NCBI GenBank assembly: GCA_030248135.1
Contig: JASANC010004740.1
Coordinates: 62,001 to 126,000 of the forward strand
Origin: Theristus sp. LFF4_11
Taxonomy: Eukaryota > Nematoda > Chromadorea > Monhysterida > Xyalidae
Direction of reading: 5' to 3'
DNA: 64,000 nucleotides
Part shown: in pieces, positions 1 through 64,000 of the stretch
Numbering within the stretch: the stretch's first letter is position 1
Layout: the number at the start of each line of letters is the position of its first letter
The notes under the pieces: generated by a model
Database searches by the model: none
Seen by the model: the letters and a program-made list of their open reading frames with translations, nothing else
What the model was told of the DNA's origin: nothing
Translations under genes and position numbers: made by a program

Positions 1-103
1 AAGCCCAAAAACCAATAATTTTGCCGACTTAGCTACAACAAAAAGGAATTTTTGAACACAGTCAAATTTTGGTAATTTTCTAAAGAGGCTCTGGAACAAC
101 TAT

Positions 104-1356
104 GCGGGTGAGGGGGGGGGTGTTTGCCTAATTTTAGAGGGGGGGGTCAGGTGCCTTCTCGGTGAGGGGGGGGGTGCACGGGCAGCAAATTTTCCTGAGG
201 GGGGGTGCACTGGCAGAAAAATTTCGTGAGGGGGGGGGTGCACGGGATCGCACGGGTAATACCAAATTTTTGCCTTAGAAAAACACAGAAATTCTTGTAA
301 AATACAGAATATTTTGTGCAAACAAGGTGCTTGTTTGGTCAGAAACAACAAAATCTATGCAGGGACAGACACAAACGTCAAGAAAAATGCAAAAATTACG
401 GTATTTTTGGAAAAAATTGAGATGAGATTGACCACCGTGAGGGGGGGGGGGGTGCGATCCCGTGTTTTCTCGCGGAGGGGTGTGGGGGCGAGTCTAGACG
501 TCGAGGTAAAGGGGGGAGGGGGGTACACGGGTAACTGCCCGAGCACGTGCAGGAGTTTCTGCTGAGGGGGGGGGGACTGGACCCCCCCCCCCGCACTTTC
601 GCTACTGATCCTAGGTAGCGATTTGTATACATTCTTAAAAGTGATTTTTTTGATTTTTGATCTGAGGTTGCTTGTAATGAGTCGTTGTAGGTTCCTAATC
701 CTAAACCTAATCCTAATCCTAAGCCAAGCCTTTTTGATAAGGTGAAAATGATCAATTTAGTTTTTGCATTTTTTTTCTTTCCTGTGTTATGGAGGAGGAG
801 CACCGGAACTGCAGATGCAGCTGTTTTAATAATGATGCATTACGCTAGGGAGCAGCAGTAGCGAAAGTGCGGGGGGGGGGGGGGTGGGGGGTCCCCCCCC
901 CCGCAGCCGAAAATCCTGCCCGTGCACGGGCAGATCCCCCCCCCCCCTCCCCCCTTCACCTCGACACGGGTACTAGACTCCCCCCACCCCCCCTCCGCGA
1001 GAAAACACGGGATCGCACCCCCCCTCACGGTGGTCAATCTCATCTCAATTTTTTTCCAAAAATACCGTAATTTTTGCATTTTTCTTGACGTTTATGTCTG
1101 TCCCTGCATAGATTTTGTTGTTTCTGACCAAACAAGCAACTGGTTTGCACAAAATATTCTGTATTTTACAAGAATTTCTGTGTTTTTCTAAGGCAAAAAT
1201 TTGGTATTACCCGTGCGATCCCGTGCACCCCCCCTCACGAAATTTTTCTGCCAGTGCACCCCCCTCAGGAAAATTTGCTGCCCGTGCACCCCCCCCCCTC
1301 ACCGAGAAGGCACCTGACCCCCCCCCTCTAAAATTAGGCAAACACCCCCTCACCCG
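104..1356. repeat. G/C-run-rich foldback (inverted-repeat) element
   Basis: Two arms of about 500 bp, roughly 104-612 and 851-1356, are imperfect reverse complements. The left arm has long G runs separated by short unique words (GTGCACGGGCAGCAAATTTT, GATCGCACGGGTAAT); the right arm repeats the same words in reverse order with C runs. A 240-bp spacer separates them. There is no transposase frame; every ORF here is made of G/C runs. The right arm ends about 100 bp before the VPS50 start codon, so the element forms part of that gene's upstream region. I infer a non-autonomous foldback-type mobile element. G-run lengths differ between the arms, as expected for slippage or assembly error. Confidence 0.8.
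612..845. repeat. Dispersed repeat, copy 1 (spacer of the foldback element)
   Basis: This spacer matches 37,064-37,262 over about 200 bp in the same orientation. Shared words are ATTTGTATACATTCTTAAAA, TGAGTCGTTGTAG, AAGCCAAGCCTTTTTGATAA and GAGCACCGGAACTGCAGAT. It contains a short CCTAA-rich stretch (690-722) that looks telomere-like but is too short and irregular to be telomeric. No coding potential is seen. Confidence 0.75.
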
Positions 1357-1460
1357 AGGTCCCGCTTTAGCTACTGGGTAGCAGGTGACACCGCCCCGCC
1401 CCCCTCGAAAATTTGCTTTCGCCTTCGGTACTGCCCGCCCAGGACTGAAGAAAAAGAAAA

Positions 1461-4400
1461 ATGGATGATTTACGTAACAAAGTGAAGCAGGCGTCGACTG
1501 CTGTGCACAAGCGTCTGTCAATGGGGGGCACTAGCACTACTGCAACCAATGCCGTCAGTTCTTTTTATTTTCCTCAACACGCTTTGCATGTTTTAGCCTT
1601 TATCAGATTTTTAAAAATTTTTAATTGTCATTTGTCATGTCACTGCTGGTGCTGATCACGGTTTTCCGTCGTGAACAGTGTCAACAACAATGTCAAGTCA
1701 ATTGTCAACAGTTGAAAATTATTACTACGATAGCTTTTGTTTGTAATTCCAGGGACTAAGCCCCGAGCTGCCGCCAAATTCGGATTTTTCTTCCAACGTC
1801 GCAACACACGGACAAGGCTACCAAAGTGACCAATCAAAAGTAAATTTCGGCGGTTTTGTTTGAATAAATTGTCATTGCCGTCCACATCAATTCGATCTGA
1901 CTGAAGTAAGCTAAAATACCATCCGTTTAAGGCGTGTGGGCACTTACTAGCATCTAGCCAGTAGCCACTATGTAGTTGTTCTGGGGGCCAAAATTGACCA
2001 TTTTTGTTTGAAATTCTTGAACATTTCGCTAATTTTAGGTTAATATGCGTTTATACTTGATTTTTAGCGTATTTTAAACATTATTTAGCTGTTTTCATTA
2101 CTTTTTATTGTTTTAGCTATGTATCTATCTAATTTCAAAATGTTGGCCATGGCGGCACTCACCATAAACCGATTAGCATCCGGCACCCCCCCAAATTTGG
2201 CACCCTCCCCACTGGTAGGTAGGTACCCCCCTACCTAAACATGTCTGTCATCTTCGGTACTTATTCCTACACATCTATTAAGTGATTGATGACCCAAACT
2301 TTCACCGTCAAACAACAAACAAATGTTCAAACATCCAGAACATCATGAATCGGAGAGCAGCCTCCAAACTCGATCCAAATCGCGAAGAAAATTTATTCGC
2401 TAGCATCGGTTCTGTTTATTACAACGACGATCCAAAGTTTGATGCAGCACTTTACGAGCTACAAGTTTGAAATGATCGAACTATTGTTTTCTTGTTTGCT
2501 CAAATTGTTTTTATGAATGTTCACGTCAACTTCAATGAATCGTGTTTTTCACAGAAGATTCTTTGATTTCTCTTACAGAAACTTCCGACTGTTCTGGACG
2601 CAGCGCAGATCAACAAAGACAGAAAATACAAAAAGGATCAGCTCTCAGTGGTTGGTGTTCTCGTTTCTCAACCTGATGTCTGAGTCTGATACGTATTATC
2701 CCCATGAGTCTTTTTGTCATGTTTGGAACGTGAAAATAGTACGCGTCGTTTTTAGGTCAACAAAAAAGTATCTGCGTTGATCATGAAGAATCACCCGTCG
2801 TACTCGGCTGAACTGACAAAAGTGACTGCGCTGCAGACATCGCTCACAGAGGCGTGGCACGTCTGCAAGCTCGCTCGCGTGTACGCTTTTTCTTTTTTTT
2901 CGTCTCACTGCCCATCGGCCTGTTCATGGCAGAAAAATCTGCCCTATCTTCCTACATTTTTTTTATATTTCGCGAAGACGTCCCTATCTTCCTACATCCG
3001 CAGGGCAGCGAACGGAAGGCTTGGTGAAAGCGAGTGTAGTTATTAGAGTAGAGAGCTACACTGGCGGCAACATTTGGAGAACAATCGGTTTGCAAAATGG
3101 TGTTTGTATGCTTTGTTTTGCTGAACATGTGTTTCTGAGCGTAATTCATCTGGAAACCGTAACTCTGAGTAACTCAAACACACAAAAACGTAACAAAGGA
3201 CTTTATGCCATGAACGCGAAGAAGTGCAGCGGTCTTTTGAACCATGCACTGTTGAATGTTCGTGATGTGCCGTTGCTTTCAGCCACCTGCGCACAGCACA
3301 CGCACAAGTGAGTGGCAGCGCGTTGACGTTGCTTGCCTATCACCGCAAAATGCTCTGTCTGCGGAGGCTCTACGTGGCGTTGAAAACTGTGAAAACGCTT
3401 CATGAAACCGAGCACAGACTGCGCGAGTTGCTCGAGGTGTTCATTCTTGTCATATTCCTGAGCGCCAACAGTTTCACAGTGTTTATATTGTTTCAGGAAG
3501 GCAACTACACTGGCGCAATACAGCTGTGCATGGAATGCCAGTTGGCTGCACAGACGTACAGTCAGTTTGTTTGTATTGGGTATGTTCGTGTGCGCAGTTT
3601 GGCCATTTGCTTCGACATTGCCATTCCATTCAACCAATAAGAATCACTATTGAACGCGAACAAATTTTTCCACTCACATTATCAATGTTTCTCAAAATGT
3701 AATGACTTTCTTCAACAACGCAGTCAGCTAACGTGCAAACTGTCGACCACATTGGACTGCATTGAGCAGCAGCTTGATTCCGCGTTAACGAGCATTATCG
3801 TGCGTTTCGACGCTGACCACTATGCGCGTTTACTGAATGCGTATGCGATGCTGAATAAATCAGAGGTGCAAGCAGCCCCAAAATTACGTGGCAACTGAGC
3901 CACTGACAGTCAAGCTGATTTGTGACGTTGTAAAGCAAGCACAGTTTGCAGGTGGTCGCCGGTCGGTTGCTGACGTGCGTCGCCACCGCTGTGCACAACT
4001 GCGCCAGAAATGTCGTTCAAGTCGGTGATGTTTTGTGCAATGTTTTCACTTCTTTCAAGAAGTTTCTCAAGAATCACTAATTTTTTAAGTGACTGAAACT
4101 TCCAAACTTTGCAGGCGCACGGATCAGCTGCAGTTGATTCGTGCACTCTAGAAAGCGTGCAAAGTGCCGCTGATGTGCGTGAGAGCGTAAACGCAGTGGT
4201 TTATCTAGATCTGTGTCAGGTCGGTGTGTTTCGCAGTGCCTCCATGAGCCTGCTGTGAATGTTGCGCGTGTTGCAGCGTGTCGCACACGAGCAACTGTGC
4301 CATTGTGTACGGGCGCTGCTGCGAGCACTCTGGTGCATCCTCTACAGTTATCAGTGTTGCCTTCGGTATCACATTCACCACGAGGAATCGTTCACTGGTA

Positions 4401-7400
4401 CGCGTCTTCTCACATTCATCATGTAACGCAACAGTTCAGCAGACTGCAGAGTTTCTTCTTTCAAAGTTCAGTATCAGTGGTGGTGTGCTCTGGTTGCTGA
4501 TGTGGCACTGCGTTGGCGCTGCTTTGCAGGCATTGCCGTGCAGCGAACAGTGTCGACCAAGTCGGCGTCGTGCGAAGTGACTGCTGCTGGCAGCGAGTGC
4601 ATTGCGTGTGATCACAGCGAGCGTCTGCCGCCCACCGATCAGCCGTCGTATTTGCGGCGGCTGCTCGAGCGGGGTCTCGCACGCGTGTGGCAGGATGCCG
4701 TGCAGAAAGTCACGCCAATCTGTTGATTTTGGGCTTCATTCACGCGTCATGTGTTCAAAAGCATATCATTGATTTCTTTTAAGGTTGACACTCTGCTGCA
4801 ATGCGTTGAGTTTGTCGACTTGAAATTTGATTCATTTATGGAACTCGTTCAGTTGACTAACAGGTATAGTTGGTCGGCTTTTATTTGGTTTTGATTTTTC
4901 GATAGCTGGTTATTTCGGTGGTGAAGTTGGTGCCGAGCGACAAATGCCATGCAGGTTCATTTCTATCGGGCGTAGAAGTTTCCTGTCGGAGTCCGTGTCA
5001 CTGGAGGATACGATTTGCGAGCATTCAACGGCCTATTTCAAACGTTATCACCGCCAAAGAATGGAGGAACTAAAAGCATACCTTGAGTCAGAGTCCTGGC
5101 AACTGTGTCCCGTGCAACGTCACTTTGACGTGTGGAAGTTGCAGGTGAGATGGGCGATTTCTTGAGTGCGGGCAAACGGCTGAAGTTAGTGTAGCAGAGG
5201 CGTCAATTTGCAACCTGCCTATTTCCACCCACACTCTTTGTTTTGTCCTTTCAGGAATTCAGCGCCTTCTCAAAGTGTGCCCATCAATCTGCAGCGTCAG
5301 CGCGTGCTTACGGCAATGGTGACACTGCAACACTTGCAGCAAGCTCGCCATCTGAGTTGCACGAAAGCCACAGTGGCTCGCAATTGTGCGATTTAGCAGA
5401 TTTCGAGTCGAACAGTCATAAGCGATATTTTCTGATTGAAGCTGATTCGGACAATCCGTTTGAGCGCGAGATGCACGGAGCAGACGCCCGCAGCAGTCAG
5501 ACACAGTCGCACAGCACTTCGGTTGGTTGGATGGGCATGGTGATGTCAACCGGTGCATTGCTGTGAATGTCAACAATTCACTGGTGATTGGTGATGTTGC
5601 CGTTTTGTGTGCAGCCGAGCGCGAATGGGCCGTCGGGCAGCAGCAGGCAGCATGCGCACGAGGACACGGATGACGACAACGAGGATGACCAACTGAAACT
5701 GGACTATGTTGATAATGGCTGTGACAGGCAGAGGTCGGGCGCCGCATCAACGACTCCATGTTGAAACGTGCTTTCTGTGCTGTGTCGCTGCTGGCTTATT
5801 TATTGAAACGGGTCTCATTCAAATCTTCAGAAGCCCGCCGAGCGTCCAGCACAGCGGTTTGACCAGTAACGCCAGCAAAGGCCTGCAGTGTAAGGAGCTT
5901 GCAAAAATGTCGCCAATCTTGTGCAATACCGCCGTGAACGTCCTTCGTCTGATCGGTACATCACCGTAATTTGGCGAAATAATAAAATTATGAGAATAAA
6001 AAGTGCCGTGTTTTTGTTTTTGACCAATACAAACGTGCTGTTGTGCAGGTCGCTACATGCACATCATGACCGTGTTGCCGAGTTGCTCGTTTGAAGTGTG
6101 CACTTCTTTGGTACATCTGTTCGATCTGTACTTCTATTCGGTTGGTTTCTTCTTGTTAGTTCTCAGCATCTATCATTTCTCACGTTCTATGGTGTTGTTC
6201 GCAGGTGTGCGCGTGCTTCGCCAGTGACGTCACGTCGCATGGCGTGCAGTTGTACAGCACACGGTTGGCCGACACTCTCAGGAGGATTGAGAACACGTCA
6301 ATGGTGGCACAGTTGTTGGCGGGCGACACCGTGGTCAGTTGCATTGAATAATCATACTAAACTGGATTGTGTTGTTCTGCGAATTAGATAGTGCACAAGT
6401 TTTGTACTCAAGTGGTTCAAGAGGGGCACACCACTGATGTGGCCACCACCCCACTTCTGCACATGGTTGTTGACCAGACTGAAATGCAGAGAACTATCGT
6501 ACAACTTGGTTGATTGGCATGTTTTTTTTTGATTTGCGCACTCGATTTGCAGTGGTTCATACTAGTGTGTTCATTCTGTGTGGCCTGTTCCTATTGTTGT
6601 CAGGCGTCATCGTCGTGCGTCCTTGGAGCGCAGTTGTCGTGCACCGTTGATCGTGACTCGCCGACTGATTTGTTTGCGTTGGCCGAGCGGGTCGTCGCCG
6701 CCGAGTCGTTGTGCGTTGTCTGTCTCGTTTGGCATTGCTTCGTTGTGCTGCCGTTTTAGAGAGCAACAAGTGCACGAATTTTACAATTTGTGACAGACTG
6801 TTTGTTGCGGGCCAACTCCAACAGCGATCGATGAGCGCGTTGCTTGAGCGGCTGTTGCCGGCCGAGAAGCGACCATTCCTGCAGCAGTTTTATTCGCAGG
6901 TGACAGTTTTATTGAACGGCTCCAATCAGAAATACAATCTTGAAAGTACAGTGACGTTTGCAGACGATCGCAGCAACGAGTGACGTGCGTCGTTGTGTGT
7001 ACGGCAGTGTCGCGAGCAGAGGCGTCGACTTTGCGCAGTTGCTGTCCGCTGTGGCACAGGCACACTGGGACATCACGGAGCTCATGTCGCAGCACAACGC
7101 CTACATCGATCAGCTGGTGACGGTCGGTGCAGTGCACAGTGCCATGAAAGCATCAACGCAGTCCACTGTGCACTCGTAAATCACCACTCGTTTGTAGGAT
7201 CTGGCCAGTTTCAGTGGCCGCCTGGCTGCGGTGCACGAGACACGAATGTGCATTCCACTGGAAGTGTACAACGAACTGTGGGACACACTGATTCACTGCT
7301 GCAATCGGGTGCTCGTGGAAGGGTACGCATGTAGCACATTGATAGCTCAATACATACAAGCACGCTTTCAATGTTCACAATGTGATCGATAATGGGTAAT

Positions 7401-7864
7401 CTGATGCATAATCAACGTTGGTACCGATTGAGGTCGAATTCAAAGTCAGCATTCGCCTTGTTGACACTTTTGCAGCTACGCGACGCCGGGGCGCCGTTGC
7501 ACGAACGAAGGCCGTGCACTGATGCAACTCGACTTTCAACATTTCATCCGTAAATTGGAGACCCTCACCGAGCTGAAACCGATCCCGCACTGTGAACTGG
7601 TGGAGAATTACGTCAAAGCGTTCTATCTGCCCGAAAGTGCCATTGAGCAATGGATACAGCAGCACAGGGTGCGTCGGTGGTGCGGTTGCTGATTGATGTT
7701 GTGCAAATGATGGCTGGTAAATTCGAAAAATGCATTTGCAGCACGTCTACACGACGAAGCAGTTGACAACGCTGTTAAATGTTTCGTCGCACATTTCGAA
7801 AAAAACGCGTGATTATTTGACGCGCAAAATCACGGAAAATCATGGCAGCCACTTGCTTGGATAG
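1461..7864 (+). CDS. VPS50: Syndetin / VPS50 (CCDC132), subunit of the EARP complex
   Basis: VPS50 replaces VPS54 in the GARP-like EARP tethering complex, which recycles endocytosed cargo and acts in dense-core vesicle maturation. The 26 exons join in phase into about 1,096 residues (human about 964): 1461-1553, 1753-1839, 2339-2464, 2579-2650, 2756-2880, 3283-3436, 3497-3579, 3724-3865, 3952-4020, 4115-4219, 4277-4397, 4530-4708, 4784-4863, 4955-5144, 5255-5539, 5615-5733, 5831-5955, 6049-6140, 6205-6333, 6388-6498, 6604-6710, 6797-6899, 6964-7116, 7198-7322, 7476-7668, 7742-7864. Family signatures include [94 protein letters not shown] and [11 protein letters not shown]. The ATG at 1461 is the first in-frame start; exons 1-2 are poorly conserved, so the extreme N-terminus is the least certain part. 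Introns are mostly 50-200 bp, unlike the long introns of the next large gene. Exons 2, 9, 10 and 20 rest on weaker similarity plus phase agreement. Confidence 0.95.
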
Positions 7865-8864
7865 ACATGGGAAAAAATCGCTCACCAAGAATGACATGTT
7901 TCATGTTGCATCAACCTGTACCAAGAATGACTGTACCCGCATCGCTGTCTCAGCCCCACTCAACAACGTTTCAAAAATGTCCTCAACGTTTCAAAATGTA
8001 CTTCGCGACTGGATGGACAACTTCTCCAAACGTTTTTATTTTAATTCAAAATGATATATTTTACATGTCTGATAAACAGTCGCCATTTTAAAACCTATCT
8101 TACGTTCGTTTGCTGTTGTCAACCGAGGCTTTTGCTTTCAATGTTAGTGGTTTCTGGGCATACTTTTTTCATGTTGTTGGAACCTCGGACTTGAACTGTA
8201 CGGTTTACTTGACTGTGATTTCTTCAACTTCTTCTTCAATCATCTTCATTCTGTTGGGGAATTTATTTGTTGTTGACAATTTTTCGGAACCAGGTTGTGC
8301 TCAAAACAGTTCCAAATTGAATAAAAACAAATTTTTACGTGTTTTATGTTTTTTTTTGTTTTTGTCTGTTATTCGTTTTTTTATCGCGGTTAAAACAATT
8401 GCCGCTAGTTCATTGTTTTGCTTTATTTTATTTTGGTTTTTTTAAATTACGAATCACGTGACACAAACGAAATCGATACACAACAGTCGAATGGAACGAT
8501 TGGTGAATGAAGCAACATTTTCAAGGTATTTCACAAAAAGGTTATGTTTTGTGACTCAAACATACACATATCACAGGAACTTATGCGAAAGTTTTGCCAG
8601 ATTGGTTTTGAAAATCAAAACGATCTTGCAAGGACGGTTTTGTTACTTGAGTAAAAGAATGATTTGTCACAAAAGAAGACGTGGGAGAGTAAACAAAATA
8701 TTGCTTTCAGAATTTCTACAAAAAACAAAAAATCGATTTTCCAAAACTGAATAACCACATGTTTTTCAGCGTGGGATGGAGACGCCGCGGAATACGAATG
8801 TGGGCGGGCGGACTGGGCATTCGGTCGTTGGAGTCAGAAGCTTTGCTAATTTTGGCAGAAATCG
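7865..8864. other. Intergenic region
   Basis: This is AT-rich DNA between VPS50 and the next small gene. Open frames such as 8,458-8,754 (+) have biased, low-complexity composition and no recognisable domain. A run of short similar phrases at 7,870-8,010 (CAAGAATGACATG, CAAGAATGACTG, CAACGTTTCAAAATG) suggests local duplication. I see no gene. Confidence 0.5.
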
Positions 8865-9386
8865 ATGGGAGGCATCTTTCAAATTCTTCAGCAAAGCGCA
8901 ATGTTTCAGGCGTCCTTGAGGTATGCTTTGTTTTATTGTTTGCTGTTCATTCATTTTCTTGAATCTTGTGAATCTTCAGACATTCTTATTTATCGGCAAC
9001 TTGTTTTATGTTTTGAGTCGCAGAAGCAGCGATGAAAAAGTGAGTGACGCGATCAAGAGGCAGCCGGTGGAGGCAAGCGAGCTGGGTGGAGCACCTGGAA
9101 TGAACGGACGTGGCTTGCGTTCGGTTGGCTTGATTGGAATTATTGAACAATTTAAAACCGAATTGAATTCGTGTTTTGATGAGAATCTTTTTGTGAGACA
9201 AGTTACGTAAGTTTTTGACTTTCTAACCAACATGGTTCAATTCGGTTTTCTCAAATTTTACGAAACGATGAATGAACACAACATTGCTGCAGAAATCAAA
9301 GCTCGCCAAGGATCATTGCTCAAAGAATGCTAGCAATCGTAATTATGGCACACCAACGCAAAAAACTTCTATGCACTAAAATGTGA
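8865..9386 (+). CDS. Small unrecognised protein (about 110 aa), three exons
   Basis: Exons 8865-8920, 9024-9206 and 9293-9386 join with matching phases and good splice sites (GAG|GTATGC, CGCAG|A, AC|GTAAGT, GCTGCAG|A) into a 110-residue protein. It starts MGGIFQILQQSAMFQ and contains RSVGLIGIIEQFKTEL. No signal peptide, membrane span or domain is recognised; the middle looks helical, and the C-terminus is basic (HQRKKLL). It lies just downstream of VPS50 on the same strand, and its stop codon overlaps the end of the opposite-strand Ig gene by a few bases (9,369-9,386). An upstream exon could exist: the frame stays open a few codons before this ATG, after a TTTGGCAG that could be an acceptor. 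The gene model is inferred from phase consistency only. Confidence 0.45.
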
Positions 9387-12300
9387 TACGAAGCCCCTAT
9401 TTTTTGACGAGCAACAATCAGAAAAACCCGAATGGACCGAAAATGTAAAGACGCTGACACGGACTGCATGTTTTTGAAGCCAAAAGCAACACTGAAACTG
9501 GCTGTTTTTACCGCTGGCAGCGGCCTCTTTACTGATCGTGCTGACCGCCCTGGCCCGTTTCTTCAGTTGCTGCACTTGCTCGGCCGCTAGTAAAGTTGTT
9601 CAGAGGTTTTCAAAAAACTGAGTTTCAATCGAACGGCTTTCACAAAGCACGATTGATTCATTATTTCTCGGCGCGTGCTCTGTGAATCTCAAAACGTATC
9701 TGCATTTACCGTTGACATTGATGAGCATCTCCTTGGCAGGTGCGTTGTCCGGCTTGCACGTGTAAACGCCACGGTCCGACGGCTGTGCTTTCTTCACCCG
9801 CAGTTTGTGCTGCACGCGCCCGCCGGTCTGATTTTGCGACGACAGGTACTCTGAAGATGGCTGGCTTTGCTTGTTTTCTGCTAACTAAGAAGTATGCTCG
9901 AACAGGTTTTGCATGCAATTACCTGATTGGCTGCATTCAATCTCAGTCGTTGATTGGACATAACGTCTTAGGAGGGCAGTACGAATTTAGCATATGGTCG
10001 GTTCAGGGGTAAAATTCAGTATTTCGAGTTTTAGTGCTCAAACCAAGCTACTAGGGGAGTGATGCATGATGCCCTGCCAGAGTTCTCATACACGCTGTAA
10101 TATGTCAACTGTCAGCATTTTGTCAGCAGTCAAATATGTCAACGTTGCAAAGATGAAAGGGGATTTTCGAGATCGCCGATCTCATTGGTTTGTATGTGTG
10201 CCCCATCCCAGGCACGTTGATATACAACTAAAAATTCATGAGAAAACAACAGTCAGATGAAAGGGTATCTGACTGAACATGCTGAATACAATAGAGTGTA
10301 GTTTGCAAGGGGTCGTCTGAATGTGGACAGCTGTTAGAGCGGCCGTCTTATTTATCTTATTTAGTGCTGCACCAAGTGAGTGTCTGAATTGGCAACTGAC
10401 TTCTGTCGTCGTTGGTGGCGAGCGGTTCGCCATCCCTGAGCCATTCCACGTCGTGCACCTGCGTGAATCCCTTGTTGTCCGCGTCTTCGTTGATCTGCAC
10501 CAGGCACGTGAGCACAATATCGTTGCCCTCGATCACTTGCTCTGCCTCGGCGTGCATCGTGTTCACGTTTCCTTAAGCAGTCAACAAAAATATGCAAAAT
10601 TGGTTATTTTTTGGTTTCTTTCTAGTTAGTGTGGCGGTAACAAAAAACCGGTGGTGGAACCGATGTTGCTATTTGATTTGCGATGCGGTTAAAACTCAAA
10701 CCCTTTTCATCGTTCTTTTTCAGACCCTCCTTTCTAGTTATTTAAATTTTCAATTCAAAATCTGAAACGGTGGCGTGTGCACTGAGTTTCACATTACTGT
10801 CGTGCGCGTTCGTGTTTATCTTGCTCTCTCTCTCTCTCTTCTCTTCTGCCTGTTTGGCTCTGTAGCACCCTCCAAAGCCAAATATTAGTGCCGAACGCGT
10901 TTTAATAATAGCGAAATAAGTAAGTATAGCGCATAATAAGAATGACTGTTCCGAAAGAAAAACTCCAAAGAGTATTACAAGGCTGATACAGTCCACTGCA
11001 GGCGTTTGCATTGACAGTTCAGAGAAATACCTTCGGGAATAAACATCCACTGCACGTACCAATGCAACTGGTTGGTGTTAGTGAGTTGAAGTAGCACTGT
11101 GAAGCTTTTCGATCTATTATAGGAAATGGGCATTTTCTGCCTTGGGACTGCAAGTTCATGGCCGTCGGAACGGACCATACTATTTAGTTTTAGTATAATA
11201 ACGGTTCCGAAGCTCATACTCATCGGATATACTGTAATTCTACTGTGATACAAAGATTTTTCATTAAAAGTTGCAGCAGTGTCATTAAAGGATGCGTTTT
11301 CTTCAAAATTGGGTTTGTAAGTACGTTGAAAATGTGCCAAAGTTGGTCATAGTTGTGTGAAAGGGAAAACCACCAATTCAGTCAAAACGGAGGATTGTGT
11401 GTAGTTTCATGTTTGAACATACCCTGAATTTTATTTTCAGTAGTTGATCTAAATTCTTAAAAATCTGAAGAAATACGTACGCCAAATTAACACGTGTTTC
11501 GTTCTCGTGTTTAGAATCCGTCCACTTGATTGACTACTGAGTGGATCTGTAAGTCGGCAACAAAATATTCGTATCTCGTTTCGTGTTTGCAGCTATTTCG
11601 TTATGCCAAATAATTTTCAATTTACTCCAAATTCCAGCTATCCTAAAATCTCAATTTAGGGTGGAAATGGGTTCAGCTTCCGGTTCCCCAACGCCCTCAC
11701 ATTTTTATATGTTATTGCATCGACGCAGTGTGAGAGTGGATCAGTTTTGGCAAACTAGATTTACCATGATAATTAGCGTTTTGTCATTACCAACACGTTA
11801 TCGAATTTCACGATACACCCATCAGGGGCCTTGGACATGTGTTTTTCCTCAGTTTCCCATGGCACAAGTATGTACACTGTAATTCATTTCAGAAATGTAC
11901 CGTGTCTGTCTGAGATCACAGAATTACATTACAGATGATCATTGTTTGTTGAAGAGGTTTAGTTGGTCAATGTTTGTCAGTCGTCAGACAATCAAGCTTT
12001 AGCTGATGCAAAAAAACAACACAAAACGTACTATAGCCAAACTCTGTTGATAACGGTGATCTAATTGTAGTTGTTTCTACTGAAAATTCAATAAGTGCAC
12101 CATCACAAAAAAATTGTTTGAACAAACAATTTTAAAATCATTTAAACATGAAATTTTAGTGGGCTCAAAAACTTTGCAAACGTTTTGTTTTTGCTGTACC
12201 GCGAAGCCCAAACGACTTCAAAATCACGATCATAGCAACCAATATGAAAAATGAAGGACCCTACCACAAAATGTTATTGACGAAAAAGTGAAACTAAAAG

Positions 12301-15300
12301 GGAACTCACGATGAACTTTTAAGTCGACAGCCATCGTTTGCGCTGGGTCTGTCGATAGTTGACAAAGATAACGCCCGGTGTCGCTGATTTTTGCGTATCT
12401 TAAATATCAGTAAGAGTTAGTTGATTTATGAAGAAAACGTAGAACCTTGAGTTCCAAGAAGCTGTGTAAAAGCAGAGTGGTTACCGAATAATTAGCATAT
12501 GATCACTGATGTTGTTCGGCTTATTGGTGTCAGGCGACACTTGAATTCGACGATCTTCTGTGAAAATGTCTTTGTCTATGGTCAACAACGATTGATCCGC
12601 TTCCCTTAACCATGCCACCTGTAATTATTTAACAGTTAATTGCAAACCAGTGTGGATATTTTTGTGACGTTTCCCTTTTCGCTTTGACTTACGGCTTTTA
12701 CGCCAATTGAGGTAATGTAACTGTTATAAATCATTATCGATGTAACGAATTACATTTATGTATAACTACACAGTACGCTTTTCATGTTTGCTTGTTTGTA
12801 GGATCAATTAATATTTATAATCTGCTAACACGCATAAATCATTCGTCATAACGCACAGTGCAGATGAAAGATATGAGGGAAACCTTATTAATTCGCGTTA
12901 TTTGGAAACTTTGTGGTTGACGTTGACATTACAATGTCTCTAAATATTGTCTATTGTGCTTGTGCGTATATTCTGATGTATGTCCCTGTTAGTAGAGCAG
13001 TTATATGTATGACTGAACTTGTTGTGACCCCAGACAACCCGCAGACCAAAACATTATTGCAGAAAGTTGATTGATCTGCTACCAAACGAGAGAATTTTTT
13101 TCAAAATGCACTTATTTTCTGAATTATTATTTTTTGTTTAACAAACAGGTACTGAACTATTTTGATCTGATGAAACAATCATTTTAATTTATGAAATGCA
13201 GAAATAAATTTTATCTGGCGAACTTTTTTCAACGACTTCAACGTCGTCTTTTGCTGTAATTATTTAATTTAAATTCACAATTTAGTTTTAAGCACATATG
13301 CAATTGTAAAACACCTTCCAAAACTACCACACCCCCAATAAGTCTAAGCTAGATTTATAAAAACAAGTAATATTTACATCCCACGCAGAAACTGCACAAA
13401 TAGAACATATAAATAAATACATTAGTTTGAATTGTTTAGGCTTCAACATATAATTCGATTACAGCTGACTGACAGTATTTTGACCTGACATGCAACTTTC
13501 TCGTCCATTCGTCTGACCACTTCATTTTCAGTGTGCTTACTTTTTTCAACATACGTCCCTGGGATTTAGCAGGTTAATTACAATGTAACGTAAATTAGCA
13601 TAATGTGTCACCATATTTTTACGTCACTTCATAAGCGCTCAGCTAATTTATAGCACTCACGATGTTTTGTATGCGGCAGTAGTGTTTTAGTTTTCGGCAG
13701 GCATGCCGGAGAGAGACAAAAAGAGTTGCCAATACAATTATTATGACACATCACGATGTTTAGTCGTTTTGACAGACTGTTTCGTCTGTTTTAGAACATG
13801 CTGGAGCTGCTTTTGCCGATGACATGGCATTGTGGCCATACACCGTGCATACATACATTGTATGTGTACACATGCACTATTGATAATGTACAAAGAATTT
13901 ATGAGTACAGACCACGCGAATTTGAACCATATTGTCAAATCGAAAGAGAATAGATGGCAAAGCTGACGAATGCTGAAATTCTTTTCATAAGATTTTGAAG
14001 AGTCATAAATTTTTAGACCCACCTAAAACCTACATGTTGTACATAACGATTTGCATTTTATCGTACAATTCTTTGAGTTGCATGTAGTTTGACTGCACCA
14101 GCTGCTCAGTTGCTCATTACTTGAAGAAAATGCATGAAGTTATTGTTGAGAATAGGTAGTTAGTTTCAAGAAATCAGCACAGTTTTTGTTGCAAATACAG
14201 TATTTTTTCAATCGCATCACGTTAATTACGAAAACTCAAGTCCCTCTGTCGTACATCAGCTTACAAAAACCCCATCTCCTTTGCTCATATTGTTATGGAC
14301 GGCCTTTTTAGGGTTGGTGGTGCAATTGTATGTGATTGAAACCAGAAAGGAAGTCAGTATAAAATGCTGAAAGTACCCCCAAAAATATTTTACATTATTA
14401 AATGACGGGGTATTATGGGGTTCATCAGAAAAATCGCTTTCCATTCCAACAATAATATAAAATACATTTTATACGGGGTGAAATCGTGTGTGTGTACATT
14501 GTGAACGTGCTTATGTTTACCGTTTACCACTCATAGCGCTTAATATGATTTTGCATTTTTTATAACGTTGGTATTAGAGCTTTTCACAAATTGGTCCTAT
14601 TCACGCTCTCCACACAATAAAGCAAACGGTCAAACGGCCAAATCAGGATCTGATCTTTATGCCGAAATACTAATTAAGGGACAATGGTAAGAGACTAATT
14701 CCGTTGTGGCACAGTTGTTCTCTGTTCGGTACTGTTTGTGCGGCAAACTTTTACAGCAGGATCTTTAAAGTTATTTGCAGTCTGAAGTTTGTCAAAAAAA
14801 CATTTTTGTTTAAGAATGCATGCGTTGTACTTATGCACAGTAGTTTGAATAGATGATAGGGGGAATACTGACTCAGTCAAATTATAAATGATAGCATATG
14901 ACCACCATTTCTGGAGTACAGATGGTTATCTTCAATCAAAACACAATCATCAATGAATGCATATCCTAATTTACATGAATAATCCATCATGTTGGGGAAA
15001 TAAATGCAGGTTGTTGCACATACAGAAACAGAACAAAACGAACAGTTGGTCGACCCACTGCGGACCTCGTTTAACCTGGTTTACGTTAGAATTAACGCTT
15101 CTCTTTATTTTTTTCTGTTTGTTTTCACACTATCGGTTTGAATATAATGAGGCAGCGGCGAGACAGTGTATGAAAGATGAAAGAAAGAGTAGCAGAGCGT
15201 ATGAAACAGCAGCAGATCACAAATTACCACAACTATTGGATTAAAAAGATTGGGTTAGTTAATTGAGCAAACAACATTTTACCAATATTTTGTGATTACG

Positions 15301-16641
15301 AGTTGGGATTGCTGTGGTTTTTGAAATTTTCGCTGACGCCAGCCACTAAATACAGTCTATCTGGATAACACATACAACTCGCTGATTGGTCGGTTCCTCA
15401 CGCTCCGCACCCCTGTTTTTTTCTGGGAATGGTATTCAGTTTTTTTTATTGTTGAGTGGGTTTTTATTTTGTGCCGAAAAATCTAAATTTCAACTTTCAA
15501 ACGTTTTTGTATGTGTCGAAATTTTAGAAACTAAGATTTTTTGGTTGATTGACGGCGACAACGTCGTCGATGATTTTTGCTTTCAGGCATGAAAAGAGCG
15601 TACCACTAACCTCTTAAAGGCCGCTACTGCGTGTTGAAAACAAAAATAAAACAAACAAACAAAATGACAAAACTTGTTTCCAACGATTTCGACGGTTTTG
15701 ATCCCGCTTTTAACAATTGGTTCATTGGCTGCGCTACCATGTTCATTGTTGTTCAAAGATTGTTCACATTGTCGTTAAATACTATCACCTGCTGTGCTGA
15801 ATTCTTCTGCTCTGTGCTGAACACGCAGAGTCGTCACGCTCTTTTCATGCCTAAAAGCAAACACTAAAAACAAAAACCATCGACGACGACGTCGTTGCCG
15901 TCAATCAACCAAAAAAGACTTCTAACATTGCGACCAACGCACATTTTTGGAATTTGGTAGTTTATCTATTTAGAATTCTTACGACATGAAAAAAATAAAA
16001 AGAAACCACTTAACAATTGAAAAACAACATGATTTTAACTGGATCCCGTTCCCAGAAAGAAAGAAGAGTGCGGAGCGTGAGGACCCGACCAATCAGACAG
16101 TTGTATATGTCATCCAGATGCACTATAACTTGAAAAAGTTTACACTTACTTGCTTTAAGATACACGCACGATGTAAGCGATATTTTTACACTACTTTTTG
16201 TATTTCCACAAAATTATAAATAACAATTTGCGTAAAACCACACACTGTAGTTGTAGTAACCTATACTGTAACTGTAGTATATAACAAAAAATATAACAAA
16301 AAATAATAAACTGAATGCTTGTCTCAGAAAACAAACCTTATAAGCTCCTAGGTTCCTGACCAAGCAATGCAGATATACAGGTTCATCGACGCGACTATCC
16401 ACCCTGCGAGGGTTTGCGTCCACGAATCGTGCCGGTCGTGACTGTTCAATGTGTGTTCTATCGTAGGTACGAAAGTTACTGTCTCCGTTTCCGTTCATGT
16501 CGTACGGATAACCTGCACCAGTTCCGAAGTTGTCATAGTCAAACGACGATTGTCCACCTGATCCACTGCCGAATTGACCGCCGCCCTGTTTGCCTGACGC
16601 CGCCTTCTTAGCCCCAATTGTTTTTGATCCGGAGCCGGGTG
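9369..16641 (-). CDS. Dpr/zig-8-like two-immunoglobulin cell-surface protein (5'-partial)
   Basis: Dpr (fly) and ZIG-8 (worm) proteins are neuronal surface recognition molecules with two Ig domains. Exons on the minus strand, in order: 16337-16641, 12485-12618, 12310-12398, 10401-10571, 9710-9850, 9369-9586; all junction phases agree. The first exon has a Gly/Ser-rich linker, then Ig1 begins (RRVDSRVDEPVYLHCLVRN). Ig1 continues VAWLREADQSLLTID and DTGRYLCQLSTDP. Ig2 has VIEGNDIVLTCLV, VEWLRDGEPLA and KKAQPSDRGVYTCKPDNAPA, close to the Dpr Ig2 pattern (QKAxPSDSGxYTCxPSNA). Cys pairs and Trp are in place in both domains. The last exon is charged (EQVQQLKKRARA) and lacks the hydrophobic tail expected for a GPI anchor; a donor-like GCG|GTAAAA inside it allows another 3' exon. 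The signal-peptide exon upstream of 16,641 was not found. The introns of 3.7 and 1.7 kb contrast with VPS50. Confidence 0.85.
10822..10846. repeat. TC/CT microsatellite
   Basis: A short (CT)n tract inside an intron of the Ig gene. The nearby minus-strand frame at 10,975-11,340 is open but shows no Ig motif and is not supported as an exon. Confidence 0.6.
15359..16119. repeat. Foldback / MITE-like element with about 250-bp terminal inverted repeats
   Basis: Left arm 15,359-15,600 and right arm 15,838-16,119 are imperfect reverse complements. Terminal words pair as ATCTGGATAACACATACAACT against GTTGTATATGTCATCCAGAT, followed by GATTGGTCGG and CTCACGCTCCGCA in both. The inner arm ends contain CGACAACGTCGTCGATG and its complement. 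No transposase frame is seen. The element lies in or just inside the first known intron of the Ig gene. Related termini occur at 36,419-36,578. Confidence 0.75.
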
Positions 16642-19600
16642 CTGAAATTAAACATGGAAATGCTGAATTGTGCTGTATGTTATTGAAAATGTAGTTTCAA
16701 GTTATTACGGATGTTTGTTTTTGTGTGTTGTTGGTCCCTGTATGTTTTCGTAACTAAATTCGTATTTTCATTCATAACTGCGGTTTCTTTCATTTCTTCA
16801 AGCTACAAACGCATTGACGCATAATAAACAAGATTAGCTGGCCCGTATATGTTTTTGTGTGGCACCGCCCATGTAAAGTCTACAGTAGCTTCTTCAGACG
16901 TGCCGACATGAACGTACCCCTGCATACTACGAACAATATACCAGTTCACTCGAGTGATAAAGATCACACGTCGGTTTGAGTTGATTTTATTATTTTTCAT
17001 GCTGTACATGTCTGATTAACACCATCGCGCAATCAAAACTGATTTAACAGATTCGCATGTTATTCAGAGAGCGACCAATTAGCACTAATTCGCTTAGCTT
17101 GCAGATTGAGCTCCATAAAATTACGTCAATGTGTTAATCCTTGTGCTTCATAATCAATCCGTCATGTGACCTGTGATTGAATTTCCGGGTCATACGATTG
17201 AACAGTTGCATTTGACTAATTTCAGTCTGATATCGAGCCAGTTGTTATTTATTCCTCCGGTTGAAACAATGAAGTTACAGAGAGAAAATCCACGGAACTT
17301 TATGTTACTGTGCAGTGTATTGACAGGCGCCTGCCCCGATGACCATGAGTTCCAATTTCCATGCATGAAACTACAAAAAACGCAATCTTATCACAACACA
17401 TTGCCAACAAACATCAACAATCAATATTCGGCGAATGCGCTGTTTCTGGACCTCGAATAGTATCAGACGGTTTCAGATCTCACTGTGAAAGCATTCTTGA
17501 AATTTATTACTTCAATCAATGAAATGAACCCCGCCAAGATGACACAGTGGCGTAGACTAGGTTATGAACACGAATGCATCACGGCACATCCCCTTATGCA
17601 GAGTGGTCCAAAATTAGTGGGTACAACTTTGAATCGCTCTTACTAGCCAACGGCTAGACCGTTTGAGCTGAAATTTTAGTCGCTTACTTGGAAGCACAAA
17701 ATTAGACCTTCACCAATTTTCAGCCCAAACGAGAGCCTATTGCCCCTGTGCGGAAGCAAAGTTGGTAAAAACGAATTTTTGCATGAAAACAGCATTTTTT
17801 CTGTCTCACATCGGATTTATTCATCGATAACGCCACAAATTGAGCAAAAACTGTAAAAAATCAAAGCTAATCCTTCTCGAAATGCGAGCCGCAAGCTTCA
17901 ATGCACAATCGAGCCCTATGGCCACTGGCAAGATCACTTTCTGGCACAATTCAGTGTCCACGTGCTGAAACGCGTTCACGATCATTTATTTCATCGAGTC
18001 CACGGTTTTCGGTTTCTGATGGCGATTGGAGGAGTTAAAATGAAAATCTTCGCAATTGTGTGAAGGGAAATTGAAAGCAGAAATAGTTGTATTGCTTTTT
18101 CAGCTCGAAAAGTTGAAAAAATAATAAAATTATAGCCTTTTTGGGTAGCTGTTGTTTTATCGATGGATCGTCAGAAATACTGAATCATAAGAAGCTAATG
18201 CATATTATTTTGTGATCCCTGTTGGAAATAACCTAGCACTACTGGGTTTTTCAACTGTGGTCGGCAACACAAATCACCCATAAGCACGCGAAAGGCGAGA
18301 GCGCACACGAAAATTGCTCCGTGGGGAAAACTGCTTCATGCACCGAAGAACGAAGAAGCTGCACAAACCGCTATTTTATGTTGCTTTTTTCCCATAAAAA
18401 GATTCGTTTTGTTTGCGAGTTGCGGGGACCTTTAGAGATGTCATAATCGTCTTCAAAGTGGCGTAAAACGAACAAAATCAACAACAACAATTGCTTTTCA
18501 TTGGTAAACTTTGTCTTTGGCCTACTGCTTTTTTCAAAACACCTTACTCAGAAATTTTTTTTCGACTACAATCATTTGTAATGTACGTACTTGTAGTAGA
18601 CAGTAGGTTTAACGAAGTTGTTAAAACAACTTTCAGTGCAAAATCGCAAGAGCGTTATAAACACCTTGACGGAAGGAAACACGGAAATTACAAATGAGAA
18701 GCGATTTGTTCCCAAAGCGGTGGTTGCTGGTCAGACCAAGCGAATCGAGTTTGAGTCGAAGGTTGGTCCGGGTCGGGTTAGCCCACCCAGATATTGTAAA
18801 TCGTTCCCTCTAGGCCAATCACACTAAGAGAGAGCAGAGCTTTTACAAAATGATCATTTTCTTTGAAGCTTCGCACATGTCCCTCTGTTATCCGCCGAAT
18901 AACTTGAAATGTTTTGTCAAACAGATATGAAGAGATTGCTTCCTAAACGATGGACTGGCTGGCTGGGCTCTGTGGGTGGTCAGACGTTAGATGTAGCCGA
19001 CCAAAAAAGTAACGGCTTCTATTCTAATATGTAGCTGTTGAAAGTGGTTTACCATAAATTGTCTCGACTGAAGATGATGTTGTTTTGCTTTTCTACCGCA
19101 AAAACGAACAAGTTGCTCATTGGTGAAGAACTCTGATTGAGAATTCCCGCGGGGCTTTCTTTTCAAAAAATTTCAAAATCATTGTTCCGGTTCTAGTTTT
19201 TTCATTGGTACCAGTGAACCACTGTTCATACGTTTAGCTTTGCGTTTGTTTTAGTCTCTGTTTCAAAATGTTTGCTGAAAATTACGTGTATTTTTCAGTT
19301 TTTTGGAAAATGAGTTTTGGGTTGCAGAAATGAAACAGCAATTTTGTAAGGCTTGCAGTGTGTTCAACGGTTAATTTTTTTTCTGGTTTGTCCTCGTCGT
19401 CCGCATTCATTTCTATGAAACGATCACTTCACTGACTTCTGTAATCCGTTCTCGAGTCTTCTTGTCCCAACTCCCAAGTGATGCACCGCAAAGTGTGAAA
19501 ACAAAGTTTAGACTAATAAAGTCATTATTTTTCCAGACTGCGTTGCTGGATTGTGGAGCGGGTTATCCTTTTGTGATTAGAACTTTGGGACCGCAGTTGA

Positions 19601-22600
19601 AATCGAAATTGGAACACAACGGATAGTTGCACTTACGTCATTAGTCTAGCGCTGTCGAGTGCAATATAGAGACTCTGGTTTAAACGATGTTGGACTGAAT
19701 TTTTCTGGGATTGCTGATGACGGTCCTCGTACCTTGACTAGGCTTGTGTTTCAGTAGCTTGTGAATTATGACGCTTCCACTATATCATTTCATATGATTA
19801 CTAATTGACCTGTATCATAAAATCTTCTATCATACACAAGAGCCATAATCATGCGGTTCTGCTGTAAACATTCATTTGCAAACAAACAGCATGTAAAATC
19901 AAAATACATCGAACCACCACATCTGCTACGCTACCACCTAAACCAATGCCTCCGTCCATTTTTCGCTTAAAATTTGCATCAACGGGAATTATAAGCCAGC
20001 AAAACATGGCAGAAATCCTCGAAATCTAATCGGCTTACAATCCAGCTTTTAAAAATAAAAAGCCCCGCACTCAGGTCGCCGGTGGTGATAATGTTATGCT
20101 TATGTACGGTTAAGCAATTCACTCTAAAAACAAAACAGGAAGCACCGGTAAAACCCGGAAAACGTGATTTGACGAGTGTGGAATAGGAACGAAATTTTTA
20201 CTGGGATCCCAAAAGAACAGAAAGCACTGCACTTTGGTGAACAGCTGGTAATGATACCAATTTTGTGGATGTCGCGCCAATGGTATTGATGCTTTTTTGA
20301 AACATAAAAGCAACATGTGTGCTTGCGGGCAAATCACAGGCTGTGCGAATTAATTGATTTGTAAAAGAAAATGAAGAATAAGGAATGAGAGAAAAATGGC
20401 ATTCATTGTCGCAAAAAAGAGCATTTTTTGGCATCTTTGTGTTTTGCCAGATTATCGTCGATCGTATTATTCGCTTGAATGTAGCCGACAAAGCAGGCGA
20501 AATGTGGAATTTGAATGAAATGGCTATTCGCTTAGCTCTTGAGGTAACCGATATTCTTTACTCTACCCCTGATAATGACATAAATTATATGTGACTTCTT
20601 CACTCCGTCGAACCAAAGAATCGATATGAGTGGCTGGGGATTGATAAATGATTGATTGTTGATAAGCTCGTGGTGTCAATTCTTAATCGGCTTTGCAACC
20701 GATGCTTTCTAGCCGATCCTTTCTTTCTTGACAAAGCACCCTTCGTTAGAGCGACTTTTTTGCCCAAGCAGTGGAATTTCTTCAGACGAACTTTTTACGA
20801 ATCTTCGTCGAACGATAAATTGACTAACGAAAGTTTGATCCGTTGATGCGTGCTTTTGTACCTCGCACCAAAAGCCGTGCCTGACAGAATTGAAGTGGAA
20901 CGACATCACCAAAAATTGATAACATCGTGCATTTTATTATTAATGGGGTCAGTCTCAGTCATGACGAAACCGTTTCCTGGTACTAGGACCAGAATATCGA
21001 TATCATAGGCGAAATTCGTAATTTATTCAGACTCAGCGCACGGTACATTTCGTGACGTGAAACTGCCTCCTCATTTTTGTTTTCTATTTTGCTTCCTGTT
21101 TTGGTGTTGTTGTGTTTTGTGCTATATTTATTATTTTTTATTTATTTTTTCAGATTTTAGGGCATTGTACCAACTGCGGTTGGTCTGTAATCTTGCATTA
21201 CTTTGTACATGTTGTCCATGCATTTCAGTGCTAAATAAAACTGAACTAAACTGAATCTAAACTCGTTTGTGCTTTCTCGAAGAATTCACAAAACAGCTAG
21301 TATACATGTAGCAGCGGAAAGGTTTAGCAAAATTATTGGTGCCAGCAAATTAGTGTACATGTCGTCTAGTGTAGCTCTCCACTTTTTGTTTCAGCACAGT
21401 CGTAAGCTAACCCTCTAAATATGGCTTTGCGACTCAAACCAGCCGTCTAAAACATTTTTTTTAATCTTTACTCAAACACCACACTGAGAAAACAGTGCAC
21501 ACTTGTTGTTATTTGAGAACGAAAAAGTGCGTTTCTTATAGTCCAAATATTGGTTTAGTTAGTTTAGTATCAGTTACAAAAAACACTAGGACGTTTATAT
21601 CGTTGACATTGAATTTTTGTTTAGCAAGCTTATACTGTTTGTTCAACCTGCATTGTAAAAATGTCATAAAGATCAATCTTTGTTCGTAACTCAGTGGCTA
21701 ACCCTACTTTACGCAAATAAACATGCAACTGGGAGAGTTTATCGCCGCTGCACTTCATGTTTTGAAATTTCTGAAACCACATTTAAGTGGCTAGTGGCGC
21801 CCATAATTATGTCAAATAGTGATTAATAGTCATCTAATATGCGGCGAATGTGTCATTTTGTTGGTTAGGTAAAAAGAATAAGGTTTGACAAGATTGAATT
21901 TTAACGTGGTGTAAGGTGACATACGATTTTGTCATTCAGCTGGTACAAATGTATGCAAACTTGTGTGGTCATCGAATTTGTTAATTTTAAAATCATTGTA
22001 AAGTCGGGTAAATAGACAATTGGCAAGAGTGGTCGTCATTGAGGACGGTATGAAGATTATATACAAACGAAACAAAATGAGTGAGCAGTATGTACGGCAT
22101 TACGTAATAATGCAAACTTGATTTTAATGTTCAAAGGAAAAATAATGTAAGCGTCCGTGAAAAAGAAATAATACTGGTCTAATCTGATTGTGGACCCCAA
22201 TAACGCGTTTGCTAAAATTGTTTTCTCTGTTTGAAAGACTCGTTTCAAGTGGCTGTTGTATGTTTTTCTGTGTACAATTTTGTGAAGTTCTCCAGTTTGT
22301 CAATGTCTGTTTTCACACAGATTAGCACACTTTGTTGCAATAAGCTACAGTTTGTATACTTAAAAGTTGTTTCTCCGTATATTTATACTTACTCCCAGTG
22401 ATTGCTGAAACGTGGAGAGATTGGCAATTTTGCAAAAGCTATACGTACATAGAGGTACAGTGAAATGACATTTTTGCTTCGCATTGTAAGCGTTGTGTCT
22501 GTAATTAGATTTTTGCTCAAATTTTTATTTATAAACTGCGTTTGTATGTAGTTTGGAGCAACTCAGTAGCCGTAGGTTTATTACCTCTGATCATCGAAGC

Positions 22601-25600
22601 GAAGTTAACACGAAAACAACGTGAATTATGCATTTTATGGTTAGATTTTATGCTAGAGCGCGCGGGTACTGACAAATTCCCCCAAGAAAGTTATAGCTAA
22701 AAAGATTCACAAGTGAAAACGCGCGTGAAATTTTTTGATTTTATATATGTCACTTGTACGTATATGGTTTTTTATGATACAAGTTACTCTAAAAATCGTT
22801 GCGTTGTCTTCGCAATGATATGGAGTAATTGGTGGTATTCAAAAAATAGATAAACGTTAAAACGGCAGTCTCACAGAAAAAAGTTGCACAACCACATTGG
22901 AACTAAACGTATAAAACACTAGCCGATGTCAAAAAAATACTGACAAATTTAAGGCCAAAACTTCATAATGCGGAAAAGCTCAAGGTCAACAAATCCCGGT
23001 GAATTGTAGCAGAAACAACAGTCCACAATTCCGCAATCATGCTCCATTCATATAAACAAACCCCACCCACTCATGGGATTCGAGAAACCGCAAAAACTCG
23101 AAAACAACTGAAACAACAAAAGCATATGGATGGACACGGTTTGCATACGATATGAACATTATGATGCAGCACTTGAGGTGATTTACACCACACTGCTGGT
23201 CGTACTATCACTCAAACAACACCTCCACTGGTCAACTGTACGTACTTTTGGCAATAATGATATTTGGGGGCGAAAATTTTTCACGCTTGAAAGAGCGAAA
23301 TAATAAATGAGCATTCATTTGTTAAACTCGTATGAAATTATTTGCACATTTTTAATATTATCTTTTCAGCACACTATAATTCATTCCATGATCTGCCTGA
23401 AAGATAAAACCCCACACTGATTATGCAAAAACCAAAAGTGCTGTGCAAGAAGTGCTGGATTTCATATGTAGCAGTATACACTGTATATGTAGCTTAAGCC
23501 ACAGCGACTCCACAGGTGCACATACTATATGTATGACTTTCATGTATTTTTTCAAACGTGTCCCACTGAAATGACGTCATGTGCCGCAAAACATGCGCTT
23601 GTCGTTCACAGCAAACCAGACTTTCCGATCAGCCGATTTCTTTCCGTAAATAAATGATGAATGTCGAATCAGTCACACCAAACTGAAATTTTAGTGCCTG
23701 TACTATTGACAAACGGGCGTTTTTAAAGCAAATGACGTCATTTTAGCCCGGACACGTTTGAATAAATCCACAATACATGGACATGCATACATTGTTCTTT
23801 GAAAACACATTGTACTTTTACAATCGCCTTTTTTCCCGAACGTTAAAAAACGCAGACTTCGCTTGCAAAATGAACAGCATGGTTCTCCGAGAGGGTCCTA
23901 GAAACTGATATAATAACACTTGACTACGGGTGTCCAATGTTTTAAACAAACCGGCCGCTAGATATCATGTTCAAGAGCGAACCCTCTGATCACTCGAACA
24001 AAATGCACAAAAGGAACACACTCATTTCATTGCTACGAACAAGGCATATTCATGGAAAATACCGCACATGTTTACCATTTGAAAATACATAACATACTGG
24101 CAGGTGTCTGGGAATAGTGTCGGTTGGTGAGATTTTCGACACCTGGTCAGTTGATTGTCATGCTTATGAAGGTGCCAGCCAGCTTGCAAGATAAAGTGGA
24201 CGTTAAGGTTTTCTTCAAGCAGACTGTTCAAAACGATAACCAAACAATCAATGCAATATGAACCTCACAAGCTTAAATTAAGTCAGTCGCGTGTCGTTGA
24301 ATTTTATTCGAGCAAAATTCGCATTCTGATAACGACTTCAGCTTGAGTTTAAAAAGCTTCTATTTTATGCAACTGCTGGTTAAACGCGCGACCCAGATTT
24401 TGCATAACAAACAGCTCAAACGACATGTATAGCGTCGACGATGTATAAAACTTTTTATTATTAGCGTACAGCGTGGAGGAAAAAGCGCTGGTGCAGTATC
24501 CTACGCTGATGTGTACGGTTCGGCATAAAAAGACACCGCCATCGAGCATTGTAACCGAGTTGTCCGTTGAATTCGACGCAATTTAACGCATGATAAAGTA
24601 ATATTAGTAATTTAGACAGTTTCCTGTGCGTTTCTGATTTTAAAATTTTGTTAAAGAAATGTAGCTTCTTAATATCTTCAGTTCACCGTTCGTTTTTAGT
24701 GGCCATACAGTCTGTAATTGCCACATCAGACAAAACAAGAACATGAGCTCAAGTATAAATCTGTTTTCAAACCTTACCAGCGCTACTGGTAATGGTCATT
24801 GCGTACACCTTAGATTCATAGTTAAATTTTACTGAGGCATAAAAATTGTCGTAATACCAAAAAATAACAATCAAAACTGTCGTTGTTACCTGCCAGGGTG
24901 TTGCAGAAAACGTCCAGCCATAACAGAACTCCAACAGCATGCATTAAATCCGTGATTTGCATGTTTGCTGTTGAGGAACACACGATTTTTCCCAGTAAGA
25001 GATAGCTCACTTTTTATTCATAATCGATTTGAAGTTATAGTCAAATTTCAATTTTGTAGGGAGCCAGTTTTTGCATAGTTTTTTCTCGTTCTTAAAATTG
25101 GTCGGTCATCGGTCTCACAAGCCATCAGATTTTGTCCTTTTCCGTTATGTGATAGGTTTTTTGAAGCGATTTTATTAGTAATGCGATTGTTTCTTGTATT
25201 TGCAATTTTTCTTGCGCCGTTTGTTGAAATTACATAAAAGCAACAGTGCGTGCGGTGCCACTACAAAAAAAATAATGCTGATACAACCGATATTGTGGCT
25301 CTGAAATTTGACGGTTAAAAATAATCTGAAAATAGCATCAATTTTAACACGAAATTCCAAGCCTACACAATCTTAGTTATCGGAAGCAGACGTGGCGCAG
25401 CGCAGCACACCGTTTGAATACAACTTTGCAACATGCCACAATGCTTGCATGTATATAACCAAATGCTAAGCAAAATAGGAGGCAACGATAAATAATTCAG
25501 AAAATCATGCTGTCCTTATAATGGAAATGTGTCAGTTTTATGATAGGTCTGCACAGCTTACCATCACCAACTCTATCAAACGAGCCTTTGAATGCATTTG

Positions 25601-27066
25601 ATCCAGTTCCAGTATTACCTAGCAATAAAATGATTATCAAAATGGCATGAAGGCTAAGAGCTTTCTACACATGAGTACTTTGGGCTCTGCAACTTTTCAC
25701 TAGATTTTAAGCTACAGAAGAGACATGTGCTGTAACACGTACAACGGAACTGTTACACATGTACAGTGAATCTCAGAAAACGGAATCCACCGTTATGAAA
25801 ACTGAAAAATATTTTTCACTGGTTTTAGTTTTCTGTTTCTTTATTTTTTACAGTACACTACACACAGTGTACATTGTGCTTGGTACAACTTTGTGACCCT
25901 CCACAGAATAAATGACTACTCAATTTTGGTTTGATTTTCGACGTATTGTCCATGTCCGTTCTCATTTCAGCAAGACAGATTTTTAACCACAACCCACAGT
26001 TCCTGAAAAAACCTGTTCAAGAATAAGTCGCGCAAAAAGTAATTTTCATGAAAATAACTTGATGTACGGTTGTCTAACTAGTGACATTTTGAATCTTGAG
26101 ATGAGAAATACGAGAACTGGCTTTTTTGCCAAGAGAAATACATGTCGGAAAATTGAAAACCAACAACATGAGCATTCATGCTCATAGAACATACATGTTC
26201 TTATGCACGGTGAAACTTCAATAAGATTGGAAAAACAATAATGGACAGATTGTGTCACACATTTTTGGAATTGAATGTAATCAGAAAAAAACTAAAACCA
26301 GTGCGAGCACAGCGTGCGTCTTCTGTCAGCTTCTGACTGCACTCGCAGTGTGCCTCTTGAAACTGACGGCCACGATGTTGATAATGCTGATTATGTGGCA
26401 GAAAAGCGCGCACTCAACCCATCAGGCGACACAAGCGCCCTCATGTGACTGAACGAGTAAACAATACCGAATGTGTTGAATTGGATGTGCGATATTGGAT
26501 TTTGTATCAGCACAAAATGCTTCACTGCACATTTTTACTATTATCCCACTGCAACCAATTAAATGTCGTAAGGTGCTCCGCGAAAACAGTGTTGATTTTT
26601 ATTATCCAGGAACGTGGATTGCTTGTTGCAAAACGGCGCCGTCAGTTACATTAGTTCCAGTCTATTGCAGAAGAGATATATAAACTTTTTTATAATCCGC
26701 GCAAAACTAGTCTTAAATCAGATGACACTACTTTTATTGTTCTACTTTTTGTACAATGTACAATTTGTTGGCACTAAATTCACAACTTCAGCCCAATGAA
26801 AAAATTCAAATGTTCCTGGTTTTTGAAGAAAAAACTGAGCAGAAAAGATCGCTGCATTGAAAAATTGATAAATTGAAATAATGGACGTTTTTGTTTTAGC
26901 TCAAACAGGAAAAACAAAATGTTTAGTATTTATTGAACGACTGTGTAACTAAATTGTTGTGCAACCATATGTATTTCTGCTGCAAACTTTTTGTGAAAGA
27001 AAAATCAGTGATGTTATGAAAACAATCACAGCAGACAGTGTGAATCACTGCGGTCAGGGCAGCCGG
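16642..27066. other. AT-rich gene-poor region
   Basis: Over 10 kb I find no exon with recognisable protein similarity on either strand. The region may include 5' exons of the Ig gene, such as a signal peptide, but none can be identified with confidence. It contains the mariner fragment near 17,600-18,030. A locally GC-richer patch at 26,290-26,450 has an open plus-strand frame (hydrophobic in one frame, acidic in another) that might be a lone exon; I do not assign it. Confidence 0.5.
17600..18030 (-). mobile_element. Degenerate Tc1/mariner-type transposase 3' fragment
   Basis: Read on the minus strand around 17,870-18,000, the frame contains HRARLCIEACGSHFEKD followed by a stop. This matches the conserved C-terminus of mariner/IS630-type transposases (RLxxCIxAxGGHFE). 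Just upstream, in a different frame, is VNAFQHVDTELCQK, which fits the residues normally preceding it, so the copy carries at least one frameshift. Downstream on that strand is AT-rich DNA ending near 17,600 in a candidate terminus (AGTGGGTACAACTTTG on the plus strand). The 5' half of the transposase was not found, so this is a dead 3' fragment. Confidence 0.6.
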
Positions 27067-30000
27067 TCAAGACTCAACAGGGATCGTTATTCGATCTTCT
27101 CCGTTTCCAACCGTGACGCAATTACCACAAAGTCCGACTACACCAAGCCGACATTCTCCGCATAAATAGCTCGCCCAGTAGACGCTGGCACAAATGATGA
27201 ACAACGCTGGAAAAAGCACACGCGACGTTTTGTCAATCCTCTTGCTGTGTCGCTCGAAGCGTTGTGCGCAAATTTGGCACGGCTTGCGCAGAAGGTCCTT
27301 TGGGTCACCAATGAACAGCGATGGTTCGTTGGTGTCCGGCCGTTTTCGACTTGTTCGATTTCGCGCAAACGTGCGTCCATTGAAACCAGCGAACAGACAC
27401 GAATACCAGCGAGCACGCTCGCCCCGACGTTGCACTGCGTCAGCGTAGCTCAGGTGCGGAGGCATGCCACTGACGTAGTCGCTCTCGTCAAGATCGATGC
27501 CCGTGTTGTTGTGACTGTTGTTGTTGCTGTCATGTCTGTCGTTGCTACTGCTCTCCACGTACGACAACAAGTTCGGACAGCAAAATTGTGACAGCCGCTC
27601 CACGTGACGATTTTGTAGCGCGAAAATGAGCAGCCGATGAATACATCCGGTGAGCAAGTTCCATGGGGAAGAAGCTTCCCTGGGTTGATCAGAATTATCG
27701 TGTTGTTGTTCTCCTTCTTGTTGATGTTGTTCAATATCATTTAACGTTCGGATAATTGGAACCGTTTTAGATCGATACTCATGGTTTGCGTTGGCTTCGT
27801 TGTCGCCCGTTCTTGTCGGTGAAACGGATGAAAGTTCCACTGGGCTGTTCGCTGTGTTTAAAGCCTGTAGGTGATTTACATACGTATACTATCACTATAC
27901 ATCCGCAAAAATGCAAAATTGATATTCCGTAAAATTGATTAAAAATTCGTTCAACCAAAAAAGAACAGAATGACAAAAACCTGTCGAACAGTCCACGGCT
28001 GCATTTTGTTCATGAACGTTGCATCCGTCCGGGTCTGGAAATCACAGTCAATTCATCTCAACACGTACAAAAAAACATTGTTGAAAGCAAGCTCACCGGC
28101 ACCACTGCAGTTGATGTAGACGGTGTGAAAACAAGCTTGCTCGTATTCGCAATTGTTGCTTCAGTGTTGTTTTTACACCCGCTTGTCTTTGATGGCCTTT
28201 GTTCTTCCGATGCACGCATGTGAGAGCATCGTGTTGTTTTTCGAGTGACAAAGAAACTGACGAGAGTGTATTCCAACAGAACGCAGAACACAAATGCTGT
28301 GCACATCGATAACCAAATGTCCAATGCTTTCACGTAGGATACCTGGTTGATAAAAAAGGTAGTCAAATTCCATTGACAAATCAATGGATGAAGGCTTTTT
28401 AAGTTTCACTATGCAAACGTTGCTTTTATAAAAGTTCTTCGCGTCTTAAACCTGTGGCAGATCCTGGCGTGCACCGTTGCTCATTGTGGTCAGCGTCAGC
28501 AGCGTCGTGATCGTGAGACCAACCCGTGCCGGTGCTGACTTTGAGTCAAGCCAAAAACTCAGCCACGAAATCACAACCAGCATAGCTGCAAGCGTCAATG
28601 CATCTATTGGCATAAGAAAGACCGCACCGTGGGAGCTCTTCGTCAGTTATAAACGCTGTCCTGCCGGCTTACGTTTGTAAGAGACGTCTCTTACGTGCAT
28701 GTACACATATAAGAGCTGCAAAACACTCTTACACCAGTTAAAGACGTCGTCTCTCAGCTAAAAAACGGTCTTCTCTCTTTCGCAAAATCTCTAGTTTCGT
28801 CTCTCCCACATGTACAAGAAACATCTTTTACATACCGTATTACCTCTAATAAACCCCCATGGGGGTTTATTTCTTCAGCGACTTCTGGGGGTGGGGGTTT
28901 ATTTTTTTGGGGGGGGGGGGTTTATTTTTTTTGGGGGGGGGGTTTATTTGGAAACCATTTTTAGGGGTGGGCAAAATGGCAAAAATACCTTCCATGGCAG
29001 GAAGGAAGTCGCAGAAACTTCTACTCTACATAGAAATTTCCTTTTACAACAGCCTTTTGTAATGAAATTACCATTAACTCATCCATTTGCGGCCTTTGGT
29101 AGCACAATTTCATCATTTTCACTGCAACCAGCCACTGAATTCGCTGGGTATGTGTTTCAAACAGGTTTCCAATAATCCCCCATGGGGGATTATTTTGGGG
29201 GGGATTATTTGGAAACTTGTCGAGGGGGTGGGGGTTTATTTTGGGGGGGTTTAATTTTGGGGAGGGGATTAATAGAGGTAATACGGTACGTACAGTATGG
29301 CCGAATAAATAAGGCAGTTAATCAAGGCGGGATCAGTCGCAGACTAGGAGTTGTCTTTTTTAGAAATGCCGAGAAATCTCCCAGTCGTGTGTGCATGGGA
29401 GAAAGAATGAACTGAATAGCACGAAGAATCAATTATTTCAAAAAAACGGGCCATATTTGACACACAATTGGGTTTCTGAACGTCTTTTTTCTTTCGTTCA
29501 AATTTCGCGCGCTCCTTGCACCCTGAAAAAAGCTGCCATGTTCAATCGGCTATTCCGTATGTAACTTAAAAACGTATTTTTAGTGGTAAGAACCGCCTCT
29601 TGGCTCTTTCAAAAGTTTCGCGTTGATTAAAACGCATCTTTAGTAGTTAAGAGACGCCGTTACGCATCTTACGTTAAAAAACACATCTTAGGTACCTCCA
29701 AAAACGTCCGATTATAGTATCATACATGCATGGAATAATCATCCCAAACAAAAGAAAATCAGAAAACTACAACTTTAAACACCTGTGGGGACGTAGGTTT
29801 GTATGATGTGAAATACAAGCAGACGTTGCATAACAATAGTTGCTGTAAGACAACTCCAGTTCCCTGAAAGAAAAATTTCTGATTGCACGCAACATGTCTC
29901 ACTCTCACATGTCAATTTTATAATTTTGTTGCTCCAAATTTTGAAACATTTACCGTAACCACGGAACATTTTGTATTGTGAATTACAGTAGTCCCATTTA

Positions 30001-31569
30001 CGATCGACAATTTGCATATCGTTCAGTTTGAAGTCAGGATTGTATCCGATTGGGTAGCCTACTTCAGGATCTTCGTGCCAATCCAAATTCACAACACTTC
30101 GGACGTAAGCAACTAAAAAACCGCACCTAAGTATTTTACAAATTTTATCGGTCATGCACAAACAAAAAAATAGTGGTGCCGAAGAATTTCTTCCGAACAG
30201 CTTTGCATTTTGATGCTGCACCGTTGGGTGTCCATAGGAAATCCACGAAGGTCCATAGCGCACGCTAGAGTCACGTATACCCTGAAGACACTGTTCGCGT
30301 TACGTGCACAATATGCATGTTCATGTCACAAAAAACGGTCACCTTTGAGTTTTGAAAATTGTTCCGTCCGGATAAACGAGCACCATCTGATTCGGCGTGG
30401 TAACTTCTTGGAGGTAGCCAAACTTTGAGTTGACGAAATAGAGATCCGGCTGCCAGATCAACTCCATCAGCATTGGGTTTGTGACAACGATTGGATGGGT
30501 ACAGTTGTGGTGCAGCCGCTTGTCCATCCAATACATCGCCAAGTACATGTCCACTTCGAAATCCTTGAAGTTTCGACAGGAAAGGTGTCATTATTATTAT
30601 TATTAAATCAAACCATGGTGAAAAAACCCAACAGATCTTCTGCTAACCATGCTCTGTGCTTTAAACGACGACATGCTTTCCATGTACATGAATATCGAGA
30701 TGTTGGTCTGCTCGCCTGAAAGTCGTCGAAAGTACCATGACCGTACTTACACAAAACTGAAAAAAATGGCAAGCAAACTGACGTGACGCTTGACCAGGTG
30801 TGTTGAATGCGCTGTAGGCTGAATAATTATAAATCACAGGGAACAGTCGTTCGGCCGCTTCCATCCTGCGCAACAAGTGAATAGTGCTAAATGATTTTGA
30901 AAGTGCATGAACGTGTTTCAAAGAAAGCGCGAACCTACCACGAAAGGTTTAGCGATGGATTGCCGCTTCGCGTCGGCTCGCACAACTGCCAAACGCCATT
31001 GGCAGCATTGTCGGCACGTTGCTCCTGCACGCGCACAGAGTGCTCAATTTGATCGTGTCGCATTTGAGCGTGTTTCGTGCCAAGACTGTAAAGCGATGTC
31101 GGATTCACCTCGACCTGGTTGGCGAAACTTTGCACACTTGGCACAAGTGGACCGTCTCCGGTTGATGTGCGGTCTGCAGTTGTTTAGTAACATGCATGTT
31201 GTAGGAAAAAGGATAAAACTTTGCATTATTTTGTTCATGTGATATTTTCAACTGATATTTTCAAACAACAAGCCCCTTTCAGTAAAGTCAAAAAATTTAG
31301 CCTAAAAGTTATTCAAAACATTTAGAGAGAGAGAAGTCAGAACCTGTGCGTCGATGATTTTCTCTTCGGTTTTCAATATTCTGGCGCAGTTGTTCGGTTT
31401 TAGCCATGTTCACCCAGTCTAACGGTGAATTGTTTGGTGTTTTCGACTGATGACTGCTTTCTCTTGATCGATCGTTGGTCGCTGCAGCACTGGTGTTGCT
31501 TGTGATGTGCATGAATACGGCAGCAAATAATAAGAAATGCTTGAAAATCTTGTCGCATTCGACTGTCAT
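27067..31569 (-). CDS. Cys-loop ligand-gated anion channel subunit (GluCl/GlyR-like)
   Basis: A pentameric neurotransmitter-gated chloride-channel subunit. Twelve exons join in phase into about 791 residues: 31344-31569, 30939-31173, 30795-30865, 30648-30715, 30343-30563, 30199-30281, 29954-30112, 29783-29863, 28452-28585, 28097-28342, 27981-28034, 27067-27864. Seen in order: a signal peptide (FKHFLLFAAVFMHITS), a long N-terminal extension, ligand-binding strands (ISIFMYMESMSS, VDMYLAMYWMDKRL, LIWQPDLYFVNSK), the Cys-loop CAMDLRGFPMDTQRC, a second Cys pair (DYC...NWSC) as in GlyR and GluCl, M1 (MLVVISWLSFWLDS), M2 PARVGLTITTLLTLTT, M3 (VSYVKALDIWLSMCTAFVF), an M3-M4 loop of about 270 residues, and M4 (RIDKTSRVLFPALFIICASVYW). 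The PAR motif before M2 indicates anion selectivity. The ligand cannot be told from sequence; glutamate, glycine, histamine or an orphan ligand are possible. Confidence 0.93.
28676..28693. repeat. Perfect 18-bp palindrome
   Basis: GTAAGAGACGTCTCTTAC is its own reverse complement. It lies in the channel-gene intron between the exons for loop C and M1-M2, just before a stretch of GTCTCTC-type words. It may be one terminus of a degenerate inverted-repeat element; related GTTAAGAGACG words recur near 29,645. Confidence 0.5.
28833..29288. repeat. G-run-rich element with terminal inverted repeats
   Basis: Terminal words TACCGTATTACCTCTAATAA (28,833) and TTAATAGAGGTAATACGGTA (ending 29,288) are inverted repeats. 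Inside, ATG- and TTTATT-linked G runs alternate with two CCCCCATGGGGG palindromes. The element sits in an intron of the channel gene. The G-run style resembles the foldback at 104-1356, but the words differ, so a common origin is only a guess. Confidence 0.7.
29290..29362. repeat. Dispersed repeat, copy 1 of a pair
   Basis: GTACAGTATGGCCGAATAAATAA followed by CAAGGCGG, ATCAG and CGCAGACTAGGAGTT also occurs at 63,928-64,000, the right edge of the window, in the same orientation. It adjoins the right terminus of the 28,833-29,288 element. No coding potential is seen. Confidence 0.7.
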
Positions 31570-32119
31570 AGCTCAAGATATGTAGCGACGACTTCATGAA
31601 ACGTTTGATCGGCACTGTCACTCTTAAAATTCGACGGTCAAAGCCTTGTTGTAGCGTTTGCTCACATGTGCCATCACATCTTATGTATATGTAAGTTCTG
31701 CTTGCAGCAGTAAAATTCAATCTTTCGGTCAAAGGCCAGACGGTGATAATCTTTGATGTTTCTGCATGATGTGTTTTTGTTTTTAAATTTATCTTACGTA
31801 ACGTGAAAAACTTAGCACCAATGGATTAAGAAGCCCCACGATACAGGCGAATGCTTGTGCAGTATTACATTGCAGTTGAGAAATGAAATGAACCATCATC
31901 AACAGACCAAGGAAATACGAAAAACGAACATTTTTTTATTAAAACTCATTTTGGTTAGCCGCACACTAATGGTATCACACAGAAACGGAAATATAATTAG
32001 CAGCGCCACAGGGTGATTTTCAAAAAACAAACAGTAGCTTCTGTTGGCATATTTGTCGTTCGTTTTGAGAATAAATGTTTTTTAGTTTGAAAAAAGTTCT
32101 TGCAAAAAACTTAAAGCGG

Positions 32120-32207
32120 CATTCATGAAATAATATTTAGTGACGCGTAGCTGTGTTAGAAGCTACGCGATCAAGCTACGCGGTCACTAAATACTGCTTC
32201 ATGAATG
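32120..32207. repeat. Near-perfect 88-bp palindrome
   Basis: CATTCATGAAATAATATTTAG pairs with CTAAATACTGCTTCATGAATG, and TGACGCGTAGCT with AGCTACGCGGTCA, leaving a loop of about 15 bp. This is typical of a very short MITE or solo hairpin. No ORF is present. Confidence 0.7.
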
Positions 32208-34053
32208 GACCTTAACTTGTTGAAATGGTTGTTTTTAAAAGCAATACGAAATATATTGTGTGATGCACATGGTGTGCAACCCTGTATACTTCCCTTGTGG
32301 AAGAAAGCAGATAGTTCGTGATTTAAGACACAGTCTTAAAATATGTCTGTTAGAAAATGCTGTTAGAATATGTCAGAGACTCGACTGCTCCATATGTTGC
32401 CCTATAATATTTACAGTATGTGTGGCCAGCTGCATTGTGCCCACTGAAGTCTATAAAAGTGCAAGAAAAACATGGAAATAATTAAGATGTGTGCTCATCT
32501 GATGCTTTTCTCGCACTCAAAATTGCGATGAAATGTGCCTATTTTGCAAGTTCAAAATACAGCATTGAAATCTCGAAACAACAGGATGTAGACAACAAAA
32601 CGCAACAGGACGGACATGTGAACGACATGCTTTTATGATGAACGCTTTTTATCATTTATTATCTCTGGTTGAATATGTTTCTTATTGAATGGTGTTAAAA
32701 ACAGTGTTTTTCTTGACTTCGTCGACAAAGAAAAAGACGAATGACAATTTAGCAAGTTAAATTTCGAAATTCCCAAGCAAAGAACAATAGTGCCATAAAG
32801 CGATACTTCGTGTTGTGTACCTTCAGGGAGTGCTTTTGAAGAAAATTACAATGAGCTCACGGTTCCGAAATTGGAGTTTCGCTGTAAAGTTTTTCTTTGC
32901 AGAATGTGGGCGAGGTTTCTTTTGACACAAGAAAAGCAAATTTGCCGTAAAACTCCTTAGAGAACAAAAATCTACTGAACTGGACTAAACGCTGCTTCCC
33001 GCAATGTGTTACGATACAGTGTACTTCGGTGTGTTTCCGTTTTGCAGCGGTGCGGTGCTGCAAAACGCAAATAAAGATTGAAATAACTGCAAAGTTCTTC
33101 GTTTTTCGTTTTTCGACACGCTCAGACTGGTCGAAGTTTTTTTTGGAACTGAAAAACTTCAAATTGACCTGAGACTTGACAAAGGCCTGTCCCATATGGA
33201 AACTAAACACATGGTATCTAGATACATGAAGAATGGTTCTCAATTATCTTTGCTAATTCAAAAAAACGAATAACACGATTTGCATATCTTGTTTCAGAAT
33301 GGCAGAGAATGCATTTACTGATGGACCTGTCGGACCCCGTTCCAATATGTTCGGCTGGAGTTTTAGTTCCCATAGTTCTCGAATGAATGAACGAGCTACT
33401 GAATGAACGTCAGACTGTTTAAGAAAACGAAAATGTTTAACTCAAATATTATAAAAGGAGGTTTTGACAAAAGGCTCTGACAATATGTCACGCCTGAAGT
33501 AGCCCTGCGGATTGAAGCAAAAAACTACAAATTTGTTCTGATGAACATTATCAACGCTGCAAGATGGGTCGCTGTGCGTGCATGTTTTAAACCAAAATGA
33601 CCGCTGGAGGCGCTATGAAGCTGTTCCATTGCGGGCACGTACATTTCAGATTGTATCAGGTTATTGTTGCTTGCAGCTGTGATATCAAAGATGTCACTAA
33701 TACAGTAATTGTGCAATGATGACGTCCAACTGTGTCATAAATTTACACTGGAATATTAGCTTAAAAATAACGGTTTTTACGGCGGTTAGTTTCAACACAA
33801 GATGTTCCACAAATTTACTTTTTGACGTTTTTTTGATTACCCTGTATATATGTTTTTATGGTGAAGACGGTATTTTTACGTTTGCGATAAAACGACGGTT
33901 CATGTGCGCACATAAACATAAGCAAACATGAGAGAAATGTGAACAACCCGTGTGCGTGTTGTGCGGCAACCTCTCTCTCATCCATTGGTTCATTCAAGGT
34001 TTTCAAGATGCCATTGTGGCATTCATTTTTTCTTGAGCAAAGGCCCGTTTATA

Positions 34054-34091
34054 ACCTGACGTATGCAGACGTACGTCGACGTACGTCAGGT
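34054..34091. repeat. Short inverted repeat
   Basis: ACCTGACGTATGCAGACGTAC is followed almost directly by its approximate reverse complement ending GACGTACGTCAGGT. The function is unknown; it is probably a remnant of a palindromic element. Confidence 0.55.
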
Positions 34092-35737
34092 ATGAACGGA
34101 AGCGGAAGTTTACAATGACACGAGGCCTTAGGTATAGACGGTTTGACACAGGTATAGACGAGCTTTAACAGCTTACCGATGAGATACCGTTTAAAAAGTA
34201 TTAAAACAGCTATGAGATAATATGAGAAAATTTCAAGGTTTTTTGGACTTTGCCAAAAAGCGAGGAATGAAACACAGCAGTTGGCAATTAGTTTGTACCA
34301 CAAGTGTGCGTAGAAGTGTGCCGGTTTTTAGCTGCCCTTCATTTCCAAGCCTGCTATTATGAAGCTCATTTTTCACGATGGCTCGTGTGCGTACGATAAG
34401 ATCGTACAATTTTATTAATAGTACAAGACAAGACACATAAAGCATCTCGTGACAAGCAAAATGAAAGTGCCAGTGACAAATTTTATGCATTGGGCTTGAA
34501 ATTACTGTTAGTTATGAAGTTTGGTTTCCGTAAGTGTCCAGTCACGAAGATTGTGCTTTCAGTGTGGGCCACTTGAGCGTAACGTGTGTTCTGTGCATAT
34601 TTTTACAGTGAGGGCCTGCTGGCTCAGAGCACAGCCAGCAAAGAACATAAAACAGAATTTATTGGAGTCGTCAAAAACTTCATCACATGAGGAACCAAAT
34701 ACAAATGACAGAACAGACCTAACGTATAATATAGAAACGTGCACCTTTGCAATAAAAATCTTTGCCCAAGTTGACAAACTTCCTTCATTTCTTGTTGTGA
34801 GCTCCGACACTGAGCCGGTACAGGTTTAAAGTCAGCTTCCATGTGAAACACGATTAAATTATTTTTCATCGGAATTGCATACATACCACAATATTGCTTA
34901 TGATGATGCATGTCAAGTGACATTTTATGCAGCACACACAGACAAACCATGGAGATGGGGCCCATGTTGTGCGTGCTGCGGTCGAACGCACGGATACAAA
35001 ATTAGAAAAGACAGGAGAAAATAGAAAATAAACTCATTCATCCGAGTATTTGAACCCAGGGAAAATATTTGTGGCATTGCAAACACACACAGATGTGAGT
35101 AACGTGGAGAAAACGCAAGTCAGAGCTTTCGAAACGTGATTTTCTGGTTCACCGGTGGGGGAACCATGGATCCCCAGGGAAGAATGATTCGGGATTCGGT
35201 TTTTTTATGTTTGAAGAGTATTATGTCGCAGCACCCCATTTGAGCATTATTGTGCAATTTTTCATTCAGTCTGTTTTTAGTGGGTCGCAAGTGTTCTGTG
35301 CTGAGAGCGCTGTTTCAGCGATGCCGTTTCAGCTCCGTTTTTATTTTGCTTGCATCAGATCAAAAAAATCCAACACGAACTCGTCTTCCAGCAATTCCAG
35401 TGTTTCGAAAAATGAGTCCGACTATTTTTACCGCATGAATTTCATAACCATATTTTATATCTTTATTCTAAAGGAAAAACCAAACAGTTTGTTTGAAAAT
35501 GAAAATAAAAAATAAAGAAAGGAAAGCTAAAAATTTTTCTAAGTCTTTGAAAAAAATCCTTCAACTGCAACTGAAAAAGATGCACCCTGAAACAAAGCAA
35601 ACAGTGTTAAAAACGAAACAAAACACTCGCTTAAACGTTTATTTTTAAAAACCGAGAAAACAGATTCTTCATTAAAAATTCGAAACGGAACTAACACAAA
35701 ACCGTTCGAAACTCTCGTTTTGTTATTGGCGGAAAAG

Positions 35738-35850
35738 TGCTGTTGCTGTTTTTGTTGTTGCTGTTGTTGATGCTGTTGTTGTTGCTGTTGTTGTTGCTGT
35801 TGTTGTTGCTATTGTTGCTGTTGTTGCTGTTGTTGCTGTTGTAGATGTAC
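35738..35850. repeat. TTG/CTG trinucleotide microsatellite
   Basis: A run of TTG and CTG triplets over about 110 bp. Reading frames through it (poly-Asn/Ser or poly-Thr/Ala) are artefacts of the repeat; no flanking exon is recognised. Confidence 0.8.
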
Positions 35851-36418
35851 CGTAAATGTAAATGTGCTTTAAACATGTATATGTAATATTAGAGATTCGG
35901 CGGTCTAAAATGCGCACAACTCTCAAACAGATGTTCCATTACCTCATGTGCCATGCCATGACTATCGAACCTCAAAAACGCAGTTCATTCGTAGACTATC
36001 GCAGTCCAGTGAAACAGGAACGCACGCAGATTGGTCAACGATTGTCGCTTAGAGGGTTGCACCAGTTTACAATCCCCAGGATTGCACGTGAGCGGTTTTT
36101 TTGTGAGCGCCTCCAGGACGAAGGCCCACTTGGATGCTGATGCGCTACAAACCACGAAACCAGTGCATTTCATTTCTCTCACGGTGCTATGCTCATGGTC
36201 AAACAAAACCCAAAACCGTTCTTGGGTAACCGAATGTCCGCTTCACCTTCATTCGGCCCTCTGTCTGTTTTGGTAATCATTTTCAGTTCGTTTGGTGGTG
36301 GCCGCCACGTCAAGGTTCGTCATTTTTACTTTGTTTTTCATTTTGAACACAAGTCGCTGTTAATCGAATTGAAAAATCATTTACGTTTTCAAGCAATATA
36401 TATTGGCACATACAGTCT

Positions 36419-36578
36419 ATCTCGCTAATATATGCAACTAGCTGATTGGTTGGTCGTAACATTTCTCAGCGCTGGTTGGTTAGTCATGAGCAATTCTCAG
36501 CGCTGATTGGTTCGTATTGCGCACTTCTCAGCGCTGATTGGTTGGTCATTACGCCATGTTTCATATATTTTCCAGATG
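36419..36578. repeat. Short inverted-repeat element with internal tandem units
   Basis: Three to four copies of a unit containing CTCAGCGCTGATTGGTT lie between ends resembling those of the 15,359-16,119 element (AGTCTATCT..., CTGATTGGTTGGTC, ...TTTCCAGAT). I read it as a deletion derivative or relative of that family. Confidence 0.55.
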
Positions 36579-37063
36579 GACTGTGGAACACCCACGCAAA
36601 ACTGAAGAAGTCTAAAAACGTTTCATTCCACTCTGTCTGTCTGTACCATGACCATGAGCCACGACAACGCAGTGAAACTGAAACATTCAGTTGTTTTGAA
36701 ATTTTTGCGGGTGCACGACATGAAGAAAACGCTTCTGACGCTTATTCGTAGGCCACCACCAAGCCAATTCCACCGAACCGACACAATAGAAAAGGCGGAC
36801 AACTAAATGCCTATAGTGTCTTCGACAATCGTCAAATTTTGTGGCGTTCGCTTCACACTAAAATGTTATCAAGGTGTCCCTCAGTCTCAGTATAGCGTTT
36901 TTTAATTGATACAAGAAAATACAAGAGAAGAGGAGAGGAAACGTTGTAGTGGTGGGTAAACGTGTGCTCACGGCGAAAGAACAGTGAATAAGAAAAACCA
37001 AAATCCTTTTTTTGATTGATAAACAATTCAAAGAAAATTCCTTTAATATGCTCTGAAAAGGAT

Positions 37064-37262
37064 TTGTATACATTCTTAAAAGTGATTTTTAGATTTTTGA
37101 TCAGAGGTTGCTTTCAATGAGTCGTTGTAGTTGTAGGTTCCTAAACCCAATCCTAAGCCAAGCCTTTTTGATAAGGTGAAAATGATCAATTAAGTTTTTG
37201 CAGTTCAGTTTTTCTTTCGGAGCACCGGAACTGCAGATACAGCTGTTTTAATAATGATGCAT
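37064..37262. repeat. Dispersed repeat, copy 2
   Basis: The same sequence as 612-845 but without flanking G/C-run arms. It lies directly before the first JADE exon. Because this copy lacks the arms, the arms at 104-1356 are probably a separate insertion or a rearrangement around an older repeat. Confidence 0.75.
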
Positions 37263-37363
37263 CACAAAAGTGTCATTTTTGCACAATTTTAAGAAAGTTC
37301 AGCGACAATGCTTTGACATTAACCAAGTATTATTTTTTGTAGGCTTCGTCGTTGAGGTTCATT

Positions 37364-40300
37364 GAGCGAAGCGAATGCGAACGCCGAAATTACGGATTCA
37401 ACAAACGAAAACGCGGCGCAAAGTGGCGAACGGCCGATTGAACAAGAAGGCAGTTCGTTTCTTGGGCGTTTATTTAGCGGCATCATGAAGCACATTTGTC
37501 AACAGCAGGACAACACGACGGAACACAGCAAACGACTGTCGTCACCAGCATCTGCCGTCAGAAAGCGAGCTCATGAAAGTTGGTGTTGGTGTTGCGTTGC
37601 CTGCAAACCTGCTCCATTCGAGCTTTCACGGATGGTCATTGAACTGACGTTTTTTCTCGTTTGGTAGCGTTAAGGCGCGTTTAGCAATTAGTTTTTCGTA
37701 CGTACGCACGGAACGCACGTCGTTCTAAATGCGGGGCGCAAAACAGTCGTTTCGTTTACGCCACACGACAAAACTGAAAACTGCGCACCGCATTTAGAAC
37801 GACTGAAGTGACGTGCGTACATACGGAGAACTAATTCGCGTGGCCAAAAAGTCGTGTGGTATGTCCGAACGTGCGGACGGACAAGCTTGCGCACGCGAAT
37901 TAGAATTTCGTGCGCACGACTGTCGGACGACTTGCTGCACGCACGAAATTCTAATTCGCGTGCGCATTTGTCTTTTTGCGTACGGACAGACAGTCGTTCT
38001 AAATTCCGTGCGCAAAACAGTCGTGTCGGACAGACGTAAGTCGTACGCACGAAATACTAATTCGTGTGGGCATGTGCGCACGGACAGCGGACTAAATGCT
38101 GCGCGCAAAACAGTCGTTACGTCCGAACGATGGTCGTGCGCACGAAATTCTAATTGGCGTAGCCATTTTTTAAGTTCTGTCTCCGTGCGTACGCACGAAA
38201 AACTGATTGATAAACGCGCCTTTACTTGACTCGATTCAAGTGTCGACCCAATCAGCCAACTGCCCACCCACAATGGTATTCTTCACGTTTCATGCATTCA
38301 ATCTGACACATATTCATTGCAATGTACTGACTGGAACAACAATTTTTTATTTCAGGAAACTCAGCAACACCAGTGAAAAAACGTCGCAGTGCAACGGCAG
38401 CGTCGTCGAGCGGTGAAACAGCAAACTCGCCCAATTCTGAGCATCGCAGGCGTCAGCTGCCCCGTCGGAGTGGTGGCGTTGCGGTCGCTGACAAAGGCAG
38501 CCCCACGAAGGCACACAAAGCAACAGACGACCATCGACATCGCGTCCAAGAGACGAACGAACAGAAGCTGACGCGAAAGGTCACGCGCGCTCACTACCGG
38601 GGCGACACACCGGCCGACGATGACCACAGCAGGCCGGAGGCAACGCCCTCCTCGTCACACGGTCAGTTGCGCGCTGCTATCAAGCTGAACTAGTGAATGT
38701 GCTGAATGAAAATTGCCATCTTTCGCAGCTCTGCTCGTCTCCACATCGAAAACGCCCAGCTCAAAACGAACAAAGCTCGGCCAGGACATCGGCAAAGGAC
38801 GCAAACAAGGTGCGCACAGTTCGTATTGTTGTTTTCGTTTTCAGAAATTGCAGGATGCACTTTGATTGCAGGCACACCCGGTCAACCGGTCGAGCTGTAT
38901 CGGACGGATTTGATTACGGCCATGAAAGTCAGTGACGTTGACAATTCACTGGACACGGCGAACACAATGGTGATCACAGACAGCTGGAGAAATGAGTGGA
39001 ACAAGGGCGTGCAGGTGCGCTGGTATTAGCTGGATCGCTGAGCTTGAAATAAACACAACACGGCTTTCGCAAAGCGTCGCCGTAACCGCAAGCAACACAT
39101 TCAGGTACCCGTTTCTGAAACGCCCAAGCACAAAGCAGAGTATCGTTTTCTGGACACATTTGAAACTGTGCAGCGAGCCATGAGCACCTATGCCACTGAG
39201 CACACCCCTTCAACGTCGTCGCCGTCTGAATCGTCGTCGTTTCATTTGTGAGATTATTTCGTAATTTTTATTTTTCTCCAAAACATTTTATTTTGCTTGG
39301 TGTGAACATTTTCTGACATCATTTTTTGCTCACAGTTCATTGGTTGGCGTTGCCGTTGGGCCCTGGGTTCTGGAAGCAAAATTCTCATGAACCATCATTT
39401 TGCCATGTTTTATTTGTGTTCTTGTCAGACCTGCAAAGCGTTATGTGTGTGTGTGGCGTGATGTCAACTACCGCAGCGACCTGCATCGTTTTGTGACGAC
39501 CGCACGACTGTCTGATCACGTGTGTCCGTATGACATCGATGATTTGGACGCTGCTTGGCTGCTGCTGTTCAACAAACATCGCAGAAAAATTGGTGACCAT
39601 AACAAGTGTTCAGTGCAAGTATTGCCGTATGGGTAAACGGTTTGATTCGTGTTTGGTTGATATTCCACAAAAATTCCAGGTTTGCCCGAGGTCAGTGTCG
39701 ACCAGCTGGAGCGCATTTTGGAGTGTTTGGAGACGATCGCAGCAGAAGCAATAGACGCGGCCATTCTGGACCCGCTGTCCGGCGGCGGGGGGCGTGAGTT
39801 TGATGAGACGTCAGCCTGCGACGTCTGCATGTCGGTGCGTTTGTGCGTTTGTTTTAATTTTACGTGAAATCCTGTCGACCGAGTTCGTTTGCATTGATTG
39901 ATCAGCAACGAATGCGTTTTGTTGTGCAGCCGAATCAAGAGCTGGACGACGCGATCGTGTTCTGCGACGGCTGCGACCTGTGCGTGCACCAGTCGTGCTA
40001 CGGTGTGCCGCAGCTGCCGCAAGGTGTGCCCTTTTGCAGGCTGAATGTGTGCGCAGTGTTACACGCACGTTCGTGCAGGTGCCTGGCTGTGTCGTGTCTG
40101 TGCGCTGCTCGGGGGTCGTCTGCCGGCGTGTCAGTTGTGTCCCAACCGTGGTGGTGCCATGAAGTGCACGCAGTCCGGCGAGCGATGGGCGCACGTCAGC
40201 TGTGTCCTCTGGATCCCCGAGGTGCGATTCGGCGACCCTGAGCTCCTGGAGCCGATCATGCATCTCGCCAGTGTGCCGGTCGGTTTGTGTGTGCGCTTGT

Positions 40301-43300
40301 GATTGCTGCACTACTCACATTCACCGTCGTGCAATGCGACGTAACCGCTTTGAAACGGCGCACTCAGTGGTGATGCAATTGGAGCTGCATCCTCGCACGT
40401 GTGCAGACAGCTGCCAATGTGCACAGTCCTAGGGTTGTTAAAAAAAACAAAAATCGTCATTTTTGTTTTTTTTTTTAAATTTTTTTTTTTTTTAATTTCA
40501 AAAATCAAAGTTGTGCTAAATCAATCAGGGAGTCCGAAGAACCACATATGATATGCAAGCGCCTCCCGAATGACTCCCATATGACGGAACTTTGCAGATT
40601 TTGTTTTGGTGACCTCAATTACCCCTTTTCCAAACCGTCACCATGCCTCTTCTTGTGTTTTGACCTCCAAAACGTCACTAATTGTCCCCAGCTAAACTAA
40701 TGCTAAAGTGAAGACAAACAAACCGCCTTGAAATTCGATCAATTCTTCTGATGGTGTTGCGACGACACGACACGAAGCAGCAAGCAACCAGACAACGTAG
40801 CGCTTGCAAACGGAGCAGCGAGCACAATCGGACGCTCTGCGAGGCGAATCGTCACCTTATCTGCATCGGAAATGGTAGGCCAAGCTTTGGGACGCTCAAA
40901 AACTTCATCGCAGATGTTGTCGTAGCCTAAAATCAGTCGGTAAAACGGCCCAAAATCGACTGCTAAAGGTTTTACGAGGTATAATCAAAGAAAATTTTTG
41001 TTGAACTTTCGAAAAATTTTGCCAAAATTGAGGTTTTCAGAACATATTAGAGAAAAAATTTTCGAATTTTTTTTTTTTTTAAATCGGCATTTTTGTTTTT
41101 TTTTGATCACTTTTTTTAAAAAAAAAAAATTTTCATTTTTGTTTAACAACCCTACACAGTCCACCTGCACAACAAACGTTCACCTGTCCCTTGCAGGTCA
41201 TGTGTATAAAAGCGCCGCATCAGGCCATGTGTATTTGTGTGTCAGTGCATTTGTTTTCGTTGCGTGCAGGAGCAACGCTGGCTGCTGCGCTGTTGCCTGT
41301 GCGACAAACGCGAGGGTGCGTGCATTCAGTGCGACGTGAAGACGTGCAGACACTCGTACCACGTCACCTGCGCACAGCGCAAGAACCTGGAGATGCGATC
41401 GGTCACGCTGAGCAGCGGCGAATTGAAATTGCTCGTTAGCGTGCCGCCTTTGCCACGCATGTTGCGTGCTCACGTCCTTCTTGCTCCTTGTTATCCGTTC
41501 TTTCAATTCAACATGTTTTTTGCTCACGTGACAAGCTCGAGCGCAAGTTTATGCGTACTATGGAAGTCAAGCGGTTTGGCAAGCACAAGCCGGTGGCATT
41601 TTTTGTCTCTGCCACGTCACGTGTTCTTACTGTGAACTTGCTGCCACAATCTTATCAAAACTATGCGACATGCTTCCTTGTGTAATGTGCCAATAGGCAC
41701 ACATAGACAAACTGCTGATATATTTCTGTGGACAAATATTTTTTCACGTGCTTATTTTTTGCACATGGCAGCACAATAGTTGCGAAATAGTAAATTGAAT
41801 TTCCTTATTTCGTATACACAGAAAGCACTGAAGTATTTTTCATTGGGTTTCTCCACACCCAGACGTGCGTTATGTATGATGTCCACCAAGTGCGTGCGTG
41901 TGTTGTCCTTGTACCCAGACAAAATTAAAAAAACAGATTTTTATAGCACTGCTTGCTACTGGAAATGTAATCTGGTTGACTATTGATTTTTTAAATTCAA
42001 CAGTTTTAGTGTTTTTAACTTGATCATTTTGAATTAAAGTTCAAAAATTTTAGCACTGCAAAAATCGATTGAAGAATAAGCAGGTGCAGTACTGTGTGAT
42101 CGAGCTGTCACTGAAACTGGATTTTTTCCAACGTGTCCAAAGCGCACACTAAGCAGGCTGGTGTGTCTGGTGGTGTTGAAAATTCCGTGTTGTAATGTTT
42201 GCCTCTCACCAAACCAGAGTGTTTATGTTATGCTGTCCACATTGCGTGTTGTGTTTTCTAGTGTCTGCTGTTGTGTTGTATGTCCGCTTTTGCATAATCG
42301 ATCTAGCGTGGCAAAAGAAACATTCTTTGCCACACACACACAAGCAGTACATGCCAGCAAAATGTAAAAAAACGCTCTATAATTTTTGAAAAAACGTTGA
42401 GAGCGAGAGTGTCCGTTTACTGTCTGGGGTGAAGCGAGAGGCACCGCAAAACAAATGGGCATCGTAAAAATGTTGCTGTGAAGCGTCATATCGTATGAAG
42501 GGGTGATCTGTTGCTCGCTTGCACGTGATGTTTTGAAATCGTGGTTAAAAAGTGAAAGTGCCACGCTGCCACCAAAAGACATCATAGTTTGACTCAACTT
42601 TGAACTTGACTCCAGAGGCCCAAACTTGGGAGTTGGGACACGAACAAAAGACTGTTGCTTTGCGGTGTGCGTACAGAATGCGGGGTGGTGCAGCCCGTGA
42701 GTGCTGACCGTGTGTTTCAGAGCCAGTGAGTGCTGACCGTGTGTTTCAGAGCCAGTGAGTGCTGACCGTGTGTTTCAGAGCCAGTGAGTGCTGACCGTGT
42801 GTTTCAGAGCCCGTGAGTGCTGACCGTGTGTTTCAGAGCCCGTGAGTGCTGACCGTGTGTTTCAGAGCCAGTCAGTGCTGACCGTGTGTTTCAGAGCCAG
42901 TGAGTGCTGACCGTGTGTTTCAGAGCCAGTGAGTGCTGACCGTGTGTTTCAGAGCCAGTGAGTGCTGACCGTGTGTTTCAGAGCCAGTGAGTGCTGACCG
43001 TGTGTTTCAGAGCCAGTCAGTGCTGACCGTGTGTTTCAGAGCCAGTGAGTGCTGACCGTGTGTTTCAGAGCCAGTGAGTGCTGACCGTGTGTTTCAGAGC
43101 CAGTGAGTGCTGACCGTGTGTTTCAGAGCCAGTGAGTGCTGACCGTGTGTTTCAGAGCCAGTGAGTGCTGACCGTGTGTTTCAGAGCCAGTGAGTGCTGA
43201 CCGTGTGTTTCAGAGCCAGTGAGTGCTGACCGTGTGTTTCAGAGCCAGTGAGTGCTGACCGTGTGTTTCAGAGCCAGTGAGTGCTGACCGTGTGTTTCAG

Positions 43301-46300
43301 AGCCAGTGAGTGCTGACCGTGTGTTTCAGAGCCAGTGAGTGCTGACCGTGTGTTTCAGAGCCAGTGAGTGTTGACCGTGTGTTTCAAAGCCAGTGAGTGT
43401 TGACCGTGTGTTTCAGAGCTACTGTGCGAAGCACTCGCGCCAGCCGTCCACTGGTTTGTTCGACCACGCGTCTCCACCGAAGTCGGCGAGGCAGCAAGCG
43501 ATCGACGAGGCTGCGCGCGCTTCGTTGCATCCAAGTGCTGCCTCATCGCGGGCTCCCTCACCGAAACCACCATGTGAGCCGGTCGCTTCCGATTGTGGGG
43601 TCACGTGGAGCACAAAACAACACGCAACGCACTGATTGGCTGAGTGATGCATAACGAGTGCAATGTAGTGTACTGTTGGTGTTGTGCAGTTGCGCCCGGC
43701 CCTGTGACCGCAGCGACGTTGGTCGACTCGCCACGGAAGCGCAAGGCGCGTCGCATGCACGCCATGTACGCCCGGTTCTACCAGTTCGCGAGTGTGCAAC
43801 GCTGCGCGCAGCTGGTGACAGCCGACGCGGACTCGCTCATCTCGCCCGTCTACGAGTACTGGAAGATGAAACGCAAGGTGCGTGGCTGCTTTCGCTTGCA
43901 CCACTGCGCAGTCATGCCGTCGAATGCACCTCTGATGGCGCCCGTTCACTAATGCAACACACAGCAGCTGCTCACGTGCGCTCTCTCGTATTTCAGCGCA
44001 ACAACAACACGCCGCTGTTGACGTCGCGCGAGGATGACGCTGAGATGCTGGAGCGTCAGGAGGAGGAGGCACTGATCAGACGTGTGCGCACGCTGATTGC
44101 ACTGCGCCAAAACTTGGAAAAGGTGCACTTTTGGAACAGTGCGAAAATTTAGAGCTTTACGAGTGATGCAGCTAACTAAAAAAACAGCGAGCGGTTGTTG
44201 TATTGTTTGTAAACAAAACGTGCACAAACAACAATTGCATTCTCAGGCTCGCAACCTGTGCTACTTGATCAGTCGACGTGAGAAACTGAAACGTGATTAC
44301 GTGAAACTGCTCGGGGACACTGCGTCGCAATTCCACCCGATCATGGACGATGACAGGTGTCTGATCAGTAAACGGGAGGCTGCAAGTCTCACTGATAAAT
44401 ACTTGCGACCGTTGGCCGGCTTTGATGAGGTCGTTTTTGACAGGGTCTCAGACGACGACGTCAACGTTGAAAGTGAGTTCATGTGAAGCGCTGTTCTTTC
44501 CGATTTTCAGTCGAACCATTTTCGGTGTCACCTGATAAAAAAAATTGAATCAACCTGAACATTCTAGATTTTGGAATGTGAAAAGAAAAACTAAAGCTTG
44601 AAACAATCGAAACGCCAGTCTCTTGTTCAGCGGACGACTGGATCGAGGCCTGTGGCGGCACCGTGCCCGGCGAGCAGCCCCCGAGCGGGCGAGCCAGCCA
44701 CGCAAGGAAGCGTCGTTTCTCGTCTTGCTCCTCAGTCGGTTCGGCACACTCAAGTTGCGTCGTGTCACCATCAGCACACACAAACACTGAACTTAGTCCC
44801 GGTGCGAAACGCTCGTCGTCAAAGAGCACTACTGCTACTAGCAACAACAACAATCATTCGATTGTGACCCGTGCTGACTCAGCAGCAAGGGGCGATGCTG
44901 ATGGGCGACTGCGCTCGACGTCCCCGCCATTCAGGCAGCCGCTGCATGATGCAGCCGGTGCACCGCCAGCCGACGTGCTCGCTGCTGAGCGATATTGGTA
45001 AGGTGTAGTAAGGTGACGGGGGCTGTTGCTGTTCGTTGCTGAGCGACATTGGTAAGGTGTAGTAAGGTGACGGGGGCTGTTGCTGTTCGTTGCTGAGCGA
45101 CATTGGTAAGGTGTAGTAAGGTGACGGGGGCTGTTGCTGTTCGTTGCTGAGCGATATTGGTAAGGTGTAGTAAGGTGACGGGGGCTGTTGCTGTTCGTTG
45201 CTGAGCGATATTGGTAAGGTGTAGTAAGGTGACGGGGGCTGTTGCTGTTCGTTGCTGCACCCGGAGGCGCCAAGTCGAGCTGCTGGCGTGTGCGGCCGAA
45301 GCGGCCTCACTGCGAGCAAGCGCCAGCGTCGCAACCGGTGAGCGGGGCGCTTGCAACGTGCGCCCTGCTGCATATTGCCAGTGGGGCTTGTTTCAGAACA
45401 TTCCTGCTTGTTTATGCCATGAAAGCTGACGGCCACGAGATTGCGCTGACTTTGCAGGTACGAGCAGGCGCGCGTGTCAGCGGAGAAGCTGCGTGGTGAG
45501 CAGGCGAATAGCAGCGTCGCTCGCTCGCTGGTGCTCGGCAGTGAGCGTGCGCACAAGTGCGTGTACGCAGACGAGCGGCATCTGCACCGCGACACCAACT
45601 ACAACCTGGCGCCGGACGCACCCGCGTTGCTGTTGCCTGCGTACGCACGTCGCCAGCTGCTGATGACGGCCGTCGACAACGAGCACGTCAACGGTGACAC
45701 CTGTGACACGTGCGACAACACGCAACAGCTGCACATCGACGCCATCATGAGCACTGCGCTCACTCACACACACAGCAGCATGCCACGTCTGTCGCCGCAG
45801 GTGGTGCGTACTTCCACAAACGTTGCCCCAAGTTTATTCAAAGTGATCAGTCTAACACAGCACAAAGCACAAAAGCTGCTGCAATTTCTATTGCAATACA
45901 ACAACGTTCGTTTGCAGACTTTTCTATTCTAATGTTAAAAAACAGTTCAATGGTTTGGTTGCTTTTATGCTTGTGCAACTGTGCATAGTGTTTTCCTGAG
46001 CAACGTTGTTCAGCCTGACCACCAGCCGGCTGTCAGCAACGCCCGCTCGTCCTGTGGCGTTGCCCCGGTGCATGCCCGTCGTGTCCCTGCGACGTTTTCG
46101 CCGACACGTCCGTTGGCGAGACCGGTCAGCTTTCTAATTGACAACCTACTTCATTGGTGACAGACGATTCGTGCAAAATTGGTGCTTGCTTGCGCACAGC
46201 ACAGTCGCTGTGGTTTGCTGTTTGCAGACGTACACGCACAACAACACGAGTGCAATGAAGCAGCAGCGTGTCACGCCAGCACAGCAGCCGATCTACCATG

Positions 46301-46686
46301 ATGCGCATCGAACGAGCAACGGTCTCACCAAGCTGTCGTCGTCGCAGCCGCACTCGTCCGCAATGCTGATGCGCTCAACGCAGTCGCCCCGGCTGCTTGC
46401 GCCCGTCTACCACGAGAGCGCTGCAAACGGCCTTGACCAATCAGACGGCGTCTCACCGCGAAAACGCAGCGTCCGTCGGAGCACGCCGGCCGGCCGTGTG
46501 GTCGTGCCGTACGCCGGTCTTTCGGTTGCGACGACGAATGTGAGCGCCAAATCCGATGACACCACGAGACGGCGGTCAACGCGGTCGCAGAGAATGCACG
46601 CCGATGGGCACCATGCGGACACACCGCCCGTGCCCGTCGATGTGTCGCCGTTTGATTATGATGATTATGATGATGATGAGTACTGA
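37364..46686 (+). CDS. JADE: JADE-family PHD-finger protein (HBO1 acetyltransferase scaffold)
   Basis: JADE proteins scaffold the HBO1 histone H4 acetyltransferase and read histone tails through PHD fingers. Exons: ~37364-37578, 38356-38661, 38729-38809, 38872-39014, 39105-39247, 39429-39592, 39680-39834, 39930-40023, 40079-40278, 41270-41434, 43417-43573, 43690-43877, 43997-44122, 44247-44472, 44631-44997, ~45230-45337, 45458-45800, 46014-46124, 46228-46686. Signatures: YRTDLITAMK with WRNEWNKGVQVPVS (EPC-like N-terminal region), PYDIDDLDAAWL, PHD1 (CDVC, FCDGCDLCVHQSCYG, WLCRVC), zinc knuckle CQLCPNRGGAMK, extended PHD2 (WAHVSCVLWIPEV, CCLCDKREGACIQC, SYHVTC, SYCAKH), then YEYWKMKRK and RNLCYLISRREKLKRD. 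All junction phases agree except the exon after the 54-bp array, whose acceptor is unclear. No in-frame ATG is seen in the first exon, so the 5' end is open. Introns carry three unusual repeats. Confidence 0.93.
37671..38224. repeat. Inverted-repeat element inside JADE intron, with internal sub-repeats
   Basis: The ends pair: TAAGGCGCGTTTAGCAATTAG with CTGATTGATAAACGCGCCTTTA, followed inward by TTTTTCGTACGTACGCACGGA and its near complement. Inside, the phrase CGCACGAAATTCTAATTCGCG and variants recur on both strands several times, with ACAGTCGTTCTAAAT and GCGCAAAACAGTCG. It is non-coding despite long open frames on both strands, which come from the CpG-rich repeats. It is a MITE-like insertion between the first two recognised JADE exons. 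Confidence 0.8.
40432..41152. mobile_element. Non-autonomous TA-target DNA transposon (MITE) in JADE intron
   Basis: Terminal inverted repeats GGGTTGTTAAA...AAAATG and CATTTTTGTTTAACAACCC lie just inside a TA on each side (40,430-40,431 and 41,153-41,154), the target duplication of the Tc1/mariner superfamily. The sub-terminal regions are long T and A runs. No transposase frame is present. It occupies most of the intron between JADE PHD1 and PHD2 exons. Confidence 0.75.
41435..42691 (+). other. JADE intron, unique part before the 29-bp array
   Basis: About 1.26 kb between the PHD2 exon and the tandem array. Two patches have coding-like composition: 41,530-41,620 (DKLERKFMRTMEVKRFGK in one frame) and 42,080-42,150 (VQYCVIELSLKLDFFQRV). 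Neither matches the JADE sequence expected here, and the flanking exons already join in phase. They could be alternative exons or decayed sequence. Confidence 0.4.
42692..43416 (+). repeat. 25 tandem 29-bp units, each intron-like, ending at a JADE splice acceptor
   Basis: The stretch divides exactly into 25 units of 29 bp. Each unit is a 5-base piece (AGCCA or AGCCC), then GTGAGTGCTGACC, then GTGTGTTTCAG. It therefore contains a consensus-like 5' splice site (GTGAGT), a branch-site-like CTGAC and a 3' splice site (TTTCAG). The TTTCAG of the last unit is the acceptor of the JADE exon that starts SYCAKHS. Units vary little: some have GTCAGT for GTGAGT, and the last two or three have GTGTTGACC or TTTCAA. 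Confidence 0.95.
44984..45253 (+). repeat. Five tandem 54-bp units carrying repeated donor sites in JADE
   Basis: Exactly five units of 54 bp, each beginning GCTGAGCGA[T/C]ATTGGTAAGG and ending GGGGGCTGTTGCTGTTCGTT. The first unit contains the donor (ATTG|GTAAGG) of the preceding JADE exon; four more identical donors follow. Two plus-strand stops (TAG TAA) occur per unit in the frame used downstream, so the array cannot be translated through. The minus strand stays open as an 18-residue repeat, which is an artefact of length divisible by three. Confidence 0.9.
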
Positions 46687-47606
46687 TGTGTTGGTGTCTG
46701 TGACACACACATGCACGCACGTGCAACCGGGTGCACTGGATGCTGATGCGCGTGGCTGGCTGATGCTGTCATTCAGTCAACCGGTTGCACCGTTTTGTGT
46801 GACTCACGCGGACGCCCACTGTTATTGCATGTTTCCGTTTGTTGCTGCTGTTGTTGTGCGCACATTGTGTTTTTTTACAGAACTACTCGTATTTTTCTCG
46901 GTTTTTCTTGAGTTCCTCCATTCATTTATGTTTTTTGTACGATTTTGTTTGTTCACACGTCCCAAAACAACTGTTTTTGTATGCTAAGATATTTTCAGCA
47001 AAACTATTTTTTAAAAGTTAGTTTGCCTTTCTGTTTGTTTTGTTGAAACTGTTATTGATGTTTTGTACTTGTGGTTTCCGGTCAGTCAACAGCGCACATT
47101 GGTTTGGCGTTGTTTTAGTTTAGCTCACTTGTTCTCATTTCTTACAACATACAAAATGTAAATGTATGTTATGTGATTGCTGAAATTTTAAAATTGTTTT
47201 TTGTTTGAAATTGATTTCGTAACCTACTAGTAGAAAGTGATACGAGTACAGAGGAATTTTGGCTTGAGTCGAGACTGAAATAACTAGTTTTGTGTTTCAT
47301 TCTGTTTTCTGCCTGTAAGTGCGCGGCTGCATTCGTTTGATCTTCGATTTTGTTTTCACTAAATCTCGGTTTGATCCTAATGATTACTGTTGTGTTTTCC
47401 TTGATAATGTCGCAAAACACAATGTAAGCGGTTTGCATATCTCCCTTTTCGCCATAAAACAGGAATGCAAGACGGCATGAACAAAGAGAAGGAGGTGGCT
47501 TGGCTCAAGATTCAAAAATTGAATTATCCAGTAGTTTTTTTACTGATCTTTGTTTTTTCAAACAGTTAAATTGGTGCATTTACTAAATTCAACAACACTA
47601 ACATTA
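46687..47606. other. JADE 3' region and intergenic DNA
   Basis: T-rich after the JADE stop codon, consistent with a 3' UTR. No clear AATAAA could be assigned with confidence, and no other gene is seen before the MITE at 47,607. Confidence 0.4.
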
Positions 47607-48029
47607 CAGGGTGGGCCAAAAAAGTGCCAAATTAAAATGGCTTGTATTCGCCAGATGAAATTTGGAACACTTCGAATTTACGCCTTCTTTTATGTATTCA
47701 AATTTCAGCTGAAAACATTGATCCAAATCGCTACAGTCGACAAAATACAAAAGTTGTTTTGACTGCGTAAGAGCGCTACTCTGAACAAACATCGTTCAAA
47801 TTGTCATGTCGGGGCTCTACATCTTTTTAGCACCAGACTCAGTATAAACCCTTAAAAATGACTGTGAAAATGGGTAGTACTGTCTGTCTGTGCATCAACG
47901 TTTTCGACTGTAATTCGAATACACAAAAAGAAGGCATAAATTTCACAAGCGTTTCAAGCTTCAGCTCAATGCCTCATGCTGGTGACGAACACGAGCCATT
48001 TTAAATTTGTACTGTTTTGGCCCACCCTG
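47607..48029. mobile_element. Mariner-type MITE with TA target duplication
   Basis: Terminal inverted repeats CAGGGTGGGCCAAAAAAGTG and GTACTGTTTTGGCCCACCCTG, flanked by TA on both sides. The CAGGGTG...CCAAAA termini are typical of mariner/Tc1-like elements. About 420 bp, no transposase. It sits just past the stop codon of the 48,035-48,828 gene, whose 3' UTR it may supply. Confidence 0.8.
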
Positions 48030-48034
48030 TATGT

Positions 48035-48828
48035 TCAGTCACAAGCGATTGCTACATAGCCCGGATTTTCGGTCACGGTAATAGTTGAGTCCAAACTACT
48101 CTTACAATCGCTAAAATTGTCATTATCGGCCAAAGTGAACGTGGTCATAAATACACCGTCGTCTTCTTGACACCCATACAGTCTTCGTTTGTAATCGCCA
48201 CACTGCTGTCGTAACATTGACAACATCACCCAGAATGTCGCCAGTGCAAACAAAGAAAACACGACGAACGTCAGCAGGTTGACGACAACGCCAAGCGGTG
48301 GTTGGCCTTGGGCGCATTGCGACACGAGACACGAGTTCTCTGGGAGGGTGTGTGCCTTTCAGTAATACAGGCAGCGGCGCCAGGTTGGCAATGCAGCATC
48401 GATCACATACCAAACAACATTCTGCTCAAGAGCATGGGATAAATGAAATTGCGGACGCACCAGCGCAGCAGTCGCCGAATTCCAGTCTCGTACACTGCCA
48501 ACACTGTTGACTGCGGTCGTGTGCTGACGTGTGTTTGTTGCTGTGCTCACTGTTCTGCATGGCATGCAGCCAACGAGCATGCTGATCTTGTTGCGTCTTC
48601 GTCGCGTGCAACTCAGCCACGATGCAGTTGAAGGTCGTCCACAAAACGTACACCTCGAAGCCTTCAACAAAATTGCATCTTTGTTTTTTTTTTGCGGTTC
48701 AGCCCACGCATCTTGGTTGTGCATACTGATCGACAGTAAGGCCATATGATCTGCAACTACAGTATTTAACGGGACTGACCTGCGATGAGCAAAAGCACTC
48801 CGAAAAATAAGCACGCAACGCTATCCAT
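48035..48828 (-). CDS. Two-span Cys-rich membrane protein, paralog B (unrecognised family)
   Basis: Three exons (48780-48828, 48461-48661, 48035-48339) join with phase 1 at both junctions, giving about 184 residues. The N-terminus is a hydrophobic segment split by the first intron (MDSVACLFFGVLLLIAG). The middle is a polar extracellular-type region ending CWQCTRLEFGDCC. The second span is VVVNLLTFVVFSLFALATFW, followed by a cytoplasmic-type tail. It aligns throughout with the neighbouring gene at 49,587-50,505, which has the same exon sizes and phases, so the two are tandem duplicates. I do not recognise the family. It shares CC and CxxC features with tetraspanin-like loops but has only two spans. 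Confidence 0.75.
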
Positions 48829-49586
48829 TGTTGAGCTGCCCATTTTGGATAAGCAATAGAAACGTGCGTGCGAAGCAGCAGATGGCAGATGGTCAGCAAG
48901 TTTTGAATTTAGTGACACTTGACACAACGGAAACTGAATGATGATTGGGTCGTCGGAACGTCGGTCGAAACGGAAGTATGAGTAACTACATAAAAATAGA
49001 AATATCTGATATATTATCGTTACAGGAAGACCGCGTGCACAAAAGTTTCACGCGTTGGGGAAAAGCCGGACACCAAACCAGACGCATGACGTCATCCGAC
49101 GTCTTTCGTCAGCTACCGTAACCCAATTTTGAATTCCCGCGGATTCTTGAAACGTTTTTCCTATCCCTGTGTGCAAAGGCATAGAGAACCGGGACCAAAA
49201 TGAAAGATATTACAATGTAATTGTTTGACGTGTGGCCAGTTGTAAACGAGCGTTCCACACCTTGCACCGCATATGCAAACAGAAATAACGCATCAATGGC
49301 AATTGAAATTGAAAATGTAAGTGCATTACCAATGTGAAGAAACCTTTGGTATGAAGAAGGTTCCAGAGTATCTCAGGTCATCAGATACATAAACAAGGAA
49401 CAAAAAAGCTTTGCAGTGGCGAAAACAAACAAATCGGTCTTCTTTACCGCACCGTAAACGCAATTCGGTTTCTCATTCTTTATTTTGACATTTTAAAAAC
49501 ACGCCACACAAAATGAAAACAAAACGTTTGCGATATGATGTGCAACTTTCTTGGCGTGCTGGTTCAAATGATTCCATTCATTCCAA
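48829..49586. other. Intergenic spacer between the two paralogs
   Basis: AT-rich and non-coding. 49,115-49,215 resembles 53,545-53,640: both have CCAATTTTGAAT, CCCGCG, then GGGACCAAAAT and AAAGAT. This is a diverged dispersed repeat. In this strand orientation it lies upstream of paralog B. Confidence 0.45.
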
Positions 49587-50505
49587 TCACAACTGCGTCG
49601 ACGACTCCACCGCCGTATTTGCTTCAGCGAGTGCGTGTTCTTGCATTGCTGTCACAGTTGACGTCTGCGTGTTGCTGTGCTGCTGCTGTGCGTTGAATGC
49701 GGCCTGCACTCGCTCACGTTTGAAGTAAAGGTGCACTTGATAAGCGGTGCTGCACGCGCACACGCCCAGTGAAACAGCGCCCACTGACGTCATAACAGCA
49801 CCAACGATGTACCAAAGGACACCGCCACTGGACAGCTGGCGACTGCAATGTTGCTCAAGGCAGCCTTTGCCTGGAAACTGTCATTCATGCAGTGCAAATC
49901 AGCCAATTATTATCACTGATCAATGTTATGTCCGGGCAAAAAGGTCATTTCAAATGAGGAGGGAAATGAAACTTCGCATCAGACCAAATACTATGTAACA
50001 AACCCTTGAACGTGCGGCCACAACAATGACCGAACCGTAGTTTCGTGCACTCGCAACAATGCTCAGTTTTCAGCAGCCAACCCTTGTCGGGGCACAGCGT
50101 TGTGTGATTGGTTGTATTCATCATTTGCAACCAATCATTGTAATGTTTTTCATCATCGGTGATTGCACGAATGTTTTTCAGGAACCCAGTGACGATGTTG
50201 TATACAGCGTACGCCACACCACCTGTACTCACGAATAAACATACAACGCGAATATATGGCAAAAGAAGTGGCTATCATCAGTTGCGTAATGATTTGTTTT
50301 TTGTTTATTCGTAATGCGTAATGATCAAGTTCAGTTCTGTTTTTTGAACTACATTTGCTGAATGATTTTTGATCCATCCGTTGAAATACTGATATTAAAT
50401 TGGCGTTTGAGCATTTCATTTTTTGGATATGACTCAAAACTAACCTGTAACAATCAAAGCAATTCCCAGGAGCACAACGCATCCCCAACATTCGTCTTCT
50501 GTCAT
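49587..50505 (-). CDS. Two-span Cys-rich membrane protein, paralog A (unrecognised family)
   Basis: Three exons (50445-50505, 50004-50222, 49587-49870), phase 1 at both junctions, about 187 residues. Span 1 is CWGCVVLLGIALIVTGGVAYAVY. The outer region contains two N-glycosylation-type sites (NTT and NHT) and the motif CCECTKLRFGHCC, then GCLEQHC. Span 2 is LWYIVGAVMTSVGAVSLGVCAC, followed by a Gln/Thr-rich tail. The motif CxCT[KR]LxFG[DH]CC is shared with paralog B. The start is the only ATG before the hydrophobic segment. The function is unknown; by topology it could be a small surface protein or an accessory subunit. The C-terminus may be extended by another splice. Confidence 0.75.
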
Positions 50506-51391
50506 CTCATCATCAACAAAAATTGATAATTCCTCTGGTAATAGAAAAATGAAACACAACAAACACAATTCAGCCAGCGCAAAAGCTAAATTTTTAAAAG
50601 AAAATACATCATACACAGCTACACTGTTTCAGCTACAGAACTGTTCTTGCTACATTGCAATCATACAATGTAGCTGAATCAATAAACTGCACTAAGCTAG
50701 CACGCAACGAGGCACACAGAGAATAAATATTACTAAAACCGCGACAGGTATGAAAAGGTGGATAAAAAAACAAGACACATGTTATGTACATACAAGCGGC
50801 TCTAAAAAATACAGCCTGTCTGTTTGCATGCGTGTGTTTGCTTTTCAAAATTCAAATACAAACCACCCGACGGAGTTCCTTGGCCATGGTGCGACAATCT
50901 GCGAACAAGACACATTGTTGTTGTTGTTGTTGTTGTTGTGTGTGTGTGTGTGTGTTCGTGTGTGTGTGGTTGGGCGGTTGCGTGCGTGCGTGCGTCCGTG
51001 AGTGAGTGCGTGAGTGAGTGAGTGAGTGAGTGAGTGAGTGAGTGAGTGAGTGAGTGAGTGAGTGAGTGAGTGAGTGAGTGAGTGAGTGAGTGAGTGAGTG
51101 AGTGAGTGAGTGAGTGAGTGAGTGAGTGAGTGAGTGAGTGAGTGAGTGAGTGAGTGAGTGAGTGAGTGAGTGAGTGAGTGAGTGAGTGAGTGAGTGAGTG
51201 AGCAAACGAGCGAGCAAATTACAAATTACAAATTACGATCTGACTTTAAATTTTAACCAACTGTTTTTGCCTTTGTAGCAGAAACACAAGAAATTTCATG
51301 CTTGAAATCTTGTGAATGAGAACGAGAATGAGAATGAGAGCACAAATAGCGGTAGTTGTCTGCCAGTCATACATGTTTGGACAATGGCACA
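50506..51391. other. Intergenic region with compound microsatellite
   Basis: Includes (TTG)n, (TG)n and a long (GAGT)n tract; no gene is seen outside the repeat. Confidence 0.5.
50918..51202. repeat. Compound microsatellite (TTG)n-(TG)n-(GAGT)n
   Basis: (TTG)n from about 50,918, (TG)n to about 50,985, then about 50 copies of GAGT/GTGA from about 50,999 to 51,202. Because four is coprime to three, all minus-strand frames read as Leu-Thr-His-Ser repeats. This is not a gene. Confidence 0.95.
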
Positions 51392-52678
51392 ATGAGATTC
51401 TTGTTCCACTCACTGTGCTTTGTTTGCTGCACTCTGATTGTTGTACATTTGTTAAAAAGCAAACTTCCGAATCTTGACACACTACCTGAAAGTGATCCCG
51501 AACGTGTGCGTTCTGATAAATTGCACTTGATTCTTGCAAAAAACATGAACCAGTCTTACGAATCGGTGAAAGAACTCATTTTAATAGAGCCAGATCGCAT
51601 AATCAACAGGTATTATGCTTCGACTAAACCATTGGAATTAAAGACAGCGACTGCTGGAACCAATGAAACCAAATTGGTGTCGGATTTAATAATTTTCGTC
51701 CGCTCAGCACCAAGTAAAGCTGCTTTGCGCATGAAGCTGCGAGGCACGTGGGTGAAATCGGCGGTGCAAATTGGATTTATGACAATCTTTGTTGTTGGAC
51801 TTTTTCGGTCGCCTCAACGAAACGCCGAACTCCGATCTGGGACCAGTTTACTTTTTTAAAAAGTTCATTCAAAATCTAACCTTGCGTTGCTTTAACGCTT
51901 TGTTAGTTTCAGCATGCGCTTTGGTTGGCTTTTCAACGTTGATAACTTTACAAGCAAATGCGGCGCCTGCGCATTTGCAAAATGCAGTACAAAAAAGTTA
52001 AAAGTTAAAAGCCGTGTATTGTATGCACATCTGTTATGGCTGTTGAATTGAAAAACATTTATAATGTAAACTGATCCCAATGCGAAACTCAGAAATCGAT
52101 GCATTTGGTGATATTCTATGGCTGAACTACACAGACGCGTATTCTGAGCTGAACTTGAAGGACTACGTCATGCTGAAGTACCACGCGTATCGATTTCCGG
52201 AAGGCATTCTCATGTGGACCAACATGGACGCTATTATTTTCCCGAAACATTTAGCTGAATTTTATGGAGAAGAGCAAATCGCTGAAACCAACGAACAATT
52301 CTTGCCGCCGACGATTTTCGGCCACTGTGTTTGTGATGGGAAATGCGACGGCGACTCTGCGGTGGCACCGATACGCACGTTCAAGTGAGTGCTGTACGAA
52401 AATATCAAGCTGCCAACGTTTGCATTGTGCGTCAACTTTGCAGCAATCCGTGGTTCATGTCGCGCTCCGCGTGGCCCCGTGAGAAATACCCTGGCTACTG
52501 CATTGCGTTCACAGTGATCTTCAGTCATGGGGTGCCTGCCAGATTGGTTGATGCTGCTGATGGCATGCCGAAACAGTTGATGAGGGACGTTTGGATTGAT
52601 GATGTGCTCATCACCGGCGTGTACAGACAGGCTGGTCGCGTTTGCATTTGTGACTCGCTGATTGGCAATCCCATCTGA
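51392..52678 (+). CDS. GT31 beta-1,3-galactosyltransferase-like protein, apparently frameshifted
   Basis: GT31 enzymes are Golgi type II membrane proteins that add beta-1,3-linked sugars. Exon 1 (ATG 51,392) has a signal anchor (LFHSLCFVCCTLIVVHLL), a stem, then LIIFVRSAPSKAALRMKLRGTW and FMTIFVVG, matching the family start. The frame then ends, while the expected continuation GRLNETPNSDL lies one base out of frame across a TTTTT run (51,801-51,805). Exon 2 (to 52,384) has GDILWLNYTDAYSELNLKDYVML, then TNMD where active enzymes have TDDD. Exon 3 (52,444-52,678) has PWFMSRSAWP, YPGYCIAFTVIFS and WIDDVLITG, the counterpart of the EDV motif; the exon 2-3 phase agrees. It is either a pseudogene, a sequencing error at the T run, or a divergent family member. 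The exon 1-2 junction is not resolved. Confidence 0.7.
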
Positions 52679-53140
52679 CACTTTGGCGCAAAACTCGATG
52701 CCGTGTTTTGCAAAATTTGCAACTCTTAGTGATGTAAATTACAAGCTGTTGTTCTTCAGCACGCCGATGTTCACCTAAAGGATGCTCGTTCAAGATTTAT
52801 CAATGCACTTTCCCCGATTTCCTCCTGTTCGGCGTGCGTTGCCGTCCATTTGAATTCGCGAATGCGCCTGTTTGACTCGCTATGGGCAAAATATCTCAAC
52901 GACACCGAATCAACGGGTGGTGATGTCACAATTAGACAAAATGCTCCATGATATGATAATGTCTTCGAATATCAGCATAATACACACAGTTAAAAAAAAG
53001 TGTTTGTGGTTGAGTTTTAGTTACACGTCTTTATGATATAGGTAGGTATGTATATGCACATGAGAACTTACAAGACCAGTCCGTTACATAGAATATTAGC
53101 AGCACTGTTGTTGCATTAGTCAAATTGTCAATCAACAATT

Positions 53141-56100
53141 TCATATGGTGTTGTCCACCCAAGTGTCTTGGTCGTCACCCTTGCGCTTGCACAACAATGC
53201 AGCGACGCAGAACACCGCAATCAGCAGCAGAGTGCTGAAGAACGGGATCAGGCGGAAATCGAGCTCGTGCAGCCAGTAATGCTGGTAACTGGACGTCATC
53301 GTCGATTTTGAGATCTGTTCATAACGGCTGAATTGGCTGTTCATAATTCTAGATTGAATTGAATCATATTGAAAGAAATTCGGTTGTACTGTAAAGAAAT
53401 ACTGCATGTATATCAATTTTTTTAAGTTCTGCGACTGAATGCGTGTGCAGACGTGAAAAAAAAACTAGTTTCAATCTTTATGTGGCAATTCAAAATCGCC
53501 TAAGTGACTCGGCTTTACGTAGGTGACTCGGATCACTTTACCAATTTTGAATGCCCGCGTCCTGCATGCAACTGTTTACCCATCTAGGGCGCGTTGAGTT
53601 GCGGGACCAAAATAAAAGATCATACATATAAATGTGTTTGAGAATGGATGTTTAACTGGCAGGCAAATAAAGTCTTGCATATAAGGTCTCCTCATATAAA
53701 TTTGAAAATCAAAAATTTCTGAAAAAAATGGAATTTTGTGTGACAACCTTATAAGTGGGAGGAGGTTTTATAAAGCGAAGATTAGGAAGTCCGGTCCTTA
53801 TGAATGGGATTTTCGACCAAGTCAAAATTTTGAATTTTTTGGTTTTCCCGACATGTGACACTTCGCCCACTTTTGGGTGGGGGTCTTATAAGTAAGAGGA
53901 ACCTTATATGCAAGACTTTACGGTAATTGCTTTTTCAAATCTAGCGAACAACTAACCACCGTTGCATTTTCCATATTTGTCAAAGCGACTTCAACATGCA
54001 ACAAACAATAACTTCCGTCTTCGTGCGCAAAAACAGTTGAAAATGATGAAACAAAGAGTTAGTCCTGTTTGTAAAGATGTTTCGTTCGTGTATGCGTGTG
54101 GTAGTTTTGAAAGTTAGAACGTCTTCTAAACACAGGTTGGCACATTGCAACCGACAACCCACAATTTTTTTTCAATCATTTTACATGGACCATGTCAGTT
54201 TCATTTTCCATGGAGTAAATGCTCAGATGGCTCAAAAGATCACAGTATAGTGGCTCACCAGAATGCAAAAAATATCGCAAAAAACGTAACTTTTTATCAA
54301 ATTATTTTCAAGAATACACTGGCGTTGGCGCAACCATATCGGTGCCTGAAAGAAGCATCTTGAAATGGAGGGTGGATAAAGCACTTTCCAGCGTGAACAA
54401 ACCAAACACCAAAACATTTGCATACCGGGAATTGAGCTGTACAATGAAGAGACGCCGACAGTAGTCGCTGGTTTCAACAGGACATACGCTGCTGCACCCG
54501 CAATTACCACTGCTGTGCCAGCAACACCTGCGCCCATGGCAACGCTGCAAAGAAAGTTTTTTCAAAATTAATCAGAAATCGTGCATTTTGAATGTTAGCT
54601 TGAACAGCCACTGCATTGCTAAACCTACACGGATGCAGTGATTGTGCCTTGTTCTTCTTCCGGTTGCTCTTCTTTCATTGGGGCCGACACAGTGCTGTGC
54701 TCAGTTGGTTCAGTCGTGATCTCACGAGACAGTGTCGGCTCTGCTTCCGTCACAACCTCACTTGGTGTCGTCTGGTCACGTGATGTGCTCGTTCGTATCA
54801 TTGAGCTTGTCAACCGCTCGCTTTCTGTTGTTGTGTCTGTCTGTAGCACCGTTGTGATTGCTTGTGCCGTTGTTTCATCTTCTGGTTCTTCAGTTGTGAT
54901 CGTTTGGTGTTGAGTTGTCAATTCTTCCTCCTTCTCTTCTGCCGTGCTGTCTCGTTGTCTTTCTGTTGTTTCTTCATTTTGTTGAGTTGTGGTTGTCTGC
55001 GGAGTGCCTGTTGCATTCCGCACTGGCGCAGTTTCTTCTTGTATTGTTTCTGTTGTTGTTTTTGGTTCTGGTGGTGGTGTTGATCGAGCGTTGGAACTTG
55101 TTGTCGGCCCTGCAGTGGACTTTTGCGGTGATGTTGAAGTTGTCGTGTCTTTACTTAACGTTTGTGTTGTTGTTGGCATTGTGTCGAGTGCACTGGTTGT
55201 AGACAATGCTTCGGGTGTTGGCGGCGGGGGTTGATTCGATGAAGACACCGTTGCAGTGGCTGTAGATGGCGTTGGAGTTCCAGGTGAAGCCAACGGGGTG
55301 GTCGGTGAAGTCTTTGGAGAGTGCGTGCTAGACAATAGAGGTTTTGTTGATGTTGATGTTGATGTTGATGCTGATGTTGATGCTGATGCTGATGTTGATG
55401 CGGATGTTGATGTTGATGTTAATGCTGATGTTGATGTTGATGCTGATGTTGATGCTGATGTTGATGCTGTTGAAGTTGTTGTTTCAGTCGGAGTTGACTT
55501 TGTGCTCTTATTGCCAACCGATTCTTCGCTGGAAACCAGAACTGGCTCCGCTTCTGTCCCAGGTTGCTCAGACGATTCCATTGATGTGCTTTTGTCACTT
55601 TTTTCTTCCGAAGCCGACTGTTCGTCAGCACTTTGATTGCTGTAACGGCGGTTGCCTCGCATATTCATTGTGAAATCACCATCCCTTTGATTAAGTTCGT
55701 TGACTCCACCAGTAGTTGGCTCGGCTGCAGATGAAACCGGTTTTATTGTGGTTCTCCGAGCCGGAACGGAACTGGTTTGCTCGATTGTTGGTGGCGTTTG
55801 GACGTATACAATGGAGCTGACAATAGAGGACGCAGGGTAAGTTGTGGTTGTTGTTGTAAATGTGACGGGACGTTGCTTTTTGTTGGGACTACGGCTGGAC
55901 GTTGTGTTCAACTGAGGTGTAGACGGTGGATGCACCACAACTGTGGTGATAATGTCAATGTCAATCGATGGATTAGACCGTGGTGGCGGCGGTTCCGTAC
56001 CGCAATCGAGCCTTATGCACGTACCACTGACCACGCAATAAATCTGCAATATGAGGGAAACAAAATGTAAACAATTACTTCCTGAATGTCGTCAGAGGTG

Positions 56101-57651
56101 GTGCCAAGGCAAAGGCCTACCATTCCAGGTGGACAAGCGGTGCCCTCGTCAGTTACGATTGCAAATGGACTTGATTCGGCCGTCTCCTGCGCGCATTCAG
56201 CAGCTTCGGCAACACTTTGCGGCACGTCGAGAACGCAGCGCATGCGCTCGCAGCAAAACACAAAGCCAGGCGCACACGCAATCCCCTCGGGTTTGCCGCC
56301 AAAGATGCTGGTAATCTGAAATGCAAGGTCACCGACTGTGTTTCAAATTGATGTTTCTGGTGTTGAAGTCTGCTTTTGTTGTTTGAAAAAACACAAACCG
56401 GGTCCGGCTGTACTTCCACATCCGGCACCGACTCGTCAGGCTCCACAATTTCCAGAATGTATTCCGTTTCCGTGTCCGTATCTTCCGTTGATTGGCTGTC
56501 CGAAATTTCTTCGCTGAACATTTCTCCATCCTCAAAGCTGTCTTCTCCGCCTTCTCTGCTTGTTTCAACACTGAGACTATTGAAGTTTTCATGGCTAAGT
56601 CCGCTGATTTCAGCACTTTGGGCACTAATTTCTGGTGGTCGACTAATGTCTCCGCTAGCTTCAATTATTTCGTGGCTTGATGCAACGGCTTCATGGCTAA
56701 GTCCGCTGATTTCAGCACTTTGGGCACTAATTTCTGGTTGTCGATTAACGTCTCCACTAGCTTCAACTATTTCGTTGTTTGGTTCAAGGTTTTCATGGCT
56801 AAGTCCGCTGATTTCAGCACTTTGGGCACTAATTTCTGGCTGTTGACTAACGTCTCCACTAGCTTCAATTATTTCGTGGCTTGATTCAATGTTTTCGTAG
56901 TTTAGTTCGCTGATTTCAGTACTTTGGGCACTGAGTTCTGAATGACTAGTTGTTCCGTCGCCTGAAAGTGTTAGAGGCTTTCAAGAATCGTGGGAAATGT
57001 TATGAAGGTGAATAAAACTGTCGCAAGCAACACACACTGTACCTGAAGAATATTCATTCGATTCAACCGTGTTGGTGACAATAATTTCCATTTGTGGTGT
57101 TTCATAATTTGAAGTTGTCGTCATTGTGTGCTCTTGGTCGTCTGAACCACAGTCTGCTGGGATGCAATGCCCACTAACAACACAGTACACCTAAAAATTG
57201 ACTCATCGTAGGTATAAAAATAGCTTATGTTAAAAACGGTCATGACGCACGGTTGCAGGCGGGCACGTTGTGCTGATGTAGTGGTCGGTCGGGGGTGGCA
57301 CTGGCGGATCGGCAATAACCGGGAATTCGGTCGACACGTCAACGCACTCGGCGTCTTCGGTCAAACTCTCAGGCACGTCAAGCACACATTTCATTTGCTC
57401 AAAGCAGAACACAAACCCTGGCGCGCATGCTGTTGCCGACTGCAGTTCACTGTGGTAAACGTAGCTCTGAACAAATTTGCAACCCATTTTTGGTCAGTTT
57501 TCGTTCTTCTTTTTTGTTGTTCCGAATGTCCGTTTCCTACATCTGCTTGACGCTATCACAACGCAGCGTTTCATGTGTTTTTCAAGCTAACCTGGACTGT
57601 GACTGCAGCGGTCAACAAAGTTGTCGCTACCAGCCGGTGATTCGACCACAT
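53141..57651 (-). CDS. Mucin-like surface protein with two copies of a Cys module
   Basis: Exons with matching phases: 57592-57651 (signal peptide MWSNHRLVATTLLTAAVTVQ), 57251-57466, 57043-57190, 56399-56961, 56121-56315, 54629-56043, 54426-54544. Two modules each read ACAPGFVFCxExMxCVLDVPxS...EC...CPP..., then YCVVSGxCIxxDCG on a separate exon. The first module is followed by a Glu/Ser-rich region with about three and a half 34-residue repeats (EISAQSAEISGLSHE). The second is followed by about 450 residues of Thr/Ser/Pro with an STSAST tract, typical of heavy O-glycosylation. The exon at 54,426 encodes a membrane span (AGVAGTAVVIAGAAAYVLL). Possible further exons are 53,957-54,018 (phase agrees) and 53,141-53,388 (second span FFSTLLLIAVFCVAALLCKRK, then stop); the link to the last is not proven. 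The Cys module is not one I recognise, and it differs from the usual chitin-binding peritrophin spacing. Confidence 0.72.
53670..53918. mobile_element. Short MITE with TA target duplication
   Basis: Termini AAGTCTTGCATATAAGG and CCTTATATGCAAGACTT are perfect inverted repeats flanked by TA on both sides (53,668-53,669 and 53,919-53,920). About 250 bp, with internal TTATAAG words and no ORF. It lies between the last two candidate exons of the mucin-like gene. Confidence 0.8.
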
Positions 57652-58206
57652 CAGTTGCTTATTTGAAATTACAGGTTCAAAAAAATAAGAGTTAGTAAAA
57701 ATAGAGTTACTTCGCAAAATTTCGGAGACCAAGGTTCATATGCCGTTGCTACAATGATTAAAATTACAGTTGATGAGCTACGGAGTGGAGCGCCTCCTGG
57801 TGAGCATGTCATTCGATCGTGCACGTCTGTTGTGGATACGGTCCTAGCAACTGATGGCATCAAACATACAACGTGTTTGAACTAATGCTGATTTAGATCA
57901 ATAAAAAGCAAAATTGTGTTTCGAGGCCAATACTTTGGTTTTTGGTATGAAACACAATCCTTGATGCTGGCTGACAAAGATACAGGGCAGCAGTTAATGA
58001 CGTGTTTGATTGCACAGTGTCACAGACAGAACTGGGGGCAAAACACAGATTTTCAAAATCATATTCTTTAAAACAGGCCATCCGATAAACACAACCAAGA
58101 TATGCAGTGTAGTTCAAGATTTCCACGAGCAAAAACATACTTTTATCACAAAATCCAAGCTCACATCCAAAATATACAAGCAGAAAGCAATCCCGTTTCG
58201 TTGTTT
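57652..58206. other. Intergenic region
   Basis: Lies between the mucin-like gene start and the 3' end of the globin-like gene, both on the minus strand. No exon is recognised; it should contain the promoter of the mucin-like gene. Confidence 0.4.
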
Positions 58207-59100
58207 CTATGCCGTGGGTGAGTTCTTTAACACGGAAACCATGAATGCGAGCATGCGATTCCAGCCGAGCACGTCCGCTCTGACAGCGCGCTCAAGCTCA
58301 TGCGTGTACTCATCTGCATCCATTTTCAGCACCAGCAAAACGAGGCTGCATTTAATCTGCTTCCAAACCGCTGGTGTCAGTTTCACATGATTCCTTTTGT
58401 GCTCGGCCTCCATACAATCAAAGAGCAATTCAAGTTTCTTCGCTCGAGTTTCAAACCCATGCGACTGTTGCGTTTTCAATCTGTTTTTATTGTTGTTGTC
58501 GTCGTCATTGTTTTGCATCAGCAGATTTTTGAAGTCCTTACGTTTGCTATCATTTGATTTCAGTCCGCCGAAACTGCTGCTGCATGACACTTGCGGCGGC
58601 TGGGGTGAAACTGCGGTGTGCTGTTCAATGAATAAATCGAAGAACTGCTGCATTTCGCATGCTGACAGTTGCGTCTGCTCCGGTTCATTTGCTGTTCTGT
58701 GTTTCATGAATGCACTGGCCTCAGTGGTTTGTGTTGTGCACGCAGCTGCCTCTGTGTCAGCTGTGCTGCGTCCCCCGTGCTCGCCCAATCCGCCCATTGC
58801 AACACCGATGTCCACCAGTCGATTGGCAACATGATGCTTGTTGCATTTTGAAGAACGACTGTTTTCGTTGAATGCTTCCGTGGTCAAATGGCTGCTCGTG
58901 CAACGATTCTCACTGAGCTTGCTGATGATTTGCGAGCTGACGTCGCGATCAGCAAACTCGTGGCATGCAGCCAGCCAGCTGTCTCTTACTGCCCGCTTCT
59001 CTTCGTCTGTCATTCGGACCGTTGCGTGCGCGCCGCTGGTCCGTTGACTCACGAATGGTTGCAGCGTTCGTGATTTGGTCGAGGGCAACATTGTTTTCAT
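58207..59100 (-). CDS. Globin-like protein with a large internal insertion (tentative)
   Basis: A single open frame of 297 residues from the ATG at 59,100; a 5' UTR intron is suggested by TTTGCAG just upstream. Near residue 30 it reads MTDEEKRAVRDSWLAACHEF, which fits a globin A helix. Around residue 90, HHVANRLVDIGVAMGGL fits an E helix with a distal His. The C-terminal 80 residues (LELLFDCMEAEHKRNHVKL, VWKQIKCSLVLLVL, VLGWNRMLAFMVSVL) fit helices F-H, with a His at the proximal position. Between E and F lies about 120 residues of Gln/Asn/Ser-rich sequence, including an Asp/Asn run. Such an insertion is unusual. The CD-corner Phe region is short and weak. The assignment rests on pattern matching, so an unrelated helical protein is possible. 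Confidence 0.5.
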   Translation of the reverse strand: MKTMLPSTKSRTLQPFVSQRTSGAHATVRMTDEEKRAVRDSWLAACHEFADRDVSSQIISKLSENRCTSSHLTTEAFNENSRSSKCNKHHVANRLVDIGVAMGGLGEHGGRSTADTEAAACTTQTTEASAFMKHRTANEPEQTQLSACEMQQFFDLFIEQHTAVSPQPPQVSCSSSFGGLKSNDSKRKDFKNLLMQNNDDDNNNKNRLKTQQSHGFETRAKKLELLFDCMEAEHKRNHVKLTPAVWKQIKCSLVLLVLKMDADEYTHELERAVRADVLGWNRMLAFMVSVLKNSPTA

Positions 59101-59268
59101 TGTCACGTTAGAGCTGCAAATGACAGGTGCATTATGTTTTCACAAATGACTCCAAGACGTCCACGCAAATGACAATACCAAAGAAATCAACTCAAAAACG
59201 CAGAAAATCAAACAGCGAAGAAAAACGTTTGCTGAATTTTCAGTCAAGAAACGCAGCACAGCGAAGAC

Positions 59269-60748
59269 TCACATGTAGAGACTCTTGTCTGTCCGGTTGC
59301 CTCGTTTTGTCCATGGCGCATATATCAACCAGTCGGTGGCACTATGAAGCACGACAAGAAAGTTGCCGACGGTCGTCAGAATGTCGTACCATGGCAACAT
59401 TTCCTTGCTGTTCCACATCACCACGTCAACCGCATTCAAAACGATTGGCAACAGGTGACACAGTAGAAATTTGCCAGCAACGATTAACACCATTTTGGTG
59501 ATCCGAATTTGTGATTTCGCTGCAGTAAACGGGCAAACGAAATCGAGAAGTTGGGAACCATATTGATGGTTTGCCATTTGTTGCTCATGACTGATGTTGA
59601 ACGAACCTTGTTGTTTGACGGCAACACTTGACTTTCGCAACGTCAGTCGGCTGCGGCCAGACGTTGAGTGGCGAATGGCAGTCAGCATTGAAGCGCTCAC
59701 GAACACCAGAATCACAAACGGCAGTCCGTTGACAAAGAGCAGATGGCCGAGGAGGCGGTACAGCAGGTGGTAGGTGCGGTCGGCGAGCACGCCCGTCGCG
59801 GCAGACTGCATGCGCCGCGGTGCTGTGCCCGCCGACGAGGTGCGGTTCGCGGTGGCATCGTAGTCAACGCACTCTGGACAAGTGGCAACACATGCAGACG
59901 CAGATGACAAACCGACAGAAATACGAGTAGTAGAACAGCAATCGTTGCAAACGTGACTGCTCTGCACACAACTGTACCTGCCAGCGTTCTCTCGAACAGT
60001 CGCACACTGCCATACGCGACCGAACCACCAACGCACATCAGGCAGAGTGTCCCGGGGAATCGCGCAAAGATCGCTGCGAAGCAAATGATTTTTCAGTTGG
60101 TGTCCCACTTTGCAGAAGATACAATCGAAAAAAGGCAACAACACGAACATGACGTCATGTGCAGTGGTCGTGTGATGGCCCAGTAGCGTGCGACAGCAAT
60201 CAACACAACGAGCCATGCTGATGCAAGCATGCTGATGCCAGAGGGTGCGTTCAACAGGAACATCACGTAAGTGACCACTGGCAGGTCGCGCCCGATGTGC
60301 CGTCGCAGCACCACTGGCAACGCGTAGAAGCCGAGCGCACACAGCAGCAATGCGCAGTCCGCGGCCAACAACGCAGTCAGCATCACACCGCACGACTGAA
60401 ATGGCAACCGTTGCACGCATACTGATGCTGCGCAGTTTCATTCGTTTGGCATCGCCAAAAGCGTCAGACAAGCGGCGAAGCTAGCAAAGTCCAAAAACTA
60501 CCATGACAGACCTTGTCGATTTGCAGACGTCCAACCAAGCACATTGCATTGATGTTTGCGACACACCCAAGCACCGCGATCGCCGTTGTTGCATAGCCGT
60601 CAACGTACAGCCTCAAGTGCTCTGCCAATGTTCCTTGATTAAAGATGGCGTCCAACGAATCGAAGCAATATGAAGTGGCTGGGCGCAGCACAGGCAATGA
60701 GAGATTGTGCCCGGTGGTGTTGCCAGCTGAGCTCAAGGCTGCTTCCAT
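59269..60748 (-). CDS. Class A GPCR, FMRFamide/myosuppressin-receptor-like
   Basis: A seven-span receptor, probably for a neuropeptide. Exons: 60502-60748, about 60150-60427, 59978-60073, 59269-59873; phases agree except at the end of exon 2, where the donor is unclear. The N-terminus has NTT and NLS glycosylation sites. TM1 is TTAIAVLGCVANINAMCLVGR. TM2-TM3 (LLAADCALLLCALGFYALP, LNAPSGISMLASAWLVVLIAVARYWAI) end in ARY where DRY is usual. TM5 is LLFVNGLPFVILVFVSASML, TM6 KMVLIVAGKFLLCHLLP, and TM7 ends LHSATDWLIYAP in place of NPxxY, as in the FMRFamide-receptor group (N[ST]xxNFxxY). The third cytoplasmic loop is about 90 residues. The C-terminal tail is short (KRGNRTDKSLYM). The ligand is not deducible. 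Confidence 0.85.
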
Positions 60749-63700
60749 TTTTTAATACAGTTAGAATGAACTTGACATATAATCAATTTGATAATAAAAG
60801 TTGATCCTGAAAATTTTGCTAATAGAATAAATAATTGATAAACTGCTTTTCATAAACAAAACTTTCGGCTCTCACATTTTACGAGCTTTAAAATGAACTG
60901 TAATAATTCTGACGAATCAAAAATGGAAATTGAATTTTCACAGACTGGAAGGCTGAGTGAATGGTCATAATATCATTTTGTTTTTATTGACCATAATCCT
61001 GACTCCCTGTTGTTGCCATGCTGCACCAAGAGAAAACTTGGTACGGTAGATCTAGGAACAGTTCAAGAATATACCTTTGGTGATCGAAAGTGCGCTGGGA
61101 AAAAATGAAAAACAGCGCGCAGTTGTAAATATGTCAAAAAAGGTAAGAAAGACGGCATATTGCGAGAATGTGCAACCACAAACCGTAAAGTTCTGCGGTG
61201 CTCACATTTGTTTTACCCTGCGGTTCAGAAACGACAAATGTTTTGCCATTTCTGAACTTTCCCATAATTTTTCCTTTCATTTGCTAGCTATAATAAATCA
61301 TACGGAATCTGTTAATTTCCTCTTCTCGTTTTTTTGGCTGGTTTGGTAACAAAAAACGAATGGGACAACAGCACTGAATAATGACATTTGGCGGATGTAC
61401 AAAATACGGTAGTCTAAAACAAAGCAAAACAAAGTATGACGGCCATCAACCAATGAGTGACTCCTTGAGAAGAACTCTGAAATATTCCCTCCCACACAAA
61501 AAATGAAAAAAAACCACTGCGACCACAAACTTTTAAAAGAAAAATACCGTACGTGCTGAATTGAAAGACAAAGTTACGCAAAAACGGGTGTGCACTGTTT
61601 TCCGCCAATTACCTGCACGCACACGAAACCAAGATTGTGTGTCGCATGGCACAGTTCAATGTTGTTTATTAGCAATGCATGGTATGTTGCAATAAGAGAC
61701 CAGTGTTGTTCAGTGTTTCCGACAGAACTTGAGAACCCATTTGCCGATATGCAGATCTGTTTTTTTAATAGTGCGAAACACAATGCCGTTCTTTTGAAAC
61801 ATACTTTTGTTTGAATAAGGTGGTCGGAGAATACTTGAAATAGAATCAACATAAGATTTCAAGCAAAAAACCCGCCACTCAAAACTGACAAATAACAATA
61901 TATTATAAGCGAATTAAATCTGGTGTTTTAGAATTTGAGCAGCAAAAAAATCAGTGTTTGCACAGTGGTGTAGCTGCTTTCACGCCCTGAAATTTTTGAA
62001 AAGTCAACAATAGGGCGGTACTTAAAAAAATAAAACACACACAACACATTCAGTTGGCTATTCCAAAAAAAATACACAACTACATGTGAAAAATAATGAA
62101 ATAGGTATCGTGGTAATTAACAAGATTTTTTAGAATCCGTTTTCTGTTCCTTCCCTCCAACGCACATTTCTCTGCAACACACCAAGCCACGTTGCCTGCT
62201 CCATCCGTGTGCACACAAAGGTTGTGGGTCACGTTGCACTCTCTGCGCGATCTAACGTTTATCTGGAAAACGCGCGCGGGAGAACAGTCGTCCATATAAT
62301 GAATGCATGGCGCGCTGACGCGCATCGGCATGATTTGAAACAAACCAGGAGAATGCGGTCACTATTTTATGTATCGAGTTTCAGGTTTTCAGCAGATGTT
62401 CTGTAACATTTGATGTTTTAACGACCGGAAATGTTTTTTTTGCTTTGGCGACTGTGCGAGCGTCAGCACAACACCCATCGGAAAAGTCGGTTCAATGGAG
62501 AAGGCCGGATTTGGTGGCTTTCAAGATCCATCATGCTCTGTATGAGCTTTTGCAATAAGGCACGCATGCTTGTTCGAGATCGCTTAGAACCTCTTCACAA
62601 AATGTGTTCAAATAAAAACAGAGTTCTTTCAGTGTATTTCTGAACCCGGTCTATAATTTAGAAAAGGTAGATACAACATGTAGCATTTTTTTCAGTGAAG
62701 ACCAACCCGGAAATATTCAGACAACACAACGAGCTACAACTACACTGTGGGAAGTTTTGTCCATTTACCCTGAAAAGACATCCGAAAAGGGTTGTTCCCC
62801 ATTCGACGATGTCATCATCAGCTGATGTTGCAGCAAATCTCCCGCGTTTCAGTTGTCACGCATCATAGCGTGTGGACAACATTCAAAACCAAATTAAAAC
62901 TGTCATGCAAATTACCGTAAAAACTCAGTTTTTACACACGCGGTAAAGTGAGCGAGTTCGTGTGGCGTAGTTTCGTTTCCCTTCATCGTGATAAAATATC
63001 TCGAAATTTACGGGAGCCGCAAGCCAATAGCACTGAGGTCGTTCAGTTTCCTACGTCAATAGTAGCAAAGTATAGAATTTGCTCACTTAAATGCGTGTCG
63101 CATAACATGCAGTCGTCACAAGCAATCGACACTTCAGCTTAACACCAATTTACAGCCGCATTTACGGCGGGCAAACTGGAACGAGATGAAAATTGATCCA
63201 ATCCGGCTTCATGCGAAGTGTGGGTGCCCGCCCCGTATGTGTTGAATAATCGTGAAAAAAGGCTTGTTGAAGAGGAGGCTTGTTTCATTGAAAGTCGAGG
63301 ACATTTGGTGCTACATCGTGTTTCGCAGTGTATCCAATTTGTTAACGTTGATGTCGCGTGATGAGGCGATATTTGAAAGTTCCTTTCTGAATTTTAATTA
63401 TTCACGTTGAACAGACGTTGGCAACTCTGAAACTTGATTTCGTTGCATCCGACTGACGCACATGCAAAAAAGGGGGAACTGTACTCTTGCTTTGGCTCCG
63501 GCTCGGTCAGCTCACAATAAAATGCCGAAAAACAAAAAGTTTAGAAAAAGAATTTGAAAACAACGGCGTTGTTCGTATCAGACACTTTTCCACGCAGTGA
63601 TGTCGTGTGGTTCAATTTTCTAGCCGCAAATAGCATTCCAAATTGCAGGTAATAAAACAAAGCGAAATATTGTGATGCTTTTGACTTCACATTTACAAGG

Positions 63701-63927
63701 CAATATTCAAATTCTTTATGGGTGCACTCTGTGGGCGGGATTCTTTGCGGTAAACGCATTATTTCGGTCGAAAGTAAATCATGGCGTTGTAAAAGAAGAG
63801 CGGTATTTTGAAAAGAAAAGGAAATTATGTTGCGTACAACACCGGAACTTGTTGGGAAATAACAAAGAGCACGCCTTGGCTACCCGTTTAGCTGTTTTTA
63901 CGTTTAAGAGGTTGAAAACTATATGTT
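60749..63927. other. Intergenic region
   Basis: AT-rich, with only short open frames of unbiased composition and no recognised domain, tRNA or element termini. It would contain the GPCR promoter. Confidence 0.5.
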
Positions 63928-64000
63928 GTACAGTATGGCCGAATAAATAAGACAGCCCTTCAAGGCGGTATCAGCCGCAGACTAGGAGTTTGTCTTTTTC
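63928..64000. repeat. Dispersed repeat, copy 2 (truncated by the window edge)
   Basis: Matches 29,290-29,362: GTACAGTATGGCCGAATAAATAA, CAAGGCGG, ATCAG, CGCAGACTAGGAGTT, TGTCTTTTT. It continues past the window end. Confidence 0.7.

What the first reader, a model, noticed from the sequence alone, without database searches (positions are those of the whole stretch)
42692..43416. Tandem array of 25 intron-like 29-bp units ending at a real splice acceptor in JADE
Each unit holds a donor (GTGAGT), a branch-like CTGAC and an acceptor (TTTCAG), separated by a 5-base piece, and the terminal unit's TTTCAG is the acceptor of the exon encoding SYCAKHS. The acceptor region of this intron has apparently been amplified 25-fold with near-perfect conservation. 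The array offers 25 alternative acceptors and about as many donors. It could support recursive or zero-to-5-nt microexon splicing, buffer acceptor use, or impair splicing. Using an earlier acceptor without re-splicing puts an immediate stop in frame (AGC CAG TGA), so array length could tune JADE output. Sequence structure is seen; function is inference.
Basis: partly seen in the sequence, partly recalled or inferred. Interest (0 to 1): 0.82.

Follow-up and report, generated by a model that had tools for sequence, protein, structure and literature searches.

The report
Splice-acceptor minisatellite in nematode-like JADE gene
A short piece at the end of one intron of a nematode-like gene has been copied 25 times in a row, giving the cell many look-alike splicing points of which only the last keeps the protein reading frame open; it resembles repeats already described in amphioxus, and its effect on the gene is not yet known.

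Summary
Positions 42692-43416 are 25 in-register 29-bp units (18 identical to the consensus, 8 substitutions in the other 7), found at one place in the held genome. The last unit ends at the 3' splice site of a JADE intron fixed by homology (41435-43416; ELKLL|SYCAKHS). TTTCAG is intact in 24 of 25 units, GTGAGT in 23 of 25. All 23 intact upstream acceptors lead to a stop within 2 or 14 codons; only the terminal one stays open.

It is best read as a minisatellite grown at an intron-exon boundary, a kind called 'mirage' in amphioxus, where regular splicing is reported undisturbed; a human ABCA7 repeat is the donor-side counterpart. Splicing out single units is unlikely: 24 nt, against 55 nt for the gene's shortest homology-supported intron. 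Most likely the last acceptor makes the working mRNA and use of earlier copies is wasted; tuning by array length is possible but untested. A tentative donor-side array (54 bp x 5.2, 44979-45257) lies 1.6 kb downstream.

The parts
42692..43416 (+). Array A: 25 units of 29 bp, AGCCA|GTGAGTGCTGACCGTGTGTTTCAG; the repeat runs 3 nt (AGC) into the exon, to 43419
41270..41434 (+). Upstream JADE exon, ending ...GELKLL, donor CTC|GTTAGC
   Evidence: gapless protein alignment across the junction; model
41435..43416 (+). JADE intron of 1,982 nt that ends with array A
43411..43416 (+). Terminal TTTCAG, the only acceptor of the array that keeps JADE open
43417..43573 (+). Downstream JADE exon starting SYCAKHS, the end of the second zinc-binding (ePHD) module
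42866..42894 (+). Unit 7, donor-like site changed to GTCAGT (unit 12, 43011-43039, likewise)
43359..43387 (+). Unit 24, acceptor changed to TTTCAA
44979..45257 (+). Array B (tentative part): 54-bp unit x 5.2, a GTAAGG donor-like site in each of five full units; first unit overlaps a likely exon end ATATTG|GTAAGG at 44997/44998
   Evidence: no homology support for the flanking exons

Best explanation
A minisatellite that grew at the 3' boundary of a JADE intron, of the kind called mirage in amphioxus. The last 24 nt of the intron with the first bases of the exon were duplicated (AGC at both ends offers microhomology) and then expanded to 25 copies by slippage or unequal exchange. Shown: the array, its place at the acceptor, its splice-like signals, the frame consequences. 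Inferred: the spliceosome mainly joins the upstream exon to the terminal acceptor and makes normal JADE; occasional use of an upstream copy gives an mRNA with a stop within the ePHD module, probably removed by nonsense-mediated decay. Any effect of array length on JADE output would be a by-product of this leak.
For: 25 regular units ending at a homology-fixed acceptor; single locus; the repeat runs 3 nt into the exon and stops abruptly on the left; 23 of 23 intact upstream acceptors give early stops while the terminal one stays open for the 235 codons translated; no unusual RNA fold; single-copy JADE with its conserved domains, so a working product is expected; the published mirage description fits: boundary repeats, units of 10-72 bp in Adh3, splice signals in many units (PMC3087553, passages).
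Against: No RNA evidence at all. The overlap with the exon is only 3 exact bases, so a purely intronic minisatellite that happens to end at the acceptor is not excluded; the wider likeness of exon start and unit start is not significant once AGC is granted (59 of 921 AGC-starting 10-mers do as well). Variant units lie inside (5, 6, 7, 12) as well as at the edges, so the homogenised-middle pattern is only partial. The presence of GTGAGT in the unit is uncommon by chance and is left as coincidence.
Confidence: 0.75

Rival explanations
1. A length-dependent splicing brake: 23 upstream acceptors compete with the productive one, each use is a dead end, and copy number sets the share of productive JADE mRNA.
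For: All 23 intact upstream acceptors are dead ends; unit sites score within the range of the gene's own sites, and the unit donor (5.75) above the intron's real donor (1.82) on a small matrix; in ABCA7, repeat length correlates with exon 19 skipping and inversely with expression (PMC5954066, abstract and passages).
Against: No RNA or population data; the best-matching precedent reports no interference with regular splicing; five other intron sites outside the array score at least as well as the unit donor, and one as well as the unit acceptor.
Confidence: 0.12
2. Chain of mini-introns or recursive splicing through the array, leaving AGCCA pieces or none.
For: Each of 22 units has both signals; three or six 5-nt pieces would keep the frame; one boundary-crossing duplication made a real new intron in potato (PMC4974935, abstract and Results).
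Against: 24 nt is under half the shortest homology-supported intron, 55 nt; AGGTGAGT...TTTTCAG pairs implying introns of 18-48 nt are no commoner than the backward control (12 against 12), though the same test at 49-79 nt is barely above control (19 against 15), so it has little power.
Confidence: 0.04
3. The array is real but its copy number is an assembly product.
For: Longest exact self-repeat is 323 bp. If the host were Plectus murrayi (published GC 43.60%, sample GC 43.6%), its published assembly used SOAPdenovo with 57-mers (PMC8022722, sections 8 and 14).
Against: No N in the window or in L001-L036; host identity not established; the published assembly figures (225.7 Mb, 4,505 scaffolds kept) differ from the 159.4 Mb in 3,744 contigs held here.
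Confidence: 0.12
4. A repeat kept for a DNA-level role (for example protein binding) unrelated to splicing.
For: None gathered; possible in principle for any intronic minisatellite.
Against: Its end falls at the splice site, which a DNA-level role does not predict.
Confidence: 0.04

Closest known systems
[quoted passage not shown] PMC3087553, passages
   Same: Minisatellite-like repeat at an intron-exon boundary; BflGb6 repeats the intron 3' end with the exon start; Adh3 units of 10-72 bp; many units carry AG/GT splice signals
   Different: Here a nematode-like host, 25 units against 6 and 3 in the two BflGb6 haplotypes, and only 3 exact exon bases in the repeat; no RT-PCR and no length variation known
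Human ABCA7 intron 18 VNTR; PMC5954066, abstract and passages
   Same: 25-bp unit x 23.7 copies in the reference, its first GT being the canonical donor of exon 18; one unit can be retained by a cryptic donor; early stop
   Different: Donor side, not acceptor; measured length effect on splicing (12 to 427 units seen)
Human IFI6 (6-16) minisatellite, Cuin and Porter 1995; title seen in a reference list only
   Different: Donor side; the 12-nt unit is recalled, paper not held
Potato RdRp intron gain by tandem duplication; PMC4974935, abstract and Results section
   Same: Duplication of an intron 3' end with the exon start, reusing acceptor signals, with a cryptic donor
   Different: One extra copy and RNA-seq proof of a new intron; the donor came from exon sequence

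Membership tests
Mirage minisatellite | Tandem repeat that crosses an intron-exon boundary | tested here: met
   Narrowly: the repeat runs 3 nt into the exon
Mirage minisatellite | Minisatellite-sized unit (10-72 bp in Adh3, about 150-160 bp in globins) | tested here: met
   29 bp, 25 units (sizes)
Mirage minisatellite | Splice signals in many units | tested here: met
   TTTCAG 24 of 25, GTGAGT 23 of 25
Mirage minisatellite | Homogenised interior, divergent edges | tested here: inconclusive
   Units 13-23 identical and units 1, 24, 25 variant, but units 5, 6, 7, 12 vary too
Mirage minisatellite | Length differs between haplotypes | not testable with these tools
   One assembly; no second JADE copy found
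Mirage minisatellite | Regular splicing undisturbed | not testable with these tools
   No RNA
Splice-donor VNTR (ABCA7, IFI6) | The repeat holds the canonical donor of an exon | tested here: not met
   Array A holds the acceptor; its intron's donor CTC|GTTAGC lies 1.26 kb before the array. Array B may meet it, tentatively
Introner element (definition recalled) | Same intron-like unit dispersed over many genes | tested here: not met
   Only this locus matched
Recursive splice site / zero-length exon (definition recalled) | Acceptor directly followed by donor (AG|GT) | tested here: not met
   Five bases lie between TTTCAG and GTGAGT
JADE family | EPL1-like part, PHD finger, ePHD module | tested here: met
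   Pfam EPL1, PHD, zf-HC5HC2H and zf-HC5HC2H_2 above their cut-offs; best solved relatives JADE1 and JADE3

The most novel reading that the evidence does not exclude
The array is a heritable, length-variable brake on JADE: every extra unit adds one more usable but unproductive acceptor, and a donor that can feed multi-unit recursive splicing, so copy number sets how much of this chromatin regulator is made. With a second array at a donor of what is probably the same gene, one gene would carry variable repeats at both kinds of splice site, ready-made material for new introns.
Probability: 0.12. Interest if true: 0.72.

Novelty: new member of a known kind. Interest (0 to 1): 0.4.

Why it matters
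It is a natural test of how a spliceosome chooses among two dozen near-identical acceptors of which one is productive, and of whether boundary minisatellites known from amphioxus also arise in nematodes. If array length differs between individuals, the effect of acceptor number on splicing could be read directly in living animals, and the birth of introns from such repeats could be watched.

Tried and rejected
Dispersed or introner-like origin: rejected, one locus. RNA structure of one and of three units: no better than shuffles (z 0.66 and 0.82). Coding array: rejected; no frame of 60 aa or more runs through it in the list. A second allele or paralogue with another array length: none found; two weak matches elsewhere (51% and 45% identity over 57 and 53 residues) are PHD-type and not JADE copies. 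Minimum intron length: genome patterns inconclusive and the local version on 264 kb too small. An acceptor-N5-donor pattern hit an unrelated repeat family. Homology for the exons beside array B: none. Rfam on the window: no match. Host identity: only nearest Plectus sambesii. Literature: ten searches; among their listings I saw no acceptor-side array of like copy number and none from a nematode, but no search asked for nematode mirages and the library omits most subscription papers.
Full report
What is there. The window is contig C2998:62001-126000 of a genome of 159.4 Mb in 3,744 contigs. Tandem Repeats Finder reports 42692-43419 with period 29, 25.1 copies, 98% matches and no indels. In register there are 25 units: 18 equal to AGCCAGTGAGTGCTGACCGTGTGTTTCAG and 7 with 8 substitutions in all: AGCCC in units 1, 5 and 6; GTCAGT in units 7 and 12; a C-to-T change in units 24 and 25; TTTCAA in unit 24. 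A three-unit query matched only this locus.

Gene context. A 454-residue product put together from the surrounding exons has Plectus sambesii as best hit (49% identity over 99% of the query, E 1.8e-143; 363 hits among the 7,995 candidates scored, 120 listed). The best solved relatives are JADE1 and JADE3, and Pfam finds EPL1, PHD and ePHD-type modules above cut-off. The alignment runs without a gap through GELKLL|SYCAKHS, which fixes the intron as 41435-43416, with donor CTC|GTTAGC and the terminal TTTCAG as acceptor. A frame-preserving donor 6 nt further on (AGC|GTGCCG) would add two residues and fits the alignment less well (sequence). The core of the gene is single copy in the held genome: 9 of 11 matches are here, the other 2 are weak PHD-type matches. 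The sample GC of 43.6% equals the 43.60% published for Plectus murrayi (PMC8022722, passages and sections 8 and 14), but the assembly figures differ, so this is only a hint.

Splice signals. I modelled 13 introns. Eight lie in the homology-supported stretch; the first three and the last two rest on frame and consensus alone. On a small matrix from 11 of them (the array A and array B introns left out) the array donor scores 5.75, the real donor of the array intron 1.82 and the unit acceptor 4.73; leave-one-out ranges of the training sites are 1.69 to 11.97 for donors and -0.16 to 11.02 for acceptors. Of 4,527 GT and 3,228 AG sites on the + strand of the window, the array's own included, 4.7% and 9.4% score at least as high as the unit's. 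In the same intron outside the array, five donor-like sites and one acceptor-like site do too. So the unit's sites are plausible but not exceptional. The shortest homology-supported intron is 55 nt (40024-40078); a single unit offers 24 nt. Genome-wide pattern tests for short introns were not informative: 12 matches against 12 backward controls at 18-48 nt, 19 against 15 at 49-79 nt.

Consequences for the mRNA. TTTCAG is intact in 24 of 25 units, GTGAGT in 23, both in 22. Of 23 intact upstream acceptors, 21 give a stop after 2 codons and 2 after 14. The terminal acceptor stays open through the 235 codons translated. With 0 to 6 five-base pieces added, the counts 0, 3 and 6 keep the frame. A productive mRNA thus needs the terminal acceptor; what share of transcripts uses it is unknown.

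A second array. At 44979-45257 lies a 54-bp unit, 5.2 copies, 98% matches, again matched at this locus only. Each of five full units holds GTAAGG, and the first overlaps what I read as an exon end, ATATTG|GTAAGG. The intron model 44998-45266 joins open frames but has no homology support, so the donor, and its belonging to JADE, are tentative. In 264 kb (the window and 20 stretches of 10 kb) three rows have at least 5 copies, a period of 15 or more and at least 95% matches: these two and one on L035. As the window was chosen for this finding, that is no measure of clustering.

Origin. The repeat runs 3 nt (AGC) into the exon and stops abruptly on the left. AGC at both ends of the unit may have served as microhomology for the first duplication; this is inference. 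The wider likeness of exon start and unit start is rare among all 10-mers after AG (5 of 3,122) but not among those that begin with AGC (59 of 921), so it proves nothing further. GTGAGT so close before a TTTCAG is uncommon (0 of 442 sampled sites), and I have no better account of it than coincidence.

Comparison with what is known. PMC3087553 (abstract and passages) describes mirages in amphioxus: minisatellite-like duplications of intron-exon boundaries on either side, many units carrying AG/GT signals, lengths differing between haplotypes, and no apparent interference with regular splicing; its authors propose them as a source of new introns. PMC5954066 (abstract and passages) describes the ABCA7 repeat, 25 bp x 23.7, which begins at a canonical donor and whose length goes with exon 19 skipping. 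PMC4974935 (abstract and Results) documents an intron born from one boundary-crossing duplication in potato. PMC4889670 (passages) gives the C. elegans acceptor consensus UUUUCAG/R, which GUGUUUCAG/A here nearly meets. The array meets three mirage features tested, one of them narrowly; one was inconclusive and two could not be tested. It is best filed as a new member of that kind.

Verdict. The regulatory reading is possible but has no direct evidence here; the default is a tolerated minisatellite with the last acceptor doing the work. The chief unknowns are RNA, length variation and the reliability of the assembled copy number (longest exact self-repeat 323 bp).

Noticed in passing
44979-45257: 54-bp unit x 5.2, 98% matches, with GTAAGG in each full unit, at a likely donor downstream in what is probably the same gene.
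   Followed up: partly
L027 (- strand, about 1444) and L031 (+ strand, about 1256): Dispersed repeat with TTTCAGCCTTGGTGAGT; TTTCAG-N5-GTGAGT has 566 + 566 matches genome-wide against 11 + 11 controls, nearly all of the listed rows being this 17-mer, and both copies read hold an intron-like GTGAGATAGAAG...TTTTTCAG stretch. Not related to array A.
   Followed up: partly
56585-56940: 102-bp repeat x 3.5 (88%) lying inside a 275-aa open frame on the - strand (56153-56980), so probably a protein repeat.
   Followed up: partly
36441-36549; L018:5835-5912: 31-bp tandem repeat with a reverse-strand look-alike on another contig, suggesting a dispersed family.
   Followed up: no
L035:6-1242: 52-bp repeat x 23.8, 96% matches, at a contig start.
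   Followed up: no
50998-51202: GTGA tetranucleotide array, about 51 copies, 99% matches.
   Followed up: no
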